From positions 1 through 58,732 of the forward strand of contig SKQU01000259.1 in assembly GCA_007118855.1 (NCBI GenBank): a DNA stretch of 58,732 nucleotides, read 5' to 3'. The position numbers and the translations under genes were made by a program. This DNA comes from Spirochaetaceae bacterium (lineage in GTDB: Bacteria > Spirochaetota > Spirochaetia > DSM-27196 > SLST01). The notes beneath the pieces were generated by a model. The model saw only the letters and a program-made list of their open reading frames with translations. It was not told where the DNA came from and ran no database searches. Positions 1 through 58,732 of the stretch are shown piece after piece (position 1 is the stretch's first letter; every line of letters begins with the position of its first letter).

Positions 1-33
1 AATCTCTCGTCCTAGCCGATAGACGAAGGGGGC
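1..33 (-). tRNA. tRNA-Glu, 5' part only (truncated by window start)
   Basis: Minus strand reads GCCCCCTTCGTCTATCGGCTAGGACGAGAGATT, matching the acceptor, D-arm and start of the anticodon arm of bacterial tRNA-Glu; anticodon lies outside the window. Confidence 0.75.
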
Positions 34-41
34 ATCTATCG

Positions 42-112
42 CTTCCCGGGGAGGACTCGAACCCCCACTAGCAGAGCCAGAATCTGCGGTGCTACCATTA
101 CACAACCGGGAA
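42..112 (-). tRNA. tRNA-Gln (anticodon CTG)
   Basis: Acceptor TTCCCGG/CCGGGAA pairs fully; anticodon arm GCAGA-TTCTGGC-TCTGC; T-arm GGGGG-TTCGAGT-CCTCC; CCA not encoded. Confidence 0.93.
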
Positions 113-123
113 ATCTATGCCTT

Positions 124-152
124 ACCATACCAATCGGACCGCCCGGTGTCAA
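124..152 (-). promoter_or_regulatory. Sigma70-type promoter for tRNA-Gln/tRNA-Glu
   Basis: Minus strand TTGACA (147-152), 17-bp spacer, TATGGT (124-129), just upstream of the tRNA. Confidence 0.7.
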
Positions 153-157
153 CCCGT

Positions 158-691
158 CTACTCGGACTCGTAGTTCAGCAGCGTATGCACCGGGACCGGC
201 GCAAGCAGGTCCTCGTACCCCAGAAAGGGCAGGCCGATGACGCTGAAGACCTCGTGTACCGTGCCGCCGGCGCGCTCGATCAGTTGAGCAGTCGCCCGAA
301 CCGTCCCGCCCGTCGCGATGAGATCGTCAACGATGAGAACCCGCTGATCGGGGCGCAGGTCCTGCCGATGCATCTCAACCGTGTCGCTGCCGTACTCGAG
401 CTCGTAGGTCAGACTCACCGTCTCACCGGGAAGCTTCCCTTTCTTCCTGACGAGCTGCAGCGGAAGCTCGAGCTCGAGCGCGAGCGGCGCACCGAAGAGG
501 AAGCCGCGCGCCTCAACCGCCGCAACCGCGTCGAGACCGGCCGACCGGTAGCGCCACACCATCTGCGAGACGCAGTAGGCGAAGGCCGCGGGGTCCATGA
601 GAATGCTCGTGATGTCGTAGAACAGAATCCCCTTCTTGGGGAAGTCCGGGATCTTGCGGATCACCGCGTCGAGGTTGAAGGATGCGTTCAT
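158..691 (-). CDS. apt: Adenine phosphoribosyltransferase
   Basis: IPDFPKKGILFYDIT N-terminus and PRPP motif VLIVDDLIATGGT. Confidence 0.96.
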   Translation of the reverse strand: MNASFNLDAVIRKIPDFPKKGILFYDITSILMDPAAFAYCVSQMVWRYRSAGLDAVAAVEARGFLFGAPLALELELPLQLVRKKGKLPGETVSLTYELEYGSDTVEMHRQDLRPDQRVLIVDDLIATGGTVRATAQLIERAGGTVHEVFSVIGLPFLGYEDLLAPVPVHTLLNYESE

Positions 692-746
692 AGCTCAGCA
701 GAAGAGTATGAGCAGAGGCGCGGCGTGTCAAACGCAGAGCGCAGGT

Positions 747-1760
747 TCACGGACAGGTGCGGCGAAATCCCGCCACGCGCGCGCTCGCATCCAGATCGAG
801 CCCGTCGGCCCTGCCGCTTCGCAGCAGGTGGTACCCGAGTCCGGCGATCATCGCCGCGTTGTCCGTGCACAGCTCGAGCGGCGGAAACCACACCTGGAGA
901 TCGCTGCGCGCGGCGAGCGATGCGCGCATCCGGGTATTCGCGGCCACCCCCCCGCCCACGACGACCCGGCTGAGTCCCGTGTCGGCGGCCGCGCGATCGA
1001 GCCGCCGCAGGAGGATGTCTACCGCCGCGCGCTCGAAACTCGCCGCGATGTTCTCCGCGGACTTCTGCGACGAGCCGTTCCAGAACTGGTCGAGCTGGTT
1101 GATGACCGCCGTCTTCAGTCCGGAGTACGAGACGTCGTAGCGATGATCCTGCTTGTGAAGACTCGCGTCGGGGAATGAGAAGGCACGATCGTCGCCGGCG
1201 CGGGCGAGACGGTCGATCGCAACTCCACCGGGGTAGCCGAGGGCATAGTGCTTGGCGACCTTGTCGAAGGCTTCCCCGCATGCGTCGTCGATCGTCGTAC
1301 CGAGCACCTCCATGGAAAGCGGATCGTCTGCGCGCGCGATTATCGTGTGCCCCCCTGAAACGAGCAATCCCAGGAAGGGGTACTCGACAGGTTCGGCAAG
1401 CTGCGGAGCGTAGAGGTGGGCACGCATATGGTCCACGCCAACCAACGGCAGTCCGAGCCCGAAGGCGAGCCCCTTCGCGAAGGAGAGCCCCACGACCAGC
1501 GAGCCCACGAGCCCGGGCCTGTTGGTCACGGCAACGCCGTCGAGGTCCGTGGCGCGGATCCCGGCCTCCGCCAGGGCCCGCTCGTAGACTCCGACGATCC
1601 AACGAGTGTGGGTCCGGCTCGCGATCTCCGGAACCACTCCCCCGAACGGTGCGTGCTCCTCGAGCTGCGTGGCGATCACCTGCCCCAGGACGCGCCTTCC
1701 GTCTTCAACGACCGCGACCGAACACTCGTCGCACGAACTCTCCACCCCGAGAACTGTCAC
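747..1760 (-). CDS. tsaD: tRNA N6-adenosine threonylcarbamoyltransferase TsaD
   Basis: MTVLGVESSCDECSVAVV, HMRAHLYAP, VSGGHT, VVVGGGVAANTRMR motifs. Confidence 0.97.
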   Translation of the reverse strand: MTVLGVESSCDECSVAVVEDGRRVLGQVIATQLEEHAPFGGVVPEIASRTHTRWIVGVYERALAEAGIRATDLDGVAVTNRPGLVGSLVVGLSFAKGLAFGLGLPLVGVDHMRAHLYAPQLAEPVEYPFLGLLVSGGHTIIARADDPLSMEVLGTTIDDACGEAFDKVAKHYALGYPGGVAIDRLARAGDDRAFSFPDASLHKQDHRYDVSYSGLKTAVINQLDQFWNGSSQKSAENIAASFERAAVDILLRRLDRAAADTGLSRVVVGGGVAANTRMRASLAARSDLQVWFPPLELCTDNAAMIAGLGYHLLRSGRADGLDLDASARVAGFRRTCP

Positions 1761-2809
1761 TGTTCATCTCCCTGCGCGATGCCCACCGGCCTCACGAGCT
1801 GCGAGACCGGGACGAACTCGTATCCGTGCGCATCGAGTACAGGGTACACCTCGAGCAGGATGTCGGCCAGAAGCGGCACGGTCACGTGCCCGATCATCAC
1901 CACCGGCTCGCCCCTGTGGGAAAGCTCGAGCGCATGGCCGAGCGCCGAGAGTATTGATTCCCGTGTGCGCGAGTTGTCGAGGAAGACGGTGCGTTCTGCG
2001 AAGGGAATCCCGACTTCCGCGGCCACCAGGCGGCCGACGGTCTCTGCCGATGTGCGGCTGTCGAGGAAGAAGAGGTCCTGCTCGTGAAGGGCGGCGAGCA
2101 CGGTTCGCATCAGCTCGGCGTCCGCCGTCGCAAGCGAGCCCATGTGGTTGTTTACACCGATCGCCCCCGGAACCGTCCTGAGGTTCTCCCGGATCGCCTC
2201 GACGATCCTCTCCGGAGGATCGGACAACCCTATCGAGCCGGGCCCCGGGTCGCCGCCACGCAGCGCTTCCATGGGCTGATGAAGCATGATCTCCTTCCCC
2301 GCCGCGGCCGCGAGCGCCGCGGCATGAACCGAGAAATCAAGTCGGGGGAGGACCGCAACTGCCATTGGTCCCGGGAACCTCAGGAACTCCTCGTACGCCT
2401 CGAGCGAGTTTCCCGCATCGTCGAGCACGAGCACGAGCGGCCCCCGCCGCTCGGGGGGGACGGCGGCCGGCGGAAGCCACCACGGCTGCGCGGCCGCGGT
2501 ACCTTCGGCGGCCGGCGGAACCGGCGGCGCCGGCCGATCGGGCTGCGTCTGCGGAGCCGGCTGCTCCTGGTCGCTCATCAACGAATCGTCGGGGACGCTC
2601 GGGTAGGGGTCGTCATCGGTCTGCGGCTCGGGCCGGTCCGGGCGCTCGGTCGCTCGGACGCCCGCTGGAGTGTCACAGACGCGCTCGATCGATTCCGGCA
2701 GCATCGCGATGAGAGCGCCGAGGAGGATTGCGATCGCGACCAGGAGGCCCACGAGAAGGGTCCGGTCGCGCCGGGGTTGATGTGTCTTGCCTCTTCGCCT
2801 CTGCCCCAC
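1757..2809 (-). CDS. Divergent polysaccharide deacetylase (YibQ/DUF610-like), membrane anchored
   Basis: N-terminal TM helix, Pro-rich linker, LVLVLDDAGNS...MAVAVLPRLDFS...EIMLHQPME...GVNNHMGS...LFFLDSRTS; GTG start. Confidence 0.85.
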   Translation of the reverse strand: MGQRRRGKTHQPRRDRTLLVGLLVAIAILLGALIAMLPESIERVCDTPAGVRATERPDRPEPQTDDDPYPSVPDDSLMSDQEQPAPQTQPDRPAPPVPPAAEGTAAAQPWWLPPAAVPPERRGPLVLVLDDAGNSLEAYEEFLRFPGPMAVAVLPRLDFSVHAAALAAAAGKEIMLHQPMEALRGGDPGPGSIGLSDPPERIVEAIRENLRTVPGAIGVNNHMGSLATADAELMRTVLAALHEQDLFFLDSRTSAETVGRLVAAEVGIPFAERTVFLDNSRTRESILSALGHALELSHRGEPVVMIGHVTVPLLADILLEVYPVLDAHGYEFVPVSQLVRPVGIAQGDEQ

Positions 2810-2856
2810 GCTTAATCATCGATCCGCGAGACGCAATTGTTGAGCCTTCCGGCGCA

Positions 2857-3702
2857 CTACCCGTGCACGAACTCCTCGACCTCGCTCGCATGCTGACGGA
2901 GCTTGCGCAGGGCCCGCATCTCGATCTGCCGTACGGTTTCCGGACTGATTCCCATCTCGTCGCTTATACGCTTGAGCGTGTACTTCTTGCCGCCGTAGAA
3001 CGCGAATCGGTAGAGAAGGATCTTCTTCTCCTTCTCCCTGAGCCGCTCGAGGAAACGCAGCGTCTCCTCTCGCATCACCTGCTGCATGATCTCGGTCTCC
3101 GGCGAATAGCTGTAATCCTCGAACACATCGTGCAGCGTTCCAGTCTCCGAGTTCATGTCGCTGTCGAGCGAGATGGGCCCGCTTGAGATACTGAGGATCT
3201 GCGACACTTCACCGCTCGGCATGCCCACCTCTGCGGCAACCTCTTCGACGCTTGGTCGCCGCATGCAGCGCTGGCTGAGGGTATTGTAAGCCCGCTGAAT
3301 CTTGCGCAGAGCGTCCTCCTTGCGATGCGGCAACCGGATGCTGCGCCGCTTGTTGCTCAACGCCCTCGTGATCGACTGTTTGATCCACCAGGAGGCATAG
3401 GTCGAGAATCGAACCTTCTTGCGGTGATCGTACTTCTCGGCGGCCTTCAGGAGTCCGAGGTTCCCCTCCTGGACCAGATCGAGGAGCCCGACGTCGTTGG
3501 AGACGTACGCCTTCGCAATCTTCACAACCAGACGAAGATTCGCCTCGACGAGCTCCTGTCGAGCCTGCTGGTCACCCTGCTCTATCCGCCGTGACAGCTC
3601 GAGCTCTTCCTCGAAGGTCAACAGCCTCGTGCGTCGTATCTGATTGAAGTACGCCTTGAGGGTATCGTCGTCGCGTACGGTCCTGCACTTCTTCCTGGTC
3701 AT
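2857..3702 (-). CDS. Sigma70-family group-2 sigma factor, RpoS-like candidate
   Basis: Regions 1.2 to 4.2 present (VVKIAKAYVSNDVGLLDLVQEGNLGLLKAAEKYD, RFSTYASWWIKQSITRAL, SPETVRQIEMRALRKLR), no region 1.1. ATG at 3702 has GGGAG 6 nt upstream; the longer ORF start at 3741 lies upstream of the promoter. Confidence 0.9.
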   Translation of the reverse strand: MTRKKCRTVRDDDTLKAYFNQIRRTRLLTFEEELELSRRIEQGDQQARQELVEANLRLVVKIAKAYVSNDVGLLDLVQEGNLGLLKAAEKYDHRKKVRFSTYASWWIKQSITRALSNKRRSIRLPHRKEDALRKIQRAYNTLSQRCMRRPSVEEVAAEVGMPSGEVSQILSISSGPISLDSDMNSETGTLHDVFEDYSYSPETEIMQQVMREETLRFLERLREKEKKILLYRFAFYGGKKYTLKRISDEMGISPETVRQIEMRALRKLRQHASEVEEFVHG

Positions 3703-3724
3703 CCGTAACTCCCGCAGAATACAT

Positions 3725-3740
3725 TGCAAGGAACGTGCCA
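3725..3740 (-). promoter_or_regulatory. Sigma-54 (RpoN) promoter for the sigma-factor gene
   Basis: Minus strand TGGCACG (3734-3740) - TTCC - TTGCA (3725-3729): exact match to the TGGCACG-N4-TTGCW core. Predicted start about 3714, about 12 nt before the ATG. Confidence 0.85.
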
Positions 3741-3862
3741 AGAGTACCTCAGTACAAGGCGCCTTTATCTCACTGACGGGAAAAGACTTACACCTGCCCC
3801 AGACGCGACCTCTCCGAGGCGGATCGGATTGTGCACTATTTCATACGAGTGATTTGAACTGC

Positions 3863-4216
3863 TTACAAAGAATCATACACTGCGGCGGCCCGCTCAGGGC
3901 TCACCGCGTCGACAGAGACGGCCTGCTCGTACTGGCGAACAATCATGTCCGCGATACCGAGGCTGCCGGTCCGGGACATCATCCGGGCGTACTCCTCGTA
4001 GAGCATGTCCTCGAAGATGTCCTGCGCCATCCCTCCGTCGAACAGATCGTCTTCACGATTGAGTGTAGCACGCATGCTGTCGAGCATCTGCTTTGCGAAC
4101 AAAGACTCGAACTCCTGCGCGACGAAACGCAGCTGCGCGCGACGGTCGCCGGCGGGCAGTTCAGGCCGCAACTGGGTAGCGTTCCACCGGGCCATGTTCG
4201 CGCCTATGGTCTCCAT
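3863..4216 (-). CDS. FlgJ-like rod-binding protein (no muramidase domain)
   Basis: FESLFAKQMLDSMRAT...GGMAQDIFEDMLYEEYARMMSRTGSLGIADMI, rod-binding domain; next to flgG. Confidence 0.85.
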   Translation of the reverse strand: METIGANMARWNATQLRPELPAGDRRAQLRFVAQEFESLFAKQMLDSMRATLNREDDLFDGGMAQDIFEDMLYEEYARMMSRTGSLGIADMIVRQYEQAVSVDAVSPERAAAVYDSL

Positions 4217-4221
4217 CCGGT

Positions 4222-5019
4222 TTACCTCTTCAAGCCGGCCGCGATCCCGAGCATCGAGTCACTGGTCTGAATGGCCTTCGAGTTCATCTCGTACGCCCGC
4301 TGGGCAACGATCATGTTGACCATCTCCTGGACCACCTCGACGTTCGAGAGCTCGAGAAACTTGTGCAGCGTCTGTCCCATTCCGTCGAATCCCGGCTGCC
4401 CGCCGATCGGGTCTCCCGAGGCGCTCGAGACCCGGAAGAGGTTGTCGCCGATCGCCTGGAGACCCGCCGGGTTCACGAACCGGTAGAGCTCGAGCTGTCC
4501 CACGTCGATCGGATCATCGAGTCCGGGCAGCTTCGTCGTGACCCGGCCGTCCTGCGAAATGCTGACCGACTCCCGAATGAAGCCCTCGGGAAGTATCACC
4601 TCCGGGATGAGCCTGTAGCCGTTGCTGTCGACGAACTGTCCGTTGGAGTCGATCTTGAACGAGCCGTCGCGCGTATAGGCGAAACTCCCGTCGTAGAGAA
4701 GCACCCGGAAAAATCCTTCGCCCTGGATCGCGATGTCGCCCACGTTCCCGGTGTTCTGCAGGGAACCCTGCGTGTGGATCTTCTGCGTCGCCGCGACCTT
4801 CACGCCGTGCCCGACCTGCACACCGACCGGGACGAGTGTCTCCTCGGTCGCAGGTGTTCCGGCCATGCGAACGGTGTGATAAAGCAGGTCGTCGAAGTCC
4901 GGCCGGTTCTTCTTGAAACCGGTCGTGTTGACGTTTGACAGGTTGTTGGCGATCGTGTCTATGTTGAACTGCTGGCCGACCATGCCGGACGCCGCAGTCC
5001 ACAGTGATCTCATCATCAC
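4222..5019 (-). CDS. flgG: Flagellar distal rod protein FlgG
   Basis: MRSLWTAASGMVGQQFNIDTIANNLSNVNTTGFKKNR and C-terminal LSNVEVVQEMVNMIVAQRAYEMNSKAIQTSDSML. Confidence 0.95.
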   Translation of the reverse strand: MMMRSLWTAASGMVGQQFNIDTIANNLSNVNTTGFKKNRPDFDDLLYHTVRMAGTPATEETLVPVGVQVGHGVKVAATQKIHTQGSLQNTGNVGDIAIQGEGFFRVLLYDGSFAYTRDGSFKIDSNGQFVDSNGYRLIPEVILPEGFIRESVSISQDGRVTTKLPGLDDPIDVGQLELYRFVNPAGLQAIGDNLFRVSSASGDPIGGQPGFDGMGQTLHKFLELSNVEVVQEMVNMIVAQRAYEMNSKAIQTSDSMLGIAAGLKR

Positions 5020-5027
5020 GCTACTCC

Positions 5028-5888
5028 TTACAGCCTGATCGCTTCGTTGATCAGCTTCCCGGTCATCTGGTCGTGCGCCTGGATCGCACGCTGGTTCGCC
5101 TCGTACGCCCGATTGACCTCGATCAGCTGCACCATCTCGGTCACCGGGTTGACGTTGCTCGTCTCAAGGAATCCCTGCCGAACCTTGGGCCGCCCCTCGG
5201 TCATGGTGAACGCCTGGCCCGACTCCTCGGTCGTCGCCCAGAAGCTGTCGCCCTGCTTGCGCAGGTAGCGGGTATTCCTCATGTCGACCACGCGCAGGCG
5301 GTCGACCTCCACAGTCTGTTCCCATTCGTTCTCCCGCATGCTGACAAGACGCAGGGGATCGTCGGCGAGCGCGGCGTTCTCGTAGATCACCCCGTCTTCG
5401 TCCACGACGAAGTTGTTCAGCTTCAGCTGAATCGGACCACCCTCTCCGAGCACCGGATACCCCTGTTTCGTCACGAGCATCCCCTCCGGGCCTATGAGAA
5501 AGCTTCCGTTGCGGGTGTACCGCTCGCCGTACGGGGTATCAACGACGAAGAACCCCTTCCCCTCGAGCGAGAGGTCGAAGGCGTTCTCCGTCTGGCGCAG
5601 GCTTCCCTGACTGAAGACGGTGAAGTACTCGTTCGTCTCAACGCCGGTCCCGACCCGACCAACCACGGGGGCGACGTCGTAGGAGCCCACCGGGAAGCTG
5701 CGCAGGGGAATCTGGCGCACGCCGTCGTCGCTCATCCGGCGGATCAGGAGCTCAGGGAACGCTTTCTGAATGGGGGTGTCACGCTTGTACCCGGTGGTAT
5801 CTACATTCGCGAGGTTGTTGGAAAGCGCGTCAAGACGGTTCTGCTGGACAACCATCCCGGCGGCGCCGGTATACATGCCTCGTAGCAC
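5028..5888 (-). CDS. Flagellar hook-basal body protein (FlhO/FlgF-type)
   Basis: MLRGMYTGAAGMVVQQNRLDALSNNLANVDTTGYKRD...TSNVNPVTEMVQLIEVNRAYEANQRAIQAHDQM. Confidence 0.9.
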   Translation of the reverse strand: MLRGMYTGAAGMVVQQNRLDALSNNLANVDTTGYKRDTPIQKAFPELLIRRMSDDGVRQIPLRSFPVGSYDVAPVVGRVGTGVETNEYFTVFSQGSLRQTENAFDLSLEGKGFFVVDTPYGERYTRNGSFLIGPEGMLVTKQGYPVLGEGGPIQLKLNNFVVDEDGVIYENAALADDPLRLVSMRENEWEQTVEVDRLRVVDMRNTRYLRKQGDSFWATTEESGQAFTMTEGRPKVRQGFLETSNVNPVTEMVQLIEVNRAYEANQRAIQAHDQMTGKLINEAIRL

Positions 5889-5907
5889 ATCGGCCTCCCT
5901 GACCTGT

Positions 5908-5935
5908 ATATCGGCGCAGAGTGGGTCACGGATTA
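5908..5935 (-). promoter_or_regulatory. Candidate FliA (sigma28-type) flagellar promoter
   Basis: Minus strand GCCGATAT (5908-5915; 7/8 to GCCGATAA) with weak TAATCCGT (5928-5935), 12-bp spacer, upstream of flhO. Confidence 0.4.
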
Positions 5936-5958
5936 GGTGGTATGAGGATTACCGGAAG

Positions 5959-6030
5959 AGCCAAGGGTGAGATTCGAACTCACGACCTGCTCATTACGAG
6001 TGAGCTGCTCTGCCCCTGAGCTACCTTGGC
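5959..6030 (-). tRNA. tRNA-Thr (anticodon CGT)
   Basis: GCCAAGG/CCTTGGC acceptor, anticodon arm GCTCA-CTCGTAA-TGAGC, T-arm GTGAG-TTCGAAT-CTCAC. Confidence 0.95.
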
Positions 6031-6056
6031 AGTCGACCGAAGTTCGACGCGGGGGA

Positions 6057-6085
6057 AATATACCTGATCGACACCGGATTGTGAA
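6057..6085 (-). promoter_or_regulatory. Sigma70-type promoter for tRNA-Thr
   Basis: Minus strand TTCACA (6080-6085), 17-bp spacer, TATATT (6057-6062). Confidence 0.7.
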
Positions 6086-6125
6086 GACCGGCGTGGCGAG
6101 ACGCCAGGAGATCGGCTCCATCGCA

Positions 6126-6758
6126 TTACTGCTTGCGCCGGGAGTTCACGAACCGGACGAACTCGTTGATATTCTTCAGGATGATGCGATCCTTCTCGAC
6201 CTCGAGCCGCCGTTGGCTCACGAAATGGTTGAGCACGTGACGCGTCTCCTCGGTCGACAGCCCCGCCCAGTGCGCGACGTCTTCCTGCGTCGTGAAGAAC
6301 ACGCGTTCATCGGTCTCGTCTTCCGGCTGACCGCGCAACTCGTTCAGCATCAGGAACACGTCGGCAACTCTCGCCTGCGTGTCATCGAGCGTGAGGATCA
6401 TGAAACGCCTGCGCTGATCGTAGATGCGCTTCGTGAAGAGCTTCAGCAGCTTGAGCGCGATCGCCGGATTGCCCCGCATCAGGATCTCGAAGTTCTCCCG
6501 GTTGAACTCCAGACACTTCACCCGTTCAACGGCGATCGCGGTCGCCGAGCGGGGCGCCTCTTCGAGTATCGCCATCTCGCCAAAGATCTCTCCCGGCTGA
6601 AGCACGTCGACCGTCTTCTCGATATCCCCCATGATCTTGGAAATCTGAACGCGTCCCTGCTGGATGAGGTAGAACGCGTCGCCGGGCTCGTACTCGCAGA
6701 AGATGATCTCGCCGGGCTGGTATCCAACGGCGAATCGCTCAAACGCCTCGAGGTTCAT
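6126..6758 (-). CDS. Crp/Fnr-family cyclic-nucleotide-binding regulator
   Basis: GEIIFCEYEPGDAFYLIQQGRVQISK...GEIFGEMAILEEAPRSATAIA cNMP-binding fold plus C-terminal helix-turn-helix region. Confidence 0.87.
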   Translation of the reverse strand: MNLEAFERFAVGYQPGEIIFCEYEPGDAFYLIQQGRVQISKIMGDIEKTVDVLQPGEIFGEMAILEEAPRSATAIAVERVKCLEFNRENFEILMRGNPAIALKLLKLFTKRIYDQRRRFMILTLDDTQARVADVFLMLNELRGQPEDETDERVFFTTQEDVAHWAGLSTEETRHVLNHFVSQRRLEVEKDRIILKNINEFVRFVNSRRKQ

Positions 6759-6759
6759 C

Positions 6760-7764
6760 TCAGCCGCCTCCCGCCTTGATCGCGCGTCGGACCTTTCGCA
6801 TCAGCGCCTCACCCACGCCGGGCATGCTCATGATCTTCTGGTAGAAGCTCTGGGCACGCTGGGTGTCTCCCTTCTCCTGGTACGACTGTCCCACGTAGTA
6901 GAGCGCGTCGGGGAGCTCCGGTATCTTCGGATAGCGCTGGATCAGCCCGGTGAAGTGCTTGATGCACGCATCGTGCTGCCCGAGGCTCGAGAAGCAACGC
7001 CCCATCTCGAACAGCGCCTTGATGCGGTACTCCTCATCACTGCTCGTGTCGGCTATCTGCTTGAACGACCGCAGCGCCTCGGCGTACTTCTGCTGGCTGA
7101 AGGTACTCACCGCCGCGTAGAACTCCTTCGCGGCGTCGGAGAGCTGCCTGCCCGCCTCAGGCTTCGCCGATTCGGCCGGCGAGGCGGCCTCCACGCCTTC
7201 GATATTGGGGCCCTTGCCGGCGCCGTACTGCTGGAGAAACTGCTCGGCCTTCTGTGCGAGCTCGTTCGCCCGGGCGTGCAAACGCCCCGAGGGGTAGTAG
7301 GTGAGATACCGGCGGAACGCGTAGAGCGCCTGCTCGTAGCGCTTCTTTCCCAGATAGTACTGTCCGATGTTAAAGAGCCCGGACTCGGGGTCGACCTGCG
7401 CGTCCTCGGCGAGCAGCGCGCTCACCTTGGCGTGCATCCGTCGCAGCTGATTGCTGAACACCTTCAGCATCTTCATGATGATCCTGGTGTTCTGACTGAC
7501 GATGTGCTCGAACTCGGGCACCGTGAACATGAGCACCGAGGCATCCGAGAGCACCACGGCGTTCTCCTCGCGCGGGTACTTGCCCAGCGCGCTCTTCACT
7601 CCGAAGAACTCCCCGGTCTGGATGTAGTCGTGGATCTCCTGGCCGGTCTCTATGTCGGTGGAATTGAGGCTGACGCGCCCCGACTTGAGAATGTAGATCC
7701 TGTCGCTCACATCGCCACGGAAGTAGATGACCGAGTTGGCCTTGAAAGTCATGGGACGCGGCAC
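6760..7764 (-). CDS. cNMP-binding domain protein with C-terminal TPR repeats
   Basis: FKANSVIYFRGDVSDRIYILKSGRVSL...TGEFFGVKSALGKYPREENAVV followed by several TPR units. Confidence 0.85.
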   Translation of the reverse strand: MPRPMTFKANSVIYFRGDVSDRIYILKSGRVSLNSTDIETGQEIHDYIQTGEFFGVKSALGKYPREENAVVLSDASVLMFTVPEFEHIVSQNTRIIMKMLKVFSNQLRRMHAKVSALLAEDAQVDPESGLFNIGQYYLGKKRYEQALYAFRRYLTYYPSGRLHARANELAQKAEQFLQQYGAGKGPNIEGVEAASPAESAKPEAGRQLSDAAKEFYAAVSTFSQQKYAEALRSFKQIADTSSDEEYRIKALFEMGRCFSSLGQHDACIKHFTGLIQRYPKIPELPDALYYVGQSYQEKGDTQRAQSFYQKIMSMPGVGEALMRKVRRAIKAGGG

Positions 7765-7803
7765 CTGGTTAGCTCCTGGATAGTACTGTAAACACTCCTA
7801 TCT

Positions 7804-7809
7804 ATTATA
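7804..7809 (-). promoter_or_regulatory. -10 element for the cNMP/TPR gene
   Basis: TATAAT on minus strand in the divergent intergenic region; no convincing -35. Confidence 0.4.
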
Positions 7810-7863
7810 TCAACAAAGTTTTGTACCGCACCTTGCGGCCGAACGATATACTGAGAGGCGAGG

Positions 7864-8709
7864 ATGATCGACCTGCACGCGCATTCCACCGCCTCCGACG
7901 GCTCTCTGACACCGACGCAGCTCATCTCGCTCGCGCAGTCGGAGGGGCTTGCCGCGATCGCCCTGACCGACCACGATACGGTGGCCGGCCTCGACGAAGC
8001 CGCGCGGGCGGCCCGCAGCCTCGGCATCGGGTTCGTACCGGGAGTCGAACTGGAGGTGGAATGGGACACGGGGGTCTTCCACCTCCTCGGGCTCGGTCTC
8101 TCTCACTGGGACGGCAGGTTCGAGACCCGGCTCGTAGAGATCCGTACCCGGCGCACGCGCCGAAACAGGGCGATGGTGGACCTCCTCCGGAGGGCGGGAA
8201 TCCCCATCACCTACGATGAGCTCGTCCGGATCGCCGGACATGATACGGTGGGCCGGCCCCACTTCGCGCAGTGGCTCGTACAGCACGGGACCGTCACGAC
8301 AATGCAGGAAGCCTTTGACACGATGATCGGAGAGGGACAACCGTTCTATCTGCCCAAGGAGGGCGAGAGCGTGGGCAGGACATGCGATATGATCCATGGC
8401 GCCGGAGGCCGCGCGGTCCTCGCGCACCCGCAGACGCTGCGGCTCGGCTGGGACGAGCTGGTCAAATCGCTGAAACGGTGGCGCGGCGAAGGACTCGACG
8501 GCGTAGAGGCGTACCACGCGAACCTCGCCGCCCGCGAAGCCCACCGGCTCGCCGCGATCGCAGACGACCTGGGGCTGCTCGTCAGCGCCGGCAGCGACTA
8601 TCACGGGCCGCCGAGAACAGATCGTCGCCTCGGGCGCACCTGCGGCGGTATGGAGATCGACGACCGGTTTCTCGAGCCCTTCGGAGTATACGCACATGAG
8701 CGCGGTTGA
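7864..8709 (+). CDS. PHP-domain metal-dependent phosphoesterase
   Basis: MIDLHAHSTASDGSLTP...ALTDHDTVAGLDEA...VSAGSDYHGP. Confidence 0.92.
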   Translation: MIDLHAHSTASDGSLTPTQLISLAQSEGLAAIALTDHDTVAGLDEAARAARSLGIGFVPGVELEVEWDTGVFHLLGLGLSHWDGRFETRLVEIRTRRTRRNRAMVDLLRRAGIPITYDELVRIAGHDTVGRPHFAQWLVQHGTVTTMQEAFDTMIGEGQPFYLPKEGESVGRTCDMIHGAGGRAVLAHPQTLRLGWDELVKSLKRWRGEGLDGVEAYHANLAAREAHRLAAIADDLGLLVSAGSDYHGPPRTDRRLGRTCGGMEIDDRFLEPFGVYAHERG

Positions 8710-9478
8710 GCGGATCGGGGCGAACGCGATCGGCCGGCTGCGACACTTCATCTACGCGGTCGGCTACGCCGTCGAGGTATTCCGCCAGGTGCCGCGGTTT
8801 CTGACCCGTCGCACGGTGGGCAGCCGCGTCCTGACGATGCAGGTCCTGTTCACCGGAGTCGAGGCGCTCAACGTGATCGCGACCATCAGCCTGGGGATCG
8901 GTACGGTCATCGTGATTCAGGGACTGAGCCTGCTGCCGCAGTTCGGTCAGGGACGGCTCATCTACAGCATTCTCATCATCGTGATCACCCGCGAGCTCGG
9001 GCCTATTCTCACGGCGCTCATCGTCACCGCCCGATCGGGCACCGCGATCGCGACCGAGCTCGGAAACATGGTCGTCAACCACGAGATCGAGGCGTACACG
9101 ATCACGGGTATCAACCCGATTCAGCACATCGTGGTTCCCCGTCTGATCGGCGTGACCCTCAGCACCTTTCTTCTGAACCTCTACTTCAACGTCTTCGGGC
9201 TCCTTGGTTCGTTCGTCGTGACCCAGTTCGTCAACCCAATCTCGGTGGTCGAGTACTGGAGCGGGCTCCTGGAGGCGCTGAGCATGACCGACGTCGCCTC
9301 GAGCGTCGTCAAGAGTCTCGTCTTCGGCGCGATCACCGCGCTGGTGGCGACCTTCTACGGGCTGCAGGTGGAACGCTCGTCGACCGAGATACCGGTCGCG
9401 GCGATCCGCTCGGTCGGGCGCGGCATCACGCTGCTCATCCTGGCGAACGCGGTGATCACCCTCGCCTACTACCTGTGA
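8696..9478 (+). CDS. mlaE: MlaE/YrbE-family ABC transporter permease
   Basis: ITRELGPILTALIVTARSGTAIATELGNMVVNHEIEAYTITGINPIQHIVVPRLIG. Confidence 0.93.
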   Translation: MSAVERIGANAIGRLRHFIYAVGYAVEVFRQVPRFLTRRTVGSRVLTMQVLFTGVEALNVIATISLGIGTVIVIQGLSLLPQFGQGRLIYSILIIVITRELGPILTALIVTARSGTAIATELGNMVVNHEIEAYTITGINPIQHIVVPRLIGVTLSTFLLNLYFNVFGLLGSFVVTQFVNPISVVEYWSGLLEALSMTDVASSVVKSLVFGAITALVATFYGLQVERSSTEIPVAAIRSVGRGITLLILANAVITLAYYL

Positions 9479-9484
9479 GGTTCC

Positions 9485-10312
9485 ATGGAAGAGATGCAAC
9501 CCGACGGGATGATCGCTGCGGCGTGCCGGCTGACCGGCATTACGGTCACCTCAGACTCGGCGCCCATCCTCGAAGAGGTCAGCGTCGACTTTCCCCGCGA
9601 CGCCTGCACCGTGGTCATGGGGCCCTCCGGTTCGGGCAAGAGCACGCTCCTGAAGGTGGCCGCGGGACTGGTCGTTCCGGACGGGGGAACCGTCGAGATC
9701 CTGGGCGTGGATCCGGCACGCGCCACCGACCGCGAGCTGGAGGCGCTGCGCCTCAGAAACGGTTTCGTCTTCCAGGACGGGGCCCTCTGGCAGAACATGA
9801 GCCTGTACGACAACATCGCGCTTCCTCTCCTCTACCACGGGGTGGAAGACGACCCGGCGGCCGTACGTCTTCGCGTACTCACCCTCGCGCGCGAGCTCGG
9901 CGCTACCGCCAGGCTCGACCTTCGCCCGTCGCAGGTCTCCTCGGGAGAGCGCAAGATCATCTCCTTCATACGCGCGATCGCGGCCGACCCGGAGCTGCTG
10001 TTCATGGACGAGCCGACCACGAGCATCGACGCAGAGCGAAATGCACTCCTGATCGCCCGGCTTCGATCGATTCGCAAGCGCGGCGCGACGATCATCGCGG
10101 TCACCCACGACGCCCGGATCGCGAGCCGCATCGCAGACTTCATCCTCGTGATGAAGGAGGGCCGCGTCCTCAGATTCGGGTCGCTGCATGAGATCTCACG
10201 CAGCGGTGATCCTGAAGTCGAGCGTATTCTGACCGATGTTCTAAGTGAGACGGCGACGTACGATGGAGACATCCTTGACCTGCTTGATCCGGATCAGGAC
10301 CCGATCGTGTGA
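9485..10312 (+). CDS. mlaF: MlaF-like ABC transporter ATP-binding protein
   Basis: Walker A MGPSGSGKSTLLK, VSSGERK signature, Walker B LLFMDEPT; directly after mlaE. Confidence 0.9.
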   Translation: MEEMQPDGMIAAACRLTGITVTSDSAPILEEVSVDFPRDACTVVMGPSGSGKSTLLKVAAGLVVPDGGTVEILGVDPARATDRELEALRLRNGFVFQDGALWQNMSLYDNIALPLLYHGVEDDPAAVRLRVLTLARELGATARLDLRPSQVSSGERKIISFIRAIAADPELLFMDEPTTSIDAERNALLIARLRSIRKRGATIIAVTHDARIASRIADFILVMKEGRVLRFGSLHEISRSGDPEVERILTDVLSETATYDGDILDLLDPDQDPIV

Positions 10313-10335
10313 AACTCCGCGATCAGACTCCGGAA

Positions 10336-10364
10336 TTGACGCGGCCCGAAACGTGGGCTAGACT
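10336..10364 (+). promoter_or_regulatory. Sigma70-type promoter inside the mla operon, before mlaD
   Basis: TTGACG (10336-10341), 17-bp spacer, TAGACT (10359-10364). Confidence 0.55.
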
Positions 10365-10373
10365 CGAGGTGGC

Positions 10374-11468
10374 ATGAAACTGCGGTACCGGTATGCGAAT
10401 CAGGTCGTCGGGATCTTCGTCATCGTGGCGGTCGGGCTGGCCGTGACGCTCATCGTGCTGCTCGGCGTGAACCAGCGGTGGTTCCGACGCAACTACGAGT
10501 ACTATGCCAGACTCGACACGGCCAAGGATGTTTCGGTCGGCATGTCGATCACCTTTCGCGGGTTCACGATCGGTCGCGTCCGGGATATCACCCTGACTGA
10601 GACCAACGACGTGCACGTACGGTTCACCATCCAGGACGAGTACATAGACAAGGTCACCCGCGATTCTCTGATCCAGATCGTCGCGAATCCGCTCGGCGGC
10701 GGACAGATCCTCCTCCATCAGGGTCGGCAGCCTACTGAGCCGCTGGCCGAAGGCTCACAGATCCCTACTCACGACTCCAAGCAGGGCCTGCGGCTGCGCG
10801 AGGAGAACCGCGTCATCATACTCCGTGACACCGACCCTATAGCCCAGGCGCTCGGCCAGCTCGATCCTATCCTCACCAACGTGGACCGGGCGCTGCTGAA
10901 CGTCGTCGGACTCACCGAGGAGATCGACCTCGCGCTCCGCGGCGAGTCGGTCGGCCCCATCGGCGCGGCGCTGACGAGCTTCGAGCACGCGGTGGCGGAG
11001 CTCCAGCAGACGGTCGTCCGGGTCAACCGCGTCATCGATGACACCACCGGCCAGGTCGACGTCTTGCTCGGGGACGTCCAGCTCATCGCCGCCAATCTCG
11101 AACAGACGAGCGCGGCGCTTGCGAACCCCACCGGTCTCGTGAAGACGCTGCTCGACCCGCAGGGCAGCATCGCCACACTCCTTGATGACGACAACCGCCT
11201 GTTCGACGACATACTCCTGATCATTGCCTCCCTCGAGCGCAGCATCGCACGTCTCGACGACAGCCTTCTGCAGGTCGCCGGGTTCACCGCCTACCTCAAT
11301 ACGGCCCAACCCCAGATCATGTCCCTGCTCGAAGAGGGACGCCAGACGATCAGCACGGGCAACGCGGTGCTGCAGGGCATCCGCAATAACCCGCTCATCC
11401 GGGGAGGGATTCCTGAGGCAAGAGAACAGCCGACGACGTTCCGCGGCGTCCGCGACGAGGAGTTCTGA
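10374..11468 (+). CDS. mlaD: MlaD/MCE-family protein
   Basis: N-terminal TM, YYARLDTAKDVSVGMSITFRGFTIGRVRDITL MCE domain, long helical C-terminus. Confidence 0.88.
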   Translation: MKLRYRYANQVVGIFVIVAVGLAVTLIVLLGVNQRWFRRNYEYYARLDTAKDVSVGMSITFRGFTIGRVRDITLTETNDVHVRFTIQDEYIDKVTRDSLIQIVANPLGGGQILLHQGRQPTEPLAEGSQIPTHDSKQGLRLREENRVIILRDTDPIAQALGQLDPILTNVDRALLNVVGLTEEIDLALRGESVGPIGAALTSFEHAVAELQQTVVRVNRVIDDTTGQVDVLLGDVQLIAANLEQTSAALANPTGLVKTLLDPQGSIATLLDDDNRLFDDILLIIASLERSIARLDDSLLQVAGFTAYLNTAQPQIMSLLEEGRQTISTGNAVLQGIRNNPLIRGGIPEAREQPTTFRGVRDEEF

Positions 11469-12406
11469 TGCGTGGCGCCGGCCCCTGCGCTCTTGCCTTT
11501 CTGGTCGCGACGGGCCTCCTCGTTTCCTGTTCCACCGCGCCGAGGACGCCTGACACGGTCACCGACGTGAAAGACCGCGCCGCCGAACACGCGGAGTTCG
11601 GCAATCGCTACTATCGCCAGGCGAACTACCAGCAGGCGCTTCGCTTCTTCGAGCTCGCACTCGACGCCAACACGTCGGTGGACCACCTGCCGGGAGTCGC
11701 CCGCGCCCACAATTCGATAGGGAACGTCTACCTGGCCGTGGGCGAGATAGACGCGGCCGAGGCAAGCTTCATGCGCGCCTACCGGATCGCAACCATGCTC
11801 GACGATCCGGACCTGCTGCTGCAAAGCTCATCAAATCTGGGCCAGGCCGCGCTGCGACGCGGGCAGACCGAACTCGCCATGGAGTTTTTCAGCCGCGCGC
11901 TTGACTACCGCCCCCGGGTCACCAGCAGGGCCGACGTCGCGATCATCCTGCACAACATCGCTACCGTGTACAGCCGTCGCGGCGAGACCGAAGCCGCCGA
12001 ACGCCTGCTCCGGGAAGCGATGGCAATCAACACCGCCGAGCGCACCTGGCTCGAGCTCGCGTCCAACCATTACGCGCTCGCGGCGCTCTACAGCAGACAG
12101 GGCCGGTACTCCGAAGCGCGCGCACAGGCGCTTCGTGCCCTCGAGCTCGACAAGCAGGTGGAGAACTCCGTCGGCATAGCCTCCGACCTCAAGGCGCTCG
12201 GGATCATCGCCCGCCGGATGCAAGAGTACGAGTCGGCCGTCGACTATTTCACTCGTGCGCTTCAGGTGAGCGCGACGATCGGCCTGGTCGGCGAAGCAGC
12301 CGACGTTCTGAACCATCTCGCCTCGATCGCAGCGGATCTCGGCCGCAACGGGGAGGCCCAGCGGTATCAAGAACAGCGTGAAGCGCTCCTTCAGGAGGCC
12401 CGATGA
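11468..12406 (+). CDS. TPR-repeat lipoprotein
   Basis: Signal peptide with lipobox LLVSC, then multiple TPR units. Confidence 0.8.
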   Translation: MRGAGPCALAFLVATGLLVSCSTAPRTPDTVTDVKDRAAEHAEFGNRYYRQANYQQALRFFELALDANTSVDHLPGVARAHNSIGNVYLAVGEIDAAEASFMRAYRIATMLDDPDLLLQSSSNLGQAALRRGQTELAMEFFSRALDYRPRVTSRADVAIILHNIATVYSRRGETEAAERLLREAMAINTAERTWLELASNHYALAALYSRQGRYSEARAQALRALELDKQVENSVGIASDLKALGIIARRMQEYESAVDYFTRALQVSATIGLVGEAADVLNHLASIAADLGRNGEAQRYQEQREALLQEAR

Positions 12407-12594
12407 GCAAGCGTGGCGGTTCGATCGCGCGTCTGCTCGCCTGGGCGCTGCTCGCCCTCATCCTGCCGTTCGCCGGCGCTGCGATCGCGTTCCCTTTGTG
12501 GCACCTCGCGGTGAACCATCGCCTCGTCTACACGATCATCGTCGCGCTCGGCCTGACACTGATCGTGGTCGCGGCGCGCCGGAGAGGCGCATGA
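12403..12594 (+). CDS. Small two-TM membrane protein (63 aa)
   Basis: Overlaps both neighbours by 4 nt (ATGA), two hydrophobic segments; collinear in the operon. Confidence 0.6.
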   Translation: MSKRGGSIARLLAWALLALILPFAGAAIAFPLWHLAVNHRLVYTIIVALGLTLIVVAARRRGA

Positions 12595-13505
12595 GCCGGC
12601 CTCGACGGTGCCCGGTCGCGATCCTTGGATGCCTCCTCGTCTTCTGCGCACCGCTCGCCCATCTTCGCGCGGAATACCCGCTGATGGAACGTCTCGATCG
12701 CAGCGATCCGCTCTACCTGCAGCATCAGAACGACATTCAGCACTACTATCGCAGCGCGAGCGCGGGCGACGAACTGCCGCCCCTGCTCATCTACCGCTAC
12801 GACCTGCAGGAGCACGATACGCTCTTCGCCGTCGCGGCAAGGCTGTCCATGCCCTACAGCGCGATCGCGTCGCTGAATCGCCTCACCGGACCCTCGTTCG
12901 ACGAACGGTCGTCAATACTCATCCCGGGCATCCCCGGCATCTATCTTCCTCTGGATCCCGCGTCTGATCTGGAGATGATCATGCACGATCTGCGACGGGA
13001 CAGACCGGCCGACGTGCTCTCGCTGGCACTGCAAGACGGCAGACGGGCATACCGGTTCTACCCCGGAGAGGATTTCCTGGCCGAGGAGCGCACGGCATTC
13101 CTGGGAATGACCTTTCGCCATCCGCTGCCGAACGGCCGGTTGACCTCGCCGTACGGTCCGCGTATCAACCCCATCACCGCGCGCTACACCTTTCACGGCG
13201 GGGCCGATTACGCGGCTCCGGCGGGAACCCCGGTGCTCGCCGCGAGAGGCGGACGGGTGAGCCATACCGGTTCCGACGAGATACTCGGGATCTACATCAT
13301 CGTCGACCACAGCGGCGGCTTCCAGACGCTCTATGGGCACCTGAAGAGCATGCACGTGTCGTTGAACGACGAGGTCCGTTCAGGTATGATTCTAGGGAGG
13401 GTCGGCAGCACCGGGCAGGTAACCGGATCACATCTGCACTTCGAAATACGCCACAACGGCAGAACCCGCGACCCGGAAACCATGGTGCGACAGGACAGAC
13501 GATGA
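12591..13505 (+). CDS. M23-family peptidase with LysM-like N-terminal domain
   Basis: ATG at 12591 starts a signal peptide; HDTLFAVAARLSMPYSAIASLN LysM-like; HGGADYAAPAGTPVLAARGG...HSGGFQTLYGHL...VTGSHLHFEIR. Confidence 0.9.
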   Translation: MSRPRRCPVAILGCLLVFCAPLAHLRAEYPLMERLDRSDPLYLQHQNDIQHYYRSASAGDELPPLLIYRYDLQEHDTLFAVAARLSMPYSAIASLNRLTGPSFDERSSILIPGIPGIYLPLDPASDLEMIMHDLRRDRPADVLSLALQDGRRAYRFYPGEDFLAEERTAFLGMTFRHPLPNGRLTSPYGPRINPITARYTFHGGADYAAPAGTPVLAARGGRVSHTGSDEILGIYIIVDHSGGFQTLYGHLKSMHVSLNDEVRSGMILGRVGSTGQVTGSHLHFEIRHNGRTRDPETMVRQDRR

Positions 13506-14491
13506 AACTGATCACGGCGGCCGCACTGCTCCTCCTCTCCTCACCGTCCTTCGCCGAGACGCTGCGGGGACCCCTCGCCGCCGAGCTCACCGTCACGCCC
13601 GTTGAATCGGCGAGCGCGGAAGGGGTTGGCGTTGAAGGTATCGTGCTGATCCGGATCGACGGAGACCCCCGGTTCCTCGACGCCATCGACATTGAGATCA
13701 CGAGCCCCGCCGCCGTCGCCGAGCATGCGGGCGCCCTGACCCTCTCGGTCGTGGGCCCTATCAGCATGGAGGCTCGCGCCGACGTCGCAAGCGTCGTGGG
13801 CGAGGAGCTTCTGCGCCAGCCCTTGCAGCGCGGCGGAAAGACCTTCTACCAGGTCGTCCTGCGCGATGACGCCGATCCGGACGCGTTGACCACGGTGACC
13901 CGCATAGGCACCGTCGTCCCCCCTCAGACGTTTCCTCTCGCGCTCACGATCGTCCCTCGCATGAAGGGGCTCAGCGAAGCGATCCAGGCTGCTGAGTTCA
14001 CCGTCACGGCGCGTCCGGTGACGCGCAACGTTGCAGCGATAGCGGTCAGATACGTCCACGAGGACGGATCGTTTTTTGACCCCGAGGCCCCGCTCGCCCC
14101 GGACTTCGAGCTCACGATCGACGGACAGGCGGTCAGGGTAGACAGCGAGTACCTGGTGACGCCCGGACTCCACAGACTGCGGCTGCGTTCGCAACGCTAC
14201 CAGGACCAGGAGGTCACGATAGGCGTCGACAGGGGCCGCAGCGTCACCGTTGACGTGCCGCTTCGACTCGCTCTTGCCACGGTCCAGTACATCGTCCCAC
14301 GGGACGCGAGCGTCTACGTGAACGGCCGGCTGCGGGAAGGCTCGAGCGGGGACTTTACCGTACCGCCGGGAGAGCATACAATAGTAGTTGTGATGGGAGA
14401 GTACACGGTGACGCGGCGATTCCGCGTGGAGGAACGGCAGCGGTACTCAGTGTCCGTGACGCTGGATATCGTCATAGAAGAGATCAAGTAA
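13502..14491 (+). CDS. Secreted protein with PEGA-like C-terminal repeats
   Basis: Signal peptide; IVPRDASVYVNGRLREGSSGDFTVPPGEHTIVVVMGEY PEGA-like unit. Confidence 0.6.
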   Translation: MKLITAAALLLLSSPSFAETLRGPLAAELTVTPVESASAEGVGVEGIVLIRIDGDPRFLDAIDIEITSPAAVAEHAGALTLSVVGPISMEARADVASVVGEELLRQPLQRGGKTFYQVVLRDDADPDALTTVTRIGTVVPPQTFPLALTIVPRMKGLSEAIQAAEFTVTARPVTRNVAAIAVRYVHEDGSFFDPEAPLAPDFELTIDGQAVRVDSEYLVTPGLHRLRLRSQRYQDQEVTIGVDRGRSVTVDVPLRLALATVQYIVPRDASVYVNGRLREGSSGDFTVPPGEHTIVVVMGEYTVTRRFRVEERQRYSVSVTLDIVIEEIK

Positions 14492-14581
14492 TGCTCGTCG
14501 TGAGACGATAATCAAGGTGTCGGTTGTTCATTATAGTTCCCCTCCCAGTTTACTATGTGTATGGCCGACGACCTAACGGTT

Positions 14582-14613
14582 GGGCCGGCGCCTCCGGGTG
14601 CCGGCCCTTTTCT
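14582..14613 (+). terminator. Rho-independent terminator after the mla/M23 operon
   Basis: GGGCCGGCGCC-TCC-GGGTGCCGGCCC followed by TTTTCTT. Confidence 0.85.
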
Positions 14614-14674
14614 TAAGACCCTCCGGAGCGCTGAACCATTGCCGGAAGGGCATCCATGAACGGCGCGCAGCCGT

Positions 14675-14703
14675 TTGACACGAACCGCTGCGCTCCGTAA
14701 CCT
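14675..14703 (+). promoter_or_regulatory. Sigma70-type promoter for the class A PBP
   Basis: TTGACA (14675-14680), 17-bp spacer, TAACCT (14698-14703); expected start coincides with the ATG at 14710. Confidence 0.55.
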
Positions 14704-14709
14704 GTAGCT

Positions 14710-17418
14710 ATGCGGTTTAACGGCAGGCGGCGCACCGCCCTGTTCCTCCTTGTGAGTCTTGCTGTCGTAGTAGCCGTGGTCGTCGGGGTTGCGGTCGGAG
14801 CCGCTATCGCGTCGGTCCGGAATATCCAGGAGATCTCCCGATCCACGGAGACCGAATCAGCCTTGCCGTCGGTCCTGATCGACCGGCACGGCCGGGAGAT
14901 CACCGAGCTCTTCGGCGAAGAGAAGCGCACCATCGTCTCCATAGAGGAGCTTCCCCGTCACCTGATCTACGCACTGATCACGCGCGAGGACCGGGCTTTC
15001 TTCCAGCACGGCGGGTTCAACCTCTGGCGGATGACCAGCGCGGCGGCCAATCTGGCCCTGAACTACGTCACCGGCGGTCGTGCCGGATACTTCTCCGGCG
15101 CGAGCACGATCACGCAGCAGCTGGCGAAGATGATGTACACCGACCAGAGCGTCACGATCGCCCGCAAGGTCCATGAGCTGTGGTGGGCGCTCCAGCTCGA
15201 GCGCCATCTCACGAAGTACGAAATCCTGGAGGAGTACTTCAACCGGATGCCCTTCGGGCACGGGACGTACGGGATAGAGGCCGCAAGCCAGTTCTACTTC
15301 GGTCACAGCGCCACGGAGCTCACCGTCGCCGAGTCGGTTCTGCTCGTCCTCCAACTCTCCAGTCCGAGTTTTCGCACCTACTCGCCCATCGCCAATCCGG
15401 AGAATGCCCGCGACCTGCAGCGAGAGATCCTCTCCCAGATGGTCGACCTGGGGTACACGACGCGCGAGCAGGCCGACGCGAGTTTCCAGGCGTACTGGGC
15501 CAACCACGACTACACCCGCAGCGCCAACACGGCGGCCTTCCTGGTACGCCTCGAGCGCGATCCTGCCCCCTGGTTCACCGAGCACGTGCGCATCCGGCTG
15601 CAGGACGAATTGCTGCTCGGGAGCGCCAATATCTACACCGACGGGTATCGAGTCCACACAACACTCGACCTCGACTACCAGAGGGCCGCTCAGCGACACC
15701 TGTGGGCCGGCATCCAGCAGGCCAACGAGACGTACCGCCGCAACCAGGCCGGGAACCAGGAGCGGATCGAGCGCTTCGTTCCCATGGTGGAGATGCTGTC
15801 GGTAGGGTTCGACGTGGAGAACATGCAGGTAGGCAGCGCCGCCGATCGCCGGAACGCAAAGGACTACTTCCGCGACGATCTGTCCCCTATCGTCGACATG
15901 GTCTCCATGATGTTCGACACAGGCGAGCAGGATGCGCTGCGCCAGGTGACCCGGGCGACCTATCTCGAGCGTCGGGCCCTTGCCGACCGAACCCGTGTAG
16001 AGGGTGCGCTCATCACCCTCGAGAACGAGACCGGGCATATCCTCGCGATGGTTGGAGGCAGCCCTTTTGAGGCGGGCAACCAGGTGAACCGGGCGATCAG
16101 CGCGATGCGCCCCCCCGGCAGCGCCTTCAAACCGCTCTACTATGCGGCGGCGATCGACAAGCGGACCGTCACCGCTGCGACCTCCTTTATAGACGCCCCG
16201 ATCGTCTTCTGGAACAACGACGGAACGCCCTACGCCCCCAAGAACTACAACGACGAATGGCGGGGCCCCACCCTCGTGCGTCATGCGCTTGCGACCTCGA
16301 TGAACGTCGTGTCGCTTCGCATACTCGATCAGGTTGGGTTCGCCGACGGACTCGGGACCGCAGGACGACTGCTGGGGCTGAACGAGACGCAGATGGTCCA
16401 GCGAGGGTTCGAGCCGCGCTATCCGGTAGGCCTGGGCACCGTGGCGGTGAGCCCGCTCCTCATGGCGCGAGCCTACGCAACCTTCCCGAGCGGGGGGCGC
16501 GAAGTAATACCCGTCTCGATCCGTTACATAGAAGACCGCCGGGGGAACACAATCCTTTCGCCGGCGCAGGACGTCGCACAGGAGCTCCTGCGAAAGGGGC
16601 CGAACGCGCAGATCGTATCGCCGCAAGCGGCGTACCTGATGGTCGATATGATGAAGAGCACGGTGGAGTACGGTACCTTGCGCAATCGTCGTCTGCTCGT
16701 GGGCGGATTCGACGAGATGCCCATGGCCGGCAAGACCGGCACGACGCAGAACTGGTCGGACGCCTGGACCGTAGGGTTCTCCCCCTACGTGACGACCGCC
16801 GTATGGCTCGGATTCGACCGTGGCGGCAGCAACAGTCTCGGCACCAACCAGACCGGCGCTCAGACCGCCGGGCCCATCTGGGCCTGGTACATGAAGGAGA
16901 TCCACAAGGAACTGCCTCCTCGTGAGTTCGAACGACCGTCAGGGCTCGTCGAGGTCACGGTTACGGCCCAAAGCGGGGCGCTGCCCACGGAAGACTACCG
17001 CGGGAGAACCATCCGCGAACTCTTCATCGCCGGAACCGAGCCCAAGACATTCGACACGGCCGAGACCTTCCATACCGATCGTCGCGACCGAATCGCTTCG
17101 CAGCTCTCCCGGCCCACGTCGCTCACGGCTGCCATAGGCGCTCAGAACTCGATCTTCTCCTCGCCTGCCGATACCGGGTCGCGCGGGAGTGAGCCTTCGG
17201 CCCCGAGCTTCGGCGCCGGCGTCAATCCGTTCCTCGACGATGTCGATGCGGACGTCCGCGAAGAAGCGCCGCCGGAGCCTGTCGAGCCGGAGCCTGTCGA
17301 GCCGGAGCCTGTCGAGCCGGAGCCTGTCGAGCCGGAGCCGGCTGAGGACCCGCTGCACGAGGAGCCGGACGACCCGGACGAGGACGACGACTCTGAACGG
17401 AATCCGTTACTGGACTAG
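14710..17418 (+). CDS. Class A penicillin-binding protein (PBP1A-like) with acidic C-terminal tail
   Basis: GT51 motifs (EDRAFFQHGGFN, STITQQLAKMM, EYFNRMPFGHGTYGIEAAS) and transpeptidase motifs (RPPGSAFKP, SMN, KTGTT). Confidence 0.95.
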   Translation: MRFNGRRRTALFLLVSLAVVVAVVVGVAVGAAIASVRNIQEISRSTETESALPSVLIDRHGREITELFGEEKRTIVSIEELPRHLIYALITREDRAFFQHGGFNLWRMTSAAANLALNYVTGGRAGYFSGASTITQQLAKMMYTDQSVTIARKVHELWWALQLERHLTKYEILEEYFNRMPFGHGTYGIEAASQFYFGHSATELTVAESVLLVLQLSSPSFRTYSPIANPENARDLQREILSQMVDLGYTTREQADASFQAYWANHDYTRSANTAAFLVRLERDPAPWFTEHVRIRLQDELLLGSANIYTDGYRVHTTLDLDYQRAAQRHLWAGIQQANETYRRNQAGNQERIERFVPMVEMLSVGFDVENMQVGSAADRRNAKDYFRDDLSPIVDMVSMMFDTGEQDALRQVTRATYLERRALADRTRVEGALITLENETGHILAMVGGSPFEAGNQVNRAISAMRPPGSAFKPLYYAAAIDKRTVTAATSFIDAPIVFWNNDGTPYAPKNYNDEWRGPTLVRHALATSMNVVSLRILDQVGFADGLGTAGRLLGLNETQMVQRGFEPRYPVGLGTVAVSPLLMARAYATFPSGGREVIPVSIRYIEDRRGNTILSPAQDVAQELLRKGPNAQIVSPQAAYLMVDMMKSTVEYGTLRNRRLLVGGFDEMPMAGKTGTTQNWSDAWTVGFSPYVTTAVWLGFDRGGSNSLGTNQTGAQTAGPIWAWYMKEIHKELPPREFERPSGLVEVTVTAQSGALPTEDYRGRTIRELFIAGTEPKTFDTAETFHTDRRDRIASQLSRPTSLTAAIGAQNSIFSSPADTGSRGSEPSAPSFGAGVNPFLDDVDADVREEAPPEPVEPEPVEPEPVEPEPVEPEPAEDPLHEEPDDPDEDDDSERNPLLD
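17272..17340 (+). repeat. 15-bp in-frame tandem repeat, about 4.5 copies (EPVEP units)
   Basis: ccggagcctgtcgag repeated four times from 17272 plus a partial copy. Confidence 0.95.
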
Positions 17419-17426
17419 GAGTTTCG

Positions 17427-17816
17427 GTGCAGATCGATATCGAAGAGATCATCATCCGCAAACGTGTGCGCAAGAACCTCGGGGATCTCACCTCGCTCAT
17501 GGAAAGCCTTCGCCGCCATGGACTCCTCAATCCGATCGTCATCAGCAACCGCAACGAGCTCGTTGCCGGGCACCGAAGGACCGAGGCGGCCCGAAGGCTC
17601 GGGTGGAAGACGATCGAGGCGCGGATCGTTGACGACCGCGACGAGGGGGATCTCGTCGAAATGGAGATCGAGGAGAACACCCAACGCAAGAGCCTCACAC
17701 CGGACGAGCTTGCCGAAGCCTACCTGCGGCTCGACAAGATCAGAAACCCCGGCCTCTTCGGCCGCATCTGGAGGGCGATCAAAAAGTTCTTCCGCAGGCT
17801 CTTCGGCAGACGGTGA
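17427..17816 (+). CDS. Stand-alone ParB-like N-terminal-domain protein with cationic amphipathic C-terminus
   Basis: LMESLRRHGLLNPIVISNRNELVAGHRRTEAARRLGW (ParB/Srx motif GHRR), then ENTQRKSLTPDELAEAY, ending NPGLFGRIWRAIKKFFRRLFGRR. Confidence 0.88.
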   Translation: MQIDIEEIIIRKRVRKNLGDLTSLMESLRRHGLLNPIVISNRNELVAGHRRTEAARRLGWKTIEARIVDDRDEGDLVEMEIEENTQRKSLTPDELAEAYLRLDKIRNPGLFGRIWRAIKKFFRRLFGRR

Positions 17817-17834
17817 CCCAGCCGCGGGCACGGC

Positions 17835-19403
17835 CTACCAGATCTCACCGAACGCATGCGGCCGCTCGCAGTACTTGCACGTATAGCGGTCCAGAGCGGC
17901 GCGAAGGAACTCCGGCGTAACCGGTTCGTGATGTGACGGGTGGCTGATACAGTCCTCGTTCTTGCAGGTTATCCCCGGCAGATTGTAGACGCGAGGCGGC
18001 ATCCCCATCCGGTACTTCCGTACGACCCTGCCGTCCTTGACGATGTTGAGCGTACACCCGGGGGCACTTGCTCCGAGCATCTTGATCTCGTGTTCGGCGA
18101 GCTCAATGAGATCAGGAAGCGAGATCATGCCTTTGTGCGACCCTTCTCCGCCGGTGTAGACGCCGTGAGAGCTGATGCGGTCGAGCCCCAGGATCCTGCG
18201 GATCTTGTCGATCTGATCCCAGATCTCGCGGGGCGAGGAGTCGCGCCCTATATGATCGATGACGATCCCGTTCTGAACCGGTTTGATACCGACCTTGTAG
18301 TCCGGCTTGCTCCGTCGCAGCGCCTCGACCTCGTGGACGAAGTCGTCAGGATAGTCGGGCTCGCGCCGAACGGTTCCCTCGAACTCATCTCCAAGGTGGC
18401 CGGCAACCATCGCGATTTCAACCATGCGGGTGTAGTAGCCGTTCATGCTCTGCAGTTCCCAGGCGTTCAGCGGCGTGTCGTCGAGAAACGACGGAATCGT
18501 CGGTGTGATCTGGTGCCTCGGAAGCGGGTGGTAGAAGCGCGTATGCTCGTCGATCGATGCGAGGAAACTCTTGCGGAACGTCACCGACTCACGGAGCCGG
18601 TCTGCCTTGTCGAGCAACTGGTCGCCCATTCGCTCCAGCTGCAGCCGGGTGAAGTACCAGATTGGAGCCACGCGCTTCTGCGCGAGGTACTCGGCGATCC
18701 CGGAGAAGGTCCGCACGGCGTACCCGCACTCGTGCATACGCTGCACGTAGTGATCCGGCATCGATATCTCCTGCGGAGCCACCAGGTCGACCTCTACCTC
18801 ATGAAAGACCTGCAGCCCGTCGACCTTGGAGTGCACGGTCCTGCCGTGGAACAGGTCTCCCACGAGCGCAAGGTGGATGTGGGACCGGTCCCAGGAGAGC
18901 TGTTCGAGAAAGCTGAACTCGTCGAGGAACTCCTGCGTCGGATGTTCATGGCGCCCGTCGCCGCCGTTGATGAAGGAGGCCGACGGCAGGCCCTGCTTGC
19001 CCGTATACACGCCAACGGAATGCTCGAGCCACCGGCAGGTGCCTTCGAGTCGCGTCCGCAGTACGAAGATCGACTGATCCGAATACCCCACGAGCATCTT
19101 GATCGTGTCCGTGATGCTCTCCTTCTTGCTGAACGACGAGCCGGCGACCGCGAAGTCGTTGAGCTTCACCCGGTGGAACTTCGCGGCGTTACGGAAGGAC
19201 TCCTTCGTGCGGGTCGAGTCCTCCAGAAACAGGAGGTAGACACCGATCTCCGGCCGGTCGATGCGAAATCTTTCCACGATGCGCCGATCACCGTCGCGCA
19301 ACGACGCCTTCAGGAGTCTCGTCTGGTCGTAGAGGTAGACCTGCTCGTCGACGGAGAGGTCGCGAACAACCTGTATCGTGCGACCGGCGAACGGTGAGCT
19401 CAC
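17835..19403 (-). CDS. pyrBI: Aspartate carbamoyltransferase, fused catalytic and regulatory chains (PyrB-PyrI)
   Basis: FLEDSTRTKESFRNAAKFH, HPTQEFLDEF, FYHPLPRH (PyrB); YKVGIKPVQNGIVIDHI and Cys4 zinc motif CKNEDCIS...CKYC (PyrI). Confidence 0.95.
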   Translation of the reverse strand: MSSPFAGRTIQVVRDLSVDEQVYLYDQTRLLKASLRDGDRRIVERFRIDRPEIGVYLLFLEDSTRTKESFRNAAKFHRVKLNDFAVAGSSFSKKESITDTIKMLVGYSDQSIFVLRTRLEGTCRWLEHSVGVYTGKQGLPSASFINGGDGRHEHPTQEFLDEFSFLEQLSWDRSHIHLALVGDLFHGRTVHSKVDGLQVFHEVEVDLVAPQEISMPDHYVQRMHECGYAVRTFSGIAEYLAQKRVAPIWYFTRLQLERMGDQLLDKADRLRESVTFRKSFLASIDEHTRFYHPLPRHQITPTIPSFLDDTPLNAWELQSMNGYYTRMVEIAMVAGHLGDEFEGTVRREPDYPDDFVHEVEALRRSKPDYKVGIKPVQNGIVIDHIGRDSSPREIWDQIDKIRRILGLDRISSHGVYTGGEGSHKGMISLPDLIELAEHEIKMLGASAPGCTLNIVKDGRVVRKYRMGMPPRVYNLPGITCKNEDCISHPSHHEPVTPEFLRAALDRYTCKYCERPHAFGEIW

Positions 19404-20971
19404 GGGGCGATTCGAAGATCGTCAAGGGCGAGCGCGACGATCCGGTCGTCGGCGCTCTGCACCCACACCTTGTCTCCGCTGAAAGCGATGGTCGTGTACG
19501 GGTTCACGGCGATGACCGACCGGTCGACAAGCGCGAGCTCTGCGTCGAAGCGCCCGAGATGCCAGTCTCCGGCCGATCTGACGACCGCGTACACCCGTGC
19601 CGGGTCTCCCCGGACCTCCATCACGCTTGCGATGTGCACCTCATCCTCGCTTCGTCGCGTTTCGGCGAGCGTCGTGACATCGTAGTGGGCGAGCCGTCCC
19701 GACTCGCCGTCGGCGACGACCACGAGGAGGCGCTCGGCGTGGAACGTATACCTGCGGCTGACGATCCGGTCTTCTCGAGAGCGGTTGAGAAGCAGGCCCG
19801 TGACCGGGTTGATCTGGATCAGCTGGCCGAGAATCAGCCCGGCTTCGTCGCGTATGCGAAGGAAGTAGACAGGGGAGAGCGTGCCCGAGAGCCCACGGAC
19901 CTCTTCAGAGATCTCGCGCTCATCAAGGAGCGCGCGGGCGTCACGCGCGATGCGTTCGCGCTCGGCACGGACCCGGTCGGTCAGATCGGCTATCTCCTGC
20001 CGGTCGTCGATGATTGCCTCGCGCCGCTCTTCCGCGGCACGTCGCTCCTCCTCGAGCCGTCTCTCGCGCTCGGCGAGCTCTTCGTCTCTCGCCACGAGCT
20101 CTTCTTCGGCGGGCTCGCGCTCCTCCTCCGGCAATGCGGCGATCTCTTCGCGCTCGGCGGCGATCCGCTCTCGCTCCTCGGCGATCCGCGCCTCCTCCTC
20201 CGCGACGCGCTCCTCCTCCCGCAGAATGGCCTCTTCCTCGCGCGCGACCGTTTCCTCGCGCTCCTCGATTACCCGCTCGGTCAGATCGATCATCTCACGG
20301 CGCTCTTCAACACCGCGATCGTCGAGCGTGCGCAGCTCTTCGATCACGCGGTCGTCGGCGATTTCGCCCGGATCAACGGCGCCGATGACTCCGGGCGCGG
20401 CCGTCGTGGAAAGCGGGATGACGATGCGACTCTGACCCGGCCACTCGTCGTACCGTCGCGACAATCCGGCATTCGCCGCGGTGAGGTTCCCGGTGACGAC
20501 GGGTTTGTACCGTTCGCCGAAGAACTCCATGTTGCCGCGCACTACCGCATTATAGATCGTGATCCACCGCGCGAGCAGATCGGCGTCGGCAGGCGAATAA
20601 GTGTAGGCCTCCTGGAGGAAGCCCGAGATGATCCGTCTGAGGTTGTTGATGTGATCGACTCGTGCGCTCGCGAGCGGCACGATGATGTCGGCGTCGAAGC
20701 GGTCGCGAACCGCCGGATCCACCGCGTGGATCACGCGGTACCTGCCGGCGAGGACGAAATCGCTGGAGGCGGGACCGACGTCGACGCCGGCGCCGAGCGA
20801 GCGGCCGATACCGACGATCTCCTCTATCGTGTTGATCGTCTCGTACGGTCCGGTGTAGTTGATGAACTCCACGTCGCGGGTGCCAAGCTCTCGCAGCTCC
20901 TCCTCGGCGACGTCGAGTGCGAACAGGAATGGGGTGAGCAGCAGAAGCACTGCGATCAGACCTCGTCGCAT
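19400..20971 (-). CDS. P83/100-family protein
   Basis: Signal peptide; FINYTGPYETINTIEEIVGIGRSL and NLRRIISGFLQEAYTYSPADADLLARWITIYNAVVRGNMEFF...NAGLSRRYDEWPGQSRIVIPL resemble Borrelia P83/100 as recalled; central Glu/Arg coiled coil; C-terminal propeller-like part. Confidence 0.85.
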   Translation of the reverse strand: MRRGLIAVLLLLTPFLFALDVAEEELRELGTRDVEFINYTGPYETINTIEEIVGIGRSLGAGVDVGPASSDFVLAGRYRVIHAVDPAVRDRFDADIIVPLASARVDHINNLRRIISGFLQEAYTYSPADADLLARWITIYNAVVRGNMEFFGERYKPVVTGNLTAANAGLSRRYDEWPGQSRIVIPLSTTAAPGVIGAVDPGEIADDRVIEELRTLDDRGVEERREMIDLTERVIEEREETVAREEEAILREEERVAEEEARIAEERERIAAEREEIAALPEEEREPAEEELVARDEELAERERRLEEERRAAEERREAIIDDRQEIADLTDRVRAERERIARDARALLDEREISEEVRGLSGTLSPVYFLRIRDEAGLILGQLIQINPVTGLLLNRSREDRIVSRRYTFHAERLLVVVADGESGRLAHYDVTTLAETRRSEDEVHIASVMEVRGDPARVYAVVRSAGDWHLGRFDAELALVDRSVIAVNPYTTIAFSGDKVWVQSADDRIVALALDDLRIAP

Positions 20972-21033
20972 GGCAACCTCCGTCGTTCTTCTACTATACC
21001 GCGATCTGCGCCGATTTGCATAGGTTCACCCCC

Positions 21034-22809
21034 TCACCGCTGCCCCGCGAGGAGGCGAACCGTGGAGAGCGCGTACTCACGCACCTGTCGCGAGTAGTTT
21101 GCCTGCGCGACGGTCAGGAGCGCCTGCGCCACATCAGGGTGCAGATACCCTCCCCGGTGAAGGTGAACCGACTCAACGAAGGCGACAACTGCGTGACCGA
21201 GCGCATTGTCCGGGCCTTCGCGCGCATTGCGACGCACGATATTCGCGAGCCGGGCGGCGAGCTCGCGGTCGATGGGAGTTCCCAGACGGCCCATGCTCGC
21301 GAGGATCGACGTCTGAAGCGTCGCGTCGGTCTCATGAGACAGCAGACGCGCGAGAAACCGGGCGGTCGCGAGGTCTCCGATCTCGCCGAGCACGTAGATC
21401 GCCTCCTCACGGGCCCGTCGCGGCGCGCTCAGGGCCCCGAACTGGGAGAGCTGCCCGAAGTACGGAGATCCGGCCACGTGCTCGCTGAGCTGCAGAAGGT
21501 AGGGGTAGCGGCCCGCGAGATCATGGCCCGCCCGCACTCGCGCGGCGACATCGGCCATCGCCACGTTCTGCTCGGTCTGGCCGCCCGCGAGAAGTCGTGC
21601 CCGCAGGGCAAGGTAGTCTACCGACCGCTCGTAGGCGGTCAGGTCGGGCCGTCCTTCAAGAGCGCCGGGTGCTACCCCGCGTCGTGCCGGATCGCCTCGC
21701 GCCTGCGGCCACGCCCCGCCCGGCGTGAGCCCGGCCGGATAGGCGTAGGTCACCCATGTGCCGGTAGGAACAACCGCCTCACCCGCAGGAGAGAGGCCGA
21801 GCGACACCGGACGGTCGGGCAGTTGGACCCGCCACACCGGTTCGGCCTCGCGTGACCAGGCTTCGAGCGTCCCGGTGCCCGTCACGAGGAGGAGATCCGC
21901 CGGGGCGGTCGCGCGCAGCTCCGGCGTCGCGGATGTCTCGGGCCTCGCAACGACCGCGACGGCCGCGACCGCGCTTCCTGAATCCGGCCGAACCCTCCAG
22001 GCAAGGATCCCTTGCGGCGTGATCCGCGACAGCATTCCGTCGTCGCTGATCACGAAGATGTCGCCCCTTGACCCGACGAGAAGCGTGTGGATCGCGGAGC
22101 CGACGTCGGCCCGCCACAGCGGTTCGAGCGCGGCGTCTACGGCGATCACCCGCCCGTCCGCGGAGCCGGCAAGGATCGCCTGCCCGGTGACCCCGAGCAC
22201 CGTCGCCACCTCGCCGAGGTAGCGACGACCGAGCAGGCGCCCGTCGGTCGACACGAGGAGGAGCTCGCCTCCCGTGCCGGAGACGAGCAGGCTGCCGTCC
22301 GGGACCAGAACCGGTGCGGTGCTGACCCGGGTCTCCAGATCAATGCCCCAGATGAGCCGACCCGTATGTGTACGCGCCTCCACCGTCGCCGGTTCCCGGA
22401 CCGTCAGGACCAGACCGCTCTGCGTCACCACGGGCGCGAAGGGGCGCCCGGCGGTGACACGGGCCTGCCAGATCAGCCGGCCGTCCCGGTTCAGCGCAAC
22501 GAGCCCCCCGTTCTCCAGCGTGACGTAGATGGTCTGGTCCGGCCCCACGACCAGCCCGCCCGCCGGGCGAACCCCCAGGTCGGTTCGCCAGATCATCGTC
22601 CCGCCGGGATCAACGGCGTAGAGGTACCTGTCGCCGGTGGCGTAGTAGACAATACCGTCCGGGGCAAAGGCAACGGGCCCGACCGTTACCCCGCCCGCGA
22701 TGAACCGCCACGACCAGGGGGGTAGCGGAGCAGCGTCGAGCAACGCCGGCGCAAGACAGAGGAAACAGACGAGCGCGCCCCCCAGGAGCTGCCGAAGTCG
22801 AGGTCGCAC
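21034..22809 (-). CDS. Secreted PQQ-like beta-propeller protein with C-terminal HEAT-like repeats
   Basis: Repeats such as GTMIWRTDLGVRPAGGLVVGPDQTIYVTLENGGLVALNRDGRLIWQ; C-terminal EEAIYVLGEIGDLATARFLARLL...ILASMGRLGTP; GTG start. Confidence 0.75.
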   Translation of the reverse strand: MRPRLRQLLGGALVCFLCLAPALLDAAPLPPWSWRFIAGGVTVGPVAFAPDGIVYYATGDRYLYAVDPGGTMIWRTDLGVRPAGGLVVGPDQTIYVTLENGGLVALNRDGRLIWQARVTAGRPFAPVVTQSGLVLTVREPATVEARTHTGRLIWGIDLETRVSTAPVLVPDGSLLVSGTGGELLLVSTDGRLLGRRYLGEVATVLGVTGQAILAGSADGRVIAVDAALEPLWRADVGSAIHTLLVGSRGDIFVISDDGMLSRITPQGILAWRVRPDSGSAVAAVAVVARPETSATPELRATAPADLLLVTGTGTLEAWSREAEPVWRVQLPDRPVSLGLSPAGEAVVPTGTWVTYAYPAGLTPGGAWPQARGDPARRGVAPGALEGRPDLTAYERSVDYLALRARLLAGGQTEQNVAMADVAARVRAGHDLAGRYPYLLQLSEHVAGSPYFGQLSQFGALSAPRRAREEAIYVLGEIGDLATARFLARLLSHETDATLQTSILASMGRLGTPIDRELAARLANIVRRNAREGPDNALGHAVVAFVESVHLHRGGYLHPDVAQALLTVAQANYSRQVREYALSTVRLLAGQR

Positions 22810-22848
22810 AGGCCCATGCTATCATCACTACCGCGCCACAGCAATCGG

Positions 22849-22878
22849 TTGGCCCGTCGGTCCTGCCTGGGGTATAAT
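22849..22878 (+). promoter_or_regulatory. Sigma70-type promoter for rex
   Basis: TTGGCC (22849-22854), 18-bp spacer, perfect TATAAT (22873-22878). Confidence 0.65.
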
Positions 22879-22916
22879 CCAGCAAAGCCTGATTGGCCGA
22901 CGAGGAGCGCCATCTC

Positions 22917-23555
22917 ATGAGAGCAAGCAAACTCGCGAGTCTGCCGACGATCAAGCGTCTTCCATCGTACCTGCACGTCATAGAGAACGCCGCGCGCGAA
23001 GGCCGGACGTTCATCTCCGGGACCGTGATCGCCGACGAGCTCGAGCTCGAGCCGATCCAGGTGCGCAAGGATCTCGCGATCACGGGCATCGTGGGAAAGC
23101 CTCGCGTCGGCTTTCCGGTCCAGGAGCTGATCGACGCGATCTACGGGTTCCTCCACTGGGACACCTGCCACCGCGCCGTTATCGTGGGGGCCGGAAGCCT
23201 CGCGACCGCGCTCATGGGGTATCCTGAGTTTCCCAGACGAGGCCTCAGTATCGAGGCGGCCTTCGATGTGGATCCGGCCAAGGTCGGCCGGGTCATCAAC
23301 GGAAAGCCGGTTTATCACCTGGACAAGCTCGCTGAGCGGGTCGAGCGGCTTTCAGCGTCGATGGCGATTCTGACGGTCCCCAACCAGGTCGCACAGGAGG
23401 TGGCGGAGCTGACGATAGCCGCCGGCATCACGGCTATCTGGAACTTCACGAACGTGAAGCTCAAAGTCCCCCCCGAGATACTCGTTCAGAAGGAGGATCT
23501 TTCCTCGGGATACGCGGTGCTCTCGGTCAAGATCAGGATGCTCAATGGCGAATGA
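22917..23555 (+). CDS. rex: Redox-sensing transcriptional repressor Rex
   Basis: LPSYLHVIENAAREGRTFISGTVIADELELEPIQVRKDLAITG wHTH, Rossmann AVIVGAGSLATALMGYPEF, WNFTNVKLKVP. ATG at 22917 has AGGAG 9 nt upstream. Confidence 0.92.
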   Translation: MRASKLASLPTIKRLPSYLHVIENAAREGRTFISGTVIADELELEPIQVRKDLAITGIVGKPRVGFPVQELIDAIYGFLHWDTCHRAVIVGAGSLATALMGYPEFPRRGLSIEAAFDVDPAKVGRVINGKPVYHLDKLAERVERLSASMAILTVPNQVAQEVAELTIAAGITAIWNFTNVKLKVPPEILVQKEDLSSGYAVLSVKIRMLNGE

Positions 23556-24525
23556 CCTGGAGTACCAGGTTGACATCTTCGCAAACCGGTTGAACAAGCG
23601 CGCGAAGCACATTGGCAAGTGGGCGCGCCGCAACGGCGTCTCATGCTACCGCCTCTACGACGCGGACGTCCCCGAGATACCGCTCGTCGTTGATCGCTAC
23701 GAGAACTACCTCCACATCTGCGAGTACCACGCTCCGCACAAAAACCTCCCGGGATCGCCTGAGGAGTATCGCCGGCGCATGGGCGACGCGGCGCGACGCA
23801 CCCTGGGAATCCCCGAATCCAACCTCTTCTACAAGACAAGACGCAAGACCGGTCGCGGCGAGCAGTACGAGAAGCTCTCGACCTCTCAGGTTACGGCGGT
23901 CGTGCAGGAGGGCGGGCTGCGGTTCCTCATCAACCTCAGCGACTATCTGGACACGGGGCTTTTCCTCGACCACCGGATCACACGGTCGATGGTCCGTGAC
24001 ATGGTCGTGGAGCTCGGCGAGACCGGTCCGGTGCGTGTCCTGAACCTCTTCAGCTATACCGGGTCATTCACCGTCTACGCGGCGGCCGGCGGGGCGGCCT
24101 CCACGGTGAGCGTCGACCTGAGCCCCACCTACACGTCCTGGGCGAGAGAGAACCTCGCGCTCAACGGGTATGCCGGGGGCAACCACCGGTTCGAGGTAGC
24201 CGACGTCTTCGCCTTTCTCGAGCGTGAGCGAGCCCGCGGGGCTCGCTACGATCTTCTGATCCTCGACCCGCCCACCTTCTCGAACAGCAAGAAGATGTCG
24301 CGAACGCTCGACGTTCAGCGCGATCACGGTGAGCTGCTCGCATCCTGCGGTCACATCCTGCGTCCCGGCGGTCTGCTGCTCTTTTCGACCAATCGGCGAC
24401 GATTCCGGCTCTCCGACGCACCGTCACTGCTCTCGGTGCAGGAGATCACTCGCGAGACGATTCCTCAGGACTTCCGCAACGGACGAATTCACCACGCCTA
24501 TCTCGCCGAGAGGAGCACATCGTAG
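23545..24525 (+). CDS. Class I SAM-dependent rRNA methyltransferase (RlmI/RlmK-like)
   Basis: VLNLFSYTGSFTVYAAAGGAASTVSVDLSPTYTSWARENLALNG, LILDPPTFSNSKKM. Confidence 0.88.
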   Translation: MANDLEYQVDIFANRLNKRAKHIGKWARRNGVSCYRLYDADVPEIPLVVDRYENYLHICEYHAPHKNLPGSPEEYRRRMGDAARRTLGIPESNLFYKTRRKTGRGEQYEKLSTSQVTAVVQEGGLRFLINLSDYLDTGLFLDHRITRSMVRDMVVELGETGPVRVLNLFSYTGSFTVYAAAGGAASTVSVDLSPTYTSWARENLALNGYAGGNHRFEVADVFAFLERERARGARYDLLILDPPTFSNSKKMSRTLDVQRDHGELLASCGHILRPGGLLLFSTNRRRFRLSDAPSLLSVQEITRETIPQDFRNGRIHHAYLAERSTS

Positions 24526-26039
24526 AGTCGCGCGGCATGCCGCTGGTGCGCCGCGCAGCGGGGATCGCGCTCCCCGGTGTCCAGGTCGACGCGTTCTTCG
24601 CCGACGATCCGTCCCGGAGTGCCGGCCATGATGATGATCCGGTCGCCGGTCGCAAGCGCCTCCACCACGTCGTGCGTCACCATGATCGTAACGCCGCATC
24701 CAGCAGTCACGGTACGAACCTGTCCGGCGAGCTCGAGCTTCACCGCGAGGTCGAGATTCTGAAACGGCTCGTCGAGCAGCAGCATCTGTCCACAATAGGC
24801 GAATGCGCGTGCCAGAGAGAGTCGTTGCTGCATCCCTCCGCTCAGTGCATCCGGGTACGCAGCGCCGTGCAAAGGCAGCCGGGCGAGCTGCAGCGACTCG
24901 CGAACGCGCGCCGCGTCAGTGCCGGCGAGCACGAACTCAATGTTCGCCGCGGCATCCGCCCAGGGCAGAAGGCGCGGCTCCTGGAAGACCATTGACCGGC
25001 ACTCAGGCGCCTCGATCGTACCGCTGTGCGGTTCGTCGAGTCCGGCGATGAGCCGCAGCAGCGTCGTCTTCCCGCAGCCGGACGGCCCGAGCACGACGGT
25101 GATCTCACCGGGCTCGAACGCCACGCTCAACCCGGCGAAGACCAGATGCGCGCCGTACGAGCGGCTGACCTCGGAGACCAGCACCGGCTGCGCGGCGGCG
25201 GGCGCCGCTATGCGGGCCGGGGCCGCGCCGTCTCGAGAGACGATCGCGTGATCGGCCGGCGAGGCTGACGCGCGGCCGCGACGAAGGCCCGGCGCGAGCC
25301 GCTCGATCGTGCGCAGCAGCGACTCGGTGAGCGCACTGACGGCGATCACCGCGAGGGTCAGCGCCAGGATGCGCGGGGTGTCCAGATAGAACCGCGCCTC
25401 CTGCATCGCACCACCAAGGGCGTTTCGCGGCTGCACGATCACCTCGGCTGCGACGGTCACCTTGTACGCCATACCGAGCCCGGCATGCGCCGAGGCGAAG
25501 AGGTAGGGACGCAGAGCCGGCAGCGTCAGCTCCCGAATCCTGCGCGACCGCGGCACCCGGTAGACGCTCGCCATCTCGCGCAGCTGTCCTGATGCCGCGC
25601 GCGTTCCGGCAGTGACGTTCTCCACGACGACGGGAACGACCATGAGCCATGTGACGAAGACCGGAGCGAGCGAGGCGCGAAACCAGATCAGCGCGAGGAG
25701 GATGATCGCGATGACCGGCGTCGAGCGTATCAGCACGAGCGCGGGCAGGAGCACGGGACCGGCGAGGTTCGACGACCCGCGCAGGAGTCCCCACGCCAGC
25801 CCCACGGCGAATGCCGCGGCGAAACCCACCATCGTGCGCGCGACGGTCCCGGCCAGATGGCCGTAGAAAGAACGGTTGGTCATCTGCGACCAGAGCGCGA
25901 CGACCGTCTCTCCCGGTCCGGGCAGGATGATGACGGCCGCGATGACCCGTGCCGCCACCGCCCAGGCCGCGATGATCATCACCACCCCAAGGGCAAGGAG
26001 CAGGGGGCCGTATCGTCGCGCCCGTCGGTCGCCCTTCAT
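24498..26039 (-). CDS. ABC transporter permease-ATPase fusion (SsuC/SsuB-like)
   Basis: N-terminal TM permease with EAA-type loop (VYRVPRSRRIRELTLPALRPYLFASAHAGLGMAYKVTVAAE); C-terminal ATPase LGPSGCGKTTLLRLIAGLD, LSGGMQQRLSLARAF, LLLDEPFQNLD. Confidence 0.9.
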   Translation of the reverse strand: MKGDRRARRYGPLLLALGVVMIIAAWAVAARVIAAVIILPGPGETVVALWSQMTNRSFYGHLAGTVARTMVGFAAAFAVGLAWGLLRGSSNLAGPVLLPALVLIRSTPVIAIILLALIWFRASLAPVFVTWLMVVPVVVENVTAGTRAASGQLREMASVYRVPRSRRIRELTLPALRPYLFASAHAGLGMAYKVTVAAEVIVQPRNALGGAMQEARFYLDTPRILALTLAVIAVSALTESLLRTIERLAPGLRRGRASASPADHAIVSRDGAAPARIAAPAAAQPVLVSEVSRSYGAHLVFAGLSVAFEPGEITVVLGPSGCGKTTLLRLIAGLDEPHSGTIEAPECRSMVFQEPRLLPWADAAANIEFVLAGTDAARVRESLQLARLPLHGAAYPDALSGGMQQRLSLARAFAYCGQMLLLDEPFQNLDLAVKLELAGQVRTVTAGCGVTIMVTHDVVEALATGDRIIIMAGTPGRIVGEERVDLDTGERDPRCAAHQRHAARLYDVLLSAR

Positions 26040-26046
26040 CGCCGTC

Positions 26047-27288
26047 CTATACTACGAGCACCCGGTAGTAGCGTTTCTTGCCGGCGCGCAGGAGCAGCTC
26101 GCCGTCGACAACCCAGCTCGCGTCGATTACCTGCTCGACGTCGCTGATCCGTCGATCATTGATGCGCGCGCCGCCCTGCGTCACGAGCCGTCGAGCCTCG
26201 TTTCGCGACGCGCACAGACCGGTCCGACTGAACAGATCGGTCACGCCGATGCCGCCGGCGAGATCGCTCGCAGCTACCGTGACGCTGGGGATGGCATCGA
26301 TCGCGCCGGGCGCCTCCGGCCCGCCGGCCCCGAAGGCGGCCCGCGCGGTCGCGCGCGCCTGCTCCGCGGCTGCTGGCCCGTGGATGAGCGCCGTGGCCTC
26401 CACGGCGAGGACTTCCTTCGCCCCGTTGATCTGTTCGCCGGGAAGCTCAGCGAGCCGTCGGCACTCTTCGAGAGGCAGAAAGGTGTAGGTCAGGAGGAAC
26501 TTCTCGACGTCGTCGTCCGGGACGTTGCGCCAGTACTGGTACATCTCGTAGGGGCTCACCACCGCGGCATCGAGGAAGATTGCCCCGGACTCGGTCTTGC
26601 CCATCTTCTTCCCGTCGGCCCGCGTGACCAGGGGAAAGGTGAGGCCGAAGACCTCGGTTCCCTCGACCCGCCGCGTCAGGTCAACCCCCGCGACGATATT
26701 GCCCCACTGGTCGTCTCCGCCGATCTGCAGCCGCACGCCGTGATGCCGCGAGAGCTCGAGAAAGTCGAAGCTCTGCAACAGCTGGTAATTGAACTCAATG
26801 AAGGAAAGACCGGTCTCCAGGCGCATCCGGTATGTCTCGAAGCTCAGCATCCGGTTCACCGAGAAGTGCCTGCCTATGTCGCGCAGGAAGTCGATGTAGT
26901 TCAGATCCGCGAGCCAGTCCGCATTGTTCACGATCCTCGCTTCCGTGCCGGCCGCCGCGAGAAAGGACTCGATCTGGCGGCGAATCGCTTCGACGTTTTC
27001 GTCGATCTGTTCCACGGTGAGCATCCGCCGCATCTCGGTCTTGCCCGACGGGTCGCCGATGCGCGCGGTCCCTGCGCCAATAAGCACGACGGCACGGTGT
27101 CCGGCCCGGGCGAGATGGGCGAGCGCGTACAGCGGGACGAGATGCCCTATGTGAAGGCTGCCTCCGGTGGGATCGATCCCCACGTAGAAGGAGACCGGCT
27201 CGCGGTCCATGAGACCGGAGAGCGAATCGACGTCGGTACACTGGGCGAAGAAGCCGCGCTCTTGAAGCGTCCCGATCGCGGGGTTCAC
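26047..27288 (-). CDS. tyrS: Tyrosyl-tRNA synthetase
   Basis: YVGIDPTGGSLHIGHLVPL, QIGGDDQWGNIVAGVDL, KKMGKTESG, C-terminal S4 domain. Confidence 0.97.
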   Translation of the reverse strand: MNPAIGTLQERGFFAQCTDVDSLSGLMDREPVSFYVGIDPTGGSLHIGHLVPLYALAHLARAGHRAVVLIGAGTARIGDPSGKTEMRRMLTVEQIDENVEAIRRQIESFLAAAGTEARIVNNADWLADLNYIDFLRDIGRHFSVNRMLSFETYRMRLETGLSFIEFNYQLLQSFDFLELSRHHGVRLQIGGDDQWGNIVAGVDLTRRVEGTEVFGLTFPLVTRADGKKMGKTESGAIFLDAAVVSPYEMYQYWRNVPDDDVEKFLLTYTFLPLEECRRLAELPGEQINGAKEVLAVEATALIHGPAAAEQARATARAAFGAGGPEAPGAIDAIPSVTVAASDLAGGIGVTDLFSRTGLCASRNEARRLVTQGGARINDRRISDVEQVIDASWVVDGELLLRAGKKRYYRVLVV

Positions 27289-28634
27289 GATCCTACCCGT
27301 CGGTACGCGCGGCTCTCACTGCGTATGCGCGGCGCGATCTCGGACACCGGAATGCGCACCTGTTCCATGGAATCGCGAAACCGCAGCGTGACCGTGTCGT
27401 TCTCTTTCGTTTCGTAATCGATGGTGATGCAGTACGGGGTACCGATCTCGTCCTGTCTCCGGTAGCGGCGCCCGATCGCGCCGCCCTGGTCGTAGAAGGT
27501 CGAGAAGTCCTCGCGCAGAGCGCGCTCGATCTCCCTTGCCCGTTCGGCAAGCCCGTCCTTCTTCACGAGCGGAAAGACCCCCACGGTCACCGGCGCGAGG
27601 TCTGGATGGAACCGCAGAACGGTGCGAGTGTCGTTCTCACCGACCCGTTCCTCCTCGTACGCATCGGCGAGCACCGTAAGGACGCTACGGGTCAGTCCGG
27701 CCGATGTCTCGATGATGTAGGGCACGAAGCGTTCGTTCTTCTGGTCATCGAGGTAGGTAAGATCCTTGCCGGAATACTCGGCGTGACGCGACAGGTCATA
27801 GTCGGTCCGATTATGGACGCCTTCGAGCTCGCTCCACCCGAAGGGAAAGAGGTACTCGATGTCGTAGGCGGTCTTCGCGTAATGGGCGAGCTCGTCGGGG
27901 CCGTGCTCCTTCCACCGCAGCCGGTCGGGCCGGATACCGAGCCGCCGGTAGTACTCCATCCGCTCGCCGCGCCAGTAGTCGAACCACTTTTCGTCTTCCG
28001 AAGGGTGAACGAAGTACTGCATCTCCATCTGCTCGAACTCGCAGGTGCGGAAGATGAAGTTCTTGGTGACGATCTCGTTACGGAAGGCCTTGCCCACCTG
28101 CGCGATCCCGAAGGGGATCCTCACGCGCGAGGTCTGCACGACGTTCTTGAAGTTCACGTAGATGCCCTGGGCCGTCTCCGGTCGCAGGTAGACGACACTC
28201 GCAGACTCCTCAACCGGTCCCATGTGGGTCCTGAACATCAGGTTGAACTTGCGCGGCTGGGAGAGCGGGTTTCCCGCGGGACTGGTCATCGTCTCGCGCT
28301 GCTCGTCGGTCAGGTGATCGAAGCGGAAACGCTCGTTCGTCACGGTATCCTCGACCAGGAGGTCGTCGAAGTTCTCGATATGGCCGCTGGCCTCCCACAC
28401 CCGCGGATGCATCATGATCGCGGCGTCAAGGCCGACGATGTCGTCGTGCAGCTGGGTCATATCACGCCACCAGAAGCGCTGGATACGGTTCTTCAACTCC
28501 GACCCGAGCGGCCCGTAGTCCCAGGCGGAGGCGAGCCCGCCGTAGATATCCGAGGAGGGGAAGATGAACCCGCGTCGCTTACACAGCGAAACGATGCTCT
28601 CCATGATCTTCGGGTCGGTTGCGACATCTGCCAT
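27285..28634 (-). CDS. glyS: Glycyl-tRNA synthetase (alpha2 type)
   Basis: GGLASAWDYGPLGSELKNRIQRFWW, LRPETAQGIYVNFKN, QVGKAFRNEI. Confidence 0.97.
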   Translation of the reverse strand: MADVATDPKIMESIVSLCKRRGFIFPSSDIYGGLASAWDYGPLGSELKNRIQRFWWRDMTQLHDDIVGLDAAIMMHPRVWEASGHIENFDDLLVEDTVTNERFRFDHLTDEQRETMTSPAGNPLSQPRKFNLMFRTHMGPVEESASVVYLRPETAQGIYVNFKNVVQTSRVRIPFGIAQVGKAFRNEIVTKNFIFRTCEFEQMEMQYFVHPSEDEKWFDYWRGERMEYYRRLGIRPDRLRWKEHGPDELAHYAKTAYDIEYLFPFGWSELEGVHNRTDYDLSRHAEYSGKDLTYLDDQKNERFVPYIIETSAGLTRSVLTVLADAYEEERVGENDTRTVLRFHPDLAPVTVGVFPLVKKDGLAERAREIERALREDFSTFYDQGGAIGRRYRRQDEIGTPYCITIDYETKENDTVTLRFRDSMEQVRIPVSEIAPRIRSESRAYRRVGS

Positions 28635-30091
28635 CAGCGAGACTCCTTCAGTCGTTGTAATGCCTTCTGTACCCGTCTGACAGACGAGTCGGCGCCGAGC
28701 AGGCGGATCGAGCCGAACAGGGGTGGTGAAACCCGACTCCCGGTGATCGCGACACGAATCGGCATCAGGAGGTTGCCGAGCCTGGTTTCGAGCGCAGCGG
28801 CCTTCGCGCGAAACCGCTCTTCGTTCTCCTCGTCCGTGGCGTCCGGTATCTGTGCGACGAGCGGCAACACCGCCTCGAGAAGCGCCGCCGTTTCTCCCCG
28901 GTCGAGCTTCTTCGGGACCATCTCTTCAGGGTCGAAATCGGGCTCTTCGAAGAGAAACCGGATCAGACCGGGTGCGTCGGCGAGGTACTTCAGACGTTCC
29001 TGGATGAGCGGAACAGCATCGCGCACGGTCCGGATGTCCGCCTCATCCGGCGGGTCGGCAATGAGCCCCGAGCGCTGCATGAAGGGAAGCAACGCCTGCG
29101 CAAGGCTGTCCGCAGCGCACTCGCGAATGTAGTACCCGTTCAGCCACTCGAGCTTCTGATAATCGAAGACCGCGGGCGCCTTGTTGATCCTGTCCAGCAA
29201 GAAGATCCGTTCGAGCTCCTCGAGCGAGAAGATCTCCTGCTTGTCGTCGTAGCTCCACCCCACCCTCACGAGGTAGTTGATCAGCGCCTCCGGAAGGTAG
29301 CCGCGTTCGCGGAACTCGAGCACTCGTGTCGCTCCGTGCCGCTTACTGAGCTTCTTGCCGTCCTCCCCGACGACGAGCGGCAGATGACAGAAGACCGGCG
29401 GTTCCCAGCCGAACGCCTCGTAGAGCAGCACGTGGACGGGTGTTGACGGCACCCACTCCGGTCCGCGCATGATATGGCTGATCTCCATCAGGTGGTCGTC
29501 CACCACGGCCGCGAGGTGATAGGTGGGAAACCCGTCGGACTTCATCAGTACCGGATCAGCCGGAAGATCCTCGTTCTTCCAGCTCAACTGCCCGAGCACG
29601 ACGTCGTCAAAGCGCGTGCTGCCGTCAAGCGGCGTCTTGAACCGGATCACCGCAGGTACGCCTGAATCACGGTATGAGGCAAGCTGCTCCTCGGGCATGT
29701 CACGGAACCTGCGGTCGTAGCCGCCCTTGCCGTCGCTCGCCTCACGCTGCGCGGCGAGCTCTTGCGCCGAGTCGTAGGCATAGTAGGCGAATCCGGCGTC
29801 TACGAGCCGCGCCGCGTGCCGGCGGTAGATGTCCAGGCGTTCGGACTGAACATACGGACCGTAGGCGCCGCCCACGTCGGGGCCCTCGTCCCATCTCAGG
29901 CCGAGCCAGCCGAAGGTGTCGTAGATGTCCTGCAGAGAGGCCTCATCGTAGCGTTCGCGGTCGGTGTCCTCTATGCGCAGCAGGAACACGCCCGCCTGAG
30001 ATCGAGCGTAGAGGTAGGCGAAGAGTGCGGTCCTGACGCTGCCGATGTGCTGAAGCCCCGTCGGCGACGGAGCGTATCGAACGCGTACCAT
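28634..30091 (-). CDS. gltX: Glutamyl-tRNA synthetase
   Basis: VRVRYAPSPTGLQHIGSVRTALFAYLYAR, FLLRIEDTDRER, KKLSKRHGA. Confidence 0.97.
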   Translation of the reverse strand: MVRVRYAPSPTGLQHIGSVRTALFAYLYARSQAGVFLLRIEDTDRERYDEASLQDIYDTFGWLGLRWDEGPDVGGAYGPYVQSERLDIYRRHAARLVDAGFAYYAYDSAQELAAQREASDGKGGYDRRFRDMPEEQLASYRDSGVPAVIRFKTPLDGSTRFDDVVLGQLSWKNEDLPADPVLMKSDGFPTYHLAAVVDDHLMEISHIMRGPEWVPSTPVHVLLYEAFGWEPPVFCHLPLVVGEDGKKLSKRHGATRVLEFRERGYLPEALINYLVRVGWSYDDKQEIFSLEELERIFLLDRINKAPAVFDYQKLEWLNGYYIRECAADSLAQALLPFMQRSGLIADPPDEADIRTVRDAVPLIQERLKYLADAPGLIRFLFEEPDFDPEEMVPKKLDRGETAALLEAVLPLVAQIPDATDEENEERFRAKAAALETRLGNLLMPIRVAITGSRVSPPLFGSIRLLGADSSVRRVQKALQRLKESR

Positions 30092-30099
30092 ATGCCTCC

Positions 30100-31314
30100 T
30101 TACTGACGATACCAGGAGAGAAACTCCCGAAGCCCATGTGCCGCCAGAGTGAGGGTCTCGTCGTCCGGCAGGAAGACGATCCGGAAATGGTCGGGCGTCG
30201 GCCAGTTGAAACCGGTCCCCTGAACGACGAGTATGTGCTTCTCTTTCAGAAGATCGAGCGTGAAACGGGTATCGTCAACGATGCCGAACCGCTTGGGATC
30301 GAGCCGGGGAAACAGATAGAGCGCTCCCTTCGGCTTCACGCAGCTCACGCCGGGGATCGAGCTGATGAGCTCGTGAGCACGGTCCCGCTGATCACGCAGC
30401 CGACCGCCCGGCACGACGAGGTCGTTGATGCTCTGGTACCCGCCCAGCGCGGTTTGAATCGCGTATTGCGCCGGCACATTGCTGCACAGCCGCATGTTCG
30501 CAAGGATATCGAGCCCCTCGCGGTAGTCCTCCATGAGCAGCTTGCGACCGGAGAGCAACATCCATCCGGAGCGAAACCCGGGCGCGCGGTAGTTCTTGGA
30601 CAACCCGCCGAAACTGACGCAGACGAGATCGTTGCAGATACTCGCCATCGTGACGTGCCGGGCATCGTCGTAGACGATCTTGTCATAGATCTCGTCGGCG
30701 AACACCATCAACCGGTGCTCTGCCGCTATGTCATGGATCGCCTCGAGCGTCTCCAGCGGATAGACCGCGCCGGTGGGATTGTTCGGGTTGATGACGACGA
30801 TGCCGCAGGTGCGTTCGGTGACCTTGTCCCGGACGTCCGCGAGATCGGGCAGCCAGTCGGACTGTTCGTCACAGATGTAGTGCACCGGCGTTCCGCCGGA
30901 CAGGCGGACCGCCGCGGTCCACAGAGGGTAGTCGGGCGCCGGCACGAGCATCTCGTCGCCGTTGTTGAGCAGCCCCTGCATGGACATCACAATGAGCTCG
31001 CTCACCCCGTTCCCGAGGTATATGTCCTCGATCTCCACCTCGGGCACTTCGCGCTGCTGATAGTATTGCATGACGGCCTTGCGCGCGGAGAACAGGCCCT
31101 TGCTGTCGCAGTACCCCTGGCTGTCACGGAGATTGAGGATGACATCGTGGAACATCTCGTCCGGCGCATCCAGCCCGAAGGGCGCGGTGTTGCCGATATT
31201 GAGCTTGATGATGCGATACCCCTCCTCTTCAAGGCGCTTGGCCTCGGCGAGGACAGGTCCCCTGATGTCGTAGCACACGTCGGTCAGCTTCTTGGACTTG
31301 GATACGTTTTTCAT
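30100..31314 (-). CDS. PLP-dependent aminotransferase (AlaA-like)
   Basis: NIGNTAPFGLDAPDEM, VINPNNPTGAVYP, SFGGLSKNYRAPGFRSGWM. Confidence 0.92.
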   Translation of the reverse strand: MKNVSKSKKLTDVCYDIRGPVLAEAKRLEEEGYRIIKLNIGNTAPFGLDAPDEMFHDVILNLRDSQGYCDSKGLFSARKAVMQYYQQREVPEVEIEDIYLGNGVSELIVMSMQGLLNNGDEMLVPAPDYPLWTAAVRLSGGTPVHYICDEQSDWLPDLADVRDKVTERTCGIVVINPNNPTGAVYPLETLEAIHDIAAEHRLMVFADEIYDKIVYDDARHVTMASICNDLVCVSFGGLSKNYRAPGFRSGWMLLSGRKLLMEDYREGLDILANMRLCSNVPAQYAIQTALGGYQSINDLVVPGGRLRDQRDRAHELISSIPGVSCVKPKGALYLFPRLDPKRFGIVDDTRFTLDLLKEKHILVVQGTGFNWPTPDHFRIVFLPDDETLTLAAHGLREFLSWYRQ

Positions 31315-32123
31315 ACGCTGGAAGTTGCGAAGACCCAGTCCCGGGCCTCTTCGATCCGGGAGGAGAGGAAGAGTACCTGGAGATTCGGCCGCTGGCGCTC
31401 CATCTCACGGTCGAGCTTCTCGCGAGTGTACTTCTCGCGCAGCGCCGCGCGCGTCTCGCTCACCTTCCGGCCGATCGCCTCGTCACGGTCGCCGAACGGC
31501 TCGAGCATGTGCGCCGTAAGGGCCCGCACGAGAGGATCGCGGGACTCTTCGAGGACCGCGGAGAGCTGCGCCCGTGCCTCCTCGTGCCTTGACTCGAGCA
31601 TCAGTCCGAAGGCGTATGCCCATCGAAGCCAGGCCGGCTCGGCGGCGCCCGGACGGTCCTTCAGGTCACCGAAGTATTCAACCATGCGCTGCCCGTCGTT
31701 CGAGAGCAGGTGAGGCACCCCCAGCTCGATCGACAGTCCGGGCAGAAGCCGGGGCTTCTCGCGACGGATGTGCGCTTCCAGGTCGCTGATCCTGTCCATC
31801 CTGCCGGTAACGACGTAGGCGTTGACGAGGATCCGGGCACGCTGGCGGGTCAGCCGCTTGCGCTCGTAGGCCCCGCGCTCCAGGAGCGAGACAAGCCCCG
31901 CCCAGTCCTCCTGCTCCAGCAGATTGAAGACACGCCAGTTGTAGCCGAAGTACCCGTTCAGGCCGGCAAGCACCAGGACGAAGGCGGCGCCAATGGGCCA
32001 GTTCCCGCTCCAGAAGACCCGCGTGTACTCCCAGCCCAGCACGAAGGCCGGCATGAAGAAGATCAGGGCGAACGAGGCGACGAGGACAACGTTGAAGACA
32101 ATGAACAGTATTCGGAATCTCAT
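31311..32123 (-). CDS. Membrane protein with TPR-like C-terminus, unknown function
   Basis: Two N-terminal TM helices, helical repeat C-terminus; overlaps the aminotransferase by 4 nt. Confidence 0.65.
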   Translation of the reverse strand: MRFRILFIVFNVVLVASFALIFFMPAFVLGWEYTRVFWSGNWPIGAAFVLVLAGLNGYFGYNWRVFNLLEQEDWAGLVSLLERGAYERKRLTRQRARILVNAYVVTGRMDRISDLEAHIRREKPRLLPGLSIELGVPHLLSNDGQRMVEYFGDLKDRPGAAEPAWLRWAYAFGLMLESRHEEARAQLSAVLEESRDPLVRALTAHMLEPFGDRDEAIGRKVSETRAALREKYTREKLDREMERQRPNLQVLFLSSRIEEARDWVFATSSV

Positions 32124-32136
32124 GGGTACTCGGCTG

Positions 32137-32164
32137 ACTATACCAAAATCGCGACAATGTTCAA
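32137..32164 (-). promoter_or_regulatory. Sigma70-type promoter for the hypothetical/aminotransferase/aaRS operon
   Basis: Minus strand TTGAAC (32159-32164), 16-bp spacer, TATAGT (32137-32142). Confidence 0.6.
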
Positions 32165-32166
32165 AG

Positions 32167-32195
32167 TTCCTCTCATCAGACCGATGTGCTATAGT
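32167..32195 (+). promoter_or_regulatory. Candidate promoter for the HD-GYP gene
   Basis: TTCCTC (32167-32172), 17-bp spacer, TATAGT (32190-32195). Confidence 0.45.
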
Positions 32196-32209
32196 ATCGG
32201 GAGCACGAC

Positions 32210-33373
32210 ATGAGAAAGTTCGCAGTCAGCACACTTGAGCCGGGTCATTACTTCACGAAGCCGCTGTATCTCGACGACCGGTATGTCCTGCTCTCTCCTG
32301 AAACGCCAATCACCTCCGAGATGATCGAACGGCTGCGACACTGGTCGTACCAGGAAGTGCTCTCCGACGGCGAGCAGGTCGAGAAGCCGATCGCGCTGAA
32401 CGACGAGGGGGGCGAGACGATCTCGGTCTCCGTCGATCGTGACGTCAAGGAGAACGCGCTCTTTCGGGAAGCGGAGTCGTACTACGGCGAGCTGCTCGGA
32501 TTCGTAGAACGTCTGTTCACCAACTTCGTCACGCGAAACGAGCTTGCCGAGCGGCAGATCAGCGAGATGGTGAAACGGGCGATCGACATGGTCCGCAGTC
32601 ATCGCCGCTACATCCTGCGCCTCTCCGACATGAAGGCGCCTGACAAGAACTACATCGTCGCTCACACCTCGAAGACGACGATCGCGGCACTCGCGATCGG
32701 CATGACGATCCGACTCCCTTCGCACAAACTGATCGAGCTCGGTACCGCGGCCGTGCTGCACGAGATCGGCATGATACGTCTGCCGCCGCAGCTGTACATG
32801 TCGCAGAAGAAGCTCGCGGAGAAGGAGATGCGCGCGATTTCCGCGCATACGGTGCTCGGGTTCAAGATACTGCGGGCCGCGTCGTTTCCCATGAGCGTAT
32901 GCCTCGCGGTGCTCGAGTGTCGCGAGAACGTCGACGGAACCGGCTACCCGCGCACACTGACCGGGGAGAAGATCGGCCTCTACGCGAAGATCATCATGGT
33001 CGCCGGCTCCTTCGCCGCCATCACCTCCGCCCGTCCCTATCGCGAACCGCTCGACGGCCACAGCGCGATCGTCGAGATGCTCAAGCAGCGCGGCAGAATG
33101 TACGACGAGACCGTGCTCAAGGCGCTGATTTCCAACCTCAGCATCTACCCCATCGGCACCCACGTCGAGCTCGCCAACGGAACGCGAGGCATGGTCGTAG
33201 ACACGAACGCGGACAATGCGCGAGCGCCCATGGTACGGGTCATCGCCGGACCGCATGGCGAGCAGTACGCCGAGCAGCCGGTGGTCGACACCTCATCAAG
33301 CGAGGAGTACCGCGTGGTCCGCGCGGTCGCCGATCATGCACCCGCGCCTGCCGGGGACCTTCGAGAGGAGTAG
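32210..33373 (+). CDS. HD-GYP-like domain protein with altered catalytic motifs
   Basis: LGTAAVLHEIGMIRLPPQLY...EMRAISAHTVLGFKILR...LECRENVDGTGYPRTLTGEKIGLYAKIIMVAGSFAAITSARPYRE. Confidence 0.85.
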   Translation: MRKFAVSTLEPGHYFTKPLYLDDRYVLLSPETPITSEMIERLRHWSYQEVLSDGEQVEKPIALNDEGGETISVSVDRDVKENALFREAESYYGELLGFVERLFTNFVTRNELAERQISEMVKRAIDMVRSHRRYILRLSDMKAPDKNYIVAHTSKTTIAALAIGMTIRLPSHKLIELGTAAVLHEIGMIRLPPQLYMSQKKLAEKEMRAISAHTVLGFKILRAASFPMSVCLAVLECRENVDGTGYPRTLTGEKIGLYAKIIMVAGSFAAITSARPYREPLDGHSAIVEMLKQRGRMYDETVLKALISNLSIYPIGTHVELANGTRGMVVDTNADNARAPMVRVIAGPHGEQYAEQPVVDTSSSEEYRVVRAVADHAPAPAGDLREE

Positions 33374-33382
33374 CAGAGCCAG

Positions 33383-35032
33383 ATGGTCGAAGTTACACTG
33401 CCCGACAGACGTGTGCACGTCTCGCCTGAAACGATACTGGGCGACCTCTGTTCGGAGTACGATGCGGATCCGGCCAATCCTGTCATCGCCGCGGTTGTCA
33501 ACAACGAGGTGCTCGATCTCTCCAGGCGCGTGCGGATCAACGCGTCGGTCACCCCCGTTCATCTCAACAGTGACCCGGGTATCCGCTGTTACCGCCAGTC
33601 GCTCTGTTTTCTGCTCGCCCTCGCCGTTCAGAGGACCTCTCCCGGGCGGAGACTCATCATCGGTCACTCGCTCGGCGACAGCTACTACCACTACTTCGAC
33701 GACGAGGCGAGGATCGACGAGACGACGCTCGAGCGCATCGCGACAGAGATGAGGCGAATCGTCGGCGAGAAGCTCCCGATCGTTCGCCGGCTCATCGCTT
33801 ATCATGATGCGTTCGACTCCTTCGTGGAACGTGGGATGAGCGAGACCGCCGCGCTGCTCGACCATCGCAACGAGTCACGGGTCACCGTGCACCAGTGCGG
33901 TGACTTCCTCGACCTGTCTCACGGCCCCCTTGTCTCCCACGCGGGGATCCTCGAGCACTTCGACCTCACTGCCCTCGAGCCCGGATTCGTCCTGCGGTTC
34001 CCGTCGCGTCGTGAGCCGACGACCATGACCGAATACCGGCACAGCCCCCAACTCTTCTCGATCTACCAGGAGTACAAGAGTTGGGGGCGCATACTCGGGG
34101 TGACTTCCGTCGGACGGCTGAACCAGAAGATCGTGGACGGCACGATCAGCGACTTCATCCGGATCAACGAGGCGCTGCAGGAGAAGAAGATCGCGGACAT
34201 CGCGGCCGGGATCGAGTCGCGACGGGAGACACTGCGAGTCATCCTGATCGCCGGCCCGTCGAGCTCCGGGAAGACGACGTTCACCAAGAGACTCGCGGTC
34301 CAGCTCCACGCCCAGGGGCTCGAGCCGAGGCTTGTGTCCGTGGACGACTACTTCGTCAGCCGCGAAGAGACGCCGCGTGACGAAGAGGGGGGCCTCGACT
34401 TCGAGAGCATCCGCGCGATCGACGTCGAACTGCTGAATGACCACCTGCTCCAGCTTCTGGAAGGCAGGACCGTCACACTGCCGCGGTTCGACTTCCGCAC
34501 CGGGACCCGCAACTTCACCGGTCCGACGATCGAGCTCGATCCCCGAGTCGTGCTGCTCATCGAGGGGATCCACTGCCTGAACGACGAGTTGACTTCGCGG
34601 GTCGAGCAGAAGGCGAAGTACAAGGTCTATGTCTCCGCGCTGACCCAACTCAACCTGGACGACCACAACCGCATCTCGACCACGGACAATCGGCTCGTGC
34701 GACGGCTGGTGCGCGATTACCAGTTCCGGGGACACTCGGCGCTCGACACGCTGACGATGTGGCCGTCCGTCCGTCGCGGCGAACGGAACAACATCTTCCC
34801 CTTCCAGCACACCGCCGACGCCACCTTCAACTCTGCGCTCGACTATGAGCTCGGCGTTCTGAAGAAACACGCAGAACCGATCCTGCGGCACGTGAAGCCG
34901 TGTCACGACGTCTACGACGAGGCGATGCGAATGCTCGGGTTCCTCGACAATTTCACCAACATCCCGGACAAGCTGGTGCCCGACTACTCGATCGTTCGAG
35001 AGTTCATTGGGGACAGCGGTTTCCACTACTGA
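33383..35032 (+). CDS. TGS-domain uridine kinase-like nucleoside kinase
   Basis: N-terminal TGS (VTLPDRRVHVSPETILGDL), ThrRS-like second domain, kinase Walker A IAGPSSSGKTTFTKRLAVQL and VDDYFVSREETPRDE. Confidence 0.9.
   Translation: MVEVTLPDRRVHVSPETILGDLCSEYDADPANPVIAAVVNNEVLDLSRRVRINASVTPVHLNSDPGIRCYRQSLCFLLALAVQRTSPGRRLIIGHSLGDSYYHYFDDEARIDETTLERIATEMRRIVGEKLPIVRRLIAYHDAFDSFVERGMSETAALLDHRNESRVTVHQCGDFLDLSHGPLVSHAGILEHFDLTALEPGFVLRFPSRREPTTMTEYRHSPQLFSIYQEYKSWGRILGVTSVGRLNQKIVDGTISDFIRINEALQEKKIADIAAGIESRRETLRVILIAGPSSSGKTTFTKRLAVQLHAQGLEPRLVSVDDYFVSREETPRDEEGGLDFESIRAIDVELLNDHLLQLLEGRTVTLPRFDFRTGTRNFTGPTIELDPRVVLLIEGIHCLNDELTSRVEQKAKYKVYVSALTQLNLDDHNRISTTDNRLVRRLVRDYQFRGHSALDTLTMWPSVRRGERNNIFPFQHTADATFNSALDYELGVLKKHAEPILRHVKPCHDVYDEAMRMLGFLDNFTNIPDKLVPDYSIVREFIGDSGFHY
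34044..34088. repeat. 13-bp perfect inverted repeat, 19-nt loop, inside the kinase CDS
   Basis: GCCCCCAACTCTT (34044-34056) and AAGAGTTGGGGGC (34076-34088). Confidence 0.97.
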
Positions 35033-35756
35033 ACGGATCCGGCCGCTCGCCCGGGAACGGCAACTCGGACCAGTTCCCGCGCATCGTTGGGCGGTCGAGT
35101 GCCCTGCGAACCCGCCGCATGAAGTCGGGGCGAGGCATCGCGCGTCCGCCCATGCGCTCAACGTGCGGGGTGTACAGCTGTGCGTCGAACAGCTCGTAGC
35201 AGTGACGGTCGAGAAACCGGCACAGCCGGATCAGGGCTGCCTTGGACGCATTGGATACGTGCGCGAACATGCTCTCACCAAAAAATACCCGGCCGAGCGC
35301 AACCCCGTAGACACCGCCGGCAAGGACACCCTCCTGCCACGCCTCGCAGCTGTGCGCATATCCCAGGCGATGCAGCCGGCAGTAGGCAGCCATCATGTCG
35401 TCGGTGATCCACGTCCCGGGCTGTCCGGGGCGAGGGGTAGTGGAGCAGCGTTCGATCACGCCCGCGAAGTCATGGTCGAGCGTAACCTGGAAGGCCCCTC
35501 GACGCAGCACGCGCTGCATTGACCGGGAGACGTGTATCTCGCCGGGCAAGATGACGAACCGCGGGTCGGGAGCCCACCACAGCACGGGGTCTCCCTCGCT
35601 GTACCACGGGAATATCCCCTGCCGGTAGGCTGAGAGCAGCATTCCCGGCGAGAGATTGCCCCCGGCCGCCACGATGCCCTCTGGCGTCGCGTGCTCGGGT
35701 CCGGGAAAGTCGAAATGTTCGTCCGGCGAGAGCCAGGGAAAGGAGGCCGCTACGAT
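35004..35756 (-). CDS. aat: Leucyl/phenylalanyl-tRNA--protein transferase
   Basis: GIVAAGGNLSPGMLLSAYRQGIFPWYSEGDPVLWWAPDPRFVI, HVSRSMQR, GTWITDDMMAAYCRLHRLGYAHSCEAW, GVALGRVFFGESMFAHVSNASKAAL. Start uncertain; ATC at 35754-35756 follows GGAGGAGGA. Confidence 0.93.
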   Translation of the reverse strand: MVAASFPWLSPDEHFDFPGPEHATPEGIVAAGGNLSPGMLLSAYRQGIFPWYSEGDPVLWWAPDPRFVILPGEIHVSRSMQRVLRRGAFQVTLDHDFAGVIERCSTTPRPGQPGTWITDDMMAAYCRLHRLGYAHSCEAWQEGVLAGGVYGVALGRVFFGESMFAHVSNASKAALIRLCRFLDRHCYELFDAQLYTPHVERMGGRAMPRPDFMRRVRRALDRPTMRGNWSELPFPGERPDPFSSGNRCPQ

Positions 35757-38209
35757 TCCTCCTCCGCATGCGTCGGCGACGAACCCGAATCTGCGTCGGT
35801 CTCCAACCTCGGTCTTCCGGGAGTAATGATCACGTCGTCCGCAAGGACGTCCGCCGTTGCATGACCGCCGTCCTGCAGCTCGCCGAAGAGCACCGCATCG
35901 ACGAAGTAACCCTTGATCTTCTCCTCGACGAGGCGGGCGATGTTGCGGGCGCCGAACTCCTCGGAGAATCCGTGCTCCGCGAGCCATGCGACGCAACGAT
36001 CGGTCACCTCGAGGCTGATGTTCTTCTCCTGGAGCTGGAGCGCGAACTCGGCGATCTCCTTGCGCACGATGCTCTCAATCGTCCCGCTCGCGAGCTTGTT
36101 GAACTGGACGACCTTGTCGAGCCGATTACGGAACTCAGGAGCAAAGAACCGTTCCACCGCCTCATCAACGGCTTCGCTGGTGACGCGCTTGCCGCCGAAG
36201 CCGATCATGGGCTTCCCGATCTCACGTGCCCCGGCATTGGAGGTCATGATGAGGATCACGTTGCCGAAGTCGGCCTTTCGTCCCTGGTTGTCGGTGAGCG
36301 TCGCGTAGTCCATCACCTGGAGCAGCACGTTGAACACTTCCGGATGCGCCTTCTCCACCTCATCGAGCAGCAAGACCGCGTGCGGCGTCTTGCGCACGAT
36401 ATCCACGAGCTGCGCCCCGTCGTCGTACCCAACGTATCCCGGCGGCGCCCCGATCAGGCGCGACACTGCGTACCGTTCCTGGTACTCGCTCATGTCGAAG
36501 CGATGCATAGCGACACCGAGTGTCTGCGCGAGCTGGCGGGCCAGCTCGGTCTTGCCGACACCGGTGGGCCCGACGAACAGGAACGAGGCAACCGGCTTGT
36601 TCGCACCACGGAAGCCCGCCCGGCTTCGTTTGACCGCCTGAACGACGGCGTCGATCGCCTGATCCTGCCCGAAGATGACACGACGAAGCGCCGGCTCGAG
36701 TTCCTTCAGTCGGTCCTTCTCGCTGATGGACACGCTTCGCTCCGGCACGTTCGCGATCTTCGACACCACCCGTTCGATGTCGAGCGCGCCGATCTCGACC
36801 GGCGGCTCTTCGGGCTCTTCATTGGTCCCGCCGGCGGCCTGCTCGTTCGTCGCGGCTTCGTCCGCGTCTCGATCCTCGTGCTCCGGAGCGGCCTCGCCGG
36901 CCTCCCGCTTCAGGCGAAAGGTCCGCATACGCACGTATGCCCCGCACTCGTCGATCACGTCGATCGCCTTGTCCGGCAGATGCCGGTCCTTGATGTACTG
37001 ATCCGACAGGCGGGCCGCAAGGTCAAGGGCCTCGTCGCTGTACCTGACGTTATGGAACTCCTCGTACCGGCCCTTCAGGCCCTTGAGGATATCTACCGCG
37101 TCGGCAATGGACGGTTCGGGAACATCGATCTTCTGGAACCGCCGGGAGAGCGCACGATCACGCTCGAAGTACTTGCGGTACTCGTCGTGGGTCGTCGCGC
37201 CGATGCATCGAAGCCTGCCGGCGGCAAGCGCGGGCTTGAGCAGATTGGACGCTTCAATGGAGCCGCCGCCGGCGGTTCCGCCGGCGCCGACGATCGTGTG
37301 GATCTCGTCGATGAAGAGGATGACCTTTTCCTCCGACTCGAGCCGCTTGATGACCGCCTTCATCCGCTCCTCGAAATCGCCCCTGAACCGTGTGCCGGCG
37401 AGGACGGCTCCCATGTCGAGCGCGAACACCCGGTACTCTTTGAGGATGTCCGGCACCTCGCCGCTCGTGATCCGCTGGGCGAGCCCCTCGGTAATCGCGG
37501 TCTTCCCGACCCCCGGGTCGCCGAGGTGAACCGGGTTGTTCTTCAGACGACGGCAGAGCACCTGGATCGTCCGCTCGAGAATGTCCTGCCGCCCGACGAG
37601 CGGTTCGAGCCGCCCTTCCTTCGCAAGGGCGGTGAGCTCGGTCGTGAACTGCTCGAGGGGGTCGCTCTTCCGCCGTTTTCGCCCCTGCGCCGTCGCGCCG
37701 GGCACGTCTTCCTCGTCACCGGCCTCGTGCGGATCCTCAACCGTCTCCTCGTCGTCGGCGCCGAAGGTATCCGGGTCCTCGCCGAGCCCGGTGATGCCGT
37801 GGGAGATGACCTCGAGCAGGGCGAGCCGCCTGATCCCGGCCTTCTTCAGGAAATAGGCACCAAAGCTCTGCTCCTCATCGAAGACGCTGACCAGCAGGTC
37901 GCCCACCTCCACCTGGTCCTTGGCCGCGCTTTCGGTGTGAAAGACGGCTCGCTCGACGATGTTCTGAAACCCGAGCGACTGCTGCGGATCGCCGCGTGGA
38001 ACCCGAGGCACGTTGTCGCTCAGATGCTGATCGAGCTCCGTACGGATCTGGTCGGGATCCGCACCGCACTGGGACAGCACCTCTCGCGGGTACTCGTAGT
38101 GAAGCGCGGCATACAGCACGTGTTCCGGGGTAAGGTACTCGTGCTTGCGCTGTCGCGCCTCCTGGTATGCGGAACTCAGGATTTCGTTGACGTCCTGACT
38201 GAGATTCAT
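35750..38209 (-). CDS. clpA: ATP-dependent Clp protease ATP-binding subunit ClpA
   Basis: Clp N domain, two AAA modules ([32 protein letters not shown]), IGFG ClpP loop. ATG at 38209 preceded by GGAGGG. Confidence 0.95.
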
Positions 38210-38277
38210 GAACCCTCCGTGTCTAAGATGATCACGCCGGCGGCAGAACGGCAATGCCCTCGCGCATCACCGCGCCG

Positions 38278-38595
38278 TCACGCGCGCTCCACAGTGCACC
38301 GAAGCGGGAACTCCCGCTCTCGGGCCATCCGGTGAACGTGCTGGGCCTTGGTAGAGGCGATGTCGAAGGTATACGAACCGACGACCCCGCGGCCCTTGCG
38401 ATGGACGTCGAGCATGATCTTTGTGGCGGCGATGATGTCCTTGTGGAATACCCTGATCAGGACCTCGACGACGAAATCCATCGTCGTGTAGTTGTCGTTG
38501 TGGAGCACGACCCGGAACTGGTCCGGTTCGCGCACCTCCTCGTCGGGTCGATCCTGTACGTCGGGCCCGACGCCGGGCCGAATATCCTCACTCAT
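38278..38595 (-). CDS. clpS: ClpS adaptor protein
   Basis: FRVVLHNDNYTTMDFVVEVLIRVFHKDIIAATKIMLDVHRKGRGVVGSYTFDIASTKAQHVHRMARE. Confidence 0.96.
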   Translation of the reverse strand: MSEDIRPGVGPDVQDRPDEEVREPDQFRVVLHNDNYTTMDFVVEVLIRVFHKDIIAATKIMLDVHRKGRGVVGSYTFDIASTKAQHVHRMAREREFPLRCTVERA

Positions 38596-38878
38596 GGATC
38601 CAACGTCTATACCGTTGCACGTACTCGCAGCTCAACGGCATGAACCTGCCGCACAGCGCGTGCAAAACGCTCACCTTCCTGCATCGTGACTCGACGCGAA
38701 AGCGCCGACCATACACCCGGCACCGTCGATCTCTGGGGTCAAGATACGAGCAGGTGCGCCGCAGGTCAACGCGGATCCCGGCGGCTACCCGGCTGCGATC
38801 GGAACAGCAGAGGCCGCACCCTGCGCATATGCGGTCCCACCGCGAGTCGGCGGCCCGTCGCATCTGAAGAAGGCCCAT
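38588..38878 (-). CDS. YkgJ-type cysteine cluster protein
   Basis: CAGCGLCCSDRS...CSYLDPRDRRCRVYGRRFRVESRCRKV Cys pattern. Confidence 0.82.
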   Translation of the reverse strand: MGLLQMRRAADSRWDRICAGCGLCCSDRSRVAAGIRVDLRRTCSYLDPRDRRCRVYGRRFRVESRCRKVSVLHALCGRFMPLSCEYVQRYRRWIHE

Positions 38879-40989
38879 CAGAACTCCAGCGGACCGAAGT
38901 ACCCCACCTCGTCACGACCGCTGCGTTGCAGGAGATAGGCCTCGACCTCCAGCGGTATGTAGGCACGCCCGAAATCGCTGTTGTGCACGCTGTTGTACGA
39001 CAGGAGGTAGGTCCCGCTCGGTGACCGACGAATCGCATCGACAACCGGCCCGACCCCCCGCGGCTGATAGACCCAGGAGGCAGAACCGCCGGTCGCTTCG
39101 GCAAGAAACTCCAGCTCCGCGTTGACGGCGTTCCTGCCGGTGTAGACGACGTGCAGCGAGACATGGTTGTTCCGCAGATGGGCGGCGGTCTCAGCCAGTG
39201 AGTAGGCATCGAATGCGTGGGGCGAAAGTTCGCCGTTGGACACGATCACGAGCCCTCGCCGTCCGAGCTCGCCGAGCAACTGATACACCGCAAGGCGTAT
39301 CCCCAGGTCGAGTCGGCCCGACTCCGTAGGGTACACACTCGCCCGCTCGCTCGCCTCACCCACGGCAAGCCGCCCCGCACCGGGCTCGCTCTCCAGAACC
39401 GGATGATCGCCGGCGCCGACCACCCAGAGTCGGTCACCGGTCCTCAACGCGTCATGCATCTCGAGCGCCGCCGCGCGCGCGGCCTCCCGGTCCTCCCGAC
39501 CGGCGGCCCACGGGTCGACGAGCAGCGAGAGAACCGTCTCCCCGCTGCGGTACCCGGCATACTCGACGGTGAGCGGGCCGGTGGGAAACCGGTCCTCGGT
39601 GATGCGGAAATTGCTCGGCCCGAGCCCGAGAACCGGTTCTCCGTTTCGATCGGTGACGGTCACTGCGGCATACACGCGCGGATGCTCTACCGCGCTCACC
39701 GACTCGACCTCCACGTTGAGGCCGGTATACAACTCCTCGCTCGCCGCGAGAAACAGTATGGAACTCGAGTTGATGTCGGCGGCAAGGAGGTTCCGGTTCG
39801 CATCGATCGCCGCACCAAGGAGCCGGCGGTTCGGATTGAGCTCGGTCAGCAGGGCCACGGTCTCTCGCTCAATGCCGATCACGTAGATCCGGTATGCATC
39901 GCTGACCAGGAGACTCCCGGCCTCGTAGAGCGAGAGACCCTCCGGCCGGTCCATCAGCGGTGTCCGGATCTCGCCCAGGTAGTTCCCGCTCTCATCGAAG
40001 ACCGCGATCCGGGAGTTCACGGTATCGGCGACGTAGACACGCCCGGCGGTCACGACGATGCCGGCCGGAGAGAAGGAGCGGAGGCTGGTGCCGCGTCCGC
40101 CGAACGAGAAGAGGAACTCCCCGTCCGTCGTGAACTTCGAGACGCGGCCGTTGCCGTGGTCCGAGACGTAGACGTGACCCTGACCGTCGGAGGCGAGATA
40201 CTGCGGCCCGAGCAGCTCACCGGGCCCTATCCCCGTCCTTCCGAACGATCCCACCTTGAACCCGTCGGCCGACACTCTCGCGATCCGGTTCGCGCCGAAC
40301 TCGCTGACGAGCAGCGAGCCGTCCGGCAACGCAAGTACGTCGAATGGTCGGTCAAACCCTTCGATGCCGCCGTCTATGACCCTTCTGCGTACTCCGTTCG
40401 GGTCGAGTAGCACGACGGTGTGAGTCGCGAAGGAGGCGACGTAGGACGAACCGTCGCTTCGGGGCCGGACGTTCGTCGGGCTGCGGAAGAGGGTAAGGTC
40501 CGCCTGACGGCCGGGCAGATCGATCATCGTCACGTACCTGCCGGGACTGACGGCGGTGCCCAGCCGCTCGGTCGTCAGACCGCGGCTGAGCTCGACCCGT
40601 TCGATCCACTTGTCCAGAACCGACGTTCGGCTGCCGCGTTCGGCCACCCATCGCCACTCGTTGAGGGCCGCCTCCTCGAAGCCGGCATAGTAGTAGGCGC
40701 GTCCGAGCCAGTACCGGGTCAGGGTCCGTTCCGACGCGAAGCTGAGACTACGGTTGAGGCTTTCGATCGCTTCGTGGAACCGGCCGTTGTGGAGCGAGAC
40801 CACGCCCCAGCGGAACTCCTCGTTCGCCGTGATCTCGTCGAGGTTGATGGGTTGCGAACGGACAGGCGGGGGCAGCCAGAGTGCCGCCAGCCAGAGTGCC
40901 GCCAGCCAGAGTGCCGCGAGCCGCAGCGCCGTGATCCGCCGGGTTGCGGGCACGGCGACATCCGTGGGGCGTCTACGGGTCACGCTCAC
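38878..40989 (-). CDS. Secreted TPR + NHL-propeller + vWA-like protein
   Basis: Signal peptide; TPR-like segment; NHL repeats (GFDRPFDVLALPDGSLLVSEFGANRIARVSADG; LLGPQYLASDGQGHVYVSDHGNGRVSKFTTDGEFL); C-terminal vWA-like LSLLVDP...LVIVSNGEL. Confidence 0.78.
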   Translation of the reverse strand: MSVTRRRPTDVAVPATRRITALRLAALWLAALWLAALWLPPPVRSQPINLDEITANEEFRWGVVSLHNGRFHEAIESLNRSLSFASERTLTRYWLGRAYYYAGFEEAALNEWRWVAERGSRTSVLDKWIERVELSRGLTTERLGTAVSPGRYVTMIDLPGRQADLTLFRSPTNVRPRSDGSSYVASFATHTVVLLDPNGVRRRVIDGGIEGFDRPFDVLALPDGSLLVSEFGANRIARVSADGFKVGSFGRTGIGPGELLGPQYLASDGQGHVYVSDHGNGRVSKFTTDGEFLFSFGGRGTSLRSFSPAGIVVTAGRVYVADTVNSRIAVFDESGNYLGEIRTPLMDRPEGLSLYEAGSLLVSDAYRIYVIGIERETVALLTELNPNRRLLGAAIDANRNLLAADINSSSILFLAASEELYTGLNVEVESVSAVEHPRVYAAVTVTDRNGEPVLGLGPSNFRITEDRFPTGPLTVEYAGYRSGETVLSLLVDPWAAGREDREAARAAALEMHDALRTGDRLWVVGAGDHPVLESEPGAGRLAVGEASERASVYPTESGRLDLGIRLAVYQLLGELGRRGLVIVSNGELSPHAFDAYSLAETAAHLRNNHVSLHVVYTGRNAVNAELEFLAEATGGSASWVYQPRGVGPVVDAIRRSPSGTYLLSYNSVHNSDFGRAYIPLEVEAYLLQRSGRDEVGYFGPLEF
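40874..40933 (-). repeat. 15-bp tandem repeat in signal-peptide codons (LAALW units)
   Basis: agccagagtgccgcc at 40874, 40889 and 40904 (last copy one mismatch), then a degenerate copy. Confidence 0.95.
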
Positions 40990-41660
40990 GTCCTTGCTCC
41001 CGACGGACCATGCAGAACCTCCCTGAGGTGAGCGGCGATCTCCTTGTTGCCAGGGGCCGCCTCGAGCGCCGAGCGCAGCACGTCACGAGCCTCATCAACG
41101 CGACCGAGCCGGTAGTAAGACCACCCGAGCGAGTCGAGATAGGCGGGATTCTTCGGCTGGCGTCGGACGGCTCTGCGGCAACAGTCCACCGCACGGCGCG
41201 GGTCGCTACCGGTGTCGGCGAGGATGAACCCCAGAGAGTTCAGCGCATTGCTGTTTTCGGGATCGAGCTCCAACGCACGCTCGAGCTCGGCGACCGCCGC
41301 TTCGGTGTCTTCCTGGGCGTGGAGGACGAACCCGAGCGCGGCGTGGGTGCGGGCGGAATCGAACCCGTCGTCGAGGAGCTTTCGAAACTCGAACTCCGCG
41401 AGCCGGAACCGTCCGGTCACCGAGTAGATGAACCCGAGGATCATCCGACTCTGATAGACGTGGGTGAAGCTCAGCTCGGAGGTGACGACCTGTTCGAGGT
41501 AGAGGAGTGCCTCGTCATGGCGACCGAGGTGGGTATAACAGAGCCCCAGGTAGTAGGATAGCTCCGGATAGTCGGGACTCTCAACATGAGCGTTGAGCAG
41601 ATGCTGGAGCGCGCGCTCATACTGGCCGCGCTTCAGGAGCCGAATGCCCTCGTTCATCAT
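40986..41660 (-). CDS. TPR-repeat protein
   Basis: Consecutive TPR units (YPELSYYLGLCYTHLGRHDEALLYLEQ; NSNALNSLGFILADTGSDPRRAVDCCRRAV). Confidence 0.85.
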   Translation of the reverse strand: MMNEGIRLLKRGQYERALQHLLNAHVESPDYPELSYYLGLCYTHLGRHDEALLYLEQVVTSELSFTHVYQSRMILGFIYSVTGRFRLAEFEFRKLLDDGFDSARTHAALGFVLHAQEDTEAAVAELERALELDPENSNALNSLGFILADTGSDPRRAVDCCRRAVRRQPKNPAYLDSLGWSYYRLGRVDEARDVLRSALEAAPGNKEIAAHLREVLHGPSGART

Positions 41661-41666
41661 TGGTGA

Positions 41667-42416
41667 TTATATACCCTTTGCAACGAAATCGGCAGACTGG
41701 TACGCCTCGTCCTCGTGGTGATCAACCGGATTGAGGTAGATAGGGCTCACCGACACTGCGCCCTCCGCAACTGCGGTCCAGTCGCTGCCTTCCTCCATCG
41801 GCGTTTCTACCGGATGCCCGTTCAGAAAATAGTAGCGGTCGCCGCGAGGCGACTGGAACTCTTCCAGCTGGTCATGGTACATCCGCCAGCTCGGATAGGT
41901 GATCCGTACGGGCAGTCTGTCCGAATCGATGTTGGGGCCGTTGATGTTGATCAGGTGGCGAGGGTTCCACAGCGTCACAAGCTGGTCGATCGTGCGTGCT
42001 ACGAACCGGGAGAGCGGCTCCAGGTGAAACGGCGGTCGATACGAGTTGATGCTCACCGCGATACCCGGTACGCCCATGAAGGCCGCCTGCCGCGCGGCCG
42101 CAACGGTACCGGAGAAGATGATGTCTGTTCCAAGGTTCGGTCCGATGTTGATCCCTGAGACCACGACATCGGGCTTCTCCTCCATGATCCCGAGCATGCC
42201 CACGATCACACAGTCGGCCGGCGTTCCGCTCGAGGCGAAGATCCGGGGGCCGAGCTGCCTGCATCGGATCGGGTCGTGCACGGTAATCGAATGAGACTGG
42301 GCGCTGCGTTCGCCGTCCGGCGCGATGATCCAGATCTCGTGCTCTGCAAGCGTTTCCTGGAGCGCGAGCAATCCGGCACTTTCGATTCCGTCGTCGTTGG
42401 TCAGCAAGACCCTCAC
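41667..42416 (-). CDS. surE: 5'-nucleotidase SurE
   Basis: MRVLLTNDDGIESAGL, WIIAPDGERSAQSHSITVHDPI, GTPADCVIVG, VVSGINIGPNLGTDIIFSGTVAAARQAAFMGVPGIAVS. Confidence 0.97.
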   Translation of the reverse strand: MRVLLTNDDGIESAGLLALQETLAEHEIWIIAPDGERSAQSHSITVHDPIRCRQLGPRIFASSGTPADCVIVGMLGIMEEKPDVVVSGINIGPNLGTDIIFSGTVAAARQAAFMGVPGIAVSINSYRPPFHLEPLSRFVARTIDQLVTLWNPRHLININGPNIDSDRLPVRITYPSWRMYHDQLEEFQSPRGDRYYFLNGHPVETPMEEGSDWTAVAEGAVSVSPIYLNPVDHHEDEAYQSADFVAKGI

Positions 42417-43570
42417 GGACCCTCCCGGTAGTCAACGCGCACCCCGTCGTCGGGAGCGCAGGCCAGTACGGTCGGATGAAACCCGAAGATCCGCTCGTAC
42501 TGATGCAGCAGATCCGCCAGCCCGTCATTGGTGTCGGCTCGGCCGAACACCAATGCGCAGGTCCCCGAGGAGCCCCCGGCCAGACGCGCGCCGTACACCC
42601 CGCGGACCGTCAGTGCGTGCTTCACCAACCAGTCTACCTCCGGCGTGGTGCCTTCGTACAGGTCACGAAGGCTCTCGTGGCTCTCGGTCAGCAGCTTCCC
42701 TATCCGATCGAGGTCGCCGCGCACCATCGCCGAACGGCAGCTGAGCACGCGCTCGTTCTCGGCCACGATGTGCAGACAGTACCGTCGGGCGCTCTCGGGA
42801 ACGCGCCCGATACTCGAGGCGATCTCGTCGAGGGTGAAGTCCTGGAAGCTGCACCCGTTCCCGTATCCCGACAGGAGTTCGAGGCACCGGTCGCACTCGA
42901 TCTGGCGCAGCGCTTCTTCCTTCGCCGACAGTGCCGAGGGGGCATGCGTGTTGACGCCGAAGAGCGTCACACCGTCGAGAGACGCCTCGACATGCGTCCA
43001 GTCGAGTCGGTGACTGTCGATGAACAGGAAGTGACCACCCCGGGCCACCGCGGAGGTCAGAAAGTCGCCGAAGCCGACGGGAAGACGCTCGTAGGTGCGC
43101 TCCACGTGATATCCCACCTGCGCCGCCTCGATTTCGTCGATCGGTGTCCCGTACAGCCGCGAGAGCGCGTATGCGAGCGCCACGCCTATGGCCTGGGAGC
43201 TCGCGAGACCGATGCCTGTGGGAATTTCACTGGTCACCGTGACATTGACGCCGCGTACCCGCGAGCCCAGCGTCTGCAGACGACTGACCACGCCCTTGGT
43301 CAGCCCGGCAAACCGATCCTCCGGACGATACTTCAGAGCGGAGGCGCTCGTGCGTCTGCGCTCGTTCAGATCGGGAGCGTAGAAGCGAATCGAGCCGTCG
43401 TCGCGCAGTGATGCCGCGACCGAGGCGCGCTTGTTCATCGCGAACAGGAGCAGATATCCATCCGTCGACTCGGTGTGCGCCCCTATGAAATTTACGACCC
43501 CGGGGGCTGAGGTCACGATCGCTGGCTTTTCACCGTACTCCGCCTCGTGCAGCGACACGACATCGCTCAT
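42413..43570 (-). CDS. galK: Galactokinase-like GHMP kinase
   Basis: PGVVNFIGAHTESTDGYLL, EIPTGIGLASSQAIGVALAYAL, GARLAGGSSGTCALVF; ATG 43570 preceded by GGAGAA. Confidence 0.87.
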   Translation of the reverse strand: MSDVVSLHEAEYGEKPAIVTSAPGVVNFIGAHTESTDGYLLLFAMNKRASVAASLRDDGSIRFYAPDLNERRRTSASALKYRPEDRFAGLTKGVVSRLQTLGSRVRGVNVTVTSEIPTGIGLASSQAIGVALAYALSRLYGTPIDEIEAAQVGYHVERTYERLPVGFGDFLTSAVARGGHFLFIDSHRLDWTHVEASLDGVTLFGVNTHAPSALSAKEEALRQIECDRCLELLSGYGNGCSFQDFTLDEIASSIGRVPESARRYCLHIVAENERVLSCRSAMVRGDLDRIGKLLTESHESLRDLYEGTTPEVDWLVKHALTVRGVYGARLAGGSSGTCALVFGRADTNDGLADLLHQYERIFGFHPTVLACAPDDGVRVDYREGP

Positions 43571-43589
43571 AGTTCTCCTCGCCGCAAGC

Positions 43590-43595
43590 ATTATA
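43590..43595 (-). promoter_or_regulatory. -10 element for galK
   Basis: TATAAT on minus strand; weak -35 TTGCAT 16 bp upstream. Confidence 0.5.
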
Positions 43596-43681
43596 GCTTG
43601 AAAACGCCGCCATGCAATCGCTTCGCATGTCAATTTTCTCCACAGATCGCCGATCGCAGGCGGTTTTGGTACTATGAGGTC

Positions 43682-45289
43682 GTGCTGACCCGAACGACGA
43701 TACTCACATTGCTGTCGGCCATACTCTTCCCGCTCGCGCTGCCGAACGAGCTGTTTGCCTTCGGAAACCCGTTGATCGGGCTCGTCGCGCTCGCACCCTA
43801 CTACCTCGCGATCCGCGACACCAAGAACCCGAGAACGGCTGCACGGCTCGGCGCGCTGTTCGGAGCGGTGTCAACGTTGCTGGGTAACTACTGGCTGATG
43901 TTCTTCGGCGAGTTCTCGGTCTGGACGATCGGCGGCACCACGATCGGGTACGTAGCCTACAACTACGTCCTCGCCGGATTCCTCTGGCGCGCAACGCGTG
44001 AGCCGCTGACCGTTCGACCCGTACTCTTCGCCCTCGTGTGGACCGTCTACGAGTACCTGAAGAGCATTGGCTTTCTCGCCTATCCGTGGGGACTCGCCGC
44101 GTATCCGTTCAGCGAGCTGGCGGTCTTCACCCAGATCGTCGACGTGACCGGTGTCTGGGGACTGAGTTTCCTTGCGGTCTACGCGAACACCGCTGCGGCA
44201 GAAATCCTGTGTCCCTCCGCAGACGCCGCTCTTCAGACCAACGCCGCAGCGCCACGGGACGTTACGCCGCGCGCGGCCGCGCACCTCGCGATGGTGGCGG
44301 TTCTCGTGACGGGGATCGGCGGGTACGGCCTCGTTCGGCTCCACACACCGATTCCCGTTCGCACGACGCTCGAACTGATGCTCGTCCAACAGAACGCGGA
44401 TGCGTGGAACACACGGGACATCGCGCGTCCGCTCCTCATCACGCAAAGAGAGACGGAGAACGCTCTTGCCGCGGTCGAGCAGGAGCCGGACCTGATCGTC
44501 TGGAGCGAGACGAGCCTGCGATACATCTACGAGTCGGAGGGCGGCTGGTACGCGAGAAACCCTCCCGAACGTCCCTTCCTCGACTTCATTGCCGACCTGC
44601 CCGCTCCGCTGATGACCGGCAGCCCCATGCAGAGCAGCGAAGAGGACTTTGCCATTTACAACGCGGTGATACTGATCGACCGCGACACCACGGTGCGCCA
44701 GTGGTACGGGAAGCAGCACCTGGTACCGTTCGCGGAGATCATCCCGTTCTGGGACACTCGAGCGGTGCGTCGCTTCTTCGACTACGTGGTGGGGATCGAC
44801 GGCATCTGGACACCGGGGCCCGGTACCCGGCTGTTCTCGCTCACCGCCAGGGACGGCACCGAGGTTGAGATTGCCACCCCCGTCTGCTTCGAGGACGCAT
44901 TCGCCTACCTGAACCGGGCCTTCGTGCTCGCGGGTGCCGATCTCATCGTCAACCTCACGAACAATTCCTGGTCACGCACCAACTCGGCCCAGACACAGCA
45001 CTTCGTGGCCTCACGGTTCCGTGCGATCGAAACTCGCCGGAGCCTGGTTCGATCGACGAACTCCGGCTACACTACGATCATCGACCCCTGGGGACGAACG
45101 GTCGCATCGCGCCCGATGTTCGTCACGACGCATCTGTCGGCCACCGTCCCCGTCTACGCTCCCGAACGGGAGACCGTCTATACGACTTTCGGCGACTGGT
45201 TTCCCCGGTTGGTAGCCGCAGCGCTGACGATTCTCTTCGCCGCGACGTTCCTGCACAAAAAAAAGGGCGCCCGCGGCACCCTTGGTTGA
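43682..45289 (+). CDS. lnt: Apolipoprotein N-acyltransferase, copy 1
   Basis: Multiple TM helices and nitrilase-like domain with E (IVWSETSLR), K (YGKQHLVPFAE), C (TPVCFEDAFAY). GTG at 43682 is the likely start. Confidence 0.9.
   Translation: MLTRTTILTLLSAILFPLALPNELFAFGNPLIGLVALAPYYLAIRDTKNPRTAARLGALFGAVSTLLGNYWLMFFGEFSVWTIGGTTIGYVAYNYVLAGFLWRATREPLTVRPVLFALVWTVYEYLKSIGFLAYPWGLAAYPFSELAVFTQIVDVTGVWGLSFLAVYANTAAAEILCPSADAALQTNAAAPRDVTPRAAAHLAMVAVLVTGIGGYGLVRLHTPIPVRTTLELMLVQQNADAWNTRDIARPLLITQRETENALAAVEQEPDLIVWSETSLRYIYESEGGWYARNPPERPFLDFIADLPAPLMTGSPMQSSEEDFAIYNAVILIDRDTTVRQWYGKQHLVPFAEIIPFWDTRAVRRFFDYVVGIDGIWTPGPGTRLFSLTARDGTEVEIATPVCFEDAFAYLNRAFVLAGADLIVNLTNNSWSRTNSAQTQHFVASRFRAIETRRSLVRSTNSGYTTIIDPWGRTVASRPMFVTTHLSATVPVYAPERETVYTTFGDWFPRLVAAALTILFAATFLHKKKGARGTLG
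45257..45283 (-). terminator. Rho-independent terminator of rpmE, inside the 3' end of lnt copy 1
   Basis: Minus strand AAGGGTGCC-GCG-GGCGCCCTTTTTTTT. Confidence 0.88.
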
Positions 45290-45306
45290 AGTCAGGAGGA
45301 AATGGA

Positions 45307-45558
45307 TCAGCTCTGCGATCTGAGGTTGTACTTCTTGCGAAACCGCTCGACCCGTCCGGTGGTGTCCACGATCTGCTGTTTGCCGGTGTAGAAGGGGTGA
45401 GACGCGCTCGAGATTTCCACCTGGAAGAGCGGGTAGGTCTTGCCCTCGTACTCCACGGTCTCTTTCGTCTCCACCGTCGAACGCGTGAGAAACAGGGTCC
45501 CGGACGCGGCATCCTTGAACACCACTTCCCGGTAGTTCGGATGGATCTCTTTCTTCAT
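45307..45558 (-). CDS. rpmE2: 50S ribosomal protein L31 (type B, no CxxC)
   Basis: [29 protein letters not shown]...[36 protein letters not shown]. Confidence 0.95.
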
Positions 45559-45605
45559 GCTCACTCCCAATAGTGCGCTGACGGGGTTGGCCGCCGCAAG
45601 GCAGC

Positions 45606-45634
45606 AAGATACCAAAGCACCGACGCGGTGTCAA
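45606..45634 (-). promoter_or_regulatory. Sigma70-type promoter for rpmE
   Basis: TTGACA (45629-45634), 17-bp spacer, TATCTT (45606-45611) on minus strand. Confidence 0.7.
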
Positions 45635-45666
45635 TTCCACGGCTCCGCGACCGGGCGCTGCGGAGG

Positions 45667-47406
45667 CTACTCGACCGACGAGGTATTCATCGAACGGAGG
45701 AAGGCGTCGTTCGTCTTCGTCTTGTTCATCCGGTCCATCAGCAGTTCGATGATCTCCACGTCATCCATCGGGTTGATGACCTTCCTGAGGATCCACATCT
45801 TCTGAAGCTCCTCCTCGGTCAACAAGAGGTCCTCACGCCGTGTCCCGGACTTCTTGATGTTGATAGCCGGGAACAGTCGTCGGTCACTGAGCCGACGGTC
45901 GAGGTTGATCTCCATGTTGCCGGTCCCCTTGAACTCCTCGAAGATCACCTCGTCCATGCGGCTGCCCGTCTCCACGAGTGCGGTCGCGACGATCGTGAGG
46001 CTCCCGCCGTCCTCGATATTCCGGGCGGCGCCGAAGAACCGCTTGGGTTTGTGCAGCGCATTCGAGTCCACACCACCGGAGAGGATCTTCCCGGACGTCG
46101 GAACCGTCTGGTTGTATGCCCGCGCGAGCCTCGTGATCGAGTCGAGCAGGATGACCACATCTTTTCTGTGCTCAACGAGTCGCCGCGCCTTTTCGAGCAC
46201 CATCTCGGCGACCTGCACGTGACGCGTCGCCTGCTCATCAAAGGTCGACGATATGACTTCCGCGTCGACGTTGCGCTCCATATCGGTGACCTCTTCCGGC
46301 CGCTCGTCGATCAGGAGCACGATGAGGTAGACTTCCGGCTGGTTCTCCGTGATCGCGTTCGCAATCTTCTGCAGAATGATCGTCTTCCCCGTCCTCGGAG
46401 GCGAGACGATCAGCCCCCGCTGTCCCTTCCCGATCGGGCAGAAGAGGTTGATCATCCGGGTTGCCGGATCACCGGCTCGGGTTTCCATGTTGAGCCGTTC
46501 ATCGGGGTAGAGCGGAGTCAGGTTCTCGAAGGGGATTCTGCTCTGGGCGACCGACGGGCTGTCAAAGTTGACCGTTTCGACCCTGAGCATCGCGAAGAAC
46601 CGCTCGCCCTCCTTGGGAGGACGGATCTGACCGTATACCGTGTCACCGGTCTTCAGCCCGAACAGGCGTATCTGGCTCGGAGAGATGTAGATGTCGTCAG
46701 GCCCGGAAAGATAGGAGTTCTGCGGGCTTCTCAGGAAGCCGTAACCGTCGGGCAGAATTTCGAGCGAACCGTACGCGTAGATGGTACCGTTGCGCTCGGT
46801 GTGCGCCTTGAGAATCGCGAAGATCACTTCCTGCTTCTTGAGCGCAAGCAGGTTCTCCTGGCTGATACCCAACCGTGTCGCGATCCCCCGCAGGTCACGC
46901 ATGTTCATGCGGGTGAGCTCATTGATGCTCAGCGACTTGTCGCTGCCGTTCTTGCCGTGATCACGACCGACGTAGTCGTTCTGAGGCCGGGAAACCGGCT
47001 CATTCGTCGGCGAATCGTCACGCCGGTTTCCCCGGTTCGAGCGTCTGCGCTTTCCGCCGGAAGCCCCGCGCGAACGCTCCTCCGAACTGCTCTCATCTGC
47101 GCGGGCCGCGTCGTTCTCATCAGGAGTCGCGTCCGCGCCGGGTTCGGACGAGTGCTCCTCGACCGAATCGGGTGCTCCGGCGGATGAATCGCCGTCCGAA
47201 CGATCGTCGGAATCCTGATCCTTGAGCAGCTGCACGCGGACGTTCTTCTTCCGGGCGACGATCTTCCGGCCGGTGCCCTTCGAGGGCTTCTCGGAATCGC
47301 CGTTCTTGCTCGTGTCGCTCCCGCCGGTCTCTTCGTTCGACACGTTTTCGTCGGAATCCAGTCCAAGCGAAGGGTGGTCGTCTGAGGGTGTCACTGAATA
47401 CTCCAT
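45667..47406 (-). CDS. rho: Transcription termination factor Rho with long charged N-terminal extension
   Basis: [13 protein letters not shown] Rho N domain, [34 protein letters not shown]-binding, [31 protein letters not shown]. Start 47406 is tentative; frame is open to 47499. Confidence 0.95.
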
Positions 47407-47537
47407 CGTAAGGTCATCGGGGTGGTCTCCTCGTCGCCTGCACCGGCGATTGAGATCCGAATTGAAGCGCCCGAAAGCGATTGCAGTCCTCGCTTTCATG
47501 GTGACTGGTAATACGGAAACCTGAGGCAGATACCAGA

Positions 47538-47566
47538 AATATAGTCAGCGCACCTCAGGCTGTCAA
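47538..47566 (-). promoter_or_regulatory. Sigma70-type promoter for rho
   Basis: TTGACA (47561-47566, overlapping the cinA stop), 17-bp spacer, TATATT (47538-47543) on minus strand. Confidence 0.78.
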
Positions 47567-48099
47567 CCCGGACCGGACAAGGCCCGTGCCGCGAGTACGT
47601 GCCCAATGAGCCGGAGGCTCTCCTGAACCGCCATCATCCGCACGCTCCGCCGGTTCCCGGAGAACCGGAAGCTCCGACACACCGGCGCCGTCCAACCGGT
47701 CACGCAGCAGATCCAGACCGTGCCGACGGGCTTTTCCTCGGTGCCTCCGTCCGGTCCGGCAATGCCGGACACCGACAGCCCCACCTCGGCACCGCTGCGA
47801 CGGCGTACGCCCTCCGCCATCTCGACTGCGACGGGCTCGCTGACCGCGCCGTGCGCCTCCAACGTCTCGCGCAGGACCCCAAGCATCGAAACTTTTGCCT
47901 CGTTCGAGTACGAGACGACCGATCCCCAGAACACCGCCGAGCTTCCCGGAATATCCGTGATCCTCGCGCCGAGCAGGCCGCCGGTGCAGCTCTCGGCGAG
48001 CGCGATGCGGCACCCCCTGTCCCGGGCATCCCGGACGACAAGCTCGGCCAGGGCCTCACCGCGCACCTTTGTCGGCGCTACCGAAGAGTCATCGACCAC
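47563..48099 (-). CDS. CinA C-terminal-type nicotinamide-nucleotide amidase
   Basis: IALAESCTGGLLGARITDIPGSSAVFWGSVVSYSNEAKVSMLGV...SGIAGPDGGTEEKPVGTVWI; probable GTG start. Confidence 0.93.
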   Translation of the reverse strand: MVDDSSVAPTKVRGEALAELVVRDARDRGCRIALAESCTGGLLGARITDIPGSSAVFWGSVVSYSNEAKVSMLGVLRETLEAHGAVSEPVAVEMAEGVRRRSGAEVGLSVSGIAGPDGGTEEKPVGTVWICCVTGWTAPVCRSFRFSGNRRSVRMMAVQESLRLIGHVLAARALSGPG

Positions 48100-48112
48100 C
48101 GTTCCGCGGCGA

Positions 48113-48535
48113 TCACGCTCTCTGGACAGACTCGCGCACCTGGTCGATCGGGGCGGCGAAAACGTCAAGCTGATCCGCATCGCGGATCATCTCACACTTG
48201 CCCTCGAACACCACGCCGTCGGCGACCCGGAACCTGGCGGTTCGCACGTTGCCGTAGATCCGGCCGGTCTCAAGGATCTCCAGCCGATGCGTCGCCTCGA
48301 TATTGCCGTGTACCGTTCCGGCGACGATGATATCGCGGGCCTTGATGTCGGCCCGAATCTCAGCACCGTCACGGATATACAGGTAGCCCTCGGCGATGAT
48401 CTTCCCCTCGAACTTGCCGGAGATCTCCACACTCTCACGGAATCGCAGCGTACCGCGCAGCGCGGTATCCGTCCCGAGCCGTGTCAGGATCCGCGGCGTC
48501 TCGCTCGCCTCGGGTCGTCGTGACGCGCGCGCCAT
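48113..48535 (-). CDS. Bactofilin family protein
   Basis: LRGTLRFRESVEISGKFEGKIIAEGYLYIRDGAEIRADIKARDIIVAGTVHGNIEATHRLEILETGRIYGNVRTARFRVADGVVFEGKCEM. Confidence 0.92.
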   Translation of the reverse strand: MARASRRPEASETPRILTRLGTDTALRGTLRFRESVEISGKFEGKIIAEGYLYIRDGAEIRADIKARDIIVAGTVHGNIEATHRLEILETGRIYGNVRTARFRVADGVVFEGKCEMIRDADQLDVFAAPIDQVRESVQRA

Positions 48536-49273
48536 CTATGCATTCCCCCCGCCGATCGCATCGGCATTCGCCTTCAGATTCCGCAGGTGCTGCTCGTACT
48601 TCTCCTCCAGGTCGTCGAGCGTTACCTCACCCTCGCGGATTTCGTCTCCCCGCCGTTTCAGGTCGCGGATCTCGTGCTCAAGGCCCTCGAGCGTCGCGAG
48701 CGTCTGGGTCACCTCCTGCTGAGCGAGCTTCACGAAGCTCTCCACGGAATCGGAATCACGGGAGTCGAGGGAGGCGGCCGCCTCGCGGATGTGCAGCATC
48801 GGTTCCTTCAGATGACGGGTGAAGTACACAAGACTGTTGTTCAGCGACTCGATCAGGGCAATCCGTCGTTCGCGCTTGACGACCTGCTGGCTCAACTCAT
48901 GGTTGCGCAACACCGCCTTGATTCTGGCAAGCACCTCCGAGAAGTTGAACGGCTTGGTGATATAGTCTTCCACACCGAGCTCGAACCCTTCTATCTTGTC
49001 CTTCACGTCATCCATGGCGGAGAACATGATAATCGGGATCCCCGCGTATTCGGCATACTGCTCATCCTGCTTGAGGATCCTGGTTACATCCCAGCCGGAG
49101 AGCTTCGGCATGATGTTGTCCAGGACAATCAGGTCCGGATCATGCTCCCGCACCGCAAAGAGCGCTTCCTCGCCGTCGGACGCTCTGGCAACTTCAAAAC
49201 CCAACTTGGTGAGCATGACCTCGAAGAAATCAAGGTTGATCTGCTCATCGTCTACGATCAGGATCTTCGACAT
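48536..49273 (-). CDS. Response regulator: receiver domain plus coiled-coil output
   Basis: ILIVDDEQINLDFFEVMLTKLGFEV...DPDLIVLDNIMPKLSGWDVTR...IIMFSAMDD...DYITKPFNFSEVLARI; no DNA-binding domain. Confidence 0.9.
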   Translation of the reverse strand: MSKILIVDDEQINLDFFEVMLTKLGFEVARASDGEEALFAVREHDPDLIVLDNIMPKLSGWDVTRILKQDEQYAEYAGIPIIMFSAMDDVKDKIEGFELGVEDYITKPFNFSEVLARIKAVLRNHELSQQVVKRERRIALIESLNNSLVYFTRHLKEPMLHIREAAASLDSRDSDSVESFVKLAQQEVTQTLATLEGLEHEIRDLKRRGDEIREGEVTLDDLEEKYEQHLRNLKANADAIGGGNA

Positions 49274-49306
49274 CTCTCGCCTCGTCTTTGGTCTCCCGAC
49301 ATTCTG

Positions 49307-50950
49307 TCAGTCAGACCGCTCGCTGTCAAAGCCCTGAGAGCGTTTTCGGCGGAGAATCGCGACGGCAGTCGCCCCGACCAGGCCCGAAACCGCAACGGCT
49401 ACCATGACCCACGCAAACCAGTCGCCCCATTCGAGATAGAGGGTCCACTCTTCAGCCGAGACAGGCACATCGCCTATGAGGTACCCCTCGACGAAGGGCG
49501 GATAGATGGCGGTTATGCGGCCGTTCGGATTGATGATCGTCGTCATCCCGCCGTTCGTGCTGCGGACCACGCTGCGCCGCGTTTCGGTCGCCCGGAACAC
49601 GGCCATCTGCATGTGCTGCATCGACGCCGCGACGCTCTTTGACCACAGATCATTGGTCAGATTCACGATCACCTCAGCGCCGTTGCGGACGAACTCCCGG
49701 GAGATGTACCCAAAGGTATCCTCGAAACAGATGGGTGTGGAGAACCTGACACCGTCGAGCTCGAAGACCGTGTACTCCTGCCCCGTACCCCAGTGATTGG
49801 TGCCATGCTCGATCAGCAGATCGTGCAGCCAGGGAAGCTGGCGACGATAGGGGAAATGCTCGGTAAACGGCACGAGGTGGGTCTTGCGGTACGGATCGCT
49901 GAACTCGCCGTCTTCGTGGACAATGACGGCGTTATAATCGACGCGCTCGAGCTCACCGCGCTCGTTCCGCAACAGACGGGCGCTCGAATTGCCGATGATG
50001 TAGGGAACCTCCTGGGTGTCGAGAAACCGAAGAAGCTGCTCGACGAGCTCGTAGGAGTCGCGACTCGTCCGATGCCGGAAGTGGAAGTCGATCGGGGGCA
50101 CGACCGAGGTCTCCGACCATACGACGACCTCGACGTCCGGGTCTTCAGCCAGCGCCTCGCGGCTCAGCCGGGTCGAGATGTCGAGCGACCGCTGGTAAGC
50201 CGCCTGCCCGCCCACCCACGGATCCGAGTTCTGTTGTATCAGGGCAACACGCCACGTCCGCGCATCCGAGTAGTCCACGCGTGTTGCCAGACCGTACCCG
50301 ATCGCGGCGAGAAAACAGAGGGCCCAGGCCACCGGCGCGACCCGGTTCCGCGACACGAAGTCGCGAAACCCGTCGAAGCCCTCTTTGAGCGCATTTCCGA
50401 TGTAGACGCCCGGAAAGGCTACCAGTAGGCTGACTCCCCATACGCCGGTCAGACTTGCAAGCCCGACCAGCGGCAGGAAGAGATACTGGGTGTACCCGAT
50501 GATGCCGTACGAGTAGCCGAGGAAGCCCTGCGTCCTGAGGTACTCGTAGGCGAGCCAGATGACAATCTGCAGCAGATACCCGTAGCGCGGCATCACGGTG
50601 TCGGCGAGCTTGAGCAGCGGAAAGACGATAAGAAAGTAGGTTGCGTAGATCAGCGGGACGGCGATCAGCGCGAGCGGGTGAAAGCCCGTCAGCCAGTAGT
50701 TGTGAAGCGCATAAGTCGCAAGACCGTAGAGGAAGCCGTAGAAGAAGATCTCCGCCCAGTTGGCCCGGTGCACGAGCACGAATACGGGGACCAGGGCGAT
50801 GTAGGCGAGGGGAAACCAGCCCCAGGTCGAGAGGAAACTGGGGAACGAGAGCGAGAATATCAGCGCTCCGAGCACAACGAGTCCCACGTTGACTGCGAGC
50901 CTGGTCATGAAACGCTCATCGAGAGAGATTGTTCGTTTCGACTGATTCAC
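49307..50950 (-). CDS. lnt: Apolipoprotein N-acyltransferase, copy 2
   Basis: Multiple TM helices; E (VVVWSETSV), K (YRKTHLVPFTEHFP), C (TPICFEDTFGY). Confidence 0.92.
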   Translation of the reverse strand: MNQSKRTISLDERFMTRLAVNVGLVVLGALIFSLSFPSFLSTWGWFPLAYIALVPVFVLVHRANWAEIFFYGFLYGLATYALHNYWLTGFHPLALIAVPLIYATYFLIVFPLLKLADTVMPRYGYLLQIVIWLAYEYLRTQGFLGYSYGIIGYTQYLFLPLVGLASLTGVWGVSLLVAFPGVYIGNALKEGFDGFRDFVSRNRVAPVAWALCFLAAIGYGLATRVDYSDARTWRVALIQQNSDPWVGGQAAYQRSLDISTRLSREALAEDPDVEVVVWSETSVVPPIDFHFRHRTSRDSYELVEQLLRFLDTQEVPYIIGNSSARLLRNERGELERVDYNAVIVHEDGEFSDPYRKTHLVPFTEHFPYRRQLPWLHDLLIEHGTNHWGTGQEYTVFELDGVRFSTPICFEDTFGYISREFVRNGAEVIVNLTNDLWSKSVAASMQHMQMAVFRATETRRSVVRSTNGGMTTIINPNGRITAIYPPFVEGYLIGDVPVSAEEWTLYLEWGDWFAWVMVAVAVSGLVGATAVAILRRKRSQGFDSERSD

Positions 50951-50967
50951 AAACGTCTCCGGACGGA

Positions 50968-51270
50968 CTAGCTGCGCAGGGGCCAGGCCGCCTCCTTGAG
51001 CTCCTTCCCCGGGCGAAACACTACCACGCCATGATCCGGCACGCGCACCGTCTCCCCGGTCTTGGGATTCCGCGCCCGTTCGCGTCCCTTCCGTGTCCGC
51101 ACCTCGAAGGTTCCAAAGCCGCGGAACTCGACCGTCCTGTCAGAGGTCAACGCCGCCTTCACCTCGTCGAAGAAGAAATCGATGATCGCATGGATATCCT
51201 TCTTGCTGACCTTGGTGTCTTCGGAGATGCATTCGACGATCTCGGCCTTGGTGAGCTTGTTTGCGGCCAC
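50968..51270 (-). CDS. HU/IHF-family DNA-binding protein
   Basis: LTKAEIVECISEDTKVSKKDIHAIIDFFFDEVKAALTSDRTVEFRGFGTFEVRTRKGRERARNPKTGETVRVPDHGVVVFRPGKELK. Confidence 0.96.
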   Translation of the reverse strand: MAANKLTKAEIVECISEDTKVSKKDIHAIIDFFFDEVKAALTSDRTVEFRGFGTFEVRTRKGRERARNPKTGETVRVPDHGVVVFRPGKELKEAAWPLRS

Positions 51271-51301
51271 AGCATCCTCCTCTGATGGCGGCGCGTAGCC
51301 C

Positions 51302-51565
51302 TCACGACATCGCGTTCAACTTGCGGCTCAGCCGCGACTTGGTGCGGGCTGCGGTATTCCGGTGGTATACGCCCTTGCCGGCTGCGGTGTCGAGCAGGGT
51401 GGTGACCTTCTGGAGCTGAGAGCTCGCCGTCTCCTTGTTCTTCGCCTCGACTGCAACGAGAAACCTGCGAATGCTCGAGCGAACCTGGCTGCGCACCGCA
51501 CGGTTGCGGATTCGCCTTCGCTCACTTTGCCTGTGCCGTTTGGCTGCAGAGCCTTGTTCTGCCAA
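51302..51565 (-). CDS. rpsT: 30S ribosomal protein S20
   Basis: SAAKRHRQSERRRIRNRAVRSQVRSSIRRF...KGVYHRNTAARTKSRLSRKLNAM; TTG start at 51565 preceded by GGAGG at 9 nt. Confidence 0.95.
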   Translation of the reverse strand: MAEQGSAAKRHRQSERRRIRNRAVRSQVRSSIRRFLVAVEAKNKETASSQLQKVTTLLDTAAGKGVYHRNTAARTKSRLSRKLNAMS

Positions 51566-51619
51566 TGGGTTATGCCTCCATCCTGGGAACTGATACCTAG
51601 TAACTAATGACAGCACCGA

Positions 51620-51648
51620 AAGTTATCAGGTTTCCCCCGCACTGTCAA
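51620..51648 (-). promoter_or_regulatory. Sigma70-type promoter for rpsT
   Basis: TTGACA (51643-51648), 17-bp spacer, TAACTT (51620-51625) on minus strand. Confidence 0.6.
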
Positions 51649-51708
51649 CCCTGACGGCTCTCGTTTTCCCGCTTCCCATCGGTCGGACCTACAGGCTACA
51701 GTAGCCGT

Positions 51709-52455
51709 ATGGGCACCGTGATCATGCTCGCAGCCGTTACAGCGCTGCTCCTCTGGTGGGACGTGAGCCTGAAGGCGATGCAGGCGCTCAGCAGGCCCAT
51801 CGCGCGCCGCCACCTCGATCGGGTCGTATGGAAGATGGCACACGCGCTCCTTTCGCTGGCCAGACACTACGGCGGCCTGACGGTGGAGCTTGACCGGCGC
51901 CTGGTCACGGACGTGCCGTCCCCCACCCTCGTCTGCGCGAACCATCAGAGCGTCGCAGACATCGTGGTGCTCTTCGATGCGCTGCGCGCCCACCGATTAC
52001 GATTCGTCGCCAAGAAGGAACTGGCCCGCGGCTTTCCCGCCGTGTCTGAGGTGCTCAGGATCCAGCGGCACGCGCTCATCAACCGAATGGGTGACTATCG
52101 AAGGGGTTCGCAGGAGCTTCGCCGACTCGGGCGCGAAACGCGCGACGGCGTGTCACCGGTCGTTTTTCCGGAAGGCACACGCTCGCGCACCGGGGAGGTG
52201 TACGAGTTCCGCGCCGGAGGAATCCGGACCATCCTGGGCCAGGCAACCGTGCCGATCACCGCGGTCGCCGTCGATGGCGGGTATAGGATCGCCTCGTTCG
52301 CCGACATCACCCGGGGCCTCTCGTCAATACGGTATCGCGCCCATCTCGTCGGCGTCTTCCACCATGACGGCACGAAGCAAAGCGTCCTGACCGCGATCGG
52401 GCAGGCGGAAGCCGCGGTGCGCGCGCAGGTGGAACGCTGGCGGGCACCGACGTGA
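51709..52455 (+). CDS. plsC: 1-acyl-sn-glycerol-3-phosphate acyltransferase
   Basis: LVCANHQSVADIVVLF, FVAKKELARGFPAVSEVL, VVFPEGTRSRTGEVYEFRAGG. Confidence 0.93.
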   Translation: MGTVIMLAAVTALLLWWDVSLKAMQALSRPIARRHLDRVVWKMAHALLSLARHYGGLTVELDRRLVTDVPSPTLVCANHQSVADIVVLFDALRAHRLRFVAKKELARGFPAVSEVLRIQRHALINRMGDYRRGSQELRRLGRETRDGVSPVVFPEGTRSRTGEVYEFRAGGIRTILGQATVPITAVAVDGGYRIASFADITRGLSSIRYRAHLVGVFHHDGTKQSVLTAIGQAEAAVRAQVERWRAPT

Positions 52456-52471
52456 TGCGACAGGTCGATGC

Positions 52472-54223
52472 ATGAAGGAGCTACGAACCCTCTTCCCCTA
52501 CATCCGAAGATACGGCTGGTCCTACTTCTTTGGTGTCCTGTGCCTCGCGCTCACGAGCGGGAGTCAGATCCTGATTCCCCAGTTCCTGCGTGTGGCGGTC
52601 GACCTGATCACCTCCGGGCGGTTCGAGCTCGGCCGGATCGCCGCCCTGATGGCCGGGCTGCTCGGCGTATCGGTCGCCATCGCGGCAGGCAGATTCGGGT
52701 GGCGCTCCTTCATAAACGGATCGGCCATGAAGATCGAGCGCGAACTTCGGGCACGGCTCTTCGACAAGTTCACCGAGTTGCAGCCGAGCTTCTTCAGCCG
52801 CAGCCAGATCGGTGATCTCATGGCGCGTTCCACCAACGACATGAACGCGATCCGCATGGCGGCAAGCATGGCGATCGTCGCGCTCTTCGACGGGCTGTTC
52901 ATGACCGTCGCCATTCTGATCATCCTCTTCGCACAGCAGCCCGGGATCGCTGCGGTCGCGATCATCCCGCTTCCCTTGATCACGATGATGACGCTCTTCC
53001 TCGGGAAGGTCGTCCGCACGATGTTCCGACGCGTACAGGAGGGCTTTTCGGATCTCAGCCATCAGACGCAGGAGATCTTCTCGGGCGTGCGCATCGTCAA
53101 GAGTTTCGTGAAGGAAGGCTACTTCCTCAGCCGGTTCCGGGGGGCCAACGAGGAGTACCAGGCGCGTAACATGCGACTCATCCGCGTCTGGGGGCTCTTC
53201 TTCCCGGTCGTCACCTTCCTCGCCGGCTTGATGACGCTCATCCTGCTCCGGTTCGGGGGTGAGGCGGTCATCACGGGAGGCCTGTCTGCAGGCGAGTTCG
53301 TCGCAACGCTGAGTTACCTCGAGATGCTGATCTGGCCGATGCTCGGGGCGGGGTTCACCGTCAACCTGTTCCAACGCGGCGCAGCCTCGCTCGCACGCGT
53401 GAATGCGATACTCAACGAAGAGCCGGAGATCAGATCGCCGGAACGCCCGGTGGCGACGATGCCGTCTTCTGCGATTTCAATACGGGGGCTCTCATACCTC
53501 TACGACGGCGGCGAGGAGCTTGCCCTGCGCGGCGTCTCGTTCGACGTGCCGGAGGGATCGATTCTCGGAATCCTCGGACGAACCGGGGCAGGCAAATCGA
53601 CGCTGCTTCGCCTGTTGCTGCGCATGCAGAATCCCCCGCGGGGAACAGTGTTCATCGGCGGGGTTGACGTACTCGACTACGATCTGAAAACGCTGCGGTC
53701 GGCCTTCGGGGTGGTGCCGCAGGACACCTTCCTCTTCTCGGACACCATCCGGGCGAACATCGGCTTCGCGCTCGATGAGCCGGATGAGCAGTTCGTCCGC
53801 CACGTTGCGGATGTCTCGACCATTTCGCGGGACATCAGGATCCTGCCCAACGGGTGGGACACGCAGGTCGGCGAGCGCGGAGTCACCCTGAGCGGCGGGC
53901 AGAAGCAGCGAGTCGCGATCAGTCGGGCGCTGGCGAAAGACCCGGCGATCCTCGTCTTCGACGATGCCCTGTCGGCGGTCGACACCGAGACGGAGGAGCT
54001 CATCCTCAGGCAGCTTCTGACCGAGCGTAGAGGTCGCACGAGCATCATCGTCAGCCATCGCGTGAGCACCCTCGCGACGGCGGATCGTATCGCCGTACTC
54101 GATCAGGGCAGGCTGATCCAGTATGGCCCGCATGAGCAGCTCGTGCGGGAAGAGGGCTTCTACCGCGAGATCGCGATGCTGCAGCAACTCGCACAATCAC
54201 GGGCACCGCACGAGAAGGACTGA
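52472..54223 (+). CDS. ABC exporter half-transporter A
   Basis: Six-TM domain plus NBD: GRTGAGKSTLLRLLLR, LSGGQKQRVAISRAL, ILVFDDALSAVD. Confidence 0.93.
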   Translation: MKELRTLFPYIRRYGWSYFFGVLCLALTSGSQILIPQFLRVAVDLITSGRFELGRIAALMAGLLGVSVAIAAGRFGWRSFINGSAMKIERELRARLFDKFTELQPSFFSRSQIGDLMARSTNDMNAIRMAASMAIVALFDGLFMTVAILIILFAQQPGIAAVAIIPLPLITMMTLFLGKVVRTMFRRVQEGFSDLSHQTQEIFSGVRIVKSFVKEGYFLSRFRGANEEYQARNMRLIRVWGLFFPVVTFLAGLMTLILLRFGGEAVITGGLSAGEFVATLSYLEMLIWPMLGAGFTVNLFQRGAASLARVNAILNEEPEIRSPERPVATMPSSAISIRGLSYLYDGGEELALRGVSFDVPEGSILGILGRTGAGKSTLLRLLLRMQNPPRGTVFIGGVDVLDYDLKTLRSAFGVVPQDTFLFSDTIRANIGFALDEPDEQFVRHVADVSTISRDIRILPNGWDTQVGERGVTLSGGQKQRVAISRALAKDPAILVFDDALSAVDTETEELILRQLLTERRGRTSIIVSHRVSTLATADRIAVLDQGRLIQYGPHEQLVREEGFYREIAMLQQLAQSRAPHEKD

Positions 54224-56316
54224 TGGAAGAAGAGAAGATCATATCCGGCTACGATCCTGCCATCATGCGCCGATTGCTCGGGTATACCCGACCGTATCGG
54301 GTCCTCGTCATCGGCGCGCTCGTCTCACTCGCAATAGCCACGTCGGCGGACCTGCTCCTGCCGGTCGTGATCCAGAGGGCGGTGGACAGGCACCTCGTCG
54401 CCCGCTACACGCGCATTCCCCGTGAGTTCGCAGACCTTGACGAGTTGAGGGAGGTCGATGTCGCTGAGGCGGTCGCCCTCAGCGAGGCCGTGTATGTCCA
54501 GGACGACGAGCTCGTGGCCCTGAGCGGCGTCATGCGGCGACGGCTCGTCGAAGAGGGAATTCTCGAAGAGGTGGGCTACTACGTGTTCCGCTACGACGAC
54601 GCGACCATTCGAGCGTTCGACGGGCGGTTCGAAGAGCTCGCGGTTGATCTGGGAACGCACGACGGCGAGCCCTGGGCGTCGATCCGTGCCGAAGCGCTCA
54701 ACCAGCTTCCTGCGGATGTCCGCCGCGTCGTCAGGGATGCCGACATCGAGGGGCTGCGCAGGACCACGCGACTCTTCCTTGTGCTGCTGGTAAGCGTTCT
54801 CGGCTTCACCTTCAGCCAGCTCTACCTCATGGCGCTCGCGGGGCAGGGCGTAATGAAGGATCTCAGGCTCGAGTTGTTCGACCATACATTGCACCAACGT
54901 CTCGGCCACCTGTCGCAGCACCCGATCGGCAGGCTCGTCACGCGGGTGACCAACGATGCCGAGACCGTGAACCGGCTCTTCACCGAGGTAATCATCAACC
55001 TGATCAGCAATGTCGCGAAGATGGTCGGGTCGATCGCCGCGATCATGCTTCTCAACTGGCGCCTGGGCCTGGTGACGCTCGCCACCCTGCCCCCCGTGCT
55101 GCTGCTCACGCTCTTCTTCCGGGGTCGCGCACGGGAGGCCTTCCGGCGGGTCCGCCTGTACGTGTCCCGGATCAACGCCTACCTCAGCGAACACCTGTCC
55201 GGCATGGCGGTCGTCCAGCTCTTCGCTCGCGAAGCACGGGCGCGCCGGGAGTTCAACGGGAAGAACGACGAGCTGATGCGGGCCAATCTCGGAGAGATGT
55301 ACGTGTTCGCGGTCTTTCGGCCGCTCATCGACCTGCTGAGTTCCACCTCGATCGCGGTGATCGTCTACTTCGGAGCGCACTTCCTGCTCAGAGGACTCGT
55401 GTCACTCGGCGTGCTCATCGCATTCATCAATCTCATCCGTCGCTTCTACCGACCCGTCATGGCGATCTCGGAGCAATTCACGATCGTGCAAAGCGCGATG
55501 GCCGGCAGTGAGCGGGTGTTTGCGATGCTCGACGACACCGATCGCATCCCTGATGAGGGCAGCGTCGACCGCCTGATCTCTGGACAGATCGACTTCGAAC
55601 GGGTCTGGTTCGCGTACAAGGAGGGCGAACCGGTGATCCGCGACCTCTCGTTCTCGATCGAGCCCGGCGAGACGATCGCCGTCGTCGGCTACACGGGAGC
55701 CGGCAAGACCACGATCGCGAACCTGCTCACCCGACTCTGGGACATCGACGAGGGCAGCATCCGGCTCGACGGCGTCGACATAAGGCAGTACCCGCTGCAG
55801 CGGCTGCGCACGATTGTCCAGCCGGTTCAGCAGGACGTCTTCCTGTTCAGCGACACCATACGCAACAATATCACGCTCGGGCTCGACCTGAGCGACGAAC
55901 GCGTCAAGCGCATCGCCCGGATGGTCCAGGCCGACGCATTCATCGAACGCCTGCCGCGGAAGTACGACACCCCGCTCACCGAGGGAGCCACGAACATCTC
56001 GACCGGCGAGCGCCAGCTCCTCTCGTTCGCGCGCATACTGGCGCACGATCCGCGGATCATCATCATGGACGAGGCAACGGCCAACATAGACACCGAGACC
56101 GAACAGCTGATTCAGCACGCCGTACAGACGGTCATGGAGAACCGCACGGCTGTGGTCATCGCCCACCGCCTCTCAACGATCAAGAACGCTGACCGGATAC
56201 TGGTTCTCGCCGAAGGCAGGCTCGTCGAGGAAGGCGCCCATGACCAGCTGATCGCGGCCGGCGGCATCTACTACAATCTCTACCGCCTGCAGTATCAGGA
56301 GTCGCCGCAGACGTAG
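54223..56316 (+). CDS. ABC exporter half-transporter B, with large N-terminal insert
   Basis: NBD: GYTGAGKTTIANLLTR, ISTGERQLLSFARIL, IIIMDEATANID; about 115-residue hydrophilic insert after the first TM helix. Confidence 0.93.
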   Translation: MEEEKIISGYDPAIMRRLLGYTRPYRVLVIGALVSLAIATSADLLLPVVIQRAVDRHLVARYTRIPREFADLDELREVDVAEAVALSEAVYVQDDELVALSGVMRRRLVEEGILEEVGYYVFRYDDATIRAFDGRFEELAVDLGTHDGEPWASIRAEALNQLPADVRRVVRDADIEGLRRTTRLFLVLLVSVLGFTFSQLYLMALAGQGVMKDLRLELFDHTLHQRLGHLSQHPIGRLVTRVTNDAETVNRLFTEVIINLISNVAKMVGSIAAIMLLNWRLGLVTLATLPPVLLLTLFFRGRAREAFRRVRLYVSRINAYLSEHLSGMAVVQLFAREARARREFNGKNDELMRANLGEMYVFAVFRPLIDLLSSTSIAVIVYFGAHFLLRGLVSLGVLIAFINLIRRFYRPVMAISEQFTIVQSAMAGSERVFAMLDDTDRIPDEGSVDRLISGQIDFERVWFAYKEGEPVIRDLSFSIEPGETIAVVGYTGAGKTTIANLLTRLWDIDEGSIRLDGVDIRQYPLQRLRTIVQPVQQDVFLFSDTIRNNITLGLDLSDERVKRIARMVQADAFIERLPRKYDTPLTEGATNISTGERQLLSFARILAHDPRIIIMDEATANIDTETEQLIQHAVQTVMENRTAVVIAHRLSTIKNADRILVLAEGRLVEEGAHDQLIAAGGIYYNLYRLQYQESPQT

Positions 56317-56347
56317 GCGGGGCGGCCGACGGCGGAGATCCCCCTCC

Positions 56348-57262
56348 TCACCGAACCTCCTGATCGGACGCCGGGTCGGCCTCGGCAAGAGGCGTCTCCC
56401 GTATCACCCACCGCTGAGTCCTGGCATCCTGGCAGACGTCCTCAACCGCCACGGTCAAGCTGCGCCCGTCTCCTTCCAGCCGGATCTGCCCGGTCAGCAC
56501 GTTGACCTCGGTGATCCTGAACGAGACATCGTCATGCCGCACACGGGCTCCCACATTCGGCAGGCCGCGCTTCTCCTCCCGGTAGAAGTCATACTCGTAT
56601 TCGAGGCAGCAGAGCAGCCGACCGCAGGGTCCCGAGATCTTCATCGAATTCAGCGAGAGCCCCTGCACCTTGGCCATCTTGATCGAGACCGCCCGCAGCC
56701 GGTCGCTGATGCCGTTACAGCACAGCACGCGGCCGCACACACCGAGCCCGCCCACCATCCGCGACTCGTCCCTGACTCCAATCTGACGCAGCTCGATTCG
56801 CAGGTGGAACTCGGCGACCAGGTCCCTGACGAGATCGCGGAAATCGACGCGCGACTCGGCGGTGAAGAAGAACACCAGGCGCGACTCGTCGAGCACGTAG
56901 TGCGCGCCGACGAGGACCATCGGCAGCCCGTGGCGATCGATCCGCTCGCGGCAGATCACCATCGCCTCGGACGCCCGCTCCTGATTCGCCCGGTAGCGCT
57001 CGAGATCCTCGGGAGCGGCAACGCGCTGGAGCGCGACCAGTTCGCCGTAGCGACCACGATTCTCCTTGGAAACCGGCCCGACGACTCGCGCAAGGTCCCC
57101 GCCGTAACGGGTGGGTACCACCACATGATCGGCGCATGTCAATGATACGCCCGTGCCTACCCGGCACAGAAGCGTCTCCTGGGTCTGCAGAACCCGAACC
57201 AGGACGACGACATCCTCGCCCCCGACGATCTCGAACTTGTGAATGCATGGTGCCTGCACCAT
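56348..57262 (-). CDS. PSP1-domain protein (YaaT-like)
   Basis: RHGLPMVLVGAHYVLDESRLVFFFTAESRVDFRDLVRDLVAEFHLRIELRQIGVRDESRMVGGLGVCGRVLCC...GPCGRLLCCLEYEYDFY. Confidence 0.93.
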   Translation of the reverse strand: MVQAPCIHKFEIVGGEDVVVLVRVLQTQETLLCRVGTGVSLTCADHVVVPTRYGGDLARVVGPVSKENRGRYGELVALQRVAAPEDLERYRANQERASEAMVICRERIDRHGLPMVLVGAHYVLDESRLVFFFTAESRVDFRDLVRDLVAEFHLRIELRQIGVRDESRMVGGLGVCGRVLCCNGISDRLRAVSIKMAKVQGLSLNSMKISGPCGRLLCCLEYEYDFYREEKRGLPNVGARVRHDDVSFRITEVNVLTGQIRLEGDGRSLTVAVEDVCQDARTQRWVIRETPLAEADPASDQEVR

Positions 57263-57272
57263 GGCCCCCCTC

Positions 57273-57749
57273 TCAATGATGGAGATCAACGAGCATGCCG
57301 TTGATCTCGTCGACTCTCGCGAGCAGATCAAGCTGATCCTTCTGCGATGCGATCATCCCGGCAGCGAGCTGCTCGAGCTTCGCGTCTATCACGCGGACCA
57401 GCGCGTACCGCTTCCTTCGCAGAACGTCTGCTCCGGAGGTCCGCTCCTCCACGTCCATCCCCCGATCCACCACCGCCGTGAGAAAAGCCCGGACCGCTTC
57501 ACGGTACGCGGCGAGCGTCGCGCTGTCTGCATGACGTTTGAGCCGGTCACCGGCCTCGAACACCGCGTCAAGAAGCTCCTCGGTCGCCTCGTCGGGTGCA
57601 CCCTCAGCGACCGTAGACGCCTCGGTCCAGGCCGCGCCCTCGAGCTCGGAGTGAAACCGGTTCGCGGCACTGCGTCCGGACCGCCGGGTCGCCTTCCGGT
57701 CTACCTGCCGGCGATAACTGAAGAAGCCGTCTCCGCTTACCCGTTCCAC
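57273..57749 (-). CDS. DUF327/YaaR-family protein
   Basis: LDAVFEAGDRLKRHADSATLAAYREAVRAFLTAVVDRG...RKRYALVRVIDAKLEQLAAGMIASQKDQLDLLARVDEINGMLVDL; adjacent to PSP1 gene. Confidence 0.8.
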   Translation of the reverse strand: MERVSGDGFFSYRRQVDRKATRRSGRSAANRFHSELEGAAWTEASTVAEGAPDEATEELLDAVFEAGDRLKRHADSATLAAYREAVRAFLTAVVDRGMDVEERTSGADVLRRKRYALVRVIDAKLEQLAAGMIASQKDQLDLLARVDEINGMLVDLHH

Positions 57750-58276
57750 TCGCCGTCGCCTCCCCGTACGGTCGCAAGGTCGGCCGACGACTCGGCAGCC
57801 GCATCGTGCTGTGCCCCACCGTCATGCGCCGAAGCGCCGGAGGAGGCACCGGCCGCCTCGCGCGTCCGCACGCTCTCGAGAAGCAGGTCTTTCTTCCGTG
57901 CGCGTGAGTCCGGTCGGCCGAGTCGCTCAACCGATCCGGTGATCTCGAACAACCCGGTGAGAAGCACGCCGTCTTCGGCAACCAGACGCGGCGAGCGAAT
58001 CGTGCCGATCACGACCGCAGACGAGAGCAGCACCACCTTCTCTGCCGCAAAGACCTCACCCCGAAAGACCCCCCCGATGACCACGGTGCCCGCTTCTATC
58101 GCGCAGTCGGCGCGCCCGGCCCGCCCGATTATCACGCGCCCGGTCGACTTCAACGAACCGGAGAAATCACCGTCGACGCGCAGTAATCCATCCAGCTCGA
58201 TGTGCCCGCGGAAGAACGTTCCCGGTCCGACGATGGAGTTGATCAGATTCTCTTCAGTAACGCGGCGTGAACCCAT
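57737..58276 (-). CDS. Bactofilin family protein, second copy
   Basis: SIVGPGTFFRGHIELDGLLRVDGDFSGSLKSTGRVIIGRAGRADCAIEAGTVVIGGVFRGEVFAAEKVVL. Confidence 0.92.
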   Translation of the reverse strand: MGSRRVTEENLINSIVGPGTFFRGHIELDGLLRVDGDFSGSLKSTGRVIIGRAGRADCAIEAGTVVIGGVFRGEVFAAEKVVLLSSAVVIGTIRSPRLVAEDGVLLTGLFEITGSVERLGRPDSRARKKDLLLESVRTREAAGASSGASAHDGGAQHDAAAESSADLATVRGGDGEWNG

Positions 58277-58277
58277 C

Positions 58278-58730
58278 CTACAACCTGCCTCGTACTCGTC
58301 GATCGAAATCCGGACGGGACAATCTGAGAAAGTAGATGGGATCTATGTTCTCTGTGCCGATCCAGATCTGGAAGTCGACGTGCGTGCCGGTCGACAGGCC
58401 GGTCGTACCCATCGTGCCGATTCGCTGCCCCTGAACGACCTGGTCTCCTTCCCTGACGACGACGTCGGCCAGATGCGCATAGCGTGTGCGAAACCCGTAA
58501 TTGTGATTCAGCTCGACGAACCCGCCGTACCCGCCGGCCCCGTCGAAGCCCGCGCCGGTGACGACTCCGTTCGCCGCCGCGATGACCGGAGTGCCCGGGT
58601 AATAGGAGATCTGGATTCCCTTGTGCATGTGCCAGGTACCCTTGATCGGGTTGATATTGGGACCGAACTCCATCGTGACGTGTCCGAGAGCGTTCTGCAC
58701 CGGCCAGAGATTCGGGATGTCGCTGAGCAA
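58278..58730 (-). CDS. M23-family peptidase, C-terminal part (truncated by window end)
   Basis: MHKGIQISYYPGTPVIAAANGVV...LNHNYGFRTRYAHLADVVV...GTMGTTGLSTGTHVDFQI. Confidence 0.9.
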   Translation of the reverse strand: MLSDIPNLWPVQNALGHVTMEFGPNINPIKGTWHMHKGIQISYYPGTPVIAAANGVVTGAGFDGAGGYGGFVELNHNYGFRTRYAHLADVVVREGDQVVQGQRIGTMGTTGLSTGTHVDFQIWIGTENIDPIYFLRLSRPDFDRRVRGRL

Positions 58731-58732
58731 CT

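Follow-up and report, generated by a model that had tools for sequence, protein, structure and literature searches.

A stand-alone ParB-type domain with a conserved amphipathic tail, encoded beside PBP1A in spirochaetes, as a candidate membrane-bound nucleotide switch

We analyzed a stretch of 58,732 nt (referred to as the window) from a Spirochaetaceae bacterium and found that the gene at positions 17427–17816 of the forward strand encodes a small protein, here termed ParBL, in which a stand-alone ParB N-domain is joined to a conserved C-terminal amphipathic helix. The reading that we favour, with moderate confidence, is that ParBL acts as a peripheral switch at the inner membrane that responds to a nucleotide, probably CTP. 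A search of the open-access literature found no study of this protein.

The open reading frame is real and its translation is as the first-pass annotation had described it, with a length of 129 aa and a GTG start. An AGGAG ribosome-binding-like site (17417–17421, +) overlaps the stop codon of the preceding gene and lies 5 nt before the GTG, and the valine or methionine starts of the orthologues align with this position. The profile PF02195 (ParB_N) matches residues 19–86 with 39.7 bits (cut-off 26.3) and the NCBIfam model parB_part is reached with 60.6 bits (cut-off 58.45); the match to the Noc family TIGR04285 is partial (57.9 bits, cut-off 315) and ends at residue 102. The AlphaFold2 model, built with 28 sequences (pLDDT 82), shows a ParB-type core whose last helix comprises residues 92–106 (17700–17744, +), followed by a break at NPG and a further helix at residues 110–126 (pLDDT about 70). 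The best Foldseek matches in the PDB are Noc (7nfu, E=6e-7), PadC (6ryk) and ParB (6sdk and 7bnk). By both profile score and fold, ParBL is a member of the ParB N-terminal domain superfamily. Since PF02195 is its only domain, and domain searches of the 129 aa found neither an HTH nor a C-terminal dimerisation domain behind it, the proposal of a stand-alone ParB nucleotide-binding domain is borne out. A canonical full-length ParB (327 aa, with HTH and C-terminal region) is encoded elsewhere in the same genome; this and the intact frames conserved in dozens of families rule out a truncated pseudogene of canonical ParB.

The helix at residues 110–126 (17754–17804, +) is cationic and amphipathic, and from the AlphaFold2 model and the tail statistics we predict it to be an in-plane membrane anchor. 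Its best 18-mer has a hydrophobic moment of 0.79 and a net charge of +7, values that are reached by none of 686 control C-termini taken from other long ORFs of the same loci. Across 147 distinct family members the median net charge is +8 and the median hydrophobic moment 0.71, and 96 of the 147 tails show D>2 with muH>0.5, compared to 1 of the 686 controls. Positions 110, 111, 114, 115, 117, 118, 121, 122, 125 and 126 are hydrophobic in 84–100% of these members, position 113 is basic in 97%, positions 124 and 128 are mostly basic, and acidic residues make up at most 10% at every position from 110 to 129. The control C-termini, together with shuffles, rule out that the tail arises from chance or composition. 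In three closely related rumen proteins the helix is less basic and the tail runs on into two hydrophobic segments of transmembrane length, which AlphaFold2 places in helices 130–162 and 166–203 (pLDDT 55–69, low to modest confidence) and models, with modest confidence, as a helical hairpin. The strongly cationic amphipathic C-terminal helix noted in the first pass is therefore confirmed, and lack of conservation, which had been named as an argument against it, was looked for and not found: the pattern is kept across the 147 members and is accompanied by two TM-like segments in one clade. The label ‘antimicrobial-peptide-like’ describes the composition of the tail and nothing beyond it. The tail pattern and the rumen extension are good indirect evidence that the C-terminus is located at the membrane, and on these sequence grounds the predicted membrane anchor is strongly supported.

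Directly upstream of ParBL lies a PBP1A-family bifunctional class A penicillin-binding protein (14710–17418, +). The stop codon of PBP1A ends at 17418 and ParBL starts at 17427, so the gap of 8 nt reported earlier is correct, and the two genes are probably co-transcribed. They are preceded by a conserved cluster of a PEGA-domain protein (13502–14491, +) and an M23 peptidase of the peptidoglycan hydrolase type (12378–13505, +; its start may lie further in), and a fused aspartate carbamoyltransferase (ATCase) with catalytic and regulatory chains (17835–19403, −) converges from downstream; all four genes were assigned by domain match and synteny. Aspartate carbamoyltransferase is an enzyme class regulated by CTP. 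Its position beside ParBL is probably a coincidence because the downstream neighbour varies (ATCase or P83-type), and we treat it as context outside the proposed system. The window also encodes a homologue of the Borrelia P83/100 protein at 19400–20971 (Borrelia_P83, 297 bits).

For the linkage to the PBP gene we observed that PBP1A is located directly upstream of ParBL in 70 of the 76 named loci that could be tested, and that four of the other six belong to a clade labelled as other phyla. A same-strand PBP1A directly upstream is found in nearly all loci of the class Spirochaetia with upstream sequence, and where the sequence reaches far enough upstream, PBP1A is in most cases preceded by M23 and PEGA genes. 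The linkage is kept even in a Borrelia-like genome, although the other neighbours seen in the window are gone. In the small-genome family f26 (0.9–1.9 Mb), Borrelia-like ParBL orthologues are present in the order PilZN3, PBP, ParBL, phosphoglucose isomerase, dicarboxylate symporter and disulfide reductase; this order appears to match that of the B. burgdorferi chromosome around plzA, where ParBL would presumably be BB_0731. No PBP1A was found beside ParBL in the T. denticola-like genomes and outgroup families examined: in one T. denticola-like locus (L197) PBP1A is missing and an M23 gene lies two genes upstream, and another (L198) has neither. Outside the class the neighbours include NfeD, FMN_bind and RuvA, and in three families an exported or lipoprotein-like protein of ~640 aa follows directly downstream (L199:5399–7282, L202:2974–4956 and L207:3056–4984; no Pfam match, 22–26% mutual identity). 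The association with a PBP gene suggested by the first-pass annotation is thus strong only within one class (70 of the 76 named loci) and absent in T. denticola-like genomes and outgroups, and many genomes have lost ParBL while retaining PBP1A. A docking motif was looked for in the cytoplasmic N-tail of PBP1A; this tail is short, and no obvious conserved motif was found there. The PBP1A orthologues (17260–17418 in the window, and related loci) end in a short peptide, NPLLD or a variant of it, that is strongly conserved and follows a variable acidic linker, often Pro/Glu-rich.

All 61 genomes of a first sample gave a match, most of them a ParBL-type hit at E<1e-25, in a tally that pools ParBL with canonical ParB. 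A scan of 393 genomes from the phylum found strong matches to ParBL in most families; the gene is missing, or only a canonical ParB signal is present, in all of f16, f42 and f29, in parts of f24 (including one genome of 1.1 Mb) and f27, and in scattered others. In two loci (L232 and L234) the order PBP1A–ATCase–P83 is intact with only 40–112 nt at the expected ParBL site, a clean gap that argues for loss and against relocation. In family f16, the transglycosylase domain of class A PBPs is missing from 14 of 14 genomes tested, ParBL is absent in all of them, and FliG is absent in 5 of 5 tested. We regard the joint absence of ParBL and the transglycosylase domain as a single confounded event because it concerns one clade that also lacks FliG. 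The lack of a class A transglycosylase domain and of FliG fits Sphaerochaeta-like organisms. A general flagellar link is excluded, since FliG is kept by many genomes without ParBL. Named ParBL records come from Spirochaetales, Spirochaetaceae, Marispirochaeta and Treponema. Seven further members, from genomes labelled Lentisphaerae, Haloferula and Kiritimatiellae or from class relatives, group together in a single clade (support 0.925), and a class sample gave a match in 5 of 57 genomes, one of them weaker; acquisition of the gene by transfer from spirochaetes is likely. Three of the Kiritimatiellae- or Lentisphaerae-labelled loci (L219, L220 and L221) encode an additional short ParB_N protein that is more divergent and likewise has a short amphipathic cationic segment at its C-terminus. 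A mobile or viral origin was rejected, as the proteins matched in IMG/VR are either longer or otherwise different members of ParB_N, some of them fused to methyltransferase-like regions and none with the tail; a plasmid origin was likewise rejected, the plasmid matches listed being ordinary ParB.

The closest known relative by sequence and fold is Noc, which shares the ParB-type N-domain and whose amphipathic helix binds the membrane under CTP control (PMC8429893, PMC4331003); the ParBL helix would be its counterpart. In Noc, bound CTP is proposed to release the helix and switches the protein into a form that is active at the membrane (PMC8429893). The helix is N-terminal in Noc and C-terminal in ParBL, where the core forms the N-terminus. 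Moreover, Noc binds NBS DNA and carries an HTH and a C-terminal dimerisation domain, whereas ParBL has no DNA-binding domain and, unlike Noc, could not by itself bridge DNA to the membrane. This kinship allows another reading, in which ParBL is a membrane-bound adaptor for chromosome organisation: its N-domain would pair with a nucleoid protein, either canonical ParB or a different one, and ParBL would anchor the origin region at the membrane; it would then be a two-component version of Noc, and the PBP neighbourhood would reflect operon history only. ParB N-domains self-associate, which makes hetero-pairing conceivable, a suitable partner exists in the full canonical ParB of the same genome, and the outgroups have no PBP neighbour. 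However, the loci examined contain no parA or parB neighbour and 70 of the 76 named loci keep PBP1A instead, and ParBL begins at the core, without the ParA-contact N-terminal peptide. We therefore consider the adaptor reading unlikely.

We mapped the nucleotide pocket by aligning ParBL to the solved Noc and ParB chains. B. subtilis G77, E78, R80, E111 and N112 correspond to G48, H49, R51, E83 and N84. The GHRR motif (residues 48–51, 17568–17579, +) is the equivalent of GE78RR with the catalytic Glu changed to His, and the ENTQR motif (residues 83–87, 17673–17687, +) that of E111NLQR, with E, N and R invariant. N112 is a nucleotide-binding residue of the ParB-CTPase fold. The equivalents of G77, R80 and N112, by which binding is judged in this fold, are conserved as G48, R51 and N84, and G48, R50, R51, E83, N84 and R87 are invariant in a 28-row alignment of ParBL. 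Hydrolysis goes with both Glu residues, and ParBL retains only the equivalent of E111: among 147 members, position 49 is occupied by H 79 times, by E 32 times, by Y 16 times, by Q 11 times and by another residue 9 times, so that the catalytic E78 equivalent is replaced in 115, most ParBL members differing in this from Noc. In B. subtilis ParB, G77S and R80A disturb the binding of CTP and E78Q and E111Q abolish hydrolysis, with similar initial results for alanine and histidine substitutions (PMC8494293). The non-canonical ParB-type domain of PadC from Myxococcus, which has F at the E78 position, binds CTP without hydrolysing it (PMC8494293). From the kept binding residues and the mostly replaced E78 equivalent, we predict that ParBL is likely to bind a nucleotide, and that hydrolysis is likely weak or absent in most members. 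A ‘CTP switch’ in the hydrolysing sense, as the earlier wording might imply, appears doubtful because the E78 equivalent is a His in ParBL. The bound nucleotide is probably CTP; nucleotide specificity is not reliably predictable from sequence according to a survey of the ParB-CTPase fold from 2025 (PMC12704722).

The same residues bear on two further readings. If ParBL were a nucleotide-independent scaffold, with the ParB fold in a structural adaptor role and with nothing but the tail and a surface for protein binding of importance, the replaced catalytic position and the frequent loss of the gene would be easy to accommodate; the six invariant pocket residues would be unexpected if nucleotide binding had been lost, and we regard this reading as distinctly improbable. 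That ParBL is a membrane-acting enzyme of the wider sulfiredoxin/free serine kinase fold, as weak Foldseek matches to both might hint, is very improbable, since the Noc and ParB matches are much stronger, the ENxxR motif is of the ParB type, and the 129 aa contain no cysteine at all, which speaks against a sulfiredoxin.

Comparison with other known systems also sets ParBL apart. PadC, which likewise lacks the E78 equivalent and uses the fold in an adaptor-like manner, is without the ENLQR motif that ParBL keeps (PMC8494293); it recruits ParA to bactofilin structures (PMC9712426), while ParBL is the shorter protein and carries a membrane tail. The CTP-binding core motifs are shared with canonical ParB/Spo0J, which differs from ParBL in its HTH, its C-terminal dimerisation domain, its parA neighbour and the catalytic Glu that is mostly replaced in ParBL. 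Phages and archaea have short ParB-fold proteins with a single domain (PMC12704722), which like ParBL are independent folds of ~100 aa but have no described membrane tail; ParBL, by contrast, is a bacterial protein with a chromosomal gene, and it is conserved across a phylum. In its main text the 2025 survey mentions neither spirochaetes nor amphipathic tails, refers to membrane binding for Noc only, and gives bacterial single-domain cases as mostly at least 300 aa long (PMC12704722).

In the switch that we favour, the C-terminal helix would be embedded in the inner membrane on its cytoplasmic side, and the preceding ParB-type domain would bind an NTP, most likely CTP. By analogy to ParB and Noc, binding would pair two ParBL domains, which may increase the avidity for the membrane and provide a surface on which a membrane partner could dock. 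Since the E78 equivalent is mostly replaced, hydrolysis would be slow or absent in most members, and the state of ParBL would follow the nucleotide level or release by a partner. In the class Spirochaetia, the position at the end of the M23–PEGA–PBP1A cluster points to a role in envelope growth; control of wall synthesis by ParBL is only suggested by this gene order. As to what is recruited, the operon suggests envelope synthesis and the fold suggests chromosome proteins. More speculative, and in our judgement rather unlikely in this full form, is a phylum-wide inner-membrane CTP/NTP sensor that reports the nucleotide state to the class A PBP/M23 machinery, and thus a DNA-free switch of envelope growth.

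ParB-type CTP switches are regarded mainly as DNA clamps, with Noc as the known case of a membrane helix. ParBL appears to be a minimal version kept across the spirochaete phylum, composed of the switch domain and a membrane tail without a DNA-binding part, and it usually shares an operon with a major enzyme of wall synthesis. It offers a small, testable system for a ParB fold working without DNA, and may provide an entry into the control of envelope growth in spirochaetes, including Lyme disease and oral spirochaetes.
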